Shown piece after piece: positions 1-64,000 of a stretch of 64,000 nt of DNA. Numbering within the stretch: position 1 is the first letter of the stretch; every line of letters starts with the position of its first letter. The notes under the pieces were generated by a model. That model was given only the letters and a program-made list of their open reading frames with translations. It ran no database searches and was not told where the DNA came from. The translations under genes were made by a program, and so were the position numbers. The stretch comes from Limnohabitans planktonicus II-D5 (lineage in GTDB: Bacteria > Pseudomonadota > Gammaproteobacteria > Burkholderiales > Burkholderiaceae_C), in assembly GCF_001270065.2 (NCBI RefSeq), contig NZ_LFYT02000021.1:1-64000 (forward strand), in the 5' to 3' direction.

Positions 1-126
1 GGTTCTTGCGATGGGGGCAGGTCAATCACTGAGATTTTCAACTTCAAGGATCCTCATTGGGTTCCTTTGAGTTTGTTTGCGAGCAGGTGAGTTGAGCAAC
101 TCCAGCTTCGTTCTGGGCTGCAAGCC

Positions 127-876
127 TTACGCTGGTCGAATCCTCAAATTCGAAAAATATCCGGTTGTGCCGTCGTCAACCCACAGTCCGATGCCTCCCG
201 ATTTTCCGCCTAAGCGCAGGTCATCCACCGTCAGTATCTCGATGCCATCGACCAACGCACGCAGTTTCTTGCCTGAAATGTCCAGGCGCAGTGTGTGCCA
301 GGTGTTCAGTGCAATCTGTGCACCGGCCTCGTACTTGCCAGGAAAACGGTTGCGCGAGACATCGAAGTGAAAATCCGGATGGGCAATGTATTGCACGGCG
401 CGCACGTTGCGAGGCGCAGGTGGGGGTGGCAAATTCTTGCTGCCATTGGCCATGCGAAGGTATACAGCCTCGAACTCCTTGGCTTGGGCGCCGACATGAA
501 ATGCCAAGCCGACAAAGGCGCGCGCGTCAGGGTCGCCTTTGCCGTTGATCACACCAGCCAGATCGACTTCCAAAGAGCCATCGGAAAAACCGGCAGAAAG
601 GGCAGCAAACGTCGCGGCATTCCCGCCGTTGCGTAGGGACCTGGCTTGGGCTTCTGCTGTCAGGTTGACAGCGACGCAGTTGCGGCCGCCAAACTGCGCC
701 GCCGCTACTGTCACGTCCGAGGGAACCAAATCGAGAGCTGTGCCCAAGGTGGATTGCCAGTCACCTTTTCCTGCCAGCAGCTTGGTTGTGACCAATCCAC
801 CCGCAGACACGACACATGCCTGGCTGAGCAGGCGCAATGCGTCGCGTCGGTTGAAGTCTTTGTGGGGGTTTTTCAT
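127..876 (-). CDS. Tat-exported protein with LamG/DUF1080-like domain
   Basis: A 249-residue protein of unknown specific role. The N-terminus (MKNPHKDFNRRDALRLLSQA) has a twin-arginine motif followed by a hydrophobic stretch, so export by Tat is likely. The rest resembles the concanavalin-like fold of DUF1080/LamG domains: it speaks of beta-strand-rich segments and ends in a typical 'GGKSGGIGLWVDDGTTGYFS' pattern seen in such domains. The upstream in-frame codons to 957 add a stretch without signal character, so the ATG at 876 is preferred; a weak GGAA lies just before it. The gene stands alone and faces away from the repeat region. Function (carbohydrate-binding or hydrolase-like) is inference only. 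Confidence 0.7.
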   Translation of the reverse strand: MKNPHKDFNRRDALRLLSQACVVSAGGLVTTKLLAGKGDWQSTLGTALDLVPSDVTVAAAQFGGRNCVAVNLTAEAQARSLRNGGNAATFAALSAGFSDGSLEVDLAGVINGKGDPDARAFVGLAFHVGAQAKEFEAVYLRMANGSKNLPPPPAPRNVRAVQYIAHPDFHFDVSRNRFPGKYEAGAQIALNTWHTLRLDISGKKLRALVDGIEILTVDDLRLGGKSGGIGLWVDDGTTGYFSNLRIRPA

Positions 877-1451
877 ATGGGTTGTTCCAGAAAATGCTTT
901 TGGTTGAGGTGTTGGCAGTTTTGTCGGGCTCAACTTTGCCCACTTTCCTAGGTTCAACAGTCTTCTGGATTTGAACCAGAAGCGTCAACAATCTACTTGC
1001 TAAGGTCCAGTGGGTCCTTGGGCTTGTCAACACTTTGGCTGTGAACGGCCCAGCAAGTTGCCTTATGGGACCCGAGGCTTAGGAGCAAGGCCTACATACC
1101 AAAGGAGTCCGTTTTTTGATTCACAGTTGACCTGAGTTTAATGTCGAAAAATTAGATAAAGCATGCATTCAACGCACTTGTGACATGCGCAAAACTCGAT
1201 GCCCTGGACTTGGTTTTGTGCTGGATGACCCTGCTACACCATTTGCTGCAGCACCCGACGGGTCGCAGCACCAGCGCTGACTTGTTTGTCACACCGTCCG
1301 CATTCAGCTGGCACTGGGCTGGATATGAGAAGTGTTCGGTGAACCCGTGCGGGTACCGTAAAGAGTGGCCAGCCACTGCGATCAATGCACGCGTCATCCT
1401 CAGCGTGGGCTACACCGCCCCCATGCGGCTGGCTGCCAAAAGCAGCCTATG
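877..1451. other. Intergenic region without recognisable gene
   Basis: About 575 bases between the Tat protein and the first repeat array. Short open frames occur on both strands (for example around 1152-1524) but none resembles a family I know, none has a convincing ribosome binding site, and one runs into the repeat. It may hold decayed sequence, as the neighbouring lpdA and transposase remnants do. Confidence 0.4.
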
Positions 1452-1838
1452 GATTCGGCCCTGTGAAGTTTTCAATGCCCAAAGAACTTGTAGGTCGGTG
1501 GTCGAAGACCCCGACGCTGGTTGAACAGACACCCCTGCTTGTTTCATCCAGCAGTGCCCGAACAAGCAAACGTCGGACTCTGCGAGTGCCGACCTACGAG
1601 AGGACATGTTTCACGCATTTCAAACTTCAGCGTTCCAGATCAATGGATTCGCCCCTGTGAAGTTTTCAATGCCCAAAGAACTTGTAGGTCGGCGGTCGAA
1701 GACCCCGACGCTGGTTGAACAGACACCCCTGCTTGTTTCATGAAGCAGTGCCCGAACAAGCAAACGTCGGACTCTGCGAGTGCCGACCTACGAGAGGACA
1801 TGTTTCACGCATTTCAAACTTCAGCGTGCCAGATCAAT
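1452..1838 (+). repeat. Tandem array 1: two 194-bp REP/BIME units
   Basis: Two copies of a 194-bp unit in direct tandem; the marker GTAGGTCGG sits at 1490 and 1684, exactly 194 bases apart. Each unit begins GATTCGSCCCTGTGAAG, carries a REP (GTAG followed by a bulged GTCGG...CCGAC hairpin), then about 60 bases of linker, then a second REP in reverse orientation ending CCGACCTAC, and closes with GATCAAT. The first unit shares diagnostic variants (TGGTCGAAG, CATCCAGCAG, GCGTTCCAG) with the units at 4612 and 4806 of the large array, which implies recent exchange between arrays. Open frames of about 65 codons across it are by-products. Confidence 0.95.
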
Positions 1839-1861
1839 AAGTTGATGGTGAATCAAGGGTG

Positions 1862-2740
1862 TTAGATGGCCGCAATACAGCCTCTGAGCCATTGCAAACC
1901 TGGGTCCTTGTCAGTTTGGGTGTGCCAGTACATGGCCACTTCAAAATCAGGGATGGGGATCACCGGTTCCACCACAGACATATGGTCTGGCAATTGCATG
2001 CCTTTGATCAACCGGGCAGGTGCGTTGAAGGCCAACTGCGCCGCGCAGGCCAATTCAATGGCGCTTGCAAAACTGCGCGCCCTGCAGGCGATATGGCGTG
2101 GATGTGCGTTGAGCTGTGCGTCCACAAGGTTGGTCTCGGCTTCTTCGGTTGCCAGCACCACATGATGCAAGTTCAGATAGCGGCTGCGTGTCAGTGGCAG
2201 CGCTGACTTGGGGACAAGTGTCATGAAAGATTCGCGTAACAAAATCCGGCGCTTGGCCCAGGGGTAGTTGCCGTCAGGTGATAGCAAAGCCAGTTCCGCC
2301 ACCTGGTTTTCCAGTGAGCCCACGCCCAGATCACCACCATTGAGCAAGTGCAGTCTTACGCCCGGCGCGCTCCAGCGCAGTTGCCGCATCAGGGGGGCCA
2401 AAAGCACCGTGATTTCATAGTCGGTGCAGGCAATACGAAATGCACGTTGGCTTTTGTGTGGGTCGAAAACCCTTGGGCTACTGAGTTGGCTGATGCGCTG
2501 CAAGATCTCATCGAGATCCGGCATCAGCGCCAGTGCCCGGGTTGTCGGTACCAGTGCTCGGCCCACCGGTGTGAGCAAAGGGTCACCCAAGGCCTGCCGC
2601 AAGCGGCTCAGTGCACGGCTCATGGCCGATGGGGTCACGCCACAAGCTGCTGCTGCCGCAGCCACTTGGCTGTGTTTGAGCAGCATCTGCAGGGCAATCA
2701 GCAGGTTCAGGTCCAGACCCGTAGATTCGATTTTGCGCAT
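1862..2740 (-). CDS. LysR-family transcriptional regulator
   Basis: A 292-residue regulator. Residues about 9-65 form the LysR winged helix-turn-helix, with the recognition stretch 'ACGVTPSAMSRALSRLRQAL' and the following 'GDPLLTPVGRALVPT'. The remaining 200 residues match the periplasmic-binding-like effector domain in length and outline. It stands isolated between a two-unit repeat array and decayed genes, so no target operon is visible; LysR regulators often control a divergent neighbour, and what lies divergently here (2741-2988) holds no gene. Its target may have been lost with the deletion that left the lpdA stump. No strong Shine-Dalgarno precedes the ATG. Confidence 0.9.
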   Translation of the reverse strand: MRKIESTGLDLNLLIALQMLLKHSQVAAAAAACGVTPSAMSRALSRLRQALGDPLLTPVGRALVPTTRALALMPDLDEILQRISQLSSPRVFDPHKSQRAFRIACTDYEITVLLAPLMRQLRWSAPGVRLHLLNGGDLGVGSLENQVAELALLSPDGNYPWAKRRILLRESFMTLVPKSALPLTRSRYLNLHHVVLATEEAETNLVDAQLNAHPRHIACRARSFASAIELACAAQLAFNAPARLIKGMQLPDHMSVVEPVIPIPDFEVAMYWHTQTDKDPGLQWLRGCIAAI

Positions 2741-2988
2741 TTTAGGATTGCGTTGTGTGCATCAATAATTGTATCTATCAGAATTAAACGCACTTTGCCG
2801 AAATCATTTTTGATGCTTGTGATGAAGCCTGTTTTGTTCACCTGGATTGCTGTCTCCAGCTCAATCGTGATGACGACACCACGGCATGTGCAAATCAATT
2901 CCACCGAAGACAACCACAAGCACTTGGTTGATTTTTTGATTTTGCTTTCACCCAAAGGAAAGCTACCGAAGCGGCCTGTGGGGGCTGA

Positions 2989-3338
2989 ACCTGGACCGAA
3001 GCCAAATCGCAAGGCTTCAAGGTGAAAAAGGGCTTGTTCCCTTGGGCCGCTTCAGACGGCGCCATTGCCAACTGCCGCTACGAAGGCGTGACCCAACTGC
3101 TGTTTGACGATTCACCTGAGGTGCATACGAACGGGGGCCACGGCAAAATTCTCGGCGGCGCAATGGTGGGCACGCGGGCGACATGCTTGGCGAGATTGCA
3201 CTGGCCATCGAAATGGGCGCAGACGCCGTCGACATCGGCAAAACCATCCACCCACCCCCCACGCTGGGCGAAAGTATTGGCATGGCGATGGAAGTGGCGC
3301 ACGGGTCATGCAACGATTTGCCGCCTGCGAAGAAGTAA
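2989..3338 (+). pseudogene. lpdA: 3' remnant of dihydrolipoamide dehydrogenase gene
   Basis: Read with one frameshift, this stretch encodes the last ~115 residues of dihydrolipoyl dehydrogenase (E3 of the 2-oxo acid dehydrogenase complexes). The first part reads TEAKSQGFKVKKGLFPWAAS and continues to [10 protein letters not shown]; a loss of about four bases near 3174 then shifts frame, and the rest reads [31 protein letters not shown] and LPPAKK before TAA at 3336. The dimer-interface histidine motif region (HPHPTL in the family) reads HPPPTL here, a further defect. The N-terminal FAD and NAD domains are absent. The gene's own terminator survives downstream. Clearly non-functional. Confidence 0.85.
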
Positions 3339-3353
3339 GTCGGACTGAAACTC

Positions 3354-3397
3354 AAAACTCAATGCCCGATCCGGCACCGGATAGGGCATTGAGTTTT
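3354..3397 (+). terminator. Intrinsic terminator of the lpdA remnant
   Basis: A long inverted repeat: AAAACTCAATGCCC (3354-3367) pairs with GGGCATTGAGTTTT (3384-3397), with an inner ATCCGG/CCGGAT extension and a two-base loop. The A-run before and T-run after make it bidirectional in form. It lies 16 bases after the lpdA stop. Confidence 0.85.
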
Positions 3398-3467
3398 GGT
3401 TGCTCGAATAAGCGCCGCAGCAATGCTGTGCATTGGTACAAAATTCATATCGACTCCATCCAAGCCC

Positions 3468-3602
3468 ATGCGCTATAACGCACGCCACTGCGAGCGCACG
3501 CTGCTGTATCAAACGTTGGCCGAGCACTACGAAACATGGCTGGTGTTTGCTTGCGCGGTCCAGTTCGACGGGCAAGTCGACCACTACAGCCCCAAGCCCT
3601 AT
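3468..3602 (+). pseudogene. IS91-family transposase, N-terminal stump
   Basis: The 45 codons from the ATG at 3468 read MRYNARHCERTLLYQTLAEH... and YETWL...FDGQ.DHYSPKPY. This matches the start of IS91-type (rolling-circle, HUH-like) transposases, whose N-terminus carries 'LLYQ..AEHYETWL' before the zinc-binding domain. The frame is cut directly after PKPY, where the 194-bp repeat array begins (GATTCGG at 3604); neither the zinc-binding nor the catalytic region is present in the window. Family assignment is from memory of the motif, so moderate confidence. Confidence 0.7.
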
Positions 3603-3603
3603 C

Positions 3604-6512
3604 GATTCGGCCCTGTGAAGTTTTCAACGCCCAAAGATCTTGTAGGTCGGCGGTCGAAGACCCCGACGCTGGTTGAACAGACACCCCTGCTTGTTTCATG
3701 ATGCAGTGCCCGAGCAAGCAAACGTCGGACTCTGCGAGTGCCGACCTGCGAGACGATATTTCTCACGCATTTCAAACTTCAGCGTGCCAGATCCATCGAT
3801 TCGGCCCTGTGAAGTTTTCAATGCCCAAAGAACTTGTAGGTCGGCGGTCGAAGACCCCGACGCTGGTTGAACAGACACCCCTGCTTGTTTCATGCAGCAG
3901 TGCCCGAACAAGCAAACGTCGGACTCTGCGAGTGCCGACCTACGAGAGGACATGTTTCACGCATTTCAAACTTCAGCGTGCCAGATCAATCGATTCGGCC
4001 CTGTGAAGTTGTCAATGCGCAAAGATGTTGCAGGTCGGCGGTCGAAGACCCCGAGGCTGGTTGAACAGACACCCATGCTTGTTTCATGAAGCATTGCCCG
4101 AGCAAGCAAACGTCGGACTCTGCGAGTGCCGACCTACGAGAGGATATGTTTCACGCATTTCAAACTTCAGCGTGCCAGATCAATGGATTCGCCCCTGTGA
4201 AGTTTTCAATGCCCAAAGATCTTGTAGGTCGGCGGTCGAAGACCCCGACGCTGGTTGAACAGACACCCCTGCTTGTTTCATGAAGCAGTGCCCGAACAAG
4301 CAGTCGTCTGACTCTGCGAGTGCCGACCTGCGAGAGGACATGTTTCACGCATTTCAAACTTCAGCGTGCCAGATCAATGGATTCGCCCCTGTGAAGTTTT
4401 CAATGCCCAACGAACTTGTAGGTCGGCGGTCGAAGACCCCGACGCTGGTTGAACAGACATCCCTGCTTGGTTCATGCAGCAGTGCCCGAACAAGCATACG
4501 TCGGACTCTGCGAGTGCCGACCTGCGAGAGGACATGTTTCACGCATTTCAAACTTCAGCGTGCTAGATCAATGGATTCGGCCCTGTGAAGTTTTCAATGC
4601 CCAAAGAACTTGTAGGTCGGTGGTCGAAGACCCCGACGCTGGTTGAACAGACACCCCTGCTTGTTTCATCCAGCAGTGCCCGAACAAGCAAACGTCGGAC
4701 TCTGCGAGTGCCGACCTACGAGAGGACATGTTTCACGCATTTCAAACTTCAGCGTTCCAGATCAATGGATTCGCCCCTGTGAAGTTTTCAATGCCCAAAG
4801 AACTTGTAGGTCGGTGGTCGAAGACCCCGACGCTGGTTGAACAGACACCCCTGCTTGTTTCATCCAGCAGTGCCCGAACAAGCAAACGTCGGACTCTGCG
4901 AGTGCCGACCTACGAGAGGACATGTTTCACGCATTTCAAACTTCAGCGTTCCAGATCAATGGATTCGCCCCTGTGAAGTTTTCAATGCCCAAAGAACTTG
5001 TAGGTCGGCGGTCGAAGACCCCGACGCTGGTTGAACAGACACCCCTGCTTGTTTCATGCAGCAGTGCCCGAACAAGCAAACGTCGGACTCTTCGAGTGCC
5101 GACCTACGAGAGGACATGTTTCACGCATTTCAAACTTCAGCCTGCCAGATCCATCGATTCGGCCCTGTGAAGTTTGCAATGCCCAAAGAACTTGTAGGTC
5201 GGCGGTCGAAGACCCCGACGCTGGTTGAACAGACACCCCTGCTTGTTTCATGAAGCAGTGCCCGAACAAGCAGTCGTCTGACTCTGCGAGTGCCGACCTG
5301 CGAGAGGACATGTTTCACGCATTTCAAACTTCAGCGTGCCGGATCCATCGATTCGGCCCAGTGAAGTTTTCAATGCCCAAAGAACTTGTAGGTCGGCGGT
5401 CGAAGACCCCGACGCTGGTTGAACAGACACCCCTGCTTGTTTCATGCAGCAGTGCCCGAACAAGCAAACGTCGGACTCTTCGAGTGCCGACCTACGAGAG
5501 GACATGTTTCACGCATTTCAAACTTCAGCCTGCCAGATCCATCGATTCGGCCCTGTGAAGTTTGCAATGCCCAAAGATCTTGTAGGTCGGCGGTCGAAGA
5601 CCCCGACGCTGGTTGAACAGACACCCCTGCTTGTTTCATGAGGCAGTGCCCGAACAAGCAAACGTCGGACTCTGCGTGTGCCGACCTACGAGAGGACATG
5701 TTTCACGCATTTCAAACTTCAGCGTGCCAGATTAATGGATTCGCCCCTGTGAAGTTTTCAACGCCCAAAGAACTTGTAGGTCGGCGGTCGAAGACCCCGA
5801 CGCTGGTTGAACAGACACCCCTGCTTGTTTCATGAGGCAGTGCCCGAACAAGCAAACGTCGGACTCTGCGTGTGCCGACCTACGAGAGGACATGTTTCAC
5901 GCATTTCAAACTTCAGCGTGCCAGATTAATGGATTCGCCCCTGTGAAGTTTTCAACGCCCAAAGAACTTGTAGGTCGGCGGTCGAAGACCCCGACGCTGG
6001 TTGAACAGACATCCCTGCTTGTTTCATGCAGCAGTGCCCGAACAAGCAAACGACGGACTCTGCGAGTGCCGACCTGCGAGAGGACATGTTTCACGCATTT
6101 CAAACTTCAGCGTGCCGGATCAATCGATTCGGCCCTGTGAAGTTTGCAATGCCCAAAGATCTTGTAGGTCGGCGGTCGAAGACCCCGACGCTGGTTGAAC
6201 AGACACCCCTGCTTGTTTCATGAGGCAGTGCCCGAACAAGCAAACGTCGGACTCTGCGAGTGCTGACCTGCGAGAGGACATGTTTCACGCATTTCAAACT
6301 TCAGCGTGCCAGATCAATGGATTCGCCCCTGTGAAGTTTTCAACGCCCAAAGAACTTGTAGGTCGGCGGTCGAAGACCCCGACGCTGGTTGAACAGACAT
6401 CCCTGCTTGTTTCATGCAGCAGTGCCCGAGCAAGCAAACGTCGGACTCTGCGAGTGCCGACCTGCGAGAGGACATGTTTCACGCATTTCAAACTTCAGCG
6501 TGCCGGATCAAT
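3604..6512 (+). repeat. Tandem array 2: fifteen 194-bp REP/BIME units
   Basis: Fifteen direct copies with no insertion or deletion: the marker GTAGGTCGG (CAGGTCGG in the third) occurs at 3642 and every 194 bases to 6358. Each unit holds REP hairpin 1 (GTAG, then GTCGG-bulge-GGTC-GAA-GACC-CCGAC) and hairpin 2, its mirror image (GTCGG-ACTC-TGC-GAGT-bulge-CCGAC, then CTAC). The outer ends are imperfect inverted repeats (GATTCGG..CTGTGAAGTTTTCAATGC against GCATTTCAAACTTCAGCGTGCC.GATC). Variants are patchy: 5000/5194 and 5388/5582 form near-identical dimers, 5582 and 5776 near-identical neighbours, so growth by unequal crossing-over is likely. No spacer or gene lies between units. Confidence 0.97.
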
Positions 6513-6514
6513 AC

Positions 6515-6666
6515 AAAACGCAGTTGACCGCATTGACTCCGCTACGCACCCGATGGCACAGCCCTGGGCGGCACTGGCCGTCTTTGCAGGGGTGCAGCCT
6601 GCGGCCTCCTCGCGCCTGGCCATTGCCCCCAAGGACAGCACCCTCGGGCGCGTTCAACTGCGTTTT
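6515..6666. repeat. 152-bp segment bounded by 13-bp inverted repeats
   Basis: AAAACGCAGTTGA at 6515-6527 is exactly the reverse complement of TCAACTGCGTTTT at 6654-6666. The interior (about 126 bases) has no recognised gene. It starts three bases after the large array. It may be a small mobile element or a chance pairing; no target duplication was seen. Confidence 0.35.
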
Positions 6667-6672
6667 CTAGGT

Positions 6673-7368
6673 TTAAGAGAAAACGTCCCACAGCCCCCAT
6701 TCGTTGGGCAACGGCGACACCAAACGCAGCAGCTGCCCGCTGACCGGGTGGAGCAGTTCCAGGCTTTGTGCATGCAACCACAGGCGCTGCAGCCCGATCA
6801 AATCTGCCACGGCCCTGTTGAGTGGACCTTTGCCGTGTGTGGCGTCACCAATGATGGGGTGAGCGATGTGTTTCATGTGGCGGCGCAACTGGTGGCGGCG
6901 GCCGGTCAAGGGCTGCAGTTGCACCTCGGCCCAGCGCAGGCTTGGAAATTCACCTTGCGCAATGGGCAGCTCACCCCGTTTCAAGGTGGCATAGCGTGTC
7001 TGGGCGGGCTGGATTTCTTCGCGTTCGCTGCGCATATCGTCCGGCATGCGCTTCAAGGGGTGGTCGATCAAACCCTCTGGCAAGGGCCAACCCCGCACGA
7101 TGGCCCGGTAAGTCTTGTGCAGACCCTCGCCCTTTTCAAAGGCCTGCCCCAGCGTGCGGGCTACCTCGGCGCTCAGCGCAAACACCAGCACGCCGCTGGT
7201 GCCTTTGTCCAGGCGGTGCACCGGCCATACATGTTGCCCGATCTGGTCGCGCAGGGTTTGCAGCACAAAGCGGGTTTCGCCCTTGTCCAGCGGGGTGCGA
7301 TGCACCAGCCAGCCCGTGGGCTTGTTCACGATGGCGAGATAATCGTCCAGGTAAAGGATGTCGAGCAT
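6673..7368 (-). CDS. truC: tRNA pseudouridine(65) synthase TruC
   Basis: A 231-residue RluA-type pseudouridine synthase. The catalytic aspartate sits in [15 protein letters not shown], and the family motifs [10 protein letters not shown] and [20 protein letters not shown] are intact. The close match of the start ([20 protein letters not shown]) to E. coli TruC points to modification of U65 in tRNAs. The true start is therefore the ATG at 7368; a longer TTG start at 7392 is possible. The start codon overlaps that of the divergent yaaA by two bases in a CATG, so each gene's leader lies inside the other's first codons. No good Shine-Dalgarno is visible for 7368. Confidence 0.9.
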
Positions 7369-8143
7369 GTTGTTCTTATTGTCACCCGCCAAATCTCTGG
7401 ACTACGAAACCCCCGCAGCGGGCGTGCCCCACACGCTGCCGCAGTTCGTGCCGCAATCGCAGGCCCTCATTGAGGTGCTGCGCCAAATGTCGCCCCAGCA
7501 AATCGCCGAGTTGATGGACTTGTCAGACGCGCTGTCGGCCCTGAATGTGGCCCGCTACGAAGCCTGGACGCCTAAGTTCACCGCCAAGAACGCCAAACAA
7601 GCCGTGCTGGCCTTCAATGGCGACGTTTACGAGGGCCTGGACGCCAAAACCCTGTCCGCGCAAGACCTGGACTGGGCGCAAACCCATGTGGGCATTTTGA
7701 GTGGCTTGTATGGCGTGTTGCGCCCGCTGGACTGGATGCAGCCCTACCGCCTGGAAATGGGCACCACGCTGCAAACCGACAAGGGCAGCAACCTGTATAA
7801 ATTTTGGGGGCCGCAAATTGCTGAGTACCTGAACGCCCAGCTGGCCAAAGACAAAACCCCCGTCATCGTCAACCTGGCCTCGCAAGAGTATTTCAAGTCG
7901 GTGGACCGCAAAACCCTCAAGGCCCGCGTCATCGAATGCGTGTTCGAAGACTTCAAGGGCGGCAAATACAAAATCATCAGCTTCAACGCCAAGCGGGCGC
8001 GGGGCTTGATGGCACGGTTCGCCATCCAAAACAAAGTCACCCACCCCGAAGGTCTGCTGGGTTTTGACCTGGAAGGCTATGCCTACGACCCGCAAGTGTC
8101 CGAGCCTGACCGTTTGGTGTTCCGTCGCAAGGTGCAGGCATGA
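7367..8143 (+). CDS. yaaA: Peroxide stress protein YaaA (UPF0246)
   Basis: A 258-residue member of the YaaA/DUF328 family, a DNA-binding cytoplasmic protein that in E. coli lowers free iron during hydrogen peroxide stress. The N-terminus [14 protein letters not shown] is the family hallmark and fixes the start at 7367, with AAAGGA 8 bases upstream; ATG 7358 would add three residues. Later motifs include [34 protein letters not shown] and [13 protein letters not shown]. It overlaps queF by four bases (ATGA), so the two are translationally coupled. Confidence 0.93.
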
Positions 8144-8985
8144 ACACTCCTGAACAATCGCAACTGGGCAAGTCCAGCGCCTATGTAGACCAGTACGACG
8201 CCAGCCTGCTGTTCCCCATTCCCCGCGCCACCAAACGCGCTGAAATCGGCGTCACCGGGCAACCCGTGTTTTTTGGGGCCGACTTGTGGACCGCGTTTGA
8301 GCTGTCCTGGCTCAACACCAAGGGCAAGCCGCAGGTGGCGCTGGCGCACATCACGGTGCCTGCTGAGAGCACCCACATCGTGGAGAGCAAGTCCTTCAAG
8401 CTGTATCTGAACAGCTTCAACAACACGCGGCTGGAAAGCGCCGACGTGGTGCGCGACATGATCCGTCGCGACATCAGCGCCGCCATCTGGCACGGCGGCA
8501 CCATGCAGGCCAGCGTGGGCGTGAAGCTGCTGCTGCAAGAGCAATTTGACGCCGAGCCTGTGCACGAGCTCGACGGCCTGAACCTGGACCGCATGGACAT
8601 CGAATGCAGCCGCTACCAGCCCGCGCCCGACTTGCTCAGCGCCACCGCCGATGAGGCACCGGTCACCGAAACCCTGGTCAGCCACTTGCTCAAAAGCAAT
8701 TGCCTGGTCACAGGCCAGCCCGACTGGGGCAGCGTGCAAATCACTTACAGCGGCCCGCAAATCGACCAAGCGGGTCTGCTGCAATACATCGTGAGCTTTC
8801 GCAACCACAACGAGTTTCATGAGCAATGCGTCGAGCGCATCTTCATGGACATCTGGACGCGCTGCAAACCCACCAAGCTCACGGTGTACGCCCGCTACAC
8901 CCGCCGCGGCGGGTTGGACATCAACCCTTGGCGCACCAGCGCACCGGGCGCATTGCCGCCCAATGTGCGCACGGCTCGGCAGTGA
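8140..8985 (+). CDS. queF: NADPH-dependent 7-cyano-7-deazaguanine reductase QueF
   Basis: A 281-residue enzyme that reduces preQ0 to preQ1 in queuosine biosynthesis. The length fits the two-module (YqcD/QueF type II) T-fold form. The substrate-binding motif [16 protein letters not shown] (from E82) and the catalytic cysteine in [12 protein letters not shown] (C188) are present, as is the C-terminal [16 protein letters not shown]. It starts in the ATGA overlap with yaaA. The pairing has no known biochemical reason. Confidence 0.96.
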
Positions 8986-9060
8986 GCTGGGTAGTTTGGG
9001 TTAGCCATTTAGCGACGACAGCCTGTCAGCATCAAGCGGTGCGAGAAGGGTTGGAGACAC

Positions 9061-9100
9061 TTGAACCATTGAGCGTTCGGTGATATATTGCCAGCAATAT
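9061..9100 (+). promoter_or_regulatory. Promoter and palindrome of the PIN/RHH pair
   Basis: TTGAAC (9061-9066), 17 bases, TATATT (9084-9089) form a sigma-70 promoter whose start site would fall at about 9096-9099. The palindrome ATATTG-CCAG-CAATAT (9085-9100) covers the -10 region and the start codon at 9099, the expected place for autorepression by the ribbon-helix-helix antitoxin. No Shine-Dalgarno precedes 9099, so the messenger may be leaderless. Confidence 0.6.
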
Positions 9101-9527
9101 GAATTATGTCCTTGACACCAATGTGCTAAAAGCCGCAGTGCGCAGCCCTTCAGGTGCATCGGCTGAAATTTTGCGACGCGTGCTACTGAGGCAAGTGGGC
9201 GCTCTGTGCAGCGTGCCTTTGTTCATGGAGTACGAAGCTGTTTTGTTGCGCCCTGAACATTTGGCGGCAGCGGGTGCGCATGCGGATCAAGTGATCAACT
9301 TGCTCGATGCGTTGGCTGGCGTGGTCATTCGGGTGGAGATTCAGTTTTTGTGGCGTCCGCAATTGCGTGACCCTAACGATGATTTGGTGTTGGAGTTGGC
9401 CGTGAATGGCCAAGGCGTTGGCGATTCGGTGGCCATCGTCACGTCCAATCAAAAAGATTTTTGGCCACAAGCGAGCAAGTTTGGCATCGGTGTCATGACA
9501 CCACGGCAATTTTTTCAAGGAGCCTGA
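9099..9527 (+). CDS. PIN-domain toxin (putative ribonuclease)
   Basis: A 142-residue PIN-domain protein of the PilT/COG1569 kind. The first strand and metal-binding aspartate are in MNYVLDTNVLKAA; a conserved acidic residue lies in PLFMEYEAVLLR, and further acids in LRDPNDDLVLELAV and the C-terminal VTSNQKDFW. Such toxins cut RNA, often tRNA, in a metal-dependent way. One base separates it from the downstream ribbon-helix-helix gene, so the order is toxin first. The start has no ribosome binding site, consistent with a leaderless message from the promoter just upstream. Target is unknown. Confidence 0.85.
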   Translation: MNYVLDTNVLKAAVRSPSGASAEILRRVLLRQVGALCSVPLFMEYEAVLLRPEHLAAAGAHADQVINLLDALAGVVIRVEIQFLWRPQLRDPNDDLVLELAVNGQGVGDSVAIVTSNQKDFWPQASKFGIGVMTPRQFFQGA

Positions 9528-9528
9528 T

Positions 9529-9780
9529 ATGGGAACCCAAAGTAATTACGCCCTGCGTTTGCCGCTGTCACTGAAGGCAGGGGCAGAGCAACTAGCCCGT
9601 GAAGACGGCACAACCTTGAACCAATTCATCGTGAGTGCCGTGGCTGAAAAGCTCTCAGCCATGAAAACAGCCGACTACTTTGCCCAACGTGCCAAACGCG
9701 GCGATGTGAATGCCGCGCTGGCATTCTTGAGCCGTCAAGGCGGGCAAGCGCCTGAAGAGCAGGACGTGTTGCCCTCTTGA
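9529..9780 (+). CDS. Ribbon-helix-helix antitoxin of the PIN toxin
   Basis: An 83-residue protein. Residues 6-45 (YALRLPLSLKAGAEQLARED then TTLNQFIVSAVAEKLS) fit the Arc/HicB-type ribbon-helix-helix: one strand, two helices, with a 'TTLNQFI' turn. The C-terminal half is probably the toxin-neutralising tail. AAGGAG lies before the ATG. It would bind both the PIN protein and the promoter palindrome at 9085-9100. Confidence 0.82.
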   Translation: MGTQSNYALRLPLSLKAGAEQLAREDGTTLNQFIVSAVAEKLSAMKTADYFAQRAKRGDVNAALAFLSRQGGQAPEEQDVLPS

Positions 9781-9839
9781 GGCCTGCAACACAACACCGT
9801 GCCGTCCGCCTCACCGCACTGTTCACCCCGTTCCCCAAG

Positions 9840-10280
9840 ATGACACCCACCACCCGCCGCGTTCTCCAGGCCCTTTTGTACGAGGCCATTGCCATCGCCG
9901 TGGTCGGGCCCGTGTTGAGCGTGGCTTTTGACAAGTCGCCCGCCTCCACCTTGGGCTTGGCGGTGGTTTTGTCGAGCATTGCCTTGACGTGGAATTACGC
10001 CTTCAACTGGTTCTTTGAGCGCTGGGAGTCGCGCCAATCCGTGCGTGGCCGTTCCTTTGTCAGGCGGCTTGCCCACGGGGCGGGTTTTGAGGGCGGCTTG
10101 GTCATCATTCTTTTGCCCGTCATGTCGCTGTGGTTGGACATTTCGCTCACCGCTGCCTTGGTGGCCAACTTGGGTTTGCTGGCGTTCTTTTTCTTCTATG
10201 CCATCGCGTTCACCTGGTGCTTCGACCGGGTATTTGGGTTGCCCGCTTCGGCTCAAGCGGGCGATGGCGATCGGGTCTGA
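9840..10280 (+). CDS. PACE-family (AceI-like) efflux membrane protein
   Basis: About 146 residues with four predicted membrane helices arranged as two repeats of the bacterial transmembrane pair domain: RRVLQALLYEAIAIAVVGPV ... WNYAFNWFFERWE, then RLAHGAGFEGGLVIILLPVM ... FTWCFDRVF. This is the layout of the proteobacterial antimicrobial compound efflux family, whose founder AceI exports chlorhexidine by proton exchange; a membrane glutamate (in YEAIAI) is conserved. The frame is open from 9777, overlapping the antitoxin stop, but family alignment favours the ATG at 9840. The natural substrate is probably a polyamine or similar cation. Confidence 0.85.
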   Translation: MTPTTRRVLQALLYEAIAIAVVGPVLSVAFDKSPASTLGLAVVLSSIALTWNYAFNWFFERWESRQSVRGRSFVRRLAHGAGFEGGLVIILLPVMSLWLDISLTAALVANLGLLAFFFFYAIAFTWCFDRVFGLPASAQAGDGDRV

Positions 10281-10319
10281 GGGCGCGGCAGTGAAGCAGG
10301 CCGCAAGGGCTTTCCCTTT

Positions 10320-10637
10320 TTACGCCGCGAATACTTCTTGCAGTGTGGTCAGCGCGGCACTCAAGGTCTTGGCAGACACAGCGCCCAGACGCTTGACCAA
10401 ACGCACCTTGTCAACCGTCCGGAGCTGATCCAACACGATCAAACCCTTGGTGCCCGCATGGGTGACAGGCACCCGGAACGGCGCGGCAAAACCCTTTGAT
10501 GTCATGGGCGCCACCATCACGGTTCGCAGGTTGTCATTCAACTCTGCCGGTGACATCACAACGCAGGGCCGCGACTTTTTGATTTCGCTGCCCACGGTCG
10601 GGTCCAGGTTCACCAGCCAAATGTCGCCGCGCTTCAC
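10320..10637 (-). CDS. mazF: MazF/PemK-type endoribonuclease toxin
   Basis: A 105-residue toxin of the CcdB/PemK fold. The start MKRGDIWLVNLDPTVGSEIK and the catalytic arginine region KKSRPCVVMSP are typical, as is the GLIVLDQLRTVDKVRLVKRLG segment. These proteins cut single-stranded mRNA at short sites. It overlaps the upstream antitoxin gene by four bases, antitoxin first, the usual order. Cleavage site cannot be told from the sequence. Confidence 0.92.
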   Translation of the reverse strand: MKRGDIWLVNLDPTVGSEIKKSRPCVVMSPAELNDNLRTVMVAPMTSKGFAAPFRVPVTHAGTKGLIVLDQLRTVDKVRLVKRLGAVSAKTLSAALTTLQEVFAA

Positions 10638-10888
10638 CAGCCCAACTCCTCGTCGTCCAAGTTGCCGAACTCACCCATCAAAAGCGCATCACCACCTTTG
10701 GCGGACACGGCTGCAGCAGCCGCTGCCCAGCCAGCACGTACGGACTTGGCAGGCTTTCGCAAGACGATGGAGCCGTTTTCCACTTCGATGGTGGCTGTGG
10801 CCTGTCCGTCCAGCCCGACTTGGGCCAGAAACGGCTTAGGCAACACCACGCCCTTGCTGTTGCCGATGTTCCGAATGGCAATTTCCAT
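10634..10888 (-). CDS. mazE: MazE/AbrB-type antitoxin
   Basis: An 84-residue protein whose first 50 residues (AIRNIGNSKGVVLPKPFLAQ...) are the swapped-hairpin AbrB/MazE DNA-binding domain with the hallmark 'GNSKGVVLPK'. The alanine-rich acidic C-terminus (FGNLDDEELGW) is the likely MazF-binding tail. GGAGGA lies before the ATG. It should repress its own promoter, where a 13-base motif is repeated. Confidence 0.9.
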   Translation of the reverse strand: MEIAIRNIGNSKGVVLPKPFLAQVGLDGQATATIEVENGSIVLRKPAKSVRAGWAAAAAAVSAKGGDALLMGEFGNLDDEELGW

Positions 10889-10960
10889 GATAATCCTCCA
10901 GTTGCAACAATGTTAATCCATGCGAAGTGGATGGGCAAGACCCAATGTTGTAACAATGTG
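10889..10960 (-). promoter_or_regulatory. mazEF promoter with repeated 13-base motif
   Basis: Reading the minus strand, TTGCCC, 17 bases and TAACAT form a candidate promoter. GTTGYAACAATGT occurs twice on the plus strand, at 10901-10913 and 10947-10959, 46 bases apart and flanking the promoter elements. This is a plausible MazE or MazEF operator pair. The divergent helicase gene starts at about 10995, so both transcripts share the region. Confidence 0.5.
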
Positions 10961-10994
10961 ACCACATCATTGTGACGAAAAAGTCCCTGCACCT

Positions 10995-13022
10995 TTGGCC
11001 GACCAAGACCCCACCCCCACCGCCCCTTGCGCTGCTGCACATGATGTTCAACACGAGTTGCGCCATGTGCGTGCCCTCATGCACCTTGAGCAACAAGAAG
11101 ACCAAGCGCAGTTCAAGCTCAAAAACGCCAGTGCCAGCATCAAAGAGCGCCGTCGGCGTGGCCTGACTTGGTACCCCGTCACCATCACCCAAGAAGACAT
11201 TGGGTTTGGGGGCAAGGTGGTGCTGGAGCTGGAGCGCCCGGCGCATCGGCAAGACCTGCACTTGTTTCAGGTGGGGGCGGCTGCGGCGCTGTTCAGCAGC
11301 GCGCCCGGCTACTCGGGGCCAGACCGGCCCGTGGTGAGCGGCGTGGTCACCCGCGTGCGGCGCAACAAGCTGCTGTTGGCCACCACCAAAGAAGCGCTGC
11401 CCGACTGGGTGCGGGACGGCAGCAGCCTCAACGGCAGCACGCTGGGCATTGACCTGACGTTTGACGAGGTCAGCTACCGCGAGATGAACCAGGCCCTGAG
11501 CGCGGTCATGACTGCCCACGGCAACCGCTTGGCCGAACTGCGCGACGTGCTGCTGGGCGCACAGCCCGCCCGCTTTCGCGAGCCCCAAGCCGACGACCTG
11601 TATTACCCCAGTGCGCTCAACGACTCGCAGCTGGCGGCGGTGCGCCATGTGGTCACGGCGCTAGACGTGGCCATCATCCACGGCCCGCCCGGCACGGGCA
11701 AAACCACCACGCTGGTGCAGGCCATTTTGGAAACCATCCGGCGCGAGCGGCGCGTGCTGGTGTGCGCCCCCTCCAATACCGCCGTGGACCTGCTGACCGA
11801 AAAGCTGGCCGAGCGCGGTGTGAACGTGATCCGCCTGGGCAACCCCAGCCGCGTGTCGGACTTGTTGCTCAAGCACACGCTCGACGCCGGGGTGATGGCC
11901 CACGCCAGCTACGCCAAGATGCACGCGATGCGCCAAACGGCCGAGCAGCACCGCGAGACGGCCAGCGAACGCGTTCGCAACTTTGGTTTTGAAGAGCGAC
12001 AGCGCCGCCAATGGCTGAAGGATGAAGCGCGCACGCTGCGCCAAGCCGCCGACGATTTGGAGCGCTTCATGACCGAAGACGTGCTCGAATCGGTGCAAGT
12101 CATCACCTGCACGCTGGTGGGCGCCAGCCACCGCCACATTCGCCACCTGGGCTTTGAGACCGTCTTCATCGACGAAGCCGCCCAGGCCCTGGAGCCGGCT
12201 TGCTGGATTCCGATTGCCAAGGGCCAGCGCCTGGTGTTGGCGGGCGACCACCACCAGCTGCCGCCCACCGTGAAAAGCGAAAAAGCCGCCCGCGAAGGCC
12301 TGCGTGAAACCCTGTTTGAAAAGTGCATCCAGCGCCAACCCAACACGGCCCGCATGCTGAAGGTGCAATACCGCATGCACGCGCACATCATGGGCTTCAG
12401 CTCCGAGAAGTTTTATGGCGGCCAGCTGGTGCCGCACGCCAGCGTGCGCCATGCCGACTTGGCCGCGTATGACCCGCGCTTTGATGACCCGAGTTTTGCA
12501 CCCGACCTGCCCGTGGAGTTCATCGACACGGCAGGCTGCGGCTATGAAGAACTGGCCATCCCCGAAAGCCGTTCAACAGCCAACCCCGAAGAAGCCCACT
12601 TGCTGCTGGAGCGGCTGGCGCAACTGCTCACGCTGGGCGAACCAACTGCACCAGATCAGCGCCCGCTGACCATTGGCGTGATCGCGCCGTACCGCGCCCA
12701 AATCAACTATTTAAAAGACGCCATCGAAGACAGCGCCGTGCTGAACGACTTGCTGCTGCAACGCAGGCTCAGCGTGGGCACAGTCGATTCGTTTCAGGGC
12801 CAAGAGCGCGACATCATTGCCATCACCCTGACACGCAGCAACCCTCAAGGCGAGATCGGCTTCCTGTCCGACATCCGCCGCATGAACGTGGGCATGACCC
12901 GCGCACGGCGCAAGCTGCTGCTGGTGGGCGATTCGTCCACGCTTTGCAGGCATCCGTTTTTTGGGGAGTTGTTGGCCTATGTGAAGGGGGTGGGGGGCTA
13001 CCGCACGGCTTGGGCTGTTTAA
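10995..13022 (+). CDS. Superfamily 1 DNA/RNA helicase (IGHMBP2/Upf1-like)
   Basis: A 675-residue helicase. The motor motifs are complete: Walker A GPPGTGKTTTLVQA (about residue 230), CAPSNTAVD (Ia), IDEAAQALEP (II, DEAA box), GDHHQLPPT (III), QYRMH (IV), TVDSFQGQERD (V) and VGMTRARRKLLLVGD (VI). The N-terminal 200 residues look like the beta-barrel domain of SMUBP-2/Upf1-type enzymes, which unwind 5' to 3'. The frame opens with TTG at 10995 without a clear ribosome site; ATG at 11079 is an alternative. It sits between two toxin-antitoxin modules, which suggests but does not prove a defence role. Confidence 0.88.
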   Translation: MADQDPTPTAPCAAAHDVQHELRHVRALMHLEQQEDQAQFKLKNASASIKERRRRGLTWYPVTITQEDIGFGGKVVLELERPAHRQDLHLFQVGAAAALFSSAPGYSGPDRPVVSGVVTRVRRNKLLLATTKEALPDWVRDGSSLNGSTLGIDLTFDEVSYREMNQALSAVMTAHGNRLAELRDVLLGAQPARFREPQADDLYYPSALNDSQLAAVRHVVTALDVAIIHGPPGTGKTTTLVQAILETIRRERRVLVCAPSNTAVDLLTEKLAERGVNVIRLGNPSRVSDLLLKHTLDAGVMAHASYAKMHAMRQTAEQHRETASERVRNFGFEERQRRQWLKDEARTLRQAADDLERFMTEDVLESVQVITCTLVGASHRHIRHLGFETVFIDEAAQALEPACWIPIAKGQRLVLAGDHHQLPPTVKSEKAAREGLRETLFEKCIQRQPNTARMLKVQYRMHAHIMGFSSEKFYGGQLVPHASVRHADLAAYDPRFDDPSFAPDLPVEFIDTAGCGYEELAIPESRSTANPEEAHLLLERLAQLLTLGEPTAPDQRPLTIGVIAPYRAQINYLKDAIEDSAVLNDLLLQRRLSVGTVDSFQGQERDIIAITLTRSNPQGEIGFLSDIRRMNVGMTRARRKLLLVGDSSTLCRHPFFGELLAYVKGVGGYRTAWAV

Positions 13023-13186
13023 ACCAGCTTTGGCCAGTTGATTTGTACTTTGCGGTTGTTGGCCAAGCAGTCGCGCAAATACAAGTCTTGCTTGGGTTCC
13101 ATTCAAACTGAAAATGTGACCAAGTTGGGAAAGGCCAGTGGGAAACCAGACAGACAGGCTGATTGAAGTCAGACTTGACATCAGAT

Positions 13187-13298
13187 GTTTGAAATAATTG
13201 AAGAAATTCACTTCCAATGCTTTTTTCAGAAATATTTCAAACAAATGCCCTGTAGACCTCTTGCCTCTGTTTGAAATATTTGAGATAGTTCACTTTAA
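13187..13298 (+). promoter_or_regulatory. Promoter and operators of the abiE pair
   Basis: Two direct copies of a 26-base motif beginning GTTTGAAAT and ending TTCACT lie at 13187-13212 and 13269-13294 (21 of 26 identical). A reverse copy, AAATATTTCAAAC, lies at 13230-13242 and forms a 13-base inverted repeat with 13269-13281. A candidate promoter TTGCCT (13261)-17-GATAGT (13284) overlaps the second copy and would start transcription at about 13296, only three bases before the abiEi ATG, which lacks a Shine-Dalgarno. AbiEi antitoxins are known to repress by binding inverted repeats. The preceding 13023-13186 holds no recognised gene. Confidence 0.55.
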
Positions 13299-14039
13299 AT
13301 GAGAGTTTCTAAAAATATTTCAATCAAAGAGCTTCTGGGCAAACTCGAATGGGACACGCCATACAGTTCCCGTGAGCTGCAGATGCTGGGCTTGGCTTCG
13401 ACGGCTGCGGCCCGTTTGGCCCAGGCAGGCTGGCTCAAAAGATTGGGACGCGGCGTGTACCAAGTGCCCAACGGTAAATTGGACATGAACAAAACATTGG
13501 CGCACCTGTCGCTTGAAGTTCCGCAATTGCATGTTGGCGGGAAAACCGCTTTGGCATGGCGCGGAACACGCCACAACCTTGCACATCAGGAGCGCTTGAA
13601 CTTATGGGGCCACAAAGCGGCACGGCTACCCGCATGGGTCACAGAACTGTTCAACGCCAACTACCAGTCAACCCGGATTTTTGACGACGCACTGCCCAAA
13701 GGGTTCGGTCTGGCACCCCTTCCCGCAGGACACCCCAAAGTGATGGTTTCTGTTCCCGAGAGAGCGTTGCTGGAACTCTTCAGCGACACGGGCAAGCTCC
13801 AGTCTCTGGAAGAAACCTTGAACGTCGCTGAAAGCGTTCGGCACCTGCGCCCAGAAGTCCTGGACACATTGCTGACCCACACCACCCGCGTCAAGGTGGT
13901 GCGACTGGCCAAGGCCTTGGCCGAAAGCCTTGATTTACCTTGGCTTGAGATTGCCAAAAAACACAACGAACGGCTCGGGAGTGCAAGCCGCTGGGTTGCT
14001 GTGACCAGGGACAAGAAAATTCTTTACCTCAAAAAATGA
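13299..14039 (+). CDS. abiEi: AbiEi-type antitoxin (type IV TA)
   Basis: A 246-residue protein. Residues 1-60 are a winged helix (SIKELLGKLEWDTPYSSREL and LAQAGWLKRLGRGVYQVPNG), residues about 65-245 the AbiEi C-terminal region (HVGGKTALAWRG, VPERALLELF). In the AbiE system this protein does not bind the toxin; it neutralises it by an unresolved route and represses the operon. The 3' end overlaps abiEii by four bases (ATGA). The upstream repeated motifs fit autoregulation. Confidence 0.9.
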   Translation: MRVSKNISIKELLGKLEWDTPYSSRELQMLGLASTAAARLAQAGWLKRLGRGVYQVPNGKLDMNKTLAHLSLEVPQLHVGGKTALAWRGTRHNLAHQERLNLWGHKAARLPAWVTELFNANYQSTRIFDDALPKGFGLAPLPAGHPKVMVSVPERALLELFSDTGKLQSLEETLNVAESVRHLRPEVLDTLLTHTTRVKVVRLAKALAESLDLPWLEIAKKHNERLGSASRWVAVTRDKKILYLKK

Positions 14040-14956
14040 ACCCCATCTACGTACAAACGGTCAACCTGCTGCTGGACATTGCACCCACCGTCTTCCAAAC
14101 CCCGCGATTTGCGATGAAGGGGGGAACAGCACTGAACTTGTTCGTTCAGGACTTGCCACGACTGTCAGTGGATATCGACGTCGTCTTCATCAAGCACCAA
14201 GCCGACAGAGACAACGCACTGAAAGAAATCGCCCAAGAGCTCCAGCGCATTGAAGCAGCGATTGCTGTCATGGGTTATGAAACCCGAACCAGGAAAGTGC
14301 ATGGGGGTGACGAAGTGAAGCTTGACATCTTCAGCGCAGAAGCTGAAGTCAAGGTTGAAGTGAATTTTGTTTTTCGGGGAACCGTGCTACCGATAGAGAC
14401 ACGTTCGCTGTCAGAAAAAACACAAGCCCTGTTCTCCAAAAATATCCAAGTTTCCGTGCTCTCCCCCTCTGAACTCTATGGCAGCAAACTGGTCGCAGCG
14501 ATGGACAGACAGCATCCACGTGATTTTTTCGACGTTCTCAAGATGTACGAAAGCCATGGCTTAACGCAAGAAATTTTGGACTGCTTTGTGGCCTATTTGG
14601 CGGGGCACAACAGACCCGTGCACGAGGTCTTGTTTACCAACCCGCAACCGATGGAAGCGACATTTAAGAACGAATTTGTGGGAATGACTTCAGACCCCAT
14701 CCACTTGGATGATCTGCTCCAAACCCAAAAACGACTGATGACCGAACTACCACGGGCGCTCACGCAAAACCACAGAAATTTCCTTCTATCGCTACTGGAA
14801 AGCAAACCGGACTGGTCGCTCCTGCCGTTCAAGCATTTGCAAGAATTGCCTGCCATCCAATGGAAACTGCAGAATTTGAACCATCTGAAGTTAAAAAACC
14901 CTGCGAAATTCCAGCTTCAACGCGAAGCGCTTGATGAGCGATTCAAACGGCAATAG
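14036..14956 (+). CDS. abiEii: AbiEii-type nucleotidyltransferase toxin
   Basis: A 306-residue toxin of the DNA polymerase-beta nucleotidyltransferase superfamily (AbiEii/AbiGii, COG2253-like). The signature GGTALNLF (from about residue 30) and the catalytic LSVDIDVVF are intact, as are the later SELYGSKLVAAMDR and HPRDFFDVL motifs. Related toxins (MenT) add nucleotides to tRNA acceptor ends. With abiEi it forms a phage-abortive-infection and plasmid-stabilising type IV module. Base composition is a little lower in G+C than the neighbours, as often seen in mobile defence genes. Confidence 0.93.
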   Translation: MNPIYVQTVNLLLDIAPTVFQTPRFAMKGGTALNLFVQDLPRLSVDIDVVFIKHQADRDNALKEIAQELQRIEAAIAVMGYETRTRKVHGGDEVKLDIFSAEAEVKVEVNFVFRGTVLPIETRSLSEKTQALFSKNIQVSVLSPSELYGSKLVAAMDRQHPRDFFDVLKMYESHGLTQEILDCFVAYLAGHNRPVHEVLFTNPQPMEATFKNEFVGMTSDPIHLDDLLQTQKRLMTELPRALTQNHRNFLLSLLESKPDWSLLPFKHLQELPAIQWKLQNLNHLKLKNPAKFQLQREALDERFKRQ

Positions 14957-15389
14957 CCTTTTCTCGATCCACGATTGTGGATAGCCCTTTGCCTATTGAT
15001 CCGGCACGCTGAAGTTTGAAATGCGTGAGACATGTCATCTCGTAGGTCGGCACTCGCAGAGTCCGACGTTATTGGTTTCGGCACAGGCCCATGTCGGGGT
15101 CTTCGACCACCGACCTACAACAGTTTTGAGCATTGAAAACTTCAGCGTGCCGAATCCATCGTTCTGACTTGCTCGGAGTGTGGGATTCGCCTGTTTGCAG
15201 GCCCATTTCGGGCCGCACAGCCGCCTTGTTGGGGCCTGCCTGAATGTCATGAGATACCGCGCCGTTCCAAATTACAGAATAATTGAGTTCTTTGGAATTC
15301 ATTCATTCAAAAAAATCAGTGCAGCAATGATCAGGCTTCAACGGCCGATGGTCATACGCAAGCTGCCAGGCTCAATCGGGAGAGACGGA
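14957..15389. other. Intergenic region holding one inverted repeat element
   Basis: 433 bases between abiEii and the Bug-type gene. It holds one complete REP/BIME element (14995-15156) and otherwise only leader sequence of the downstream gene; no other gene is recognised. Confidence 0.6.
14995..15156 (-). repeat. Solitary TIR-bounded BIME element (162 bp)
   Basis: A single copy of the array unit in reverse orientation with a shorter centre. It starts ATTGATCCGGCACGCTGAAG and ends CTTCAGCGTGCCGAATC, giving nearly perfect terminal inverted repeats of about 27 bases. Inside are the two REPs: GTAGGTCGGCACTCGCAGAG... and ...GGTCTTCGACCACCGACCTAC. The linker between them (about 25 bases) differs from that of the arrays. 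No target-site duplication was found. Confidence 0.9.
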
Positions 15390-16403
15390 ATGCTGCGGCG
15401 TGATTTTGTTCAAAAACTGGCAGCCTTGGGCCTAGGCTGCAGCATGGGGGCACCTGCCCTGACCAGGGGGGCAAACAGCCCAATCCATGACCTGGAGGGG
15501 ATTGAACTGGTCGTGCCTTTTGGTGCCAATGGCATCACCAGTCAGGTGGCCCGGTACTTCCAAGTGGCGCTGTCCAACATGACCGGTTTGCCTGTCCAGG
15601 TGGCACACCAGCACGGGTATACCGGCATGAAGGCGGTGGAGTATGCCGAGCGTCACAGCCGTCCACAGCGCCCCAGTCTATTGGTCGCAGGGGCGGTCGT
15701 CAGTACGGCGGGGGTGGTGGCCAGCCCGATGCACAACGTGAGAGCGGTCGATCAGTTCCGGTATGTGGCGTCTCTTTACCGTGATGATCCTGTCTTGATT
15801 GCGCGTCAAGAAACAGTCGCAACGCTGGATGACTTGAAGCGTGTGCCACTGGCCAGTCGAAAGTGCGGAATTTCGGGGATGGGCGCTGCTGGGCATTTGT
15901 TTTCGGAAATGATTTCCCGATTGGCGCAGCCATTGGGTACCTATAGGGTCACGCAGGGCGATGCCAATGCGATTGAGCGCGTGTTGAGTGGTGAACTGAC
16001 GACGGCGATGGTGGACAAAGGCTCGTGTCATCGATATCTGGACCAAGGCCTGAGTTTTCTCGTCAACATTGGCGATGGGCCGGTGATGAACCACAGAAAC
16101 CAAGCGGTCGTCACCCTCACGGAGTTGCTGGGGCACAGACTCAAGGGCTCATTTTCTTACTACTCATGGGATGCCGTTTTGGCGCCAACCAATGTGCCGA
16201 CGCCATTGATTGAGTCCTTGGCATTGGATTTTCAAAAAATCATGGCCATGCCGGAATACCGCGCATTCAGAAGGGGCCGTGGTTTGGCTGAGTTGAATCT
16301 GTCGGAGCGGGATTTTTCGCGATTCGTCGCTCAGCAGAGAAAAGTGTGGGAGCAGGCGGTCGAGTTTTTCAACATCAACGCGGAAGAAGCCTTTAGCGGG
16401 TGA
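15390..16403 (+). CDS. Bug/TctC-family periplasmic solute-binding protein
   Basis: A 337-residue substrate-binding protein of the Bug (TctC) family, which serve tripartite tricarboxylate transporters or act as orphan receptors; these are very numerous in Burkholderiales. The N-terminus MLRRDFVQKLAALGLG has a twin-arginine and a hydrophobic core, suggesting Tat export. The conserved loop 'LVVPFGANGITSQVARYFQ' matches the family ligand loop. GGGAG eight bases before the ATG at 15390 supports this start over upstream codons. No TctA/TctB membrane genes are nearby, so it is an orphan. The ligand cannot be predicted. Confidence 0.85.
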   Translation: MLRRDFVQKLAALGLGCSMGAPALTRGANSPIHDLEGIELVVPFGANGITSQVARYFQVALSNMTGLPVQVAHQHGYTGMKAVEYAERHSRPQRPSLLVAGAVVSTAGVVASPMHNVRAVDQFRYVASLYRDDPVLIARQETVATLDDLKRVPLASRKCGISGMGAAGHLFSEMISRLAQPLGTYRVTQGDANAIERVLSGELTTAMVDKGSCHRYLDQGLSFLVNIGDGPVMNHRNQAVVTLTELLGHRLKGSFSYYSWDAVLAPTNVPTPLIESLALDFQKIMAMPEYRAFRRGRGLAELNLSERDFSRFVAQQRKVWEQAVEFFNINAEEAFSG

Positions 16404-16484
16404 GCCAGTTCAAAAAAAGTACGGACGTCCAAGCAAAGTCATTGAACCGAGAGGTCTGATATCTGGGCCTTGTAAGCTCCGGAC

Positions 16485-16871
16485 ATGCTGACTTCTCTCA
16501 AAAACTGGGCACGCCGCATCAAGCGCGATGGCGTGATGCTGTGGTTTGCGTGCCGTGACCCACGCACACCGTGGTGGCTCAAGGCGCTGGCTTTTTTGGT
16601 GGTGGCTTATGCGCTCAGCCCGATTGATCTGGTGCCCGATTTCATACCGGTGCTGGGCTTTGTGGACGATGTGATCTTGCTGCCTGTGTTGATCTGGTTC
16701 ATCGTGCGCCACTTACCCGAGCACATCGCCAGCGATTGCCGTCAGCAGGCCGATGACTGGATGAGCGAGCGAGGGGGCAAACCGGTCAGCCGGGCGGGCA
16801 TCGTACTGGTCTTGCTGGTGTGGGCTGTCGTGGCCTGGCTTTTGTGGCTTGGGTTATGGAGCACTCATTGA
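16485..16871 (+). CDS. DUF1232 (YkvA-like) membrane protein
   Basis: A 128-residue protein with the DUF1232 signature ALSPIDLVPDFIPVLGFVDD (about residues 47-66), flanked by a hydrophobic segment before and two after, so a small inner-membrane protein. The role of the family is unknown. It converges with the MarC gene 18 bases downstream and is not clearly in an operon. Confidence 0.88.
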   Translation: MLTSLKNWARRIKRDGVMLWFACRDPRTPWWLKALAFLVVAYALSPIDLVPDFIPVLGFVDDVILLPVLIWFIVRHLPEHIASDCRQQADDWMSERGGKPVSRAGIVLVLLVWAVVAWLLWLGLWSTH

Positions 16872-16889
16872 TGCAGTAACACTGATCGT

Positions 16890-17528
16890 TCAAACGCCCC
16901 GCGCCAGCACCGGAAACAACTTATGCAGCCCGTCGGTCATCACTTCGACGGCCAGCGCGGCCAAAATCAAACCCATCAGGCGGGTCATGACGTTGATGCC
17001 TGTTTTACCCAATACGCGGGCAATCGGGGTGGCCAATGAAAAGCACAGCGCTGTGGCCAGGGCGATGACCACGCCGTAGCCCACCAGGGTGCCAAGCTGG
17101 AACATGGTTTTGGCTTTTTCGGCATAGATCACCACGGTGGACATGGTCGCCGGGCCGGTCAGCAGCGGGATGGTCAGTGGCACCACGGCGATGCTGGCAC
17201 CCACAGCGGCTTTGGCTTCGGCGTCGTGCACTTCGTCAGCGTTGGCGCGGGCTTCGGCCGGTTGGGCGTTGAGCATCGACAAGGCCGATGTGAGCAGCAG
17301 CAAGCCGCCGCCGACCTGGAAGCTGGCCAACGAGATGCCAAAGAACTCCAGAATCTGCAGGCCCAGCAAGGCGCTGATCGCAATCACAATGAATGCGGTC
17401 AGGGCAGACACCAGGATCGTGCGCTGGCGCTGGGCACGGCTGAAGCCTTGGGTGTAGTGAATGAAAAACGGGACGATGGCCAAGGGGTTGACGATGGCCA
17501 GCAGGGTGATGAGTGGTTTGAAGTCCAT
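16890..17528 (-). CDS. MarC-family integral membrane protein
   Basis: About 212 residues and six predicted membrane helices. The start MDFKPLITLLAIVNPLAIVP and the internal PLTIPLLTGPATMSTVVIYA are the two NP/TGP-type repeats of the MarC family. MarC was once linked to multiple antibiotic resistance, but later work did not confirm that; function is unknown. The ATG at 17528 matches family starts; the frame is open further upstream without homology. It is divergent from sppA, 87 bases away. Confidence 0.88.
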   Translation of the reverse strand: MDFKPLITLLAIVNPLAIVPFFIHYTQGFSRAQRQRTILVSALTAFIVIAISALLGLQILEFFGISLASFQVGGGLLLLTSALSMLNAQPAEARANADEVHDAEAKAAVGASIAVVPLTIPLLTGPATMSTVVIYAEKAKTMFQLGTLVGYGVVIALATALCFSLATPIARVLGKTGINVMTRLMGLILAALAVEVMTDGLHKLFPVLARGV

Positions 17529-17615
17529 GCGCTGCATTGTGCCGCGAGTTGACTGGATTGACGCCTTGCAGACCGACAGTAAGATGGATTGAGACTTCAT
17601 GCAAAGGCTTTCCAA

Positions 17616-19502
17616 GTGTTTTCATCTGTAGGCAACTTTTTTCAAACGCTGCGTCGAAAGACTTTGAAGGTCTCCGATTGGCTCATCCAGGGTTTCCGAA
17701 TGGGCTTGGTTTTGCTTGTCCTGGCCTACGGCATGGGCATGGTTTGGTTCCTTTACTTGGCGGATCGGGTCGCCATTGCAGACCACACCGTGTTGGTGCT
17801 GGACCTCAAAGGTGCCTTGGTGGAAGAGTCGGCAGGCGGCTTGCGTGACAAGGTTTTGGGCGAGTTGCAGGGCGAGTCGACAGATTCCGTGCGCTTGCGT
17901 GATCTGCAGAGGGCACTCGCATTGGCGGCGAAAGACCCACGCATTGACCGGGTGCTGTTGAAGCTCGATGGCTTCAAGGGTGGGGGCATGGCCTCCTTGC
18001 GTGAAGCAGCGGGTGCCATTGAAATGTTCAAGACTTCCGGCAAGCCGGTCATGGCGTGGTCTGCCGCTTATGACCAACGCCAGTATTACTTGGCAGCCCA
18101 TGCCAGTCAGGTGGCTGTGCATCCCATGGGAACGGTTTTCATTGAAGGTTTTGGACGCCAACGCAACTACTACAAAGAGGCGCTGGACAAGCTGGGCATC
18201 GAGGCGAACCTGATCCGTGTGGGGCAATACAAGTCTGCGGGCGAGCCGTTCGTTCTCAGCCAACCTTCTGCGCAGGCATTGAAGGCTGAGGCGCATGTGT
18301 ATGACGCTTTGTGGAAGCTTTACACACAGGGCATTGAGCAAGCCCGCAAGCTGCCGCCCGGCAGTGTGGTGCAACACATCGACAGCTTGCCCGGTGCATT
18401 GCAGGCTGTTCAGGGGAATGCGGGCCAGCTGGTCAAGGACTGGAAGTGGGTGGACCAGTTGCAGACTTTCGAATCCTTGCGCCAAACGCTGATGGACACG
18501 GTGGGCAAGGACGAGGACGGCAAGACGTTCCGGCAAGTCGGTTTCAAGGAGTATCTGCGAACGCAATACAAACCGGTCAAAGGCGAGCACATCGCGGTCA
18601 TCGTGGCCCAAGGAGAGATTGGCAATGGCCGGGCACCGGCTGGCAAGATTGGCGGGCTGTCCACCTCCGATTTGATTCGCACAGCCACCGAAGATGAAGA
18701 TGTCAAGGCCATCGTTTTGCGCGTCAACTCACCTGGCGGCAGCGCCTTTGCCTCTGAATTGATTCGCGACCAATTGCGCATGGCGCGTGACAAGGGCAAG
18801 CCGGTGCTGGTGTCCATGGGCGACGTGGCCGCTTCGGGCGGTTACTGGATCGCCATGTCGGCTGACCAGGTGTGGGCCGATGCGTCCACCATCACCGGCT
18901 CCATTGGCGTGTTTGCCATGCTGCCCACCGGGGAGGGCTTGATGCGCAAGCTGGGTGTGAACACCGGTGGCTACCGCACCACTTGGCTGGCCGGTGCCTA
19001 CGATCCGCGCAAGGCACTGGACCCGCGCGTACAGGCTTTGGTGCAGTCAAGCGTTGAGCATATTTATGCCGATTTCATTGGCAAAGCGGCGCAAGCGCGC
19101 AAGCTGGACGTGGCCCAAGTGGACGCGTTGGCGCAAGGTCGCATTTGGACGGGCGCACAGGCGCAGGCGCATGGTTTGGTGGACCGCGTGGGCAGCTTCA
19201 ATGACGCGGTGGAGGCCGCCCGTGAACTCGTTGGCAAGTCGGCTGGCGCGAACTCGCCTTTACCGATTCGGTATTGGGGCCCCCAAGTTTCGAAACTGCA
19301 AAGCTGGGTTCAGCGGTATTGGGTGCAAGCGGCAGCACACCTTGGCTGGAATGTGGGGCCGTCAGAATTCGCGCCGATCACGGGCTTGCCTGGAGCGGTG
19401 AATGCTGCGGTGGCCGAAGATTTCATTTGGCTCAAAGCCCTCCTGGATCAGGCACAACCCTTTGCGGCGGCTGCGCATTGCCTGTGTCAAATCACGCCCT
19501 GA
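17616..19502 (+). CDS. sppA: Signal peptide peptidase SppA, 67K type
   Basis: A 628-residue inner-membrane serine protease that degrades signal peptides after their release. It has the long double-domain form of E. coli SppA: a single N-terminal membrane anchor (GFRMGLVLLVLAYGMGMVWF), an N-terminal domain with the catalytic lysine in QYKSAGEPF, and a C-terminal domain with the catalytic serine in GDVAASGGYW. I chose the GTG at 17616 because AAAGG lies nine bases upstream; a TTG at 17589 is the longer option. It stands alone. Confidence 0.93.
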   Translation: MFSSVGNFFQTLRRKTLKVSDWLIQGFRMGLVLLVLAYGMGMVWFLYLADRVAIADHTVLVLDLKGALVEESAGGLRDKVLGELQGESTDSVRLRDLQRALALAAKDPRIDRVLLKLDGFKGGGMASLREAAGAIEMFKTSGKPVMAWSAAYDQRQYYLAAHASQVAVHPMGTVFIEGFGRQRNYYKEALDKLGIEANLIRVGQYKSAGEPFVLSQPSAQALKAEAHVYDALWKLYTQGIEQARKLPPGSVVQHIDSLPGALQAVQGNAGQLVKDWKWVDQLQTFESLRQTLMDTVGKDEDGKTFRQVGFKEYLRTQYKPVKGEHIAVIVAQGEIGNGRAPAGKIGGLSTSDLIRTATEDEDVKAIVLRVNSPGGSAFASELIRDQLRMARDKGKPVLVSMGDVAASGGYWIAMSADQVWADASTITGSIGVFAMLPTGEGLMRKLGVNTGGYRTTWLAGAYDPRKALDPRVQALVQSSVEHIYADFIGKAAQARKLDVAQVDALAQGRIWTGAQAQAHGLVDRVGSFNDAVEAARELVGKSAGANSPLPIRYWGPQVSKLQSWVQRYWVQAAAHLGWNVGPSEFAPITGLPGAVNAAVAEDFIWLKALLDQAQPFAAAAHCLCQITP

Positions 19503-19524
19503 ACAAACTGATCGCCCTGAGCGA

Positions 19525-19995
19525 TCAAGGCGTTTGGGCAGGATGCCTGCGACGGAACATGCCCCAGCCTTCCATGTGCAGGACTTTGTGGCCGTGCTGG
19601 TTGAACATTTCCCACAGGTTGCGCGACAGGCCCACATCAGGCCGCTTGCTCATGGGCTTGGTTTCGAGCACCGTGGACTGCAGGCGCAAGGTGTCGCCGG
19701 GCAGCACGGGCTTGAGCCATTTGATGCCTTCCAGGCCGGGGGAGCCCAAGCTCGACGAATAATTCAGAAAGTTGGTCACCATCAGCCGCATGGCCATGGC
19801 GCAGGTGTGCCAGCCACTGGCCGACAGAGCGCCAAACACCGAGGCCTTGCCTGCCTCATCGTCGAGGTGAAAGGGTTGAGGGTCGAACTGGTTGGCAAAG
19901 GCGATGATCTCTTCACGTGTGGGCGTGATGGTGCCCAGATCGCGCACCTGGCCTGCTTGCATGTCTTCCCAGTAATATTTGAACTCGGCCATCAT
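19525..19995 (-). CDS. MaoC-type hot-dog dehydratase
   Basis: About 156 residues with the MaoC/(R)-specific enoyl-CoA hydratase fold. The signature FANQFDPQPFHLDDEAGKAS contains the catalytic aspartate and histidine, followed by the usual F-G-A-L-x-A-S-G-W-H-T. It hydrates or dehydrates acyl-CoA or similar. It is the second gene of a two-gene operon: its ATG (19995) overlaps the TGA of the upstream SDR gene; a second ATG three bases on has better spacing to GGGAGG. With the reductase it could form a hydroxyacyl oxidation/dehydration pair; substrate unknown. Confidence 0.88.
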   Translation of the reverse strand: MMAEFKYYWEDMQAGQVRDLGTITPTREEIIAFANQFDPQPFHLDDEAGKASVFGALSASGWHTCAMAMRLMVTNFLNYSSSLGSPGLEGIKWLKPVLPGDTLRLQSTVLETKPMSKRPDVGLSRNLWEMFNQHGHKVLHMEGWGMFRRRHPAQTP

Positions 19996-20738
19996 CGACC
20001 TCCCGAAACGTCCAGAAAACTCATGGTGGTGTAGCTGGCGGCATCGGAAAGCAACCAAACGATGGCCTGGGCCACTTCTTGGGGCGTGCCGCCGCGCTGT
20101 GCCGGCACCAGGTGTTGCAGGTCTTTCACACGGTTGGGCAGTCCGCCCGAGGCGTGGATGTCGGTGTCGATCAGGCCGGGGCGTACGGCGTTCACGCGCA
20201 CGCCTTCAGCTGCCACCTCTTTGGCCAGACCCAAGGTGAAGGCGTCAATCGCCCCTTTGGCCGAGGCGTAGTCCACGTACTGGCTGGGTGAGCCCAAACG
20301 CGACGCGGCACTCGACACGTTGACGATGCTGCCGCCTTCGCCGCCGTGACGCGTGCTCATGCGGCGCACGGCTTCTCGGGCGCAGACCATGGAGCCGATC
20401 ACGTTGATGTCGAACATGCGTTTGAATCGGGCAACACTCATCTCGTCTACCCGCGCGGCGACATCGACCACGCCCGCGTTGTTGACCAGACCGTGCAGTG
20501 GCCCTAATTTGGCGTCGATGTGCTCGTACATGCGCATGACCTGCGCTTCATCGGCCACATCGGCCTGCACCGCGATGGCGTTGCCGCCCGTGTTGCGGAT
20601 CTGGCGCACCACCTCGTCAGCGGCAAGCGAGTTGGCGGTGTAATTCACCGCCACGGTCCAGCCTTGCGCTGCCGCCAACAAGGCGGTGGCGGCACCAATG
20701 CCCCGACTGCCGCCGGTGACCAAAAGCACTTTGTTCAT
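19992..20738 (-). CDS. SDR-family oxidoreductase (FabG/YgfF-like)
   Basis: A 248-residue classical short-chain dehydrogenase. The cofactor motif is TGGSRGIG (residues 8-15), then NNAG, the catalytic serine in IVNVSSAASRLGS, YxxxK as YASAKGA, and VNAVRPGLIDTDIH. GGAG precedes the ATG at 20738. It is divergent from the isomerase gene at 20816 and leads the operon with the MaoC gene. Substrate is unknown; many relatives are labelled 3-oxoacyl-ACP reductase or glucose dehydrogenase without proof. Confidence 0.9.
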   Translation of the reverse strand: MNKVLLVTGGSRGIGAATALLAAAQGWTVAVNYTANSLAADEVVRQIRNTGGNAIAVQADVADEAQVMRMYEHIDAKLGPLHGLVNNAGVVDVAARVDEMSVARFKRMFDINVIGSMVCAREAVRRMSTRHGGEGGSIVNVSSAASRLGSPSQYVDYASAKGAIDAFTLGLAKEVAAEGVRVNAVRPGLIDTDIHASGGLPNRVKDLQHLVPAQRGGTPQEVAQAIVWLLSDAASYTTMSFLDVSGGR

Positions 20739-20815
20739 CCAATGTCTCCAGCACGATTTCAATTCTGCGGACACAATCCGCGCTGCGAACATTACACAAC
20801 AAGCATGGAGACGAC

Positions 20816-21418
20816 ATGGGTCACACAGTGGACTATTACTTTGCCCCCCAAAGCCCTTGGGCTTACCTGGGGCACCAGCGGCTGACTGAAATTGTGGCGT
20901 GGGCCGGCGCTGCAGTGCGGGTGATGCCGATTGACCTGGGCGGCAAGGTGTTCCCGATTTCGGGTGGATTGCCTTTGGGCCAGCGGGCACCGCAGCGCCA
21001 GGCGTACCGGCTGGTGGAGTTGCAGCGTTTCAGCGAGCACCTGAATGCGCCGCTCAACCTCAAGCCGAAGTATTTCCCAGTGGGCGGCGACGATGCGGCC
21101 AGGCTCATCATCGCCGCAGACTTGGCGCAAGGCCCAGCTGCTGCCATGCAGGTGGCGGGTGCCGTGCTGGCTGCGTGTTGGGCGCAAGAGCGCAACATCG
21201 CCGATGACAATGTGCTGGCCGGATTGCTGGCCGAGTTGGGTCTGCCTGCCGCCTTGCTGGCGCAATCGCACAGCCAGGCCGTGCAAGAGCGTTATGAAAG
21301 CTACACCCAGTCGGCCATCGATGCGGGGGTGTTTGGCGCGCCCAGCTATGTGGTGGATGGCGAGATTTTCTGGGGGCAGGACCGGCTGGACTTTGTCGAA
21401 CGGGCCCTGAACCGTTGA
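20816..21418 (+). CDS. DsbA-family 2-hydroxychromene-2-carboxylate isomerase-like
   Basis: A 200-residue protein of the thioredoxin/DsbA superfamily, kappa-class GST-like branch, to which the glutathione-dependent isomerase NahD belongs. The start has YYFAPQSPWAYLG, with the active serine in SPWAY, and the end GVFGAPSYVVDGEIFWGQDR is the family signature. NahD-type enzymes act in naphthalene breakdown, but no such pathway is visible here, so it may be a general glutathione-linked isomerase. It is followed 27 bases later by a dienelactone hydrolase-like gene. Confidence 0.87.
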   Translation: MGHTVDYYFAPQSPWAYLGHQRLTEIVAWAGAAVRVMPIDLGGKVFPISGGLPLGQRAPQRQAYRLVELQRFSEHLNAPLNLKPKYFPVGGDDAARLIIAADLAQGPAAAMQVAGAVLAACWAQERNIADDNVLAGLLAELGLPAALLAQSHSQAVQERYESYTQSAIDAGVFGAPSYVVDGEIFWGQDRLDFVERALNR

Positions 21419-21445
21419 TGTGTTGAACCGAACCAAGGAATGACT

Positions 21446-22135
21446 ATGGGAACGATGATTGAACTCAAGGCCGCTGACGGCACGGTGGTGCCTGCGTATG
21501 AGGCCCGACCTGTCGGCACACCCAAGGGGGCAGTGCTGGTGATCCAGGAAATTTTTGGCGTCAACAGCCACATCCGCAACGTGGCGGACGGTTATGCGGC
21601 CGAGGGCTACCTGGCCTTGGCACCTGCGACCTTTCACCGCATCAAGCCCGGTGTGGAGCTGGGATATACGGAGGCCGACATGGGGGAAGGCTTTGGCTAC
21701 AAGACGGCTGTCGAGGCTCTACCAGCGCCGGGCGTGATGCAGGACATCCAGGCCGCCATCGCGCACGCGGCCACACTCAGTGGTGGCAAGGTGGGCATTG
21801 TGGGTTATTGCTGGGGCGGCTTGCTGACCTGGCGCTCGGCCTGCATGCTCACAGGGCTGAGTGCTGCCGTGCCCTACTACGGCGGTGGCGTGACCACCCC
21901 GCAAGAGAGCGCACGCCAAACCCGGGTGCCCGTGCTGGCGCACTTTGCCGAAGAAGACAGCTGGATTCCGATGGATACGGTGGAGGCCTTTCAAAAGGCA
22001 CATCCGGAAGTCGAGGTGCACACCTATGCGGCGCACCACGGCTTCAACTGTGACCAACGCGGTGCCTGGCATGCCCCATCGGCCCAGCTGGCCCGTGAGC
22101 GCACGCTGGCGTTTTTTGCCAAGCACCTGGGCTGA
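21446..22135 (+). CDS. Dienelactone hydrolase family protein
   Basis: A 229-residue alpha/beta hydrolase. The nucleophile is a cysteine in GYCWGG, as in true dienelactone hydrolases; the acid lies in EEDSWIP and the histidine in AAHHGFNC. The first glutamate motif IQEIFGVN is also intact. AAGGA is six bases before the ATG at 21446; ATG 21440 is possible. Together with the preceding isomerase it may process aromatic-derived lactones, but the family is broad. Confidence 0.9.
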   Translation: MGTMIELKAADGTVVPAYEARPVGTPKGAVLVIQEIFGVNSHIRNVADGYAAEGYLALAPATFHRIKPGVELGYTEADMGEGFGYKTAVEALPAPGVMQDIQAAIAHAATLSGGKVGIVGYCWGGLLTWRSACMLTGLSAAVPYYGGGVTTPQESARQTRVPVLAHFAEEDSWIPMDTVEAFQKAHPEVEVHTYAAHHGFNCDQRGAWHAPSAQLARERTLAFFAKHLG

Positions 22136-22144
22136 ATCTCTGTC

Positions 22145-22216
22145 GTGGGCGCCAGCGCTGCTGGCGAATGGCCCGGCGGTGGTCCGCAAACCATCGCTTG
22201 CAGGGCAAGCGCCTAC
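22145..22216. repeat. REP pair, second family (GTRGGMGCCAGC type)
   Basis: An inverted pair: GTGGGCGCCAGCGCTGCTGG (22145) and, about 30 bases on, CATCGCTTGCAGGGCAAGCG followed by CCTAC (ends 22216). The same family occurs at 56872-56942. It lies between two convergent genes, a usual place for REPs, and recalls the TGTAGGAGCGAGC-type REPs of pseudomonads. Confidence 0.75.
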
Positions 22217-22262
22217 AAAAAACCAACTCAGGCGCAGGCCTGAAGGAGGTCATTTGCCGGAT

Positions 22263-23408
22263 TCACCCGCCTGTGCGGGCCAGGTAACGCTTGCGCCAGA
22301 AGATGATCCCCATCGCGATGGCGATGGCCCCCATGCTTCCCAGCGTCCACCAGAAGGCAGAAGCCTGGTGTAGCCAGGGGATGAACTCGAAGTTCATGCC
22401 GAAGATGCCTGCGATCAGGTTCAGCGGCAAGAAGATCGCGGTCAGCGCCGTCAGTGTGCGCATGATGTCGTTGGTGCGGTTGCCTTGCACATTGAAGTGC
22501 ATCTGCACGGCCGTTTCGGTGTTGTGCTCCAGTCGGCGTACGTGTTGCACCACGCGGTCAATGTGTTCCAGCACGTCACGGCTGCGGATCTTGAGCAGTT
22601 CGTGTTCACGTTCGGACGTGCTGTTTTCCTCTATCCCCCAGGCGTCCAGTGATTCGGTCCAGCTTTGCATGGCCGTGTGCTGGTCTTCGCACAGGCCTTC
22701 GAGCTGGTGGAGCGCCAGGCGAGCGTGCAGCAGGGCGTCCCAGCGGTTAAAGCGTGTGCGAGGGTTGAGCAATTCGGCTTGCCAGTGGTCGAGCTGGCGG
22801 CTCAGTTCGCGGCGCAAATCGAGGTAGCCATCGACCATCTGGCTGATGATGCGCAGCATCATGTCTGCAGCGTTGTGAGGCACGCCGCGTGCGCCGGTGG
22901 AGCGCAGGTCTGCCGATTCCCCGGTTTGCGTGGCCGCTGGTGTGCTGGCCAGCAGGCGGCTGGCATAGGCCTCGCGCACGGCGCAGTCGGACGGGTGCAC
23001 GCTCAGCAAGACGCGGTCAAAAACCACAAAACCTACCGGGCTGGTGTCGATGCGATGCAACACGGGGGGGCCAGGGCGCTTGCCGACTTGCAGCGGCAAG
23101 CCGTTGCTGGCGGTGGTGTTGGCATTGAGGGCGTTGTTGGGGCGCTGTGCGAGCCTGCGAAACACCAGCAGGTCATAGTGCGAGCTGTAGTCAAAGCGCG
23201 AGGGCAATTGCGCATTCAGCAGGTCCGAAACGTGCAGGTCAACCAAGGTCTGTCCCGTCAGCCGCTCCAGCGTGTTCTGGATTTGTGGCAGCTCGGTGCT
23301 GAAGCTGTCACGCGAACAGGCAATCCAGACGTAGCCGTCCTCCGGCAGCTGCTCAGGCAGCGCCAGCCCGGCATGAACTTGTGCGCCCGAGACGCTGAAA
23401 ACCCGCAT
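22263..23408 (-). CDS. CorA-type magnesium/divalent cation transporter
   Basis: A 381-residue CorA-family channel. The long cytoplasmic N-terminal domain is followed by a helix-rich stalk, two C-terminal membrane helices and the signature GMN in FGMNFEFIPW between them. Most of the basic 'WRKRY' end is cytoplasmic, as usual. Ion choice (Mg, Co, Zn) cannot be told. It starts eight bases after the hemB stop, so the two are probably co-transcribed; HemB of this type needs magnesium, which makes the pairing sensible though unproven. Confidence 0.9.
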   Translation of the reverse strand: MRVFSVSGAQVHAGLALPEQLPEDGYVWIACSRDSFSTELPQIQNTLERLTGQTLVDLHVSDLLNAQLPSRFDYSSHYDLLVFRRLAQRPNNALNANTTASNGLPLQVGKRPGPPVLHRIDTSPVGFVVFDRVLLSVHPSDCAVREAYASRLLASTPAATQTGESADLRSTGARGVPHNAADMMLRIISQMVDGYLDLRRELSRQLDHWQAELLNPRTRFNRWDALLHARLALHQLEGLCEDQHTAMQSWTESLDAWGIEENSTSEREHELLKIRSRDVLEHIDRVVQHVRRLEHNTETAVQMHFNVQGNRTNDIMRTLTALTAIFLPLNLIAGIFGMNFEFIPWLHQASAFWWTLGSMGAIAIAMGIIFWRKRYLARTGG

Positions 23409-23416
23409 GGCGGGGC

Positions 23417-25170
<1,754 letters not shown>

Positions 25171-25183
25171 AGGCCCTGCGAGC

Positions 25184-26293
25184 ATGTCAACCCAGCGTAA
25201 AACGGCCGCCTGGCCCTTGACCTGGATTTACGCGGTGCTGATCGTCTACGCCAGCCTGTACCCGTTTGACAACTGGCGTGTTCAAGGCATCGCGCCTTGG
25301 GCATTTTTGACCGCGCCATTGCCCCGTTATTGGACTGGTTTTGATGTCTTGTCGAATGTCCTGGGCTATGCCCCCTTTGGTTTTTTGCTGGCGCTGGCCG
25401 TGCACCGCACGCAGCGGCGCAGCTCGGCCGTTGCTCAGGCGACCTTGGCGGCGGCCGTTTTGTCGCTGTGTATGGAGTCGCTGCAACTGTTTTTACCGGT
25501 GCGTGTGCCCTCCAATGTGGATGCAGCGCTGAACATTGCCGGGGCGTGGGGGGGCGCGGTGTTGGCCCGGGGCCTGGAGTGGGTCGGCCTGATTGACCGC
25601 TGGAGCCGTTTTCGTGACCGCTGGTTTGTGCCAGACGCCAGTGACGCCCTGGTCCTGCTGGCAGTCTGGCCTTTGGCTTTGCTGTTTCCTGCGCCAGTGA
25701 GTTTTGGCCTCGGCCAAGTGCTCGAGCGTTTGGAGGCAGCCTTGGCCCATGGGCTGGAGGGCAGCCCGTGGATTGAATGGCTGCCTTTGCGCGAGGTGGA
25801 GTTGCAACCCCTTTTGCCGGTCAGTGAAATGTTGTGTGCGGCTATTGGTTTGCTGCTGCCGTGTTTGCTGGCCTTTGGTGTGTTGCGTCAGTGGCGGCAG
25901 CGCCTCATGGCAGCCTTGTGGGTGCTGGTGTTGGGCTTTGGCTTCAGTGCGCTGTCGGCAGCTTTGACCTACGGCCCGGCGCATGCCTGGGGCTGGGTGG
26001 GGCAAGAGGTGTTGGTGGGCTTGGTGGTGGCCACTGTCTGCATAGTGTTGCTGTCCTTTTGCACTGCCCGGGTGTGCTGGGTGATGGCCCTGGCGGCGCT
26101 GGTTTGGCAGTTGGCGCTGCTCAACAACGCTTCGGCCGATGCCTATTTTTCCCTGACGCTGCAAACCTGGGAGCAGGGGCGGTTCATCCGTTTTCACGGG
26201 CTGATCCAGTGGTTGGGCTGGCTGTGGCCCTATGCCTTGCTCGTGTATTTGGTGCGGCATTTGTCGGCATCGGGGCAGAGCCAAAACGCCTGA
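25184..26293 (+). CDS. VanZ-family membrane protein
   Basis: A 369-residue membrane protein. The first 120 residues carry the VanZ-like pattern: SLYPFDNW, NVLGYAPFGFLLAL, MESLQLFLPVRVPSNVDAALN. The rest has several more hydrophobic segments of low identity to anything I recognise. VanZ itself gives slight teicoplanin resistance in enterococci; in proteobacteria the function is unknown. It follows hemJ by 13 bases and may be co-transcribed. Confidence 0.85.
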   Translation: MSTQRKTAAWPLTWIYAVLIVYASLYPFDNWRVQGIAPWAFLTAPLPRYWTGFDVLSNVLGYAPFGFLLALAVHRTQRRSSAVAQATLAAAVLSLCMESLQLFLPVRVPSNVDAALNIAGAWGGAVLARGLEWVGLIDRWSRFRDRWFVPDASDALVLLAVWPLALLFPAPVSFGLGQVLERLEAALAHGLEGSPWIEWLPLREVELQPLLPVSEMLCAAIGLLLPCLLAFGVLRQWRQRLMAALWVLVLGFGFSALSAALTYGPAHAWGWVGQEVLVGLVVATVCIVLLSFCTARVCWVMALAALVWQLALLNNASADAYFSLTLQTWEQGRFIRFHGLIQWLGWLWPYALLVYLVRHLSASGQSQNA

Positions 26294-26318
26294 AAAGGGG
26301 CGGGCCTAAAATCTGGCC

Positions 26319-26663
26319 ATGACCTCTGCAAATTCCACTTCCTATTTCAAGCGCCACATCTTTTTTTGCCTGAACGAGCGCAAAAACAACGAAGCCTGTT
26401 GCGCCCAGCACAACGCACAAGCGGCTTTTGACCGCTGCAAAACCCGGGTCAAGGAACTCGGACTGGCAGGCCCGGGTCAGGTGCGGGTCAATAAGGCGGG
26501 CTGTCTGGACCGCTGTTCGGGGGGGCCTGTGGCGGTGGTCTACCCTGAAGGCGTTTGGTACACCTACGTGGACCAAACAGATATTGATGAAATTGTTGAA
26601 TCACATTTGCAAAACGGACAGGTGGTGGAGCGACTGGTGACGCCAGAACATTTGGGGCGCTGA
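26319..26663 (+). CDS. Thioredoxin-like [2Fe-2S] ferredoxin
   Basis: A 114-residue protein of the thioredoxin-fold ferredoxin family. Cysteines at the expected places, IFFCLNERKNNEACC and NKAGCLDRCSGGPVAVVYPE, would bind a [2Fe-2S] cluster. Its partner is not known. TGATG-type contact with the next gene (stop overlaps its ATG by one base) shows a shared message with the hydrolase. Confidence 0.9.
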   Translation: MTSANSTSYFKRHIFFCLNERKNNEACCAQHNAQAAFDRCKTRVKELGLAGPGQVRVNKAGCLDRCSGGPVAVVYPEGVWYTYVDQTDIDEIVESHLQNGQVVERLVTPEHLGR

Positions 26664-27289
26664 TGAATGCTGCAACCCAATCTTTCATGCTGCAGGGCGC
26701 CTCGGGGGTCATTGAGGCTTTGCGCGATGCGCCCGCAGAGGGCGATGTGCGTGGCACTGCAGTCATCGCTCACCCGCATCCCCTGTTTGGCGGCAGCATG
26801 CAAAACAAGGTGGTGCAGACCTTGGCGCGGGCTTTTGTGCAGTGTGGCTGGCAGGCGATCCGATTCAATTTCCGGGGCGTGGGTGCCAGTGCAGGCCGTT
26901 ATGACGAGGGCCGTGGTGAGGCGGCCGACATGCTGGCCCTGATTGAGCAGGTGGTGCCACAGGGGCCGATTGCGCTGGCGGGCTTTTCATTTGGTGCCTT
27001 TGTCACCAGCCATGTGGCCCAGGCTTTGGGTGATGCGCGAAGGCCTGAAAAACTGGTGTTGGTGGGCACGGCGGCTTCGCGTTTTGCGGTAGCGCCCATC
27101 GCCAGCGAATTGCATGAGCGCACGTTGGTGCTGCATGGTGAACAAGACGATACGGTGCCGCTGTCCAGCGTGATGGACTGGGCAAGGCCTCAGACCTTGC
27201 CGATCACGGTGATTCCGGGTGTGGAACACTTCTTTCACGGACAATTGCCGCTCCTCAAAGCCTTGGTGATGCGTCACCTGAGTGCCTGA
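26663..27289 (+). CDS. Alpha/beta hydrolase, COG2945 type
   Basis: A 208-residue alpha/beta hydrolase. The nucleophile elbow is GFSFGAF, the oxyanion region AHPHPLFGGSMQNKVV, the acid in GEQDDTVP and the histidine in GVEHFFHG. FNFRGVGASAGRYDEG is typical of this family. Substrate unknown. It is coupled to the ferredoxin gene. Confidence 0.88.
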   Translation: MNAATQSFMLQGASGVIEALRDAPAEGDVRGTAVIAHPHPLFGGSMQNKVVQTLARAFVQCGWQAIRFNFRGVGASAGRYDEGRGEAADMLALIEQVVPQGPIALAGFSFGAFVTSHVAQALGDARRPEKLVLVGTAASRFAVAPIASELHERTLVLHGEQDDTVPLSSVMDWARPQTLPITVIPGVEHFFHGQLPLLKALVMRHLSA

Positions 27290-27339
27290 ATCCTTTGGCT
27301 GTTTGCCCTCAAGGGCTGGTCCTGTCACGAATGTCATTC

Positions 27340-28497
27340 ATGAAACGAATTTTTCAAACCCTGGCGTCATCACTGCTGGTGGTCATTTCCTTGCACGTCC
27401 AGGCGCAGATGCCGCAGCCCCCTGAAATGGCCGCCAAGGCCTATTTGCTGATGGATGTGACGGCCAACCAAGTGCTCGCCGCCAAGGACCCGGACATGGC
27501 GGTAGAACCCGCCTCGCTGACCAAGCTGATGACGGCCTATTTGGTGTTTGATGCCCTCAAATCCCGCAAGATCAATTTGACTCAGACCCTTCCCGTGTCC
27601 GAGCGTGCCTGGAAGATGCCGGGATCGCGCATGTTCATCGACCCCAAAATGATGGTGCCGGTGGAAGACCTGATCAAGGGCATGATTGTTCAGTCGGGTA
27701 ATGACGCAACAGTGGCTTTGGCTGAAGGCGTGGGGGGCAGCGTTGAGCGTTTTGTGCAGATGATGAATGACCAGGCCAAAGCCTTGGGCATGAAAAGCAC
27801 CGGCTACAAGAATCCTGAAGGACTCACCGCTGCAGGACACATGACAACGGCGCGTGATCTGGCCACCCTGGCCACCCGTTTGATGCGTGATTTTCCGGAA
27901 TACATTCCTTACTACGCCATCAAGAAATACCGCTATACGGGCACCCCAGCTGCTAACGACAGCAACCGCAACTTGCTGTTGTTCCGTGACTCGACGGTGG
28001 ATGGGCTCAAGACCGGCCACACCGATGCCGCCGGATACTGCCTGGTGGCCACAGCCAAGCGGGATTTTCCACACGTGGGCACACGTCGATTGCTGAGCAT
28101 CGTGCTGGGTACCAGCAGCGAAAATGCCAGGGCCAATGAAAGCCAAAAGCTTCTGAACTGGGGTTACACCGCGTTTGATGCCGTCAAGCTCTTTGACCCG
28201 GGCCAAGCTGTGGCGACACCTGCTGTCTGGAAAGGCCAGTCACCTGTTTTGAAGCTGGGTGCATTTCGCCCCTTGGTGGTGGCCATTCCTGCAGGAAGCG
28301 CCGCGCAAATCAAGACCCAGGTGGTGCGGCCTGAACCTCTGGTGGCGCCATTTACCAAGGGCCAGCTGGTGGGGGCCCTGAAAATTTCGCAGGGCGAGCA
28401 AGCCCTGTTTGAAGTGCCTTTGCTGGTGCTTGAATCCGTCGAGCAGGCGGGGATTTTGGGCCGTGCTTGGGATACTGTTCGCTTGTGGATCAAATGA
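27340..28497 (+). CDS. D-alanyl-D-alanine carboxypeptidase (PBP5/6 type)
   Basis: A 385-residue low-molecular-weight penicillin-binding protein that trims the terminal D-Ala of peptidoglycan. A signal peptide ends at about HVQAQ. The three penicillin-binding motifs are intact: SLTK (S59), SGN in VQSGNDATVA, and KTG in DGLKTGHTDAAG. The C-terminal 100 residues are the beta-rich PBP5 domain, ending with an amphipathic anchor helix (AWDTVRLWIK). ATG 27340 gives the cleanest signal peptide; ATG 27331 is possible. Confidence 0.95.
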   Translation: MKRIFQTLASSLLVVISLHVQAQMPQPPEMAAKAYLLMDVTANQVLAAKDPDMAVEPASLTKLMTAYLVFDALKSRKINLTQTLPVSERAWKMPGSRMFIDPKMMVPVEDLIKGMIVQSGNDATVALAEGVGGSVERFVQMMNDQAKALGMKSTGYKNPEGLTAAGHMTTARDLATLATRLMRDFPEYIPYYAIKKYRYTGTPAANDSNRNLLLFRDSTVDGLKTGHTDAAGYCLVATAKRDFPHVGTRRLLSIVLGTSSENARANESQKLLNWGYTAFDAVKLFDPGQAVATPAVWKGQSPVLKLGAFRPLVVAIPAGSAAQIKTQVVRPEPLVAPFTKGQLVGALKISQGEQALFEVPLLVLESVEQAGILGRAWDTVRLWIK

Positions 28498-28532
28498 GCG
28501 CCAGAGCTTCTATTTCTTAAATTGTGGATAAC

Positions 28533-28561
28533 TTGTCACAAGTCTGCCGGGCGGTTATACT
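28533..28561 (+). promoter_or_regulatory. Promoter of the rpsL operon
   Basis: TTGTCA (28533-28538), 17 bases, TATACT (28556-28561), about 70 bases before rpsL, followed by a leader of about 65 bases. The strong match to sigma-70 consensus suits a ribosomal protein operon. Confidence 0.75.
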
Positions 28562-28633
28562 GGCAGGCTTTTCCGCTTTTGGGGCGGGGAAGTTTCTTTT
28601 GTCTAAATTCAACGTTTAGGGACGTTACAAACA

Positions 28634-29011
28634 ATGCCAACCATCAATCAATTGGTGCGTCAGGGGCGCGAGGTCGAAACGATCAAGTCCAAAAGCCCTG
28701 CGATGCAAAACTCTCCACAGCGTCGTGGTGTCTGCACCCGTGTGTACACCACAACGCCAAAAAAACCTAACTCCGCTCTGCGTAAAGTTGCCAAAGTGCG
28801 CTTGACCAACGGTTTTGAGGTCATCTCCTACATCGGCGGTGAAGGCCACAACCTGCAAGAGCACTCTGTTGTTCTGGTGCGCGGTGGTCGTGTCAAGGAC
28901 TTGCCCGGTGTGCGTTACCACATCGTGCGTGGTTCTTTGGACTTGCAAGGCGTGAAAGACCGCAAGCAGTCTCGCTCCAAGTACGGCGCGAAGAAGCCAA
29001 AGGCCAAGTAA
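28634..29011 (+). CDS. rpsL: 30S ribosomal protein S12
   Basis: A 125-residue decoding-centre protein, first gene of the block. [19 protein letters not shown] holds the lysine (K43 by E. coli count) whose change gives streptomycin resistance; the wild-type residue is present, as is the second site in [12 protein letters not shown] with the aspartate that is methylthiolated. A promoter lies 70 bases upstream. It is followed by rpsG after 165 bases. Confidence 0.99.
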
Positions 29012-29176
29012 GCCCTGTCGGGTTGAAATTTTTCGGTGCTGTTTCCCGCGTGGCGCGGTGATTCAGCGAAGTGACCCGAAGCCAGGAATTGTCCGGGTGG
29101 GTCGAGTAAGTGAGCCGTTTTGAATAACGCTCGCGGTGTCTGAAAAGATGCCAACTGAAGCAATATGAGGTGAAAT

Positions 29177-29647
29177 ATGCCACGTCGTCGCGAAGTCCCT
29201 AAACGTGAAATCCTGCCGGATCCCAAGTTCGGCAATGTCGAGTTGTCCAAATTCATGAACGTGATCATGGAAGGCGGCAAAAAAGCTGTCGCAGAACGCA
29301 TCATTTACGGAGCTCTGGACACCATGGAAAAGAAAACTGGCAAAGACCCTGTCGAGTTGTTCTCGATTGCCATCAACAACGTCAAGCCCATGGTGGAAGT
29401 GAAATCCCGCCGCGTGGGTGGTGCGAACTACCAGGTGCCTGTTGAAGTGCGCCCTGTTCGTCGCCTGGCCCTGTCGATGCGCTGGATCAAGGAAGCCGCT
29501 CGCAAGCGCGGTGAAAAGTCGATGGCCCTGCGCTTGGCCAACGAACTGCTCGAAGCCAACGAAGGCCGTGGCGGTGCCATGAAAAAGCGTGACGAAGTTC
29601 ACCGCATGGCCGAAGCCAACAAGGCGTTCTCGCACTTCCGCTTCTGA
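29177..29647 (+). CDS. rpsG: 30S ribosomal protein S7
   Basis: A 156-residue primary 16S rRNA-binding protein that nucleates the 30S head. The start [20 protein letters not shown] and the core [20 protein letters not shown] are typical. GAGG precedes the ATG. It lies between rpsL and fusA as in most bacteria; S7 is the usual translational repressor of this operon. Confidence 0.99.
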
Positions 29648-29746
29648 TTCACAAAGGCTTCACAAGCAAGCCCGACACTGTCAGAAGCCGGCCCGCTGGC
29701 CCCATGAGGGGTGGCGGGCTTTGGTACATCATCATTGGAGAAAATT

Positions 29747-31849
29747 ATGGCTCGCACCACCCCCATCGAGCGTTATCGCAACATTGGTATTTCGGCCCAC
29801 ATCGACGCCGGCAAGACCACGACCACAGAACGTATCCTGTTTTACACCGGCGTGAACCACAAAATTGGTGAAGTGCACGACGGCGCTGCCACCATGGATT
29901 GGATGGAGCAAGAGCAAGAGCGTGGCATCACGATCACCTCGGCTGCCACCACCTGCTTCTGGAAAGGCATGGACGGCTCTTTCGACGAGCACCGCATCAA
30001 CATCATTGACACCCCTGGACACGTGGACTTCACGATTGAAGTTGAGCGTTCCATGCGTGTTCTGGACGGCGCTTGCATGGTGTACTGCGCTGTGGGCGGT
30101 GTGCAGCCCCAGTCTGAAACCGTGTGGCGTCAGGCCAACAAGTACAAAGTGCCACGTCTGGCCTTCGTGAACAAGATGGACCGCACCGGTGCCAACTTCT
30201 TCAAAGTTGTCGAGCAGATGAAATTGCGCCTGAAGGCCAATCCTGTGCCCGTGGTGATCCCCATCGGCGCTGAAGAAAACTTCACTGGCGTGGTTGATCT
30301 GCGCAAGATGAAAGCCATCATCTGGGACGAAGCTTCCCAGGGCATGAAATTCAACTTCGAAGAGATCCCCGCTGACTTGGTGGCAACCGCCAACGAGTGG
30401 CGCGAAAAGATGGTGGAAGCCGCTGCTGAAGCCTCTGAAGACCTGATGAACAAGTATCTGGAAGAAGGTACTTTGTCCGAAGAAGAAATCACACACGGTC
30501 TGCGTCTGCGCACCATCGCTGGCGAGATCCAGCCTATGCTGTGCGGCACTGCGTTCAAGAACAAAGGCGTGCAACGCATGCTGGACGCCGTGATCGAGTT
30601 GATGCCTTCTCCTTTGGACGTGAAAGCCATCAAGGGCTTTGACGAAGACGAAAAGGAAATCACCCGCAAGGCCGATGATGACGAGAAGTTTGCGGCTTTG
30701 GCATTCAAGCTGATGACAGATCCTTTCGTGGGTCAGCTGACCTTCGTGCGCGTTTACTCAGGTGTTCTGAAAAAAGGCGATACCGTTTACAACGCGGTGC
30801 GTGGCAAGAAAGAGCGTATTGGCCGTATCGTGCAGATGCATGCCAACAACCGTGAAGAAGTCGACGAAATCCGTGCGGGCGACATTGCCGCTTGCGTGGG
30901 CTTGAAAGACGTGACCACGGGTGAGACCTTGTGTGATCCGAACTCGGTGATCACCTTGGAGCGCATGGTGTTCCCTGACTCCGTGATCCGTCAGGCGGTG
31001 GAGCCTAAATCCAAAGCCGATCAGGAAAAAATGGGCATGGCCTTGTCGCGCCTTGCTGCGGAAGATCCATCATTCCGTGTGCAGACCGACGAAGAATCCG
31101 GTCAGACCATCATTGGCGGCCAAGGCGAACTGCACCTGGAAATCATTGTGGACCGCATGAAGCGTGAATTCGGTGTGGAAGCCAACGTGGGCAAGCCCCA
31201 AGTGGCTTACCGCGAAACCATCCGCAAGACCGTCGAAGAAGCCGAAGGCAAGTTCGTGCGTCAGTCCGGTGGTAAAGGTCAATACGGCCACGTGGTTCTG
31301 AAGGTTGAGCCTCAGGAACCTGGCAAGGGTTTCGAATTCGTTGACGCCATCAAGGGCGGTGTGGTTCCTCGTGAATACATCCCTGCAGTGGAAAAAGGCG
31401 TGATCGAAGCTCTGGGTCAAGGCGTGTTGGCGGGTTACCCCGTCGTGGACGTCAAAGTCACGCTGCACTTCGGTTCGTACCACGACGTGGACTCGAACGA
31501 AATGGCCTTCAAGATGGCCGCCATCTTTGGTTTCAAAGAAGGTTGCCGCAAAGCCCAGCCCGTGATTCTGGAGCCCATGATGGCTGTGGAAGTCGAGACA
31601 CCCGAAGACTACGCCGGTAACGTGATGGGCGACTTGTCCTCACGCCGTGGCATGGTGCAGGGCATGGACGACATGGTCGGTGGCGGCAAGGCCATCAAGG
31701 CCGAAGTGCCTTTGTCCGAAATGTTCGGTTACTCGACCACACTGCGTTCGATGTCGCAAGGTCGTGCCACCTACACCATGGAATTCAAGCACTACTCGGA
31801 AGCTCCGCGCAACGTGGCGGAAGCCATTGTCGCTGCACGCGCCAAGTGA
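29747..31849 (+). CDS. fusA: Elongation factor G
   Basis: A 700-residue translocase GTPase. G1 is [20 protein letters not shown]3 DTPGHVDF, G4 NKMDRTGA. Five-domain length fits EF-G. The frame is open from 29711, but [20 protein letters not shown] at 29747 with GGAG upstream is the true start. An IR near 29690-29720 (GGCCCGCTGGCC region) between rpsG and fusA may be a processing hairpin. Confidence 0.99.
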
Positions 31850-32029
31850 CGTTGTGCGTTAGGCGCTCTGCGTTCAGCGTGAATTCGTCGCTGAACTCTG
31901 GACGCTCAACGCCGAACTGAAAAAACTGTCTGCGATCAAGTGCCATTCTGTGCCCGTGCGGAGTGATCAAGCAACCTGATGCAAACATTAAACCAACACA
32001 CGGGCATTGCTCTTTTTAAGGATTGAAAA

Positions 32030-33220
32030 ATGGCTAAAGAAAAATTCGAACGGACCAAACCCCACGTCAACGTGGGCACCATCGGTCACGTTGACCACGG
32101 CAAAACCACCTTGACTGCCGCTATCACGACTGTGTTGGCTCAAAAGTTCGGCGGTTCGGCCAAAGCGTACGACCAGATCGACGCTGCACCCGAAGAAAAA
32201 GCCCGTGGTATCACGATCAACACCGCGCACGTTGAGTACGAGACGGCTAACCGTCACTACGCCCACGTGGACTGCCCCGGCCACGCTGACTATGTGAAGA
32301 ACATGATCACCGGTGCTGCCCAGATGGACGGCGCTATTTTGGTGTGCTCCGCTGCTGACGGCCCCATGCCTCAGACCCGCGAGCACATCTTGTTGGCCCG
32401 CCAGGTTGGCGTTCCATACATCATCGTGTTCCTGAACAAGTGCGACATGGTTGACGACGCCGAGCTGCTCGAGTTGGTCGAGATGGAAGTGCGTGAGTTG
32501 TTGTCCAAGTACGACTTCCCAGGCGACGACACACCGATCATCCAAGGCTCAGCCAAGATGGCCCTGGAAGGCGACAAAGGTCCTTTGGGCGAAGAAGCCA
32601 TCATGAAGCTGGCTGACGCTTTGGACACTTACATCCCTACACCTGAGCGTGCAGTGGACGGCGCATTCCTGATGCCCGTGGAAGACGTGTTCTCCATCTC
32701 CGGTCGCGGCACTGTGGTGACCGGCCGTATCGAGCGCGGTATCGTCAAAGTCGGCGAAGAAATCGAAATCGTCGGTATCAAAGACACGGTCAAGACCACT
32801 TGCACAGGCGTTGAGATGTTCCGCAAGCTGCTGGACCAAGGTCAAGCTGGTGACAACGTCGGTATTTTGTTGCGTGGCACCAAGCGCGAAGACGTTGAGC
32901 GCGGCCAAGTGCTGTGCAAGCCAGGTTCGATCAAGCCCCACACCCACTTCACGGGCGAGATCTATGTCTTGTCCAAAGACGAAGGTGGCCGTCACACGCC
33001 TTTCTTCAACAACTACCGTCCCCAGTTCTACTTCCGTACGACTGACGTGACCGGTGCGATCGAATTGCCAGAAGGCAAAGAGATGGTGATGCCTGGTGAC
33101 AACGTGTCGATCACTGTGAAGTTGATCAACCCCATCGCCATGGAAGAAGGTCTGCGTTTCGCTATCCGCGAAGGCGGCCGCACGGTTGGCGCTGGCGTGG
33201 TTGCCAAGATCATCGCTTAA
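32030..33220 (+). CDS. tuf: Elongation factor Tu
   Basis: A 396-residue GTPase that brings aminoacyl-tRNA to the ribosome. [29 protein letters not shown] and NKCDMVDD are the nucleotide motifs. It follows fusA after 180 bases that contain a hairpin (GTTCAGCG/CGCTGAAC, 31872-31896). Directly after it come tRNA-Trp and secE, so this one tuf joins the str genes to the secE-rpoC genes. Many relatives have a second tuf elsewhere; none other is in the window. Confidence 0.99.
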
Positions 33221-33231
33221 GAGGTTTTTTT

Positions 33232-33307
33232 AGGGGTATAGCTCAATTGGCAGAGCGTCGGTCTCCAAAACCGAAGGTTGTAGGTTCGATTCCTACTGCC
33301 CCTGCCA
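33232..33307 (+). tRNA. tRNA-Trp (anticodon CCA)
   Basis: 76 nucleotides including encoded CCA. Acceptor AGGGGTA/TGCCCCT closes fully (with one T-G pair), the anticodon stem CGGTCTCCAAAACCG holds CCA at 33265-33267, and GGTTCGATTCC forms the T arm. The tuf-trnW-secE order is common in betaproteobacteria. Confidence 0.98.
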
Positions 33308-33327
33308 CCTGAAAGGTGGATTTTCAA

Positions 33328-33348
33328 GCCCGCTAGACTCTAGCGGGC
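33328..33348 (+). terminator. Hairpin after tRNA-Trp
   Basis: GCCCGCTAGA and TCTAGCGGGC form a 21-base inverted repeat followed by TTCCTTG. The T-run is weak, so it may be a processing or partial termination signal between tRNA-Trp and secE. Confidence 0.55.
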
Positions 33349-33405
33349 TTCCTTGTCTGATACGCCGCCATCATTGATGGGGTGAAACAAAGGTTTTCAA
33401 GCCGT

Positions 33406-33789
33406 ATGGCAACGTCCGAAGTTCAAACTGTTAGCGCTACAAGCGACAAGGTGCGTCTGGTTCTTGCTGGTGCATTGGTCATTGCTGCCTTGGCTGCCTA
33501 TTATTTGTTGGCTCAACAAGGTGTTTGGGCTCAATGGGCCGGAATGCTGCTGGGGCTGGCGGCTTCATCGGTGGCGTTTTTCACATCGGAATCCGGAAGA
33601 CAGTTGATCGCTTTCGGACGTGATGCTGTGCGTGAAGTCAAAAAGGTGGTTTGGCCTGAGCGCAAAGAGGCCATGCAAATTACCGCGTATGTTTTTGTCT
33701 TTGTGGTGGTGATGGCGCTGTTTTTGTGGCTCACTGACAAAACTCTGGAATGGGTTTTTTACGATCTTATTCTTGGGTGGAAAAAATAA
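33406..33789 (+). CDS. secE: Preprotein translocase subunit SecE
   Basis: A 127-residue membrane subunit of the SecYEG channel, in the three-helix form known from E. coli. The conserved C-terminal part [27 protein letters not shown]... contains the amphipathic helix and the essential third membrane helix. ATG 33406 matches relatives; GTG 33382 is an in-frame alternative. Its stop overlaps the nusG start by one base. Confidence 0.96.
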
Positions 33790-34370
33790 TGAACGATATT
33801 GTGGTCAATGCGCCTATGGCAGGTTCCTCCACGAATCCAGATTTGAAGTGGTATGTGGTCCACGCTTATTCGGGCATGGAAAAAGCCGTGGAGCGCAATA
33901 TTGTGGAGCGCATTACACGTTCAGGCATGGAGTCCAAGTTCGGGCGCATTTTGGTGCCCACCGAAGAGGTGGTAGAAGTCAAGAACGGCCAAAAGCGAAC
34001 AACAGAACGCAAATTTTTCCCAGGCTATGTGCTGGTGGAAATGGTGATGGACGACGAGACTTGGCATTTGGTCAAACATACCAACAAGGTCACGGGATTT
34101 GTGGGGGGTGCCAAAAACAGACCTGCCCCGATTTCAGAAGCAGATGTGGCCAAAATCGTCAGCCAAATGCAAGAAGGGACAGACAAGCCGCGTCATAAAG
34201 TGGAGTTTGAAGTCGGTGAATACATCCGCGTCAAGGAAGGCCCATTCACCGACTTCAATGGCACGGTTGAAGAAGTCAACTACGAACGAAACAAGATGCG
34301 CGTGTCAGTCACGATTTTTGGGCGTGCAACACCGGTTGAGTTGGAATTCAGTCAGGTCGAAAAAACCTGA
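33789..34370 (+). CDS. nusG: Transcription antitermination factor NusG
   Basis: A 193-residue elongation factor that binds RNA polymerase and, through its KOW domain, Rho or S10. The NGN domain opens with [19 protein letters not shown] and holds [12 protein letters not shown]; the KOW motif is [17 protein letters not shown]. It is coupled to secE (TAATG overlap). Confidence 0.98.
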
Positions 34371-34488
34371 TCAATCAAACAAACGAAGCACTTCCCGACT
34401 CGGTGTTCGTTTCTGAAAAAAGAGTCGTTAACCCCGGGAAGCAGATGGTTCAACGAACCTAAGCGTTAATACCCGCAAGGAGAAAAGC

Positions 34489-34920
34489 ATGGCGAAAAAA
34501 ATCGTCGGCTTCATCAAGCTGCAAGTGCCAGCTGGTAAAGCCAACCCATCACCACCTATTGGCCCAGCACTGGGTCAACGTGGTTTGAACATCATGGAAT
34601 TCTGCAAGGCGTTCAACGCCCAGACCCAGGGCGTGGAGCCAGGTCTGCCATTGCCAGTGGTGATCACTGCGTTTGCAGACAAGTCCTTCACCTTCATCAT
34701 CAAGACGCCTCCTGCAGCGACCCTGATCAAGAAGTCCATCAAGATCGACAAGGCTTCGACAAAGCCAGGCTTGGAAAAGGTCGGCAAGATCACCCGTGCT
34801 CAGCTGGAAGAAATCGCCAAAACCAAGATGAAAGATCTGACTGCAGCCGACATGGACGCAGCCGTTCGCACCATCGCTGGTACTGCCCGTTCCATGGGCG
34901 TGAATGTGGAGGGCGTGTAA
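34489..34920 (+). CDS. rplK: 50S ribosomal protein L11
   Basis: A 143-residue protein of the GTPase-associated centre. [20 protein letters not shown] and the proline-rich N-domain are typical, target of thiostrepton-like drugs. AAGGAG lies before the ATG. The 118-base leader after nusG is the likely site for L1 autoregulation; I could not define the hairpin exactly. rplA follows with no gap. Confidence 0.98.
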
Positions 34921-35616
34921 ATGTCCAAACTCACTAAAAAACAAAAAGCATTGGTTGGCAAAGTCGACAGTCTGAAACTGTACGCTTTGGCTGACGCTTT
35001 GGTCATGGTCAAAGAGTGCGCCACTGCCAAGTTTGACGAATCCATCGACGTGGCCGTGCAACTCGGTATTGATGCCAAGAAATCGGATCAAGTCGTTCGT
35101 GGTGCAGTTGTGTTGCCTAATGGCACTGGTAAAACTGCCCGCGTGGCGGTGTTCGCTCAGGGTGCCAAAGCTGAAGAAGCCCGTGCTGCAGGTGCAGATA
35201 TTGTCGGAATGGATGATTTGGCTGCCATGGTCAAAGCAGGCGATATGCCCTTCGATGTGGTGATTGCTGCGCCTGATGCCATGCGTGTGGTCGGTACTTT
35301 GGGTCAAATCTTGGGTCCTCGTGGTCTGATGCCAAACCCCAAAGTCGGAACAGTGACGCCTGACGTTGCCACTGCTGTGCGCAACGCCAAAGCCGGTCAA
35401 GTCCAATTCCGCGTTGACAAAGCCGGTATTGTTCACGGCACCATCGGACGTCGTTCATTCGACACGGACAAGTTGCAAGGCAACTTGGCAGCATTGATCG
35501 AGGCCTTGGTGAAGGCCAAGCCAGCCACAAGCAAAGGTGTTTACCTGCGTAAAGTCGCTGTGTCATCGACCATGGGTGTGGGCGTTCGCGTCGACACACA
35601 ATCCATCGCTGCTTGA
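34921..35616 (+). CDS. rplA: 50S ribosomal protein L1
   Basis: A 231-residue protein of the L1 stalk that also represses its own operon by binding m[18 protein letters not shown] and the late [21 protein letters not shown] are conserved. The ATG immediately follows the rplK stop, so translation is coupled. Confidence 0.98.
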
Positions 35617-35922
35617 TGGCATCAATGAAGTTCCCTGCTGCCCTGAGCATTAACCAGGGGGCTTGGAACTGAAATTTGAGCCTCTTCATAAAGAGGGGCT
35701 CGATGTGGTGGGCTGGAGTATTTGCAAAAATGCGCCAGGCCATCCAAGACCGTTGGTGCACGCAATGCTGTGCTTAATCAACAAATTGACCGATGAAATG
35801 GTCAGTTTGGGCCAACGCAGATGGCGATCCCGCTGCGGATGGATGAATTTCCAAAACAGTTGGTCGCTGCAAATAGGCGTGTTTCAGGGGTAACCCGAAA
35901 AACACATACAAAGGAGTAGACC
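35617..35922 (+). promoter_or_regulatory. rplJ leader (probable L10-L12 autoregulatory leader)
   Basis: 306 bases without a gene. It holds a long hairpin (GTTCC...CCCTG / CAGGG...GGAAC, about 35631-35670), a stem around GAGCCTCTTCA/AAGAGGGGCTC, and the stretch CCAAGACCGTTGGTGC near 35740, which resembles the conserved part of L10 leaders. L10-L12 binding here is known to control rplJL in other bacteria. No promoter was seen with confidence. Confidence 0.55.
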
Positions 35923-36429
35923 TTGAGTCTGAATCGCAGTGAGAAAGAAGCGGTCATTACAGAAGTGACCGACCTCGCCGCTAAAGCTCAAACGCTGGTG
36001 ATGGCGGAATACCGTGGCATCACGGTCGCTGACATGACAAACTTGCGCGTCAAAGCTCGCAGCCTTGGCGTTTCGCTGAGTGTGTTGAAAAACACCTTGG
36101 CTCGCCGTGCTGTGGCCGGTACGCAGTTTGAAGTAGTCGCCGACCAGATGACCGGTCCGCTGATCTATGGCTTCTCTGAAGATGCAGTTGCTGCCGCGAA
36201 AGTGGTGGCGGAATTCGCGAAAACCAATGACAAATTGGTGATTCGCGCAGGTGCATTTGCAGGTAAAGCCTTGGACGTGAACGGCGTTAAGCAGCTGGCA
36301 AGCATCCCTTCGAAAGAAGTTTTGTTGGCTCAGTTGTGTGGCTTGTTGATGTCGCCGATGTCCCGCACCGCCGTGGTGTTGGGTGCTTTGGCGGCCAAAA
36401 AAGGCGAAGGCGAAGCTGTAGCCGCATAA
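35923..36429 (+). CDS. rplJ: 50S ribosomal protein L10
   Basis: A 168-residue protein that carries the L7/L12 dimers. The start is TTG: AAGGAG (35911-35916) is six bases upstream, and [12 protein letters not shown] matches relatives. [12 protein letters not shown] is the rRNA-binding part; the C-terminal helix binds L12. The TTG start may help keep output matched to L12 needs. Confidence 0.97.
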
Positions 36430-36469
36430 GGCCAGCATTCGTGTTTTAACCAATTGTTAGGAAATAAAA

Positions 36470-36844
36470 ATGGCATTCGATAAAGACGCATTTTTGACCG
36501 CGCTGGACAGCATGACGGTCATGGAACTCAACGACCTGGTGAAAGCCATCGAAGAGAAATTTGGTGTGAGCGCTGCCGCTATGGCTGCTCCCGCTGCTGC
36601 TGGTGGCGGTGCCGCTGCTGCTGCTGAAGAGAAAACTGAATTCAACGTCATGTTGCTGGAAGCTGGCGCCAACAAAGTGTCCGTGATTAAAGCTGTGCGT
36701 GAAATCACCGGTCTGGGCTTGAAAGAAGCCAAAGACCTGGTGGACGGCGCGCCTAAAGCAGTCAAGGAAGCCTTGCCCAAGGCTGACGCTGAAGCTGCCA
36801 AGAAGAAGCTCGAAGAAGCTGGCGCCAAGGCCGAACTCAAGTAA
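36470..36844 (+). CDS. rplL: 50S ribosomal protein L7/L12
   Basis: A 124-residue stalk protein. The N-terminal dimerisation domain, an Ala/Gly-rich hinge ([20 protein letters not shown] region) and the C-terminal domain [20 protein letters not shown] and [16 protein letters not shown] are all present. It lies 40 bases after rplJ and is followed by hairpins before rpoB. Confidence 0.98.
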
Positions 36845-36856
36845 TTCGGTCTCTGT

Positions 36857-36894
36857 CCAAGGCTGGAGTGTCCGCAAGGGCCTCCAGCCTTTGG
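36857..36894 (+). terminator. Attenuator-like hairpin after rplL
   Basis: AAGGCTGGAG pairs with CTCCAGCCTT around a 13-base loop. No U-run follows, so partial termination or processing is more likely than full termination; rplL-rpoBC attenuation is known in E. coli. Confidence 0.6.
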
Positions 36895-36951
36895 TGCTTA
36901 CAGAGCCCACAGAAAAATCCGCATCAACTGCAGATTTTTATGTGTTGAGGT

Positions 36952-37045
36952 GAAACACCGGAAAGTGGATTTCAACAAGTCTGCTTTCCAGTATTTAGCG
37001 AAACACCGGAAAGTGGATTTCAACAAGTCTGCTTTCCAGTGTTTT
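36952..37045 (+). repeat. Two tandem 48-bp hairpin repeats between rplL and rpoB
   Basis: A 45-base sequence occurs at 36952-36996 and again at 37000-37045 with one difference near the end. Within the second copy AAACACCGGAAAG pairs with CTTTCCAGTGTTT, with one mismatch; the first copy pairs slightly less well. Tandem stems of this type could be RNase III or attenuation sites setting the rpoBC to rplL ratio. Confidence 0.8.
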
Positions 37046-37192
37046 CTGACCCGACTGCAGAAGACCCTTGGTTCGGGTTGCGTGCAATGCGCAATCGTCC
37101 GCCAACGCTGGTAGAGGCCAGCCGCCAAGCCCGTTATCAATGCCAAAAGCGTTGATAACACTCAGTCCTGAAAGATCAAGCCCGGAGATCTC

Positions 37193-41317
<4,125 letters not shown>

Positions 41318-41340
41318 TTCACAGGCAAAGGATTCAAACC

Positions 41341-44300
41341 ATGAAATCACTACTCGACCTGTTCAAGCAGTTCACGCCCGATGACCACTTCGATGCGATC
41401 CGCATCGGCCTGGCATCGCCCGAAAAGATCCGTTCTTGGTCGTTCGGCGAAGTGAAAAAGCCGGAAACCATCAACTACCGTACCTTCAAGCCCGAGCGCG
41501 ATGGTCTGTTTTGCGCCAAAATCTTTGGCCCCATCAAAGACTACGAATGCCTGTGCGGCAAGTACAAGCGCCTCAAGCACCGCGGTGTGATCTGCGAGAA
41601 GTGCGGCGTTGAAGTCACACAAACCAAAGTGCGTCGCGAGCGCATGGGTCACATTGACCTGGCCGCGCCTTGCGCCCACATCTGGTTCCTCAAGTCGCTG
41701 CCATCACGTCTGGGCCTGGTGCTCGACATGACGTTGCGTGACATCGAGCGCGTGCTCTACTTTGAAGCCTATGTGGTGACCGACCCGGGCATGACGCCGC
41801 TGAAAAAATTCAGCATCATGTCTGAAGATGATTACGACGCCAAGGTCAAGGAATACGGCGACGAGTTCGTGGCCAAGATGGGTGCTGAAGGCATCAAGGA
41901 ACTGCTCCAAGGCATCGACATCGAAAGCGAGATCGAACGCCTGCGTGGTGACTTGACGGGCTCCGAACTCAAGGTCAAGAAGAACTCCAAGCGCCTGAAA
42001 GTGCTGGAAGCCTTCAAGAAGTCGGGCATCAAGCCCGAGTGGATGGTGCTCGAAGTGCTGCCCGTGTTGCCACCGGACCTGCGTCCCTTGGTGCCGCTGG
42101 ACGGCGGTCGTTTTGCAACATCCGACCTGAACGACCTGTACCGCCGCGTCATCAACCGCAACAGCCGTCTGCGCCGTTTGCTGGAACTCAAAGCGCCAGA
42201 GATCATCGCCCGCAACGAAAAGCGCATGCTTCAAGAGGCCGTGGACAGCTTGCTGGACAACGGACGTCGTGGCAAGGCTATGACCGGAGCCAACAAGCGC
42301 GCCCTCAAGTCGCTGGCCGACATGATCAAAGGCAAGAGCGGTCGTTTCCGTCAGAACTTGCTGGGCAAGCGCGTGGATTACTCGGGTCGTTCCGTCATCA
42401 CCGTGGGCCCAACCCTCAAGCTGCACCAGTGCGGTTTGCCCAAGTTGATGGCCATTGAACTGTTCAAACCCTTCATCTTTGCGCGTCTCGAAGCCATGGG
42501 CATCGCGACCACCATCAAGGCTGCCAAGAAGGAAGTCGAAGCCGGTACACCGGTGGTGTGGGACATCTTGGAAGAGGTCATCAAAGAGCACCCCGTGATG
42601 CTCAACCGTGCGCCTACGCTGCACCGTTTGGGTATCCAGGCTTTTGAGCCCCTGCTGATCGAAGGCAAGGCCATTCAGCTGCACCCCCTGGTTTGCGCGG
42701 CCTTCAACGCCGACTTCGACGGTGACCAAATGGCTGTGCACATTCCACTGTCGGTGGAAGCGCAGATGGAAGCGCGCACACTCATGCTGGCCTCCAACAA
42801 CATCTTGTTCCCCGCGTCGGGTGAGCCCTCCATCGTCCCGTCGCAAGACGTGGTGCTGGGTTTGTACTACGCCACACGTGACCGCATCAACGCCAAGGGT
42901 GAAGGCTTGATCTTCTCCGACATCGGTGAAGTGCAGCGCGCTTTGGACGCCGGTGCCGTGGAGTTGTCCGCCAAGATCAATGTGCGTATGACCGAGTGGA
43001 CCAAAGACAAAGTGACCGGTGAATTCACTTCATCCGTGTCCATGGTTGAAACAACCGTGGGACGTGCTTTGTTGTCCGAGATCCTTCCCAAGGGTCTGCC
43101 ATTCAGTAACCTGAACAAGGCGCTGAAGAAGAAGGAAATCTCCAAGCTGATCAACACGTCTTTCCGCAAGTGCGGTCTGAAAGAGACTGTGGTGTTCGCC
43201 GACAAACTGCTGCAAAACGGTTTCCGTCTGGCCACACGCGCTGGTATCTCGATCGGTATTGACGACATGTTGGTGCCGCCTGAGAAGCCAGCCATCATTG
43301 AAGCGGCCGAGAAGGAAGTCAAAGACATCGAGCAGCAATACGTTTCCGGTCTGGTGACCGCAGGCGAGCGCTACAACAAGGTCGTTGACATCTGGGGCAA
43401 GGCCGGTGACGTCGTCTCCAAAGTGATGATGGACCAGCTGCGCAAAGAAAAAACCATTGACCGCCATGGCAATGAAGTCGATCAGGAATCGTTCAACTCG
43501 ATTTACATGATGGCCGACTCCGGTGCCCGTGGTTCTGCGGCGCAGATTCGCCAGTTGGCCGGTATGCGTGGCCTGATGGCCAAGCCCGACGGCTCGATCA
43601 TCGAGACCCCCATCACGGCCAACTTCCGTGAAGGTCTGAACGTGTTGCAGTACTTCATCTCGACACACGGCGCACGTAAAGGTTTGGCCGACACGGCTTT
43701 GAAGACCGCCAACTCGGGTTACCTGACCCGCCGTCTGGTGGACGTGACTCAAGACCTGGTCGTGACCGAGCTCGATTGCGGCACCGCCGATGGCTCGCTG
43801 ATGCGCGCCATCGTCGAAGGTGGTGAAGTGATCGAATCGCTGCGCGACCGCGTGTTGGGCCGCACGGTGGCCGAAGATGTCTTGCACCCTGAAAACCGGT
43901 CGGTGTTGGCTGGGTCCGGCGTCATGCTCGACGAAGACTTGATCGACGAACTTGAAGCTGCGGGCGTTGACGAAGTCAAAGTGCGCACTGCCCTGACGTG
44001 TGCCACACGTTTTGGCTTGTGCGCCAAGTGCTATGGCCGCGACCTGGGCCGTGGCGGTTTGGTCAACAACGGCGAAGCCGTAGGCGTGATCGCGGCCCAG
44101 TCGATTGGTGAGCCTGGCACACAGCTGACCATGCGCACATTCCACATCGGTGGTGCGGCCTCGCGTGCAGCAGTGGCCTCCAGTGTGGAAGCCAAGTCCA
44201 ACGGCACCATCGGCTTCAATGCCACGATGCGTTACGTGACCAACTCCAAGGGTGAACTGGTGGTGATTGCGCGCTCCGGCGAGATCGTCATCACCGAACA

Positions 44301-45555
44301 CGGCCGGGAGCGTGAGCGCCACAAAGTGCCTTATGGTGCGATCCTGTCCATCAAAGCTGACCAGACCATCAAGGCTGGCACCATCTTGGCCAACTGGGAT
44401 CCGTTGACCCGTCCGATCATCACCGAATTTGCTGGCCAGGTGAAATTCGAAAACGTCGAAGAAGGCCTCACCGTGGCCAAACAGGTCGACGAAGTGACCG
44501 GTCTGTCCACCCTGGTGGTGATCGATCCCAAGCGTCGTGGTGCGGCCAAAGTGGTGCGTCCACAGGTCAAACTGATCGACGCCGCGGGCAAGGAAGTCAA
44601 GATTCCCGGCACTGACCACTCGGTGACGATTGGCTTCCAGATCGGCGCTTTGATTCAGGTGCGTGACGGCATGGATGTCGGTCCTGGCGAAGTGCTGGCG
44701 CGTATCCCTGTGGAAGGTCAAAAGACCCGAGACATCACCGGCGGTCTGCCCCGCGTGGCTGAACTGTTCGAAGCCCGCTCGCCTAAGGATAAAGGCATGC
44801 TGGCCGAAATCACGGGTACCGTGTCCTTCGGCAAGGAAACCAAAGGCAAGGTCCGCTTGCAGATCACCGACCCTGAAGGCAAGGTCTGGGATGAACTGAT
44901 CCCCAAAGAGAAGAACATCCTGGTGCACGAAGGCCAGGTGGTCAACAAGGGCGAGAGCATTGTGGACGGCCCCGCCGACCCACAAGACATCTTGCGTCTC
45001 TTGGGCATCGAAGAGCTGGCCCGTTACATCGTCGACGAAGTGCAGGACGTGTACCGCCTGCAAGGCGTGAAGATCAACGACAAGCACATCGAAGTGATTG
45101 TTCGTCAGATGCTGCGCCGTGTGGTGGTGGAGAACTCTGGTGACTCCAACTACATCGCTGGTGAACAGGTGGAGCGCTCCGAAATGCTCAACACCAATGA
45201 CGCCCTGCAAGCTGATGGCAAGATCCCTGCGACTTACAGCAACTTGTTGCTGGGTATCACCAAGGCGTCCTTGTCGACCGATTCGTTCATCTCGGCTGCT
45301 TCCTTCCAGGAGACGACCCGTGTGCTGACCGAAGCGGCCATCATGGGCAAGCGCGACGAGCTGCGTGGCCTGAAGGAAAACGTGATCGTCGGTCGCTTGA
45401 TTCCTGCTGGAACCGGTTTGGCTTATCACCAAGCGCGCAAAGTCAAGGATGCGATGGACGACGCCGAGCGCCGCGCCATTGCAGACGCTGAAGCTGCAGA
45501 TTTGGCGGGTTCCTCGGTGCAAGAAGCTGTCTCGGATGCAGGCGAGTCTGCCTGA
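41341..45555 (+). CDS. rpoC: RNA polymerase beta' subunit
   Basis: A 1404-residue subunit with the catalytic [12 protein letters not shown] that binds the active magnesium. Zinc site 1 is [20 protein letters not shown], zinc site 2 [15 protein letters not shown]. Trigger-loop and bridge-helix regions ([16 protein letters not shown]) are intact. AAAGGA precedes the ATG. A strong terminator follows, so the block that began with rpsL ends here. Confidence 0.99.
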
Positions 45556-45590
45556 GCCATGACATCGCCGATCCGTCGGTGATCTTGATC

Positions 45591-45626
45591 AGCCCCTGTG
45601 CCGCTCGCGGACAGGGGCTGTTTTGT
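45591..45626 (+). terminator. Intrinsic terminator of the rpoBC operon
   Basis: AGCCCCTGT (45591-45599) pairs with ACAGGGGCT (45611-45619), followed by GTTTTGTT, 36 bases after the rpoC stop. Confidence 0.9.
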
Positions 45627-45652
45627 TGCAGATGCAAACTTGAGGAGCTGTG

Positions 45653-46195
45653 ATGGGTGCATTGGGTTTTGGCATGGTTCTGGCTGTGTTGGTGTTTTGG
45701 GCGGTGGGTGCGCACAACCGCTTGGTCCGTTTGCGCGGTGAAGTCGTGCGCCAATGGAGCAGTGTGGATGCCGTGTGGCTGCGACTACTCGTGCGCCTGC
45801 AAGGCGGTTTGGCTGCCCGTCAGGTCTTGGCCAGTGATGGTGAAACGCAAGACTTGCAACAGATTCAAACCATCTGTGATGATTTGCTGGAGGCGCTGAC
45901 GCAAGCCAGGCTGCAGCCCCTCGATGAAGACAGTCAAAAGCAAGTGGTCTCCCAACACCTGAAACTGGTGGCGGCAATACGGCTGATGCAGCAGACGGTT
46001 CAGGAGTCGATTCGCCCAGATTTGGACATTGCCCTGAACCGCATGCGCCAGACTTTGCCAGCGGCCTTGATTCCCTACCATGTGGCTGTCTTGGCCTACA
46101 ACGAGGCCTTGTCGATGCGACCTGCATCATGGCTGGGCAAGCGTTTGAAATTCAAGCCCGCCATTCGGATGGACTTGTCTTTGTCGGCGAGCTGA
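45653..46195 (+). CDS. LemA-like membrane-anchored protein
   Basis: A 180-residue protein. An N-terminal membrane helix (LGFGMVLAVLVFWAVG) is followed by a helix-rich region with the LemA-like pattern 'HNRLVRLRGEVVRQWSSVDA' and the late YNEALSMRPASWLGKRLKFK. It is divergent from classical LemA, so the assignment is tentative. GAGGAG five bases before ATG 45653 decides the start over GTG 45650. It is followed ten bases later by rsmB. Confidence 0.65.
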   Translation: MGALGFGMVLAVLVFWAVGAHNRLVRLRGEVVRQWSSVDAVWLRLLVRLQGGLAARQVLASDGETQDLQQIQTICDDLLEALTQARLQPLDEDSQKQVVSQHLKLVAAIRLMQQTVQESIRPDLDIALNRMRQTLPAALIPYHVAVLAYNEALSMRPASWLGKRLKFKPAIRMDLSLSAS

Positions 46196-46205
46196 AGCGC
46201 ATTGC

Positions 46206-47564
46206 ATGAAAACCTTCAACACACAAGCTGAGCCGCGAGGATCAGCCCTTGCATCCGAGCCCCTTTGGCGTCTGCTGCAAGCCACAGCTTCAGCTGTACA
46301 GGCCGTGCGCGCAGGCCGATCCTTGACCGCTCAACTGCAATCTGTACCGCATGCTTTACGCCCAGGGGTTCAGTCCTTGAGCTTTCATGCCTTACGCCAG
46401 CTCGGACGGGCTACAGCCTTGCGCGAGTTGCTGGCCAGCAAAGCACCTCCGCCCGCAGCCGATGCGCTGTTGTGTACGGCCTTGGCCTTGTGCTGGGACG
46501 AGTCGCAAGCACCTTATCCGGTGCATACACTGGTCAATCAGGTGGTTCAAGCCGCTCGCCAGCAACGCAGCACTCAGGGACAAAGCGGCTTCATCAATGC
46601 CTGCCTGCGTCGATTCTTGCGCGAGCGACAGGCCCTGGTGGATCAGACGTCTGGCAACCCGCAGGCGCAGTGGAATCACCCCTTGTGGTGGATCGAGCGG
46701 CTGCAGGCGGACCACCCCGAGCACTGGCAGGCACTGCTGAGGATGGCGCAAACACCGGCACCCATGACCTTGCGTGTCAACCGACAACACCACAACGTGC
46801 GGGACTACCAAGATGCGCTGGCTGCTCAAGGCTTGGCATCCACACCGGTGGGGCCGGATGGTTTGCAATTGGACAAAGCCGTGCCCGTCCATCAATTGCC
46901 GGGCTTTGAACAAGGACATGCATCGGTGCAAGATGCAGCAGCGCAAGTCGCTGCACCCTTGATGTTGCAGGATTGGAACAGTCAGCACCCCTGGCGCGTA
47001 TTGGATGCCTGTGCTGCACCGGGGGGCAAAACAGGACATCTGCTGGAAATCTGTCCACAGGCCCAGGTCCTGGCGCTGGACGTCGATGAAGATCGCTGTG
47101 CCCGAATCCATGAAAATTTGGAAAGGCTGGGGGTCAAGGCACAAGTGCGTGCTGCCGATGCCAGCATGCCCGAGACCTGGTGGGATGGGCTGGCTTTTGA
47201 TGCCATCTTGCTCGATGCACCGTGCACTGCGTCGGGCATCGTGCGCAGACATCCCGATGTGCGCTGGTTAAGGCGTCCGACAGACAGTGCCCAGTTGGCA
47301 AAGGTACAGGCCCACTTATTGGAGACACTTTGGCCACTATTGAAGGTTGGAGGGCGCCTCTTGTATTGCACCTGCTCGGTTTTCAAGCTGGAAGGCGATG
47401 ATGTCATGCAAGCGTTTCTCCAACGCAACACTGACGCCGTATTGCTACCCTCTGCGGGACATTTGATACCGGGAAATGCGCCAAGTGGACTGCCAGTCGT
47501 GGACAATCACTTGGGTGAACACGATGGGTTTTATTACGCACTGCTTGAAAAGCGCCAGGATTGA
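46206..47564 (+). CDS. rsmB: 16S rRNA (cytosine-967-C5) methyltransferase RsmB
   Basis: A 452-residue SAM-dependent enzyme. The N-terminal 140 residues form the NusB-like RNA-binding domain; the Rossmann part starts with LDACAAPGGKTGHLLE (motif I), then DAILLDAPCTASG (motif IV, helper cysteine) and LLYCTCSVF (motif VI, catalytic cysteine). It modifies C967 of 16S rRNA in the P site. Its 3' end overlaps the next gene by 41 bases, so they are co-translated. Confidence 0.96.
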   Translation: MKTFNTQAEPRGSALASEPLWRLLQATASAVQAVRAGRSLTAQLQSVPHALRPGVQSLSFHALRQLGRATALRELLASKAPPPAADALLCTALALCWDESQAPYPVHTLVNQVVQAARQQRSTQGQSGFINACLRRFLRERQALVDQTSGNPQAQWNHPLWWIERLQADHPEHWQALLRMAQTPAPMTLRVNRQHHNVRDYQDALAAQGLASTPVGPDGLQLDKAVPVHQLPGFEQGHASVQDAAAQVAAPLMLQDWNSQHPWRVLDACAAPGGKTGHLLEICPQAQVLALDVDEDRCARIHENLERLGVKAQVRAADASMPETWWDGLAFDAILLDAPCTASGIVRRHPDVRWLRRPTDSAQLAKVQAHLLETLWPLLKVGGRLLYCTCSVFKLEGDDVMQAFLQRNTDAVLLPSAGHLIPGNAPSGLPVVDNHLGEHDGFYYALLEKRQD

Positions 47565-48162
47565 TCTGGGGCGCTGTCGCCTTTGGGTATTGGGCGTGCT
47601 TTGCTTGTTGGCGGTGTGCAAAGTGGGCGCGCAATCATCAGTGGCCGAGTTGACAGAACTGCGCATGGACCGCCAAGACAGTGCGCTGGTTCTGAATGCG
47701 CAACTCAAACTGGAATTGGGCCCCGCCGTGGAGGACGCCTTGGTCAAGGGTCTGGCGGTGCACTTTGTGGCCGATGCCGAACTCATGCGGGACCGTTGGT
47801 ACTGGTATGACCGCAAGCTGGGCGGAGTCAGTCGTTATTACCGTTTGGCCTTTCAGCCCTTGACGCGGCGTTGGCGCTTGAACGTGTCGAGTGAACCCAT
47901 CTCCAACTCGGGTCTATCAAGCACCATCTCGCAAAATTTCGAAACACTCTCAGAGGCCTTGGGGGTAATCCGTCGGCAATCGGGCTGGAAAGTGGCCAAC
48001 GCTTCCGACTTGGACGCGGACGGTCATCAATACTTGCTCTACCGTTTCAAGCTCGATTTTTCCCAGTTGCCCAGACCTTTTCAAATTGCTGCCGGAAATC
48101 AAGCGGACTGGAATTTGGTGATCAGCCGCAGCTTGCGATTGAGTGCCGATATGGTGCGTTGA
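47524..48162 (+). CDS. DUF4390 exported protein
   Basis: About 212 residues. A signal sequence (LWVLGVLCLLAVCKVGAQSS) is followed by a single DUF4390-like domain (LRMDRQDSALVLNAQLKLEL, RDRWYWYDRKLGG, YYRLAFQPLTRRWRL). The start at 47524 lies inside rsmB with GGGTGA upstream. It is regularly found between rsmB and ntrY in this family, which suggests a periplasmic role tied to the sensor kinase; no function is known. Confidence 0.8.
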   Translation: MGFITHCLKSARIDLGRCRLWVLGVLCLLAVCKVGAQSSVAELTELRMDRQDSALVLNAQLKLELGPAVEDALVKGLAVHFVADAELMRDRWYWYDRKLGGVSRYYRLAFQPLTRRWRLNVSSEPISNSGLSSTISQNFETLSEALGVIRRQSGWKVANASDLDADGHQYLLYRFKLDFSQLPRPFQIAAGNQADWNLVISRSLRLSADMVR

Positions 48163-48163
48163 C

Positions 48164-50461
48164 ATGGCCTTGTTTGCGAATTTACCCAGTCGGCAAAATT
48201 TGTGGGCGACAAAAACCAGCAGATGGCTGGTGACCCTCGGTGCTGTGGCCATGGTGGTGATTGGCTTGGGCCTGCTGGTGTTGCTCACGCAGGCCACCGG
48301 TCACCTTGGTCGCTACAACCAAAACTACGAATGGCTGGTGCTGGTCAACCGCATCGTCGCTGGCGGATTGTTACTGACCATATTGTGGGGGTTTGTGCGA
48401 TTGATCCTGCGTTGGCGCAGTGGTCAATTCGGCGCCAAATTGCTTCTCAAGTTGGCGGCCATCTTTGCTTTGGTGGGCGTGGTGCCCGGGGTGTTGATTT
48501 ATGTTGTGTCCTACCAGTTTGTTTCGCGCTCCATCGAGAGTTGGTTTGATGTCAAAGTAGAAGCAGCACTTGTCGGAGGTCTCAACCTGGGGCGAGCCAC
48601 GCTGGACACCTTGAGCAACGATTTGGGCAAGCAAACACGCGCCGCCGCATCGCAACTGGCGGATGTGATGGACACCAATGTCGGCATGAGTTTGGACAAA
48701 TTGCAAGAACAAAATGGCTATAGCGATGTGGTGCTCTGGAACGTCAATGGAAAACTGGTGGCCAGTGCAGGCCAATCGAGGTTTCAGATCCGCCCCGAGC
48801 GGCCTCCTGTATCGATGATCAAAGAAGCCCGCCAAAAGGGCGCGGCCGAATGGATAGAAGGGCTTGACGAGTCAAGCTCAGGCGCGGACAAAGGCCGCAT
48901 CAAGGTCCTGGTACTGGTGCCGCAATCGGGCATGGCCTTTGACGAAGACCGAAAACTTCTGCAAATCACCCAAGACCTGCCGACCGCGCTGGTCAACAAC
49001 GCGCTAGAAGTTCAATCTGCCTACCGTGAATACCAAGAGCGGGCCCTGGCCCGTGAAGGGTTGCGGCGCATGTACATCGGAACCTTGACGCTGAGCTTGT
49101 TTCTGGCCGTTCTGGGGGCCATTTTGTTGGCCGTGTTGCTGGGCAATCAATTGGCCCGGCCACTGCTGTTGCTGGCACACGGCATGCGGCAGGTGGCGGC
49201 GGGTGATTTGACCCCCAAAATGGCGCTGCAAGGAAAGGATGAGTTGGGGGGGCTTACACGCTCGTTCGCTGACATGACCCAGCAGTTGTCGGACGCCCGG
49301 GCCAGTGTGGAGCGCAGCCTTGAGGCACTGGATTCAGCACGCGGCAATTTGCAAACGATTTTGGACAACCTCACCTCGGGCGTGATGGTGCTCGATGCGC
49401 ATGGCATCATTTTGTCTGCCAACCCGGGCGCAACGCGCATTTTGCGGGTGCCTGTGGCGGCCCATGAAGGCCTGAGCTTGCTGAATTTGCCGACGCTGGA
49501 GAACTTTGCCAAAGGCGTGGCCGAACAATTTACGCTGTTGCGCTCAGACAAAGACGCTCATGAGCTCGACCATTGGCAAAAGTCATTTGAAATTCATGCC
49601 ACGGGACAGGGCTTGACCGAAAGCTGTGTCACCTTGTTGGCCCGAGGCGCTGTCTTGCCTGACGGCATGCGTTTATTGGTGTTCGATGACATATCTGAAA
49701 TCGTATCTGCAGAACGCTCGCAAGCCTGGGGTGAAGTCGCACGGCGACTGGCCCACGAAATCAAAAATCCGTTGACGCCGATTCAGCTATCGGCCGAAAG
49801 ACTGCAGCGCAAATTGATCGGCAAACTGGCTGCACAAGACGATGCCTTGCTGACCAAGTCCGTGAAAACCATCGTCGATCAGGTCGATGCCATGAAACGT
49901 CTGGTCAATGAATTTCGCGACTACGCAAGGCTGCCCTCAGCAGAACTCAAGTCCGTGCAGCTCAATACGCTCATTGGCGATCTCATGGTTTTGTATGCCA
50001 GCGAACCCAGCGATCAAGTGCACAGGGCACCAGTGAGCGTCGAGTTGGACCCGGCTTGCCCCCCGATACAAGGTGATGTGCAGCAATTGAGGCAGGTGAT
50101 CCATAACCTGCTGCAAAACGGTCAGGACGCCTGCGAAAGCCGTGGACACGCCTTACACAACGCCCGTGTATTGGTGCGCACAGAATGGAGTGCCTTGCGC
50201 CAACGGGTGCGCCTGAGCGTGACAGACACAGGACCAGGATTTGAGCCCAACATCCTCAAGCGAGCCTTTGAGCCCTACGTCACCACCAAAGCCAAAGGCA
50301 CAGGCTTGGGCCTGGCGGTGGTCAAAAAAATTGCCGACGAACACGGTGCGCGCATCGAACTGAGCAACGTCATTGAAGGCGGTGAAATCAAAGGTGCACA
50401 AGTATCGCTATCATTCGCACTGGTCGCTAAACAGGGCTCACTGAACCAGCCCTCTTCATGA
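48164..50461 (+). CDS. NtrY-like sensor histidine kinase
   Basis: A 765-residue membrane kinase. Membrane helices occupy about 25-50, 65-85, 95-125 and 300-325 around a periplasmic loop. Then come a HAMP domain, a PAS domain (LQTILDNLTSGVMVLDAHGI), the phosphoacceptor H-box RRLAHEIKNPLTPIQLSAER, N-box HNLLQNGQDA, G1 DTGPGFEP and G2 KGTGLGLAVVKKI. All catalytic motifs are intact. It pairs with the response regulator 20 bases downstream. NtrYX systems sense nitrogen or redox state; the ligand here is unknown. Confidence 0.92.
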   Translation: MALFANLPSRQNLWATKTSRWLVTLGAVAMVVIGLGLLVLLTQATGHLGRYNQNYEWLVLVNRIVAGGLLLTILWGFVRLILRWRSGQFGAKLLLKLAAIFALVGVVPGVLIYVVSYQFVSRSIESWFDVKVEAALVGGLNLGRATLDTLSNDLGKQTRAAASQLADVMDTNVGMSLDKLQEQNGYSDVVLWNVNGKLVASAGQSRFQIRPERPPVSMIKEARQKGAAEWIEGLDESSSGADKGRIKVLVLVPQSGMAFDEDRKLLQITQDLPTALVNNALEVQSAYREYQERALAREGLRRMYIGTLTLSLFLAVLGAILLAVLLGNQLARPLLLLAHGMRQVAAGDLTPKMALQGKDELGGLTRSFADMTQQLSDARASVERSLEALDSARGNLQTILDNLTSGVMVLDAHGIILSANPGATRILRVPVAAHEGLSLLNLPTLENFAKGVAEQFTLLRSDKDAHELDHWQKSFEIHATGQGLTESCVTLLARGAVLPDGMRLLVFDDISEIVSAERSQAWGEVARRLAHEIKNPLTPIQLSAERLQRKLIGKLAAQDDALLTKSVKTIVDQVDAMKRLVNEFRDYARLPSAELKSVQLNTLIGDLMVLYASEPSDQVHRAPVSVELDPACPPIQGDVQQLRQVIHNLLQNGQDACESRGHALHNARVLVRTEWSALRQRVRLSVTDTGPGFEPNILKRAFEPYVTTKAKGTGLGLAVVKKIADEHGARIELSNVIEGGEIKGAQVSLSFALVAKQGSLNQPSS

Positions 50462-50481
50462 ACTGAGACAAGACGGTCAAT

Positions 50482-51141
50482 ATGGCAAATATTTTGGTGG
50501 TGGACGATGAGCTGGGCATACGTGACCTGCTGTCTGAAATCCTGTTCGATGAAGGGCATCAGGTTGAACTGGCCGAGAATGCCGCACAAGCGCGCGATAT
50601 ACGCCAGCGCATGCGTCCTGACCTGGTGTTGCTGGACATCTGGATGCCAGACACCGATGGCGTCAGTTTGCTCAAAGAGTGGGCCTCATCGGGCCTGCTG
50701 ACCATGCCCGTCATCATGATGAGTGGTCATGCCACGATTGATACCGCTGTTGATGCCGTCAAGATCGGCGCACAGGCATTTCTCGAAAAACCCATCACCC
50801 TGCAAAAATTGCTCAAAGCGGTTGAGCAAGGTTTGGCGCGTGAGCAAGTTCGCCAAATTGCCACCACCGTTAATTTACAGCCCACAGCTTTGTACGTGCC
50901 GCCCCCCGCAGCAAGCGCAGAGGAAAATTTGGGTCCTCAAGAGCGACAGCTTTTCGATCTGGACTGCCCATTGCGTGAGGCACGCGACGCTTTCGAGCGG
51001 GCGTATTTTGAATATCACTTGACGCATGAAGGCGGCTCCATGACCAAGGTGGCTGAGAAAACCGGCTTGGAACGTACACACCTTTACCGCAAGCTCAAGC
51101 AACTGGGCATTGATTTGTCACGTAGCAAACGCATCGCTTGA
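50482..51141 (+). CDS. NtrX-like response regulator without AAA+ domain
   Basis: A 219-residue regulator. Residues 1-120 are a receiver: acidic pair in VVDDE, phosphoacceptor aspartate in VLLDIWMPD, threonine/serine in MSGHAT, lysine in LEKPI. Residues about 170-210 form a Fis-type helix-turn-helix (MTKVAEKTGLERTHLYRKLK). The sigma-54 interacting AAA+ domain of classical NtrX (about 230 residues) is absent and a Pro/Ala-rich linker stands in its place, so it should act by sigma-70 rather than sigma-54. Confidence 0.92.
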   Translation: MANILVVDDELGIRDLLSEILFDEGHQVELAENAAQARDIRQRMRPDLVLLDIWMPDTDGVSLLKEWASSGLLTMPVIMMSGHATIDTAVDAVKIGAQAFLEKPITLQKLLKAVEQGLAREQVRQIATTVNLQPTALYVPPPAASAEENLGPQERQLFDLDCPLREARDAFERAYFEYHLTHEGGSMTKVAEKTGLERTHLYRKLKQLGIDLSRSKRIA

Positions 51142-51157
51142 AACTTGTCTGAAAATT

Positions 51158-51186
51158 CTGGACCCCTGTTTTTACTCTGCTATAAT
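51158..51186 (+). promoter_or_regulatory. Promoter of tRNA-Phe
   Basis: A perfect -10 TATAAT (51181-51186) lies 10 bases before the tRNA; CTGGAC at 51158 is a weak -35 at 17 bases. Confidence 0.6.
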
Positions 51187-51196
51187 TCAAGGCTCA

Positions 51197-51272
51197 GGCC
51201 CGGTAGCTCAGTTGGTAGAGCAGCGGATTGAAAATCCGCGTGTCGATGGTTCGATTCCGTCCCAGGCCACCA
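51197..51272 (+). tRNA. tRNA-Phe (anticodon GAA)
   Basis: 76 nucleotides with encoded CCA. The anticodon stem CGGATTGAAAATCCG holds GAA, D-arm and T-arm (GGTTCGATTCC) are normal. The acceptor GGCCCGG/CCAGGCC has a C5-A68 mismatch where relatives have C-G. Confidence 0.96.
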
Positions 51273-51279
51273 AACAAAA

Positions 51280-51312
51280 AGCCGCAGCTTCGCAAGAAGT
51301 TGCGGCTTTTTT
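51280..51312 (+). terminator. Terminator of tRNA-Phe
   Basis: GCCGCAGCTTC-GCAA-GAAGTTGCGGC followed by a run of six T. It lies about 8 bases after the tRNA. Confidence 0.9.
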
Positions 51313-51366
51313 CTTGGCTTGAGCAGGGCATCATTTCCACGCCATGAGCTGAACCAATGGTATAAA

Positions 51367-51382
51367 TTGTCAGTAATGACAA
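51367..51382. promoter_or_regulatory. Palindrome upstream of the FimV-like gene
   Basis: TTGTCAGTAATGACAA, a near-perfect 16-base palindrome 122 bases before the FimV-like start. The same sequence with one change (TTGTCAGTATTGACAA) lies at 54001-54016 upstream of the regulator gene. Confidence 0.6.
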
Positions 51383-51503
51383 ATACATCAATGGTTGATA
51401 GCTTGGTATTTTCGGAAATTGCACTGTGTGCGCTCACAAAACGTGGGGGTGTGCGGTGTTGCTGAGCGTGCGCGTCTGTCTGCGTGAAATTGCGGCAAGG
51501 CAA

Positions 51504-52682
51504 ATGGGACGTGCCGTTTGCAGTTTGCTGGGCTTGCTTTGCAGCATCTCGTCACCTGCCTTTACCTTGGCTGATTTGACGGTTTCATCCAGTCAGTTCA
51601 CGGTGTTTCATGCCGTTTTGCCCTTTTCGCAAGCCTTGCCTGGTGCGTCGCGTGAGATTCAGGTTCAAACAGGCTCGCCGAGTGACTATGAGCGCTGGGG
51701 ACTTACGCGGGCAGAGGCCTCGAAATTCATTCGGCCTCGGGTGGTGTTGACCAAGGAGGATGCGGGCTACATTGAATTGGTGTCGGCCGACCCGGTGGCC
51801 GAGCAGACCTTTGATTTGGTACTGTGGGTAAGCCATGCGCAGCAAAAAATACCGATGCATTACAAAGTCACCGTGGCCGAAAAGCCCACGGTGAGCAAAG
51901 GGGAGGTGATGCTGGTGCCTCCGACTGCGCTGCCTGCAGCACCGCTGCCCGCAGCCAACAAGCCGCTGCCCAACAAGTTCGTGCAGGCGATCCCCCTTAC
52001 CCCCCCAACTGCAGTGTCAAGCAGTGCGCAGGCCAGCGTTCCAATTGCAAACGCTTCTGCGGTGCCTGCTTTGGCCAATGGTTCTGATGGTGCGCCCAAT
52101 GCTTCAAACAGTTTGAAGCTTTCGCCTTTGGCCGACGATCCGGCTCAGTCAGACAAAACGATGCCGGATGGTTTGACGACCCCGACCCCGACCCCGGCAC
52201 CGACACCCTTTTTGACGGTGCTCATGCCCCATGTGAGTCTGTCCAAAAACGAATTGATGCTGGGGTTGGCACTGGTGTGCTGCGCATTGCTGCTCTTGGG
52301 TTTTTTGCTGGGGCGTCAGCGCTGGGGGCGTCCGCAAGAGGCGACAAGCTCCGAACTGGCGTCGCAGCCGCCCGACTTGGAAGTGCCCATGCGGAGCACA
52401 GGGCTTGCGAATGAGGCGAGCCCTGTTGTGTTTGCGTCCGAGTCCAAGGTGGATGAGCCCGTGCGCCCAACGCCGACACGGCCCACGCTGGTGGTTGACA
52501 GCGTACGCAAGACGCGTGCCTCGCAACCCAGAAGCGTGGCTGAAGACCGCCTCAATCTGGCGAAGATTTACCTGAGCATGGGCGATGCAGCCACCGCCAA
52601 ATCGGTGTTGGACGAAGTCATCGCAGAAGGCTCAGAGCCTGAAACCACGCAAGCACTCAAGCTCATCAAAGAGATGGTCTGA
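51504..52682 (+). CDS. FimV-like protein with C-terminal TPR motif
   Basis: About 392 residues from the preferred start. A signal peptide (MGRAVCSLLGLLCSISSPAF), a folded N-terminal domain to about residue 130, a long Pro/Ala/Thr/Ser linker, a membrane helix (LMLGLALVCCALLLLGFLLG) and a cytoplasmic end with the FimV C-terminal TPR (DRLNLAKIYLSMGDAATAKS). FimV-type proteins link the cell pole and wall to type IV pili. It lacks a visible LysM motif and is short for FimV. The frame opens at 51426; the ATG at 51504 (AAGG upstream) gives the best signal peptide. Confidence 0.7.
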   Translation: MGRAVCSLLGLLCSISSPAFTLADLTVSSSQFTVFHAVLPFSQALPGASREIQVQTGSPSDYERWGLTRAEASKFIRPRVVLTKEDAGYIELVSADPVAEQTFDLVLWVSHAQQKIPMHYKVTVAEKPTVSKGEVMLVPPTALPAAPLPAANKPLPNKFVQAIPLTPPTAVSSSAQASVPIANASAVPALANGSDGAPNASNSLKLSPLADDPAQSDKTMPDGLTTPTPTPAPTPFLTVLMPHVSLSKNELMLGLALVCCALLLLGFLLGRQRWGRPQEATSSELASQPPDLEVPMRSTGLANEASPVVFASESKVDEPVRPTPTRPTLVVDSVRKTRASQPRSVAEDRLNLAKIYLSMGDAATAKSVLDEVIAEGSEPETTQALKLIKEMV

Positions 52683-52718
52683 GACCGCCTGGTGCCCGTG
52701 CCCAGGGCTCTGACATCG

Positions 52719-53975
52719 TCAATGCTTGAGCTTGCGATACAGCGTGCGCAAGGTGACGCCTGCAATGTCGGCCGCTTTTTTCTTGTCGCCGTTGCAGTAC
52801 TCCACCAGCCGCGCAATGTAATCGCGCTCCTGCGCTTTCAGGGCCGTGAATGGCCCCATGCTTTCGTCTTCAGTCTCCATGGCCGCAACCCTGTCTTGCC
52901 AACTCGGGGGTTGAGGCGGGGCTTGAACCTGGCGTGAGCGGATGTCGGCCACCTTGGCCGATGGCCATGCTGGCTCGGACACGGGTTGAGCAGGCGCAGT
53001 TTGGGGGCCGATGTGGTAAGTCGTGCTGGCGTAAGCCGAATGGTTGGCACCCTGAAAAATCGGCTGCGGCGCGGCCACTTGCTGGTCGGGTTGAACGAAT
53101 GTGGGTGGGTTGTTCTGGGCCTGATCGATATAACCATTGAAGTCGGGCAGCATGGAGCGCTGCGACTTTTTTTCGATCACCCGTTCTGATTTGCTCGATG
53201 GCGTACCTGCGTGAATGGCCTGCACCACCTGCAAACCCGAATAGGACTGGGACTCGAAGGTGCCCACCAGGCGGTGGATGATGTTGCGAAGCTCCAGGAT
53301 ATTGGCTGTGTACTTGTGGTGACACAGCACCTCCATGGCCTCGGGGCTGAGTTGTTTGTGACGTCCCCCAGGGATCTCATGCAAGATGGAGTTGACCAGG
53401 TCTTCGATGTCTTCACGCCGTTCATTGAGCGATGGCGTGCGTATGGTCAGCGTGTTGATGTGGTGAAGCAAATCATTGCGGAACTTTCCGTGTTCCACCA
53501 TGGCCATCAGGTCCTGGCTGGATGAGGTGATCAAACGGAAGTCACTGTTGTAGGTGTCGCTGGAGTTGACCGGGGAATAGGTGTCGCTTTCCAAAAGGCG
53601 CAAAAGCAGGGTCTGGCTGGTGGACGGCAGTTCGCCAACCTCATGCAGGTACAGCGTGCCACCTTCGGCCAGAGACACCGCGCCTTGGCGCAATTGGTGG
53701 TTATGGGGGTTGAGTGAACCCAGCATCTCCAACTCGAACTTGCTTTCCTTGATGCCCAAGCAATCGATTTGAACAAAGTTGTGCGCGCTGCGGCCGCTGA
53801 CGTTGTGCACGGTGGTGGCCGATTGGCGCTTACCTGTGCCCACCTCGCCTGCGAGCAGTATAGGGTCGTCTGTCTGGCTGGCCATGTGCAGGCGTCGAAC
53901 GAAGCCATGAAAGGCCGCACTTGTGGGGCGCTTGGCAAGTGCCAGGACGGGATGGTCAGAGGTCAAGGGGGGCAT
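52719..53975 (-). CDS. Degenerate sigma-54-activator-like regulator with Fis HTH
   Basis: A 418-residue protein with a AAA+ domain (about 25-250) and a Fis-type helix-turn-helix at the end (YIARLVEYCNGDKKKAADIA then GVTLRTLYRKLKH). Walker A is GEVGTGKR. Walker B reads GGTLYLHEVGEL, with His for the first acidic residue of the usual LFLDEIGEL, and the sigma-54 contact motif GAFTGA is missing (the region reads LGSLNPHNHQLRQGAVS). It likely cannot hydrolyse ATP normally or activate sigma-54; a DNA-binding regulator is more probable. The linker is Pro/Gln-rich. It converges with the FimV-like gene. Confidence 0.85.
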   Translation of the reverse strand: MPPLTSDHPVLALAKRPTSAAFHGFVRRLHMASQTDDPILLAGEVGTGKRQSATTVHNVSGRSAHNFVQIDCLGIKESKFELEMLGSLNPHNHQLRQGAVSLAEGGTLYLHEVGELPSTSQTLLLRLLESDTYSPVNSSDTYNSDFRLITSSSQDLMAMVEHGKFRNDLLHHINTLTIRTPSLNERREDIEDLVNSILHEIPGGRHKQLSPEAMEVLCHHKYTANILELRNIIHRLVGTFESQSYSGLQVVQAIHAGTPSSKSERVIEKKSQRSMLPDFNGYIDQAQNNPPTFVQPDQQVAAPQPIFQGANHSAYASTTYHIGPQTAPAQPVSEPAWPSAKVADIRSRQVQAPPQPPSWQDRVAAMETEDESMGPFTALKAQERDYIARLVEYCNGDKKKAADIAGVTLRTLYRKLKH

Positions 53976-54000
53976 GCGGCTCACACGGCTGTTGATGTTT

Positions 54001-54016
54001 TTGTCAGTATTGACAA
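54001..54016. promoter_or_regulatory. Palindrome upstream of the degenerate regulator
   Basis: TTGTCAGTATTGACAA, 25 bases before the regulator start and extended by T on one side and AAT on the other. Matches 51367-51382 in 15 of 16 bases. Its place near the start fits autorepression. Confidence 0.6.
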
Positions 54017-54190
54017 ATTTTAATCGTAGCCACACAAAAAGTAAGGGGTTTTTAATTGAATATGTTGCGTGCAAGCCATGGTGTGAATGCGGATGGTCAA
54101 AGACAAAGAGGAAAAACAAAACAACTGGACTGAAGTGGTTTGAGATTCATGAATATGGCAATGAAGCTGATTTGGGGTTTGTTGGTGCGG

Positions 54191-54294
54191 GTAGGTCGGT
54201 ACGCCAAGAGTCCGACGCGGAACGCGCATCGTCAACGCTCACCATGCGGCAGGGGCTGGCAAGCAAACGTCGGGGTCATCGACCACCGACCTAC
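54191..54294. repeat. REP pair (BIME), first family
   Basis: GTAGGTCGG at 54191 and CCGACCTAC at 54286-54294, with a hairpin at each end (the first imperfect: GTCGGTACGCCAAGAGTCCGAC) and about 55 bases between. The terminal inverted repeats of the array units are not present. Confidence 0.85.
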
Positions 54295-54308
54295 GAGGTG
54301 GTGGTCTA

Positions 54309-54386
54309 GTAGGTCGGTACTCGAAGAGTCCGACGTTGTGGGCTTCGGCACATCCCCCACGTCGGGGTCTTCGACCACCGACCTAC
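54309..54386. repeat. REP pair (BIME), first family
   Basis: A second pair 15 bases after the first: GTAGGTCGGTACTCGAAGAG at 54309 and GGTCTTCGACCACCGACCTAC ending 54386, with a 25-base linker. The two pairs fill most of the intergenic region before the catabolic operon, whose promoter starts 30 bases later. Confidence 0.9.
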
Positions 54387-54416
54387 AGATACATCCTCGT
54401 AAGGGTTAACACCTGA

Positions 54417-54469
54417 TTGACAGACAAATGACTGGCGCAAATACTTCAAGCCTAAATTATCTAGGTCTT
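54417..54469 (+). promoter_or_regulatory. Promoter and candidate MarR operator of the catabolic operon
   Basis: TTGACA (54417-54422), 17 bases, AATACT (54440-54445) form a strong sigma-70 promoter, starting near 54452. An imperfect palindrome (AAG.CTA ... TAG..CTT, 54448-54469) covers the start site, where a MarR dimer would block transcription. The MarR gene of the operon is the natural candidate. Confidence 0.65.
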
Positions 54470-54508
54470 AAACAATTCCGCTGGGCGTCAAAGGCGAAAG
54501 GGACAACA

Positions 54509-56842
54509 ATGAAAATCGTGTGCATTGGCGGCGGTCCATCGGGCCTGTACTTTGCGTTGCTGATGAAAAAGCTTGGCCCCGACCATGACATCACGGTGGT
54601 CGAGCGCAACAAGCCCTACGACACCTTTGGTTGGGGCGTGGTTTTTTCCGACCAAACGCTGGAGAACATGCGCCAGTGGGACATCGAGACCGCAGCCGAA
54701 GTGGAGCAGGCCTTCAACCACTGGGACGACATCGAGCTGCACTTCAAGGACCGTGTGATCCGCTCGGGTGGTCACGGCTTTGTGGGCATTGGCCGCAAGA
54801 AACTGCTCAACATCCTGCAGGTGCGCTGCGAGCAGTTGGGCGTGAAGCTGCTTTTCGAGCAGGATGTGCAGTCCGATCTGGATTTTCCTGATGCCGATCT
54901 CATCATTGCCAGCGATGGCGTCAACTCGCGTGTGCGCAGCCGCATGCCTGAAGTGTTCCAACCAGACATCGTCACCCGTCCCAACCGTTTCATTTGGCTG
55001 GGTACCAACCGTCAGTACGACGCGTTCACCTTCTTGTTCGAGAAGACCGAGCACGGCTGGTTTCAGGCACACGTCTACAAATTTGACAAGCAGACCTCCA
55101 CCTTTATCGTCGAATGCCCCGAGCACGTCTGGCTGGCGCACGGGCTGGACAAAGCCGACCAAGATGCTTCGATCGCCTTCTGTGAAAAGCTCTTTGCCAA
55201 AAACCTGCAGGGCGAAAAGCTGATGACCAACGCCCGCCACCTGCGTGGCTCGGCATGGCTCAATTTTCAACGCGTCAAGTGCGCCAATTGGTCGCACTTC
55301 AACGGCAACAGCCATGTGGTGCTGATGGGCGACGCGGTGCACACCGCCCACTTTGCGATCGGCTCGGGCACCAAGCTCGCATTGGAAGACGCCATCGAGC
55401 TGGTGCGCCAGTTCAAGGCGCTGGGCGACACGGCTGATCGCATTCCGGAGGTGTTGAAACATTACCAAGCCGTGCGCGAGATCGATGTCATCCGCCTGCA
55501 AAACGCGGCCTGGAACGCGATGGAATGGTTCGAGGTTTGTGGCGAGCGCTACTGCGACCAGCTCGAACCCGAGCAGTTCATGTACTCCATGCTCACCCGC
55601 AGCCAGCGCATCAGCCACGAGAATTTGCGTCTGCGTGACAAAGCTTGGTTGGAAGGTTACGAGGCCTGGTTTGCAGGGCGCACGGCCACGCCAGGAATTC
55701 GCCCGCCGATGTTCACGCCATACACCCAGCGCTCGGTCACGCTCAAGAACCGTGTGGTGGTCTCGCCCATGGCGCAATACATGGCGGTCGATGGTCGCGT
55801 GGGAGATGACCACCTGGTGCACCTGGGCGCACGCGCCATGGGCGGCGCAGGGCTCGTGATGGTTGAGATGACCGCACCCAGCGCCGACGGCCGCATCACG
55901 CACGGCTGCCCGGGCCTGTGGAACGACACCCAAACGCAGGACTTCCAAGGCATCACCGACTGGGTGCATGCGAAGTCGGATGCAAAGATCGGCCTGCAGA
56001 TCGGTCACGCCGGACCCAAAGGCTCCACCTGCCGACCTTGGCAAGGTGCTGGCATGGACCAGCCTGTGCCAGCAGACGATGCCGAAGGCAACTGGCCCTT
56101 GCTGGCGGCCTCCGCCCAGCCCTATTTGCCGCAGGGCGATGTACCCCGCGCCATGACCCGTGCCGACATGGACCGCGTCACGGCCGACTTTGTGGCCTGC
56201 ACCCAACGCGCTGCCCAAGCAGGCTTTGACTGGCTGGAGTTGCACTGCGCGCACGGCTATTTGTTGTCGAGCTTCATCAGCCCGCTCACCAATCAACGCA
56301 CGGACGAGTACGGCGGCTCGCTCGCCAACCGCCTGCGCTATCCGCTCGAAGTGTTTGCCGCTGTGCGTGCTGCTTGGCCCAAAGACCTGCCCATGTCGGT
56401 GCGCATCTCGGCGCACGATTGGGTCGAAGGCGGTATCACACCCACCGATGCGGTTGAGATCGCCCGCGCCTTCAAGGCCGCAGGTGCCGACATGATCGAC
56501 TGCTCATCAGGCCAAGTCAGTGCGGAGCAAAAGCCCACTTACGGCCGCATGTACCAAACACCTTTTGCCGACCGCATCCGCCAGGAAGCAGGCATCGCCA
56601 CCATCGCAGTCGGTGCCATCAGTGAAGCCGACCACGTCAACAGCATCTTGGCCGCAGGCCGTGCCGATTTGTGCGCTGTGGCCCGCCCGCACTTGGCCAA
56701 CCCGGCTTGGACGCTGACCGAAGCGGCGCGCATCGGCTTCAAAGACGTGGCTTGGCCGCGTGCTTACGTGTCGGGCAAGCCGCAGCTTGAAGCGGGCTTT
56801 GCCCGTGAGCGTGCGTTGCAGACCGCAAGCACGGGGGATTGA
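54509..56842 (+). CDS. 2-aminobenzoyl-CoA monooxygenase/reductase-type bifunctional flavoenzyme
   Basis: A 777-residue fusion. Residues 1-390 are an FAD aromatic hydroxylase: GGGPSG near the start, [10 protein letters not shown], and [20 protein letters not shown]. Residues about 400-770 are an old-yellow-enzyme domain: [54 protein letters not shown]. This domain pair is that of 2-aminobenzoyl-CoA monooxygenase/reductase (Azoarcus evansii) and of enzymes labelled salicylyl-CoA 5-hydroxylase. It would hydroxylate and reduce the ring of the CoA thioester. First gene of the operon; ATG 54509 fits the FAD fold. Confidence 0.9.
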
Positions 56843-56871
56843 GATGCGTCACCCAGCTTCGGGAATGTCTT

Positions 56872-56942
56872 GTAGGAGCCAGCCTGCTGGCGATCAAGTC
56901 GGTTGTTGCGCAGCAAGCCATCGCTTGCAGGCAAGCTCCTAC
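56872..56942. repeat. REP pair, second family
   Basis: GTAGGAGCCAGCCTGCTGGC at 56872 and TTGCAGGCAAGCTCCTAC ending 56942. GTAG head and CTAC tail frame two hairpins, the same design as the first family but a different stem sequence. It lies between two co-oriented genes of the catabolic operon. Confidence 0.85.
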
Positions 56943-56958
56943 AACTTATGGAGGGTTC

Positions 56959-57756
56959 ATGAATAACCGCCACGCCCTCATCACAGGCGCGGGCGCAGGC
57001 ATTGGCGCAGCCATCGCGCTGCAGCTTGCGCAAGCGGGTTGCCGCCTGACCCTGTGTGGCCGCTCGCAAGACACCTTGCAAGCCCAAGCCGAAGCCCTGC
57101 ACGCGCAAGTGTCCGATGTGGCGGTGTTGATCGCGCCCATGGACGTGGCCGATGAACACGCCGTGCAAGCGGCGGTGCAGCAGGCGCAGGCCCGCTTTGG
57201 CCCTGTGAACATCCTGGTCAACAACGCAGGTCAGGCGAGCAGCCAGCCCTTTGCCAAGACCGATGCCGCGCTGTGGCAGCAGATGCTGAACGTCAACCTC
57301 ACGGGCACTTACCACAGCATCCAGGCGGTGCTGCCGGGCATGCTTGAAGCCGCCAGCGAACAAGGGGGTGGCACGCCCGGGCGCATCATCAACATCGCCA
57401 GCACAGCAGGCCTCCAAGGCTACGCCTATGTGAGCGCCTATGTGGCCGCCAAACACGGCGTGGTCGGACTGACCAAAGCATTGGCGCTGGAACTGGCGCG
57501 CAAGAACGTGACCGTGAACGCCATTTGCCCCGGCTACACCGAAACCGACATCGTGCGCGAAGCCGTACAAAACATCGTGAGCAAAACCGGCAAGACCGAA
57601 GCGCAAGCCCGCCAAGCGCTGGCCGCCAGAAACCCTCAGCAGCGCCTGGTGCAGCCGCAAGAAGTCGCCCAAAGCGTGTTGTGGTTGTGCGCTGCAGGCA
57701 GCGACGCGATCAACGGCCAAGCCATTGCCATCGACGGCGGGGAGTTGGCAGGATGA
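56959..57756 (+). CDS. SDR-family dehydrogenase of the catabolic operon
   Basis: A 265-residue classical SDR. TGAGAGIG (cofactor), NNAG, the catalytic serine in INIASTAGLQ, the YVAAKHG active pair and NAICPGYTETDIV are intact. Within the operon it may oxidise a hydroxyacyl-CoA ring intermediate, in the style of beta-oxidation. GGAGGG precedes the ATG. It ends in a ATGA overlap with marR. Confidence 0.88.
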   Translation: MNNRHALITGAGAGIGAAIALQLAQAGCRLTLCGRSQDTLQAQAEALHAQVSDVAVLIAPMDVADEHAVQAAVQQAQARFGPVNILVNNAGQASSQPFAKTDAALWQQMLNVNLTGTYHSIQAVLPGMLEAASEQGGGTPGRIINIASTAGLQGYAYVSAYVAAKHGVVGLTKALALELARKNVTVNAICPGYTETDIVREAVQNIVSKTGKTEAQARQALAARNPQQRLVQPQEVAQSVLWLCAAGSDAINGQAIAIDGGELAG

Positions 57757-58370
57757 ACAACATGACTGACATGGAAGTGCGCGCGCACGCCGATCACCAC
57801 GCCTCGCTGCGCCTGTGGCTGCGACTGTTGTCGTGCACCACCCGCATCGAAGACACGATCCGACAACGCCTGCGCGAACAGTTTGACATCACGCTGCCGC
57901 GCTTTGACCTGATGGCGCAACTCGAGCGTGAGCCGCAAGGCCTGTCGATGAGCGAGCTCTCGCGCCGCATGATGGTCACGGGTGGCAACGTCACCAGCAT
58001 CGTGGACCAGCTGGAAAAAGAACAACTGGTGCAGCGGCAAATGCAGGCCAGCGACCGCCGCTCCTACACCGTCAGTCTGACCGAGGCCGGGCGTACTGCT
58101 TTCGCGTCCATGGCGCAGGCCCACGAGGGGTGGGTCGTCGAGCTGCTGTCGCCGCTGGCCGAACAAGAACAAACACAACTGCATCAACTGCTGGGCGCTT
58201 TGAAGTCCGGCACCCCCACCGCAAACAACAGCGCCCTTCGTAGGTCGGTGGTCGAAGACCCCGACGTGGGTCGCGCAGGCCTTGGCGCTGAACGCGGGCC
58301 GCAGGGGGTATTCACGCCCTTGTCGGACTCTTCGAGTGCCGACCTACCCAATCCTAAGGAGACAAAATGA
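57753..58370 (+). CDS. MarR-family regulator with REP-encoded C-terminal tail
   Basis: A 205-residue protein. Residues 10-155 are a normal MarR fold: [20 protein letters not shown], the recognition region [20 protein letters not shown], and the wing [17 protein letters not shown]. The last ~40 residues (163-198) are translated from a REP pair (58240-58347) and read [11 protein letters not shown] ... [10 protein letters not shown], so the protein is about 45 residues longer than usual. The stop overlaps the next start (ATGA). It probably represses the operon promoter and responds to an aryl-CoA. Confidence 0.9.
58240..58347 (+). repeat. REP pair inside the marR 3' end
   Basis: GTAGGTCGGTGGTCGAAGAC at 58240, linker of about 60 bases, then GTCGGACTCTTCGAGTGCCGACCTAC ending at 58347. 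It is fully inside the marR reading frame. Eight bases after it comes the ribosome site of the next gene. Confidence 0.93.
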
Positions 58371-59227
58371 GCCAACGCTACCTGCCCGGCCAGCCGCACC
58401 AGCTGCCTCGCCACAACCAGCCCATGGCCGGGTACCAGCCAGAGCATTTCTTGCTGTCCGTCAAAGACGGTGTGGCCACCGTGAGTCTGAACCGCCCCGA
58501 GCGCAAGAACCCGTTGTCGTTTGATTCGTACGCCGAGCTGCGTGACTTTTTCCGCGCCTTGCCCTATGCACCTGACATCCACGCCGTGGTCATCACGGGT
58601 GAGGGCGGCAACTTCTGCTCGGGTGGTGACGTGCACGAGATCATCGGCCCGCTCACCCAACTCGACATGCCCGGCCTCTTGGCCTTCACCCGCATGACGG
58701 GCGACTTGGTCAAGGCCATGCGCGCCTGTCCGCAGCCCATCATCGCGGCGATCGACGGCGTGTGCGCGGGCGCAGGCGCGATCCTGGCCATGGCCTCAGA
58801 CCTGCGTTACGGCACCGAGCGCAGCAAGACCTACTTTTTGTTCAACAAGGTCGGCTTGGCTGGTTGCGACATGGGCGCGTGCGCGCTCTTGCCGCGCATC
58901 ATCGGCCAAGGGCGAGCGAGCGAGTTGCTCTTCACCGGGCGGGGCCTGGGCGCGCTGGAAGCCGAGCGCTGGGGTTTTTACAACCGCGTGTGCGAGGCAG
59001 GCACAGTGCTGGCCGATGCGCAAGCCATCGCCGCCCAGCTGGTGGCAGGCCCCACCTTTGCCAACGGCATCACCAAAAAGATGCTGCAACAAGAATGGAA
59101 CATGGGCGTGGACGAAGCCATCGAGGCCGAAGCCCAGGCCCAAGCCATCTGCATGGCCACCAACGACTTCCACCGGGCGTACCACGCCTTTGTGGCCAAG
59201 CAAACGCCCGTGTTTGAAGGGGACTGA
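58367..59227 (+). CDS. Enoyl-CoA hydratase/isomerase family protein
   Basis: A 286-residue crotonase-fold protein. Oxyanion loops are [12 protein letters not shown] and [15 protein letters not shown]. In place of the first catalytic glutamate (QPEI in rat hydratase) it has [14 protein letters not shown], with an aspartate nearby; the second region ASELLFTGR keeps Glu. So it may be a hydratase, a hydrolase or ring-opening enzyme rather than a plain enoyl hydratase. AAGGAG precedes the ATG, which overlaps the marR stop. Confidence 0.88.
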
Positions 59228-59230
59228 GCC

Positions 59231-60415
59231 ATGTCAAATCACACAGCCACTCACCCGCCAGAACTCGACTGGCCTTTCTTTGACGACAGCCACCGCGACT
59301 TCAAAGTGCGCTTGGACACTTGGTGTCAAGAGCACCTGGCCCACGCCCATCACGACGAAAGCCGAGATGCCGTAGACGCTGAATGCATCCGTCTGGTGCG
59401 CCTGCTGGGCAGCGGCGGCTGGCTCAAGCATGCGGTGTCTGGCACGGCCTATGGCGCAGCGTCGGATGTGATCGACACCCGCCAGCTCTGCCTGCTGCGC
59501 GAAACACTGGCTTTTCACAACGGCTTGTCTGACTTCGCGTTTGCCATGCAGGGCTTGGGCACAGGGGCCATCAGCCTCATGGGTACGGCCGATCAAAAGC
59601 AGCGCTACCTGGCGCGTGTGGCGTCGGGCCAGGCCTTGAGCGCTTTTGCCTTGAGCGAGCCCGATGCAGGCTCGGATGTGGCCGCCATGCAGTGCAGCGC
59701 CACTGCCACGGCAGACGGCTATGTGCTCAACGGCCGCAAGACCTGGATCAGCAACGGCGGCATTGCCGACTTTTATGTGGTGTTCGCCCGTACGGGCGAA
59801 GCGCCCGGCGCACGCGGCATCACGGCTTTCATTGTCGATGCCGACACGCCCGGTCTGTCGATTGAAGAGCGCATCGACGTGGTCGCACCGCACCCGTTGG
59901 CCACGCTCAAGTTTGATAACTGCAAGGTCGCTGCCAACCAGCGCATTGGCGAAGCGGGCCAGGGCTTCAAGGTCGCCATGGCCACGCTCGACGTGTTCCG
60001 CACCTCGGTGGCGGCGGCCGCGTTGGGTTTTGGGCGGCGTGCGCTGCACGAGTCCATCAGCTGGGCGCGTTCACGCAAGATGTTTGGCCAAACCTTGGGC
60101 GACTTTCAGATCACCCAGACCAAGATCGCGCAGATGGCCACCATGCTGGACGCGGCCACGCTCTTGACGTACCGCGCCGCTTGGCTGCGTGACCAAGGCG
60201 GTCGCATCACCCGCGAAGCGGCCATGGCCAAGATGACCGCCACCGAAAACGCCCAGCAGATCATCGACATGGCGGTGCAGATGCACGGCGGCATGGGTGT
60301 GAAAAAAGGTGTGATGGTGGAGTCGTTGTACCGCGAGATCCGAGCGCTGCGCATTTACGAAGGGGCGACGGAAGTGCAGCAGTTGATCATTGGCAAGGAT
60401 GTGTTGAAGGGCTGA
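59231..60415 (+). CDS. Acyl-CoA dehydrogenase
   Basis: A 394-residue flavoprotein. [20 protein letters not shown] and [19 protein letters not shown] bind FAD, and the catalytic glutamate lies in [16 protein letters not shown]. The class is short/medium-chain type. In the operon it could dehydrogenate a cyclic acyl-CoA made by the first enzyme. Three bases separate it from the hydratase gene. Confidence 0.9.
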
Positions 60416-60440
60416 TGGTTCGATGCGGCTGATCGGGTGA

Positions 60441-60524
60441 GCTGCCGAGGGGCCCCGGGGGCGGGGGCCTCATGCTGCGGGGGTACGCAGAAATCGGCCC
60501 CCGCCCCCGGGGCCCCTCGACAGC
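60441..60524. repeat. Large G+C-rich perfect hairpin
   Basis: A 29-base arm (60441-60469) is repeated inverted at 60496-60524 with one mismatch, around a 26-base loop. The arms are almost only G and C, giving extreme stability. There is no T-run. It lies between the dehydrogenase and ligase genes, so it may cut expression of the ligase or protect the upstream mRNA end. Confidence 0.85.
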
Positions 60525-60572
60525 GTGGTGCGGCAAGCGCTGCACAGTAGAAATAAAAAAGGAGACAAGGAC

Positions 60573-62252
60573 ATGAAGGACTGGAACCAACTGCTGCCCA
60601 GCAGCCACACCGACACCTTTGCGCGTGACCGGCTGCCGCCGAAGGACCAATTGCCTGTGTTCATGGCGGATCGGCCCGAGCTGGATTACCCGAACCAGAT
60701 CAACTGCGCGGTGGAACTGGTGGATCGGCATGTGCGCGAAGGTCGAGGCGATCGCATCGCGCTGCATGGCGTGAGTGATTTCAACAAGGGCGGCGGCGAC
60801 TTCAGTTGGACCTATGCGCAGTTGCAAGACAAGAGCAACCGCATCGCCCAGGTGCTGACCCTCGACATGGGCCTCGTGCCCGGCAACCGCATTTTGCTGC
60901 GCGGAGGCAATAGCCCCATGATGGCTGCTTGCTTGCTGGGCGCACTCAAGGCCGGGCTGGTGGCGGTGCCAACCATGCCGCTGCTGCGTGCGGGCGAGTT
61001 GGCGCAGATCATCGACAAAGCCCAAGTCAGCGCCGCCCTGTGCGACAGCCTGCTGGCCGACGAACTGCAGCACTGCATGACGCCCGGGCACGTCAGCCAC
61101 ATGGCCAGCTTGCAGCAGCTGGTGCAGTTCCGCAGCGATGCCCCTGATGGCCTGGAGCAGCGCATGGAGCAGCAAAGTGGCGCGTACACCGCCTACCCCA
61201 CGAGCCGCGATGACGTGTGCCTGATTGCGTTCACAAGTGGCACCACAGGCAAACCCAAAGGAACCATGCACTTCCACCGCGATGTGCTGGCCATGTGCGA
61301 TTTGTTCCCGCGCCACATCTTGCAGATGAACGAGAACGATGTGGTGTGCGGCACGCCGCCCATCGCATTCACTTTCGGGTTGGGTGGTTTGTTGGCCTTT
61401 CCGCTGCGCTATGGCGCGAGCACCGTGCTGCTCGAAAAGCACACGCCCGAGACCTTGATGCAGACCATTGCCAAGTACCGCGCCACGCAGTGCTACACCG
61501 CGCCCACCATGTACCGCCAGATGGCGACGCTGGCCAAAGGCGTTGACCTCTCCAGCCTCAAGCACCCTGTGTCGGCAGGCGAGGCCTTGCCCGACGCCAC
61601 CCGCCAGCTGTGGAAGCAGGCCACAGGCATCGAGATGACCGATGGCATTGGCGGCACAGAAGTGATCCACATCTACATCTCGAGTGCGGGCGCGCATGTG
61701 CGCCCCGGCAGCATTGGCCAAGTGGTGCCCGGCTATGTGGCGCAAATTGTGGGCGACGACATGCAACCTGTGCCGCCCGGCACCGTGGGGCGCCTGGCCG
61801 TGCGCGGCCCCACAGGCTGCAAATACCTGGCCGACCCGCGCCAACAAGACTATGTGAAAGACGGCTGGAACCTGCCCGGCGACACCTTTGTCATGGACGC
61901 CGACGGCTACTTCAGCTACCAGGCACGCAACGACGACATGATCATCTCGGCGGGCTACAACATCGCAGGCCCTGAGGTGGAAGGCGCTTTGCTGCAACAC
62001 CCGGCCGTGGCCGAATGCGGCGTGGTCGGCATGCCCGACGAAGACCGTGGTCACATCGTGCAGGCCTATGTCGTGCTCAAGCCCGGCCACACGGGCGACG
62101 CGACCATGGAAAAAGCACTGCAAGAGCACGTCAAACAAACCATCGCCCCATTCAAGTACCCGCGCAAGGTGGTCTTTTTGGACGCCTTGCCCCGCACCGA
62201 AACCGGCAAACTGCAGCGCTTCAAGCTGCGTCAAATTTCAGTCAACAAATAA
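60573..62252 (+). CDS. Aryl-CoA ligase (2-aminobenzoate/benzoate-CoA ligase type)
   Basis: A 559-residue AMP-forming acyl-CoA synthetase. The P-loop is FTSGTTGKPKGTMHFHR, the hinge region RNDDMIISAGYNIAG and the catalytic lysine PRTETGKLQRF. The overall pattern (GLGGLLAFPLRYGAS, EALPDATRQLWKQATGIEMT) is that of benzoate-CoA ligases. With the aminobenzoyl-CoA monooxygenase in the same operon, 2-aminobenzoate is the probable acid. AAAAAGGAG lies upstream of the ATG. Confidence 0.9.
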   Translation: MKDWNQLLPSSHTDTFARDRLPPKDQLPVFMADRPELDYPNQINCAVELVDRHVREGRGDRIALHGVSDFNKGGGDFSWTYAQLQDKSNRIAQVLTLDMGLVPGNRILLRGGNSPMMAACLLGALKAGLVAVPTMPLLRAGELAQIIDKAQVSAALCDSLLADELQHCMTPGHVSHMASLQQLVQFRSDAPDGLEQRMEQQSGAYTAYPTSRDDVCLIAFTSGTTGKPKGTMHFHRDVLAMCDLFPRHILQMNENDVVCGTPPIAFTFGLGGLLAFPLRYGASTVLLEKHTPETLMQTIAKYRATQCYTAPTMYRQMATLAKGVDLSSLKHPVSAGEALPDATRQLWKQATGIEMTDGIGGTEVIHIYISSAGAHVRPGSIGQVVPGYVAQIVGDDMQPVPPGTVGRLAVRGPTGCKYLADPRQQDYVKDGWNLPGDTFVMDADGYFSYQARNDDMIISAGYNIAGPEVEGALLQHPAVAECGVVGMPDEDRGHIVQAYVVLKPGHTGDATMEKALQEHVKQTIAPFKYPRKVVFLDALPRTETGKLQRFKLRQISVNK

Positions 62253-62301
62253 CTTTGCGGGACAGATCTTTAGCTCTGTTCCCAACTGATAAAGGATAAG
62301 C

Positions 62302-62697
62302 ATGTTCAACGTCTTGCAACCCGAAGGCTGGGCACCCGCCAAAGGCTATGCCAACGGCATCGAAGCGCGTGGCCGCATGGTGTTCGTCGCGGGCATGATC
62401 GGCTGGAACGGCCAGGCCCAGTTCGAGACCGACGACTTTGTGGCCCAGTGCCGCCAGGCCCTGCAAAACATCGTCGACACGCTCGCTTGCGCCGGAGCAG
62501 GCCCACAGCACATGGCCCGCATGACCTGGTACGTCAAAGACAAGAAGGAATACCTGGCCCGTGGTCGCGAGCTGGGCAAGGTCTACCAGGAAGTCATCGG
62601 CAAGAACTACCCGGCCATGACACTGGTGCAAGTGGCTGATCTGGTAGAGGACCGTGCGCTGGTGGAGATTGAAGTCACGGCGGTGGTGCCGGAGTGA
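62302..62697 (+). CDS. Rid-family (YjgF/UK114) protein, non-canonical
   Basis: A 131-residue trimeric Rid-type protein. FVAGMIGWNGQ and MARMTWYVKDKKEY match the family. The active arginine of RidA (PARS, R105 in E. coli) is replaced by Met in YPAMTLVQVADL, so it is not a typical enamine/imine deaminase for 2-iminoacids. In a 2-aminobenzoyl-CoA pathway it could hydrolyse the ring enamine formed by the first enzyme. AAAGGA precedes the ATG. Confidence 0.88.
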   Translation: MFNVLQPEGWAPAKGYANGIEARGRMVFVAGMIGWNGQAQFETDDFVAQCRQALQNIVDTLACAGAGPQHMARMTWYVKDKKEYLARGRELGKVYQEVIGKNYPAMTLVQVADLVEDRALVEIEVTAVVPE

Positions 62698-62855
62698 GCG
62701 AAAAAGGTCTGGAGGAGAAGCTGCAAAGGTCGTAGATCGATCGGCAAGTTTAGGCTAGTTGCAGCCACTGGCCGACTCTTGCAGCAGGACTGCAACGGAC
62801 TGAAGTGGCCTTCGTTGAAAAGGGGTAACTACCAGTTTTGGGGCCACTTCGAAGG

Positions 62856-63500
62856 CTATGTTTTAGAGAGCAGCAACCTTATGCCAGCGTATCCATATAT
62901 GACTGCCAACGTGCATTCAAACCAACGGCGAGTAGCCGTGAAAGCGCGCTGTGCACTCGTAGTGGAGAAGAAAATCGCGTAAGCAAAAAAGGTCAACATC
63001 CCCACAAAAAAGCATCCTGAAAGTCCAACTAGTAAGTCATGCATTGAAGGTGAGTTAGGCAATCCAACAGAAATCGTAGCAGCCCAAGAAAATATTGCCT
63101 TTGGATTCGTGAGGTGCATTGCAGCACCTCGCAAATACAACTGTCTGTTACTCACACCTAAACTATCAGCATACTTTTTAGATTTCCCATTGCTTTTCAA
63201 CGCGGAGCGACCAGCGCTGTATGCCAACCAAAGCAAATACAGACCACCTGCGACCTTCAAGGCAACTAAGATATTTCCCCACGTGCTGAGTGCAGTGGCG
63301 AGGCCGAAACCTGCCAGCAGTCCCCAAGCAATCGAGCCAGTAATAACGCCTGATGCAAGCGCCAAAGCTGGGGTGCGTCCACGTTGTATAGCTACAGCCA
63401 TGATAGTCATATTGCTCGGTCCAGGACTTGCGGTACCAACCAAATAGACGGAGTACATCAGCAACAAATTTGCAGGAATAAAGGACGAATCGATAACCAT
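62856..63500 (-). CDS. LysE/RhtB-family exporter
   Basis: A 214-residue membrane protein with six predicted helices. The start LLLMYSVYLVGTASPGPSNM is the RhtB/LysE signature, followed by a glycine-rich helix (GVITGSIAWGLLAGFGLATA). These export amino acids or homoserine lactones. The gene is lower in G+C and uses rarer codons than its neighbours, which suggests transfer. The 158 bases after its stop and the 226 before its start hold no other gene. Confidence 0.88.
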   Translation of the reverse strand: MVIDSSFIPANLLLMYSVYLVGTASPGPSNMTIMAVAIQRGRTPALALASGVITGSIAWGLLAGFGLATALSTWGNILVALKVAGGLYLLWLAYSAGRSALKSNGKSKKYADSLGVSNRQLYLRGAAMHLTNPKAIFSWAATISVGLPNSPSMHDLLVGLSGCFFVGMLTFFAYAIFFSTTSAQRAFTATRRWFECTLAVIYGYAGIRLLLSKT

Positions 63501-63726
63501 CTTCGTTCTCCGAAAAAACTGTTTTATGTTGACTCAGTTTAGACGAACACGCTCTTGCCTGAATTGAGTCTCACGGACTTCAGTAGCAAAACGGATCGAT
63601 TTTGAAAAAACTGCTTGCGCTGCAAAGCAGTTATTTAGTCTTGGCCATATCCACTTGACGCAGATATTGGCAATAAAAGGTTCAACCAAACCTCAAGCTC
63701 AAATTTTTGGCTATGACTTTGCGCGC

Positions 63727-64000
63727 TCAGGCACTCCCATGCGCCGCAATCAAACTCTCCAACATCAGCTTGAGCTGATGCGCCGGGTCCGACCCCAAAG
63801 CAGACACCACCTGCGCTTCGTGCGCTTTGGCTTGTTTCAGCAGGGGCTGCACTTTGCGCCGACCCGCTGCCGTGAGGCTGACCAGGCTTTGGCGTTTGTC
63901 GTGCGCGGCGTCGCATCGCTTGACCCACCCGGCGTCTTGCATGCGGCCCACCAGCTTGGTCACGGTGGGTTGTTTGGCCAGCACGATGCTGGCGAGTTCT
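63727..64000 (-). CDS. MarR-family regulator, cut by the window end
   Basis: The visible 91 residues are the C-terminal part of a MarR-type regulator: recognition helix ELASIVLAKQPTVTKLVGRM, wing DKRQSLVSLTAAGRRKV, and the final dimerisation helix. The start is beyond 64000. It faces away from the LysE gene by 226 bases and may regulate something further right. Confidence 0.85.
   Translation of the reverse strand, partial: ELASIVLAKQPTVTKLVGRMQDAGWVKRCDAAHDKRQSLVSLTAAGRRKVQPLLKQAKAHEAQVVSALGSDPAHQLKLMLESLIAAHGSA

Follow-up and report, generated by a model that had tools for sequence, protein, structure and literature searches.

Tandem clusters of REPs are known from several bacteria, among them the betaproteobacterium Thauera, and how REPs grow from single pairs to long arrays is an unsettled question. 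In P. fluorescens SBW25, the part of the published account considered here describes 16 ordered REPIN clusters, the largest of which comprises four REPINs and over 700 bp (PMC3116915). For the GTAG families, the sections covered of a second study present REP clusters as dimers in tandem reiteration together with flanking DNA, the clustering being strong in Thauera and in others (PMC3733652). Within the portions of the literature searched, we found no description of a complete TA-flanked shell with a REPIN inside it being repeated in tandem, and no REP work on Limnohabitans, the covered part of PMC12306157 included.

The locus described here belongs to Limnohabitans planktonicus, whose genome assembly is a draft of 4.87 Mb in 152 contigs; the whole stretch of DNA that was analysed, 64,000 nucleotides long, is called the window throughout. 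The YaaA protein encoded in this genome agrees with that genus, showing 95-99% identity to its counterparts in many named Limnohabitans strains. Arrays of this kind are already known, and it is the nested build and the scale of the present one that are unusual. We consider it probable that the array is selfish DNA, a row of nested REPIN/TA elements which has grown and been reshuffled by homologous recombination.

Architecture of the array and of its composite unit

Tandem Repeats Finder reported positions 3604-6512 as 15.0 copies of a 194-bp period, with 95% matches and 0% indels. The array, its first unit and the neighbouring features of the window that are discussed below map as follows.

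1450 to 1837, plus strand: sister array, two units of the same 194-bp composite, with TA at 1448-1449 and 1838-1839
3462 to 3599, plus strand: IS91-type transposase gene, N-terminal fragment, cut by the array (Pfam Zn_Tnp_IS91 identified in a relative's homologue)
3600 to 3601, no strand: TA at the left array edge, the target dinucleotide within the IS91-type transposase fragment; homologues in two relatives continue through this TA
3602 to 6511, plus strand: the array itself, 15 composite units in tandem, each 194 bp long (2,910 bp, exactly 15 x 194)
3602 to 3641, plus strand: left terminal inverted repeat (shell) of unit 1, recurring every 194 bp
3642 to 3667, plus strand: REP type A of unit 1 (GTAG tail, TCGAAGA in the loop), recurring every 194 bp
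3668 to 3723, no strand: inner REPIN spacer of unit 1
3724 to 3749, minus strand: REP type B of unit 1, inverted (GTAG tail, ACTC..GAGT loop), recurring every 194 bp
3750 to 3795, plus strand: right terminal inverted repeat (shell) of unit 1, recurring every 194 bp
6512 to 6513, no strand: TA at the right array edge
6673 to 7392, minus strand: pseudouridine synthase gene, whose 3' neighbour in most relatives is a flavin oxidoreductase gene, found here on another contig beside another copy of the array
14994 to 15160, minus strand: dispersed single copy of the composite, 167 bp, one end of which has TC in place of TA

Each unit carries two GTAG-tailed REPs in inverted order, one of type A and one of type B, which together form a REPIN; in unit 14 the type B REP has mutated past the mapping limit. 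The REPs follow the pattern GTAGGTCGG-(loop)-CCGAC, and the starts of the two members of an inverted pair lie about 70-100 bp apart. Short GTAG-tailed palindromes, arranged in inverted pairs and dispersed in high copy number, are what characterises GTAG REPs and REPINs. The REPIN is enclosed by imperfect inverted repeats of 40 and 46 bp, the shell, with inverted ends TATTGATYCGGCMC...; in the consensus of single copies the shell starts TATTGATTCGGCCC and reads TATTGATCCGGCAC inward from the other end. Its short terminal inverted repeats and many copies are those of a MITE. A single composite copy folds into one long hairpin (z = -7.87, 0 of 200 shuffles equally good), and hairpin folding was likewise found for the length of one array unit (z = -4.86, again with 0 of 200 shuffles equally good).

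The 15 units differ from one another by 1-18 substitutions, and by no indel. The longest exact repeats at unit spacing measure 239 bp (5579 = 5773), 234 bp (4581 = 4775) and 217 bp (4973 = 5361), while independent shuffling of the variants within columns gave longest runs of 111 bp on average and of at most 193 bp in 500 shuffles. When whole units were reordered instead, 50 of 500 orders reached 239 bp, so that the order of the units is not itself significant. The sister array at 1450-1837 adds to this picture, its first unit being identical to unit 6 of the 15-unit array.

These data bear out the original prediction of 15 REP-bearing copies at a constant 194 bp, with variants shared block-wise between them, and are compatible with the unequal crossing-over or conversion to which it had attributed a sharing that does exceed chance. 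Of the pairs that it had named, 5582 = 5776 and 4612 = 4806 were found as stated; for 5000/5194 = 5388/5582 the first member held, but position 5194 falls just outside the shared block. The sister array, the shell around the REPs, the REP arrays elsewhere in the genome and the separation of the flanking genes were not part of that prediction.

TA target use and spread of the element

The left edge of the array interrupts the IS91-type transposase gene at a TA. Specifically, the window has AAGCCC-TA-TCGATTCGG, as against AAGCCA-TA-TGTG and AAGCCC-TA-CGTC in the homologues of two relatives. A search for empty sites, covering 5 of 22 prepared elements and 57 genomes, gave matches across the join for three of the five elements, among the matches listed. 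One is a clean orthologous case, a relative (L186) showing the empty site of element C2:1839 with a single TA; in the second, the relatives carry TC or TT where TA is expected, and the third is ambiguous. In addition, a paralogous case is offered by element C1:183875, which occupies the TA of GGAGC-TA-GCCC within a repeat of another family, where TA stands at the site in 9 of 18 uninterrupted alignments and CA, TG, AA or TC in the other nine. Taken from a few clean cases, these alignments support the view that the composite inserts at a TA and duplicates it.

The family that received the composite at C1:183875 is the repeat GTGGGAGC..GCTCCCAC. The shell start TATTGATCCGGCCC is also found around this different repeat, in L165 at 2915-3089 and in L168, L174, L025 and L128 (contigs C2, C3 and C4). 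Another small repeat, bounded by the inverted sequences AAAACGCAGTTGACCGC ... GCGTTCAACTGCGTTTT, occupies window positions 6512-6671 and abuts the right edge of the array; other copies of it lie at C1:232854-232997 and C3:174545-174697 and in two relatives, G041 and G035.

No autonomous partner of the composite came to light. The genome gave no match to DDE_3, the domain of IS630-type transposases; the enzyme that TA insertion would call for is thus missing or of another type. Two pairs among the listed shell-end pairs wider than 500 bp were read for such a partner and rejected: C2:162914-164266 (1,353 bp) contains individual small elements together with an ordinary gene, and C3:250398-251000 (603 bp) is a REP array inside a shell. 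Because a partner was not found, we call the element MITE-like and do not file it in IS630.

Single dispersed copies of the composite, of about 165 bp, occur in the L. planktonicus genome and in some relatives. Across the genus, a match that was at least partial was obtained in 27 of 90 genomes; nine of the 90, the L. planktonicus genome included, have the composite at full length with at least 85% identity; the plasmid collection yielded no match at E 1e-5. Shell ends number 431 genome-wide when up to three mismatches are allowed (reversed-pattern control, 0), a figure that includes ends of the GTGGGAGC..GCTCCCAC elements, which share the shell start.

The REPs themselves are far more numerous, with 2,224 exact matches to GTAGGTCGG-N8-13-CCGAC in the genome and none to the reversed control. 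The same pattern was present in 34 of 57 genomes and absent from 23, the next richest having 961 matches, followed by 274, 238 and 221. Further REP pairs of this family stand outside arrays in the window, at 54191-54403 and 58240-58365.

A survey of 663,401 bases (14% of the genome), consisting of stretches chosen for having hits, revealed 60 tandem REP arrays with periods of 85-370 bp, that is, 58 in addition to the two in the window; the arrays that end contigs C27 and C2 are counted here as two and may be one. The automatic labels assigned shell ends inside the unit to seven arrays, a shell end at the edge to 16 and neither to 37. One of the seven, on C19, proved on inspection to consist of two shells, each holding a REPIN array. 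Tandem multiplication thus takes place at two levels, affecting the whole composite in a few arrays and the REPIN core alone in most. Some arrays are higher-order repeats, with an extra long period of two to four units (C7:16643-17707, C32:1-1373, C19:41955-42731 and others).

The 15-unit array of the window is the longest of the 60. The unusual size claimed for it by the original prediction is fair when set against P. fluorescens SBW25, but less so within its own genome, where 10 of the 60 arrays have at least eight copies.

Mixing of units and separation of the flanking genes

Within the 15-unit array the internal joins lack the TA, GATCAA, GATCCA or GATTAA being followed directly by TCGATTC or TGGATTC, and TA is retained at the tandem joins on C11 and C9. 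Since all internal joins of the array share this absence, they point to one founding join; such a join followed by amplification explains them, as would the loss of two bases by slippage.

The units of the two arrays of the window were compared with those of the arrays in which contigs C27 and C2 end, and they intermix in a tree. Of 23 nearest neighbours, 7.0 lay within the unit's own array; the mean after shuffling was 10.2, and 933 of 1000 shuffles were as high as the observed value. The units thus fail to cluster by array. Growth of each array on its own was rejected as the full explanation, and exchange between arrays, or the movement of blocks, is likely to have contributed, judging from this unit tree.

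The flanks of the array also differ from the arrangement in relatives. The pseudouridine synthase gene on its right was sought in 85 records of relatives, of which 49 were positive, or 44 after removal of five duplicates. A flavin oxidoreductase gene lies near it in 39 of the 44 records, at 105-457 bp in 38 and at 1.8 kb in one; of the five records without that gene, one has just 192 bases on the side concerned. Presence of an identical array in all relatives had been named beforehand as a result that would tell against the original prediction, and we found the opposite: in none of the 44 distinct records does a shell end or such an array occur within 2 kb on the oxidoreductase side of the pseudouridine synthase gene. 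Lone REPs, one to three of them, are present in that 2 kb in three of the 44. Five relatives mapped in full at the locus have no array there, one of them showing a 74-bp tandem repeat that is free of REPs.

In L. planktonicus, the DNA on the oxidoreductase side continues, beyond a transposase gene, into the same 194-bp array, with which contig C27 ends. A corresponding situation is seen on the left, where the left half of an IS91-type gene precedes the window's array and a right half comes after the array in which contig C2 ends, with the same starting TA as judged by eye. Swapping the two array exits would restore both ancestral gene orders. Genes that adjoin each other in relatives are parted exactly at the array, and the cause is either that two arrays genuinely recombined or that the assembly is wrong here.

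For the second of these, we see close to an even chance that the 15-unit row is an assembler chimera, whose left part comes from an array in the IS91-type gene and whose right part comes from an array between the oxidoreductase and pseudouridine synthase genes, both arrays being real. The 152-contig state of the draft is in keeping with it, and crossing of the assembler between arrays is plausible because eight of the 60 run into a contig end; also in its favour are the gene order of the 39 records and the restoration of both ancestral orders by a swap between the C27 and C2 ends. However, a real exchange between two arrays gives an identical picture. Furthermore, the exact overlaps of the C27 and C2 ends with the window amount to just 96 and 59 bp, with no simple shared node at the ends, and the exact repeats inside the row, of at most 239 bp, are within the reach of longer short-reads, although those between arrays extend to 258 and 284 bp.

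The other explanation, that homologous recombination between two dispersed arrays really exchanged their flanks, by an inversion or a similar event, and that the array is a live rearrangement point, is quite possible, at somewhat below even chances. It accounts for the same gene-order and contig-end facts, and it agrees with the observation that the C2 and C27 units are closest to particular C21 units, with no grouping by array; the draft state of the assembly weighs against it. If the swap is real, it is an example of REP arrays rearranging a bacterial chromosome; should it prove a misassembly, the number of copies that a draft genome shows for a REP array is not to be trusted.

The exact copy number of 15 and the continuity of the row rest on the draft assembly and are not yet secure. 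Arrays as such are another matter: in a relative with seven contigs, arrays roughly 10 to 13 units long lie in the interior of long contigs, which argues against their being assembly artefacts.

A further interruption is seen in the window at 1360-3338. Here DNA that runs unbroken in five relatives is parted by an extra 1.5 kb, in which the two-unit array and the gene of a LysR-type regulator lie. The parted DNA belongs to a gene that resembles one for dihydrolipoamide dehydrogenase.

Growth, function and relation to known systems

Returning to the selfish nested array favoured at the outset, its outer layer is a MITE-like shell that inserts at TA and duplicates it, and its inner layer a REPIN of the kind handled by RAYT enzymes. 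We infer the course of events, and the enzymes at work in it, as follows. The composite would have entered at a TA, and a head-to-tail copy would have arisen next. The repeat could then have grown and been reshuffled by RecA-type homologous recombination or by replication slippage, with the hairpins helping and with dispersed arrays exchanging units.

A different engine of growth would be RAYT itself, driving tandem expansion by single-strand cleavage and strand transfer, or by rolling replication at the REPs, and leaving only the reshuffling to homologous recombination. The genome has four RAYT-family genes, all of which score above the NCBIfam NF047646 cut-off, though in one case only just (80.7 vs 80). 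One, at C16:72318-72827, is flanked on both sides by arrays of the same REPs, and a second, at C1:302721, has REPs nearby; beside the remaining two, no REPs were present in the DNA examined. The arrays around the RAYT gene on C16 (71500-75800, L180) have periods of 158, 185 and 122 bp.

Among the 57 genomes, 10 have a close RAYT homologue (at least 54% identity) and hold more REPs (Mann-Whitney p = 3.7e-6, uncorrected for kinship), and the two most REP-rich genomes, with 2,224 and 961 matches, share the closest RAYT, at 83% identity. Moreover, the E. coli enzyme TnpA-REP can both cut single-stranded REP and rejoin it in vitro, according to the part covered of PMC8266576. Growth driven by RAYT nevertheless appears unlikely to us, since the amplified unit includes the shell and the association across genomes is imperfect, G037 (238 REPs) and G090 (111) being rich without a close RAYT and G074 (11) and G038 (16) being poor with one.

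As to function, the array is most likely selfish DNA that would have no dedicated host role. A platform used by the host for gyrase or nucleoid proteins, as in E. coli BIME-2, is highly improbable. It can appeal to the same alternating build of inverted REPs and to the enrichment of gyrase cleavage sites reported for a subset of E. coli BIME-2 in the part covered of PMC6379681. Yet the IHF platform suggested in the original prediction found no support in a consensus scan, both matches in the window (2.25 expected by chance over its whole length) falling outside the array. In addition, the array lies within a broken transposase gene, has no counterpart at this locus in relatives and is accompanied by 59 sister arrays in the 14% of the genome surveyed, all of which selfish DNA fits better than a placed platform.

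Coding and RNA explanations were dismissed, as the ORFs that cross the array in several frames merely recur with the unit, and the Rfam matches in the window at gathering thresholds, two tRNAs and anti-hemB, all lie outside it. The anti-hemB match (Burkholderia RNA 7) is at window positions 24597-24684.

More tentatively, and with the balance of probability against it, the selfish array could be part of a two-tier bacterial satellite, in which the TA-inserting shell and the RAYT-handled REPIN core are amplified independently, many arrays showing their own period (85 to 370 bp), units are exchanged and the arrays act as chromosome-rearranging recombination points. If true, this would parallel the transposon-derived satellites of eukaryotes. 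The genome offers tens of arrays with varied periods, single composites, array-free relatives and intact RAYT genes; with such material, insertion, first duplication, expansion and exchange can be ordered and tested.

Compared with known systems, each as far as the covered part of its source describes it, the array resembles the SBW25 clusters in having near-identical REPINs head to tail with flanking sequence, and in that the clusters adjoin RAYT genes; it differs in scale, with 15 REPINs in 2.9 kb and a TA-inserting shell in Limnohabitans, against a maximum of four REPINs there (PMC3116915). With E. coli BIME-2 it shares two inverted REP types which alternate, often in tandem, whereas gyrase cleavage is reported for BIME-2 and the covered parts make no mention of a TA-flanked shell (PMC6379681, PMC8266576). 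GTAG-1 of Thauera sp. MZ1T likewise has REPs with 5-bp stems, mostly clustered and first spotted in a tandem repeat database, but an inverted-repeat shell goes unmentioned in the covered part (PMC3733652). BrickBuilt of Porphyromonas gingivalis is a minisatellite inside the inverted ends of a MITE, comparable to the arrays here that have the shell at their edge; its repeat is 23 bp long and is not a REPIN, while the window's array repeats the whole element, ends included (PMC4596501). Finally, GTAG-15 of Anabaena variabilis has a REP dimer nested in a longer palindrome with TATA...TATA ends, as in the composite described here, although its sequence and phylum are different and the covered part does not mention tandem arrays of the whole composite (PMC3733652).
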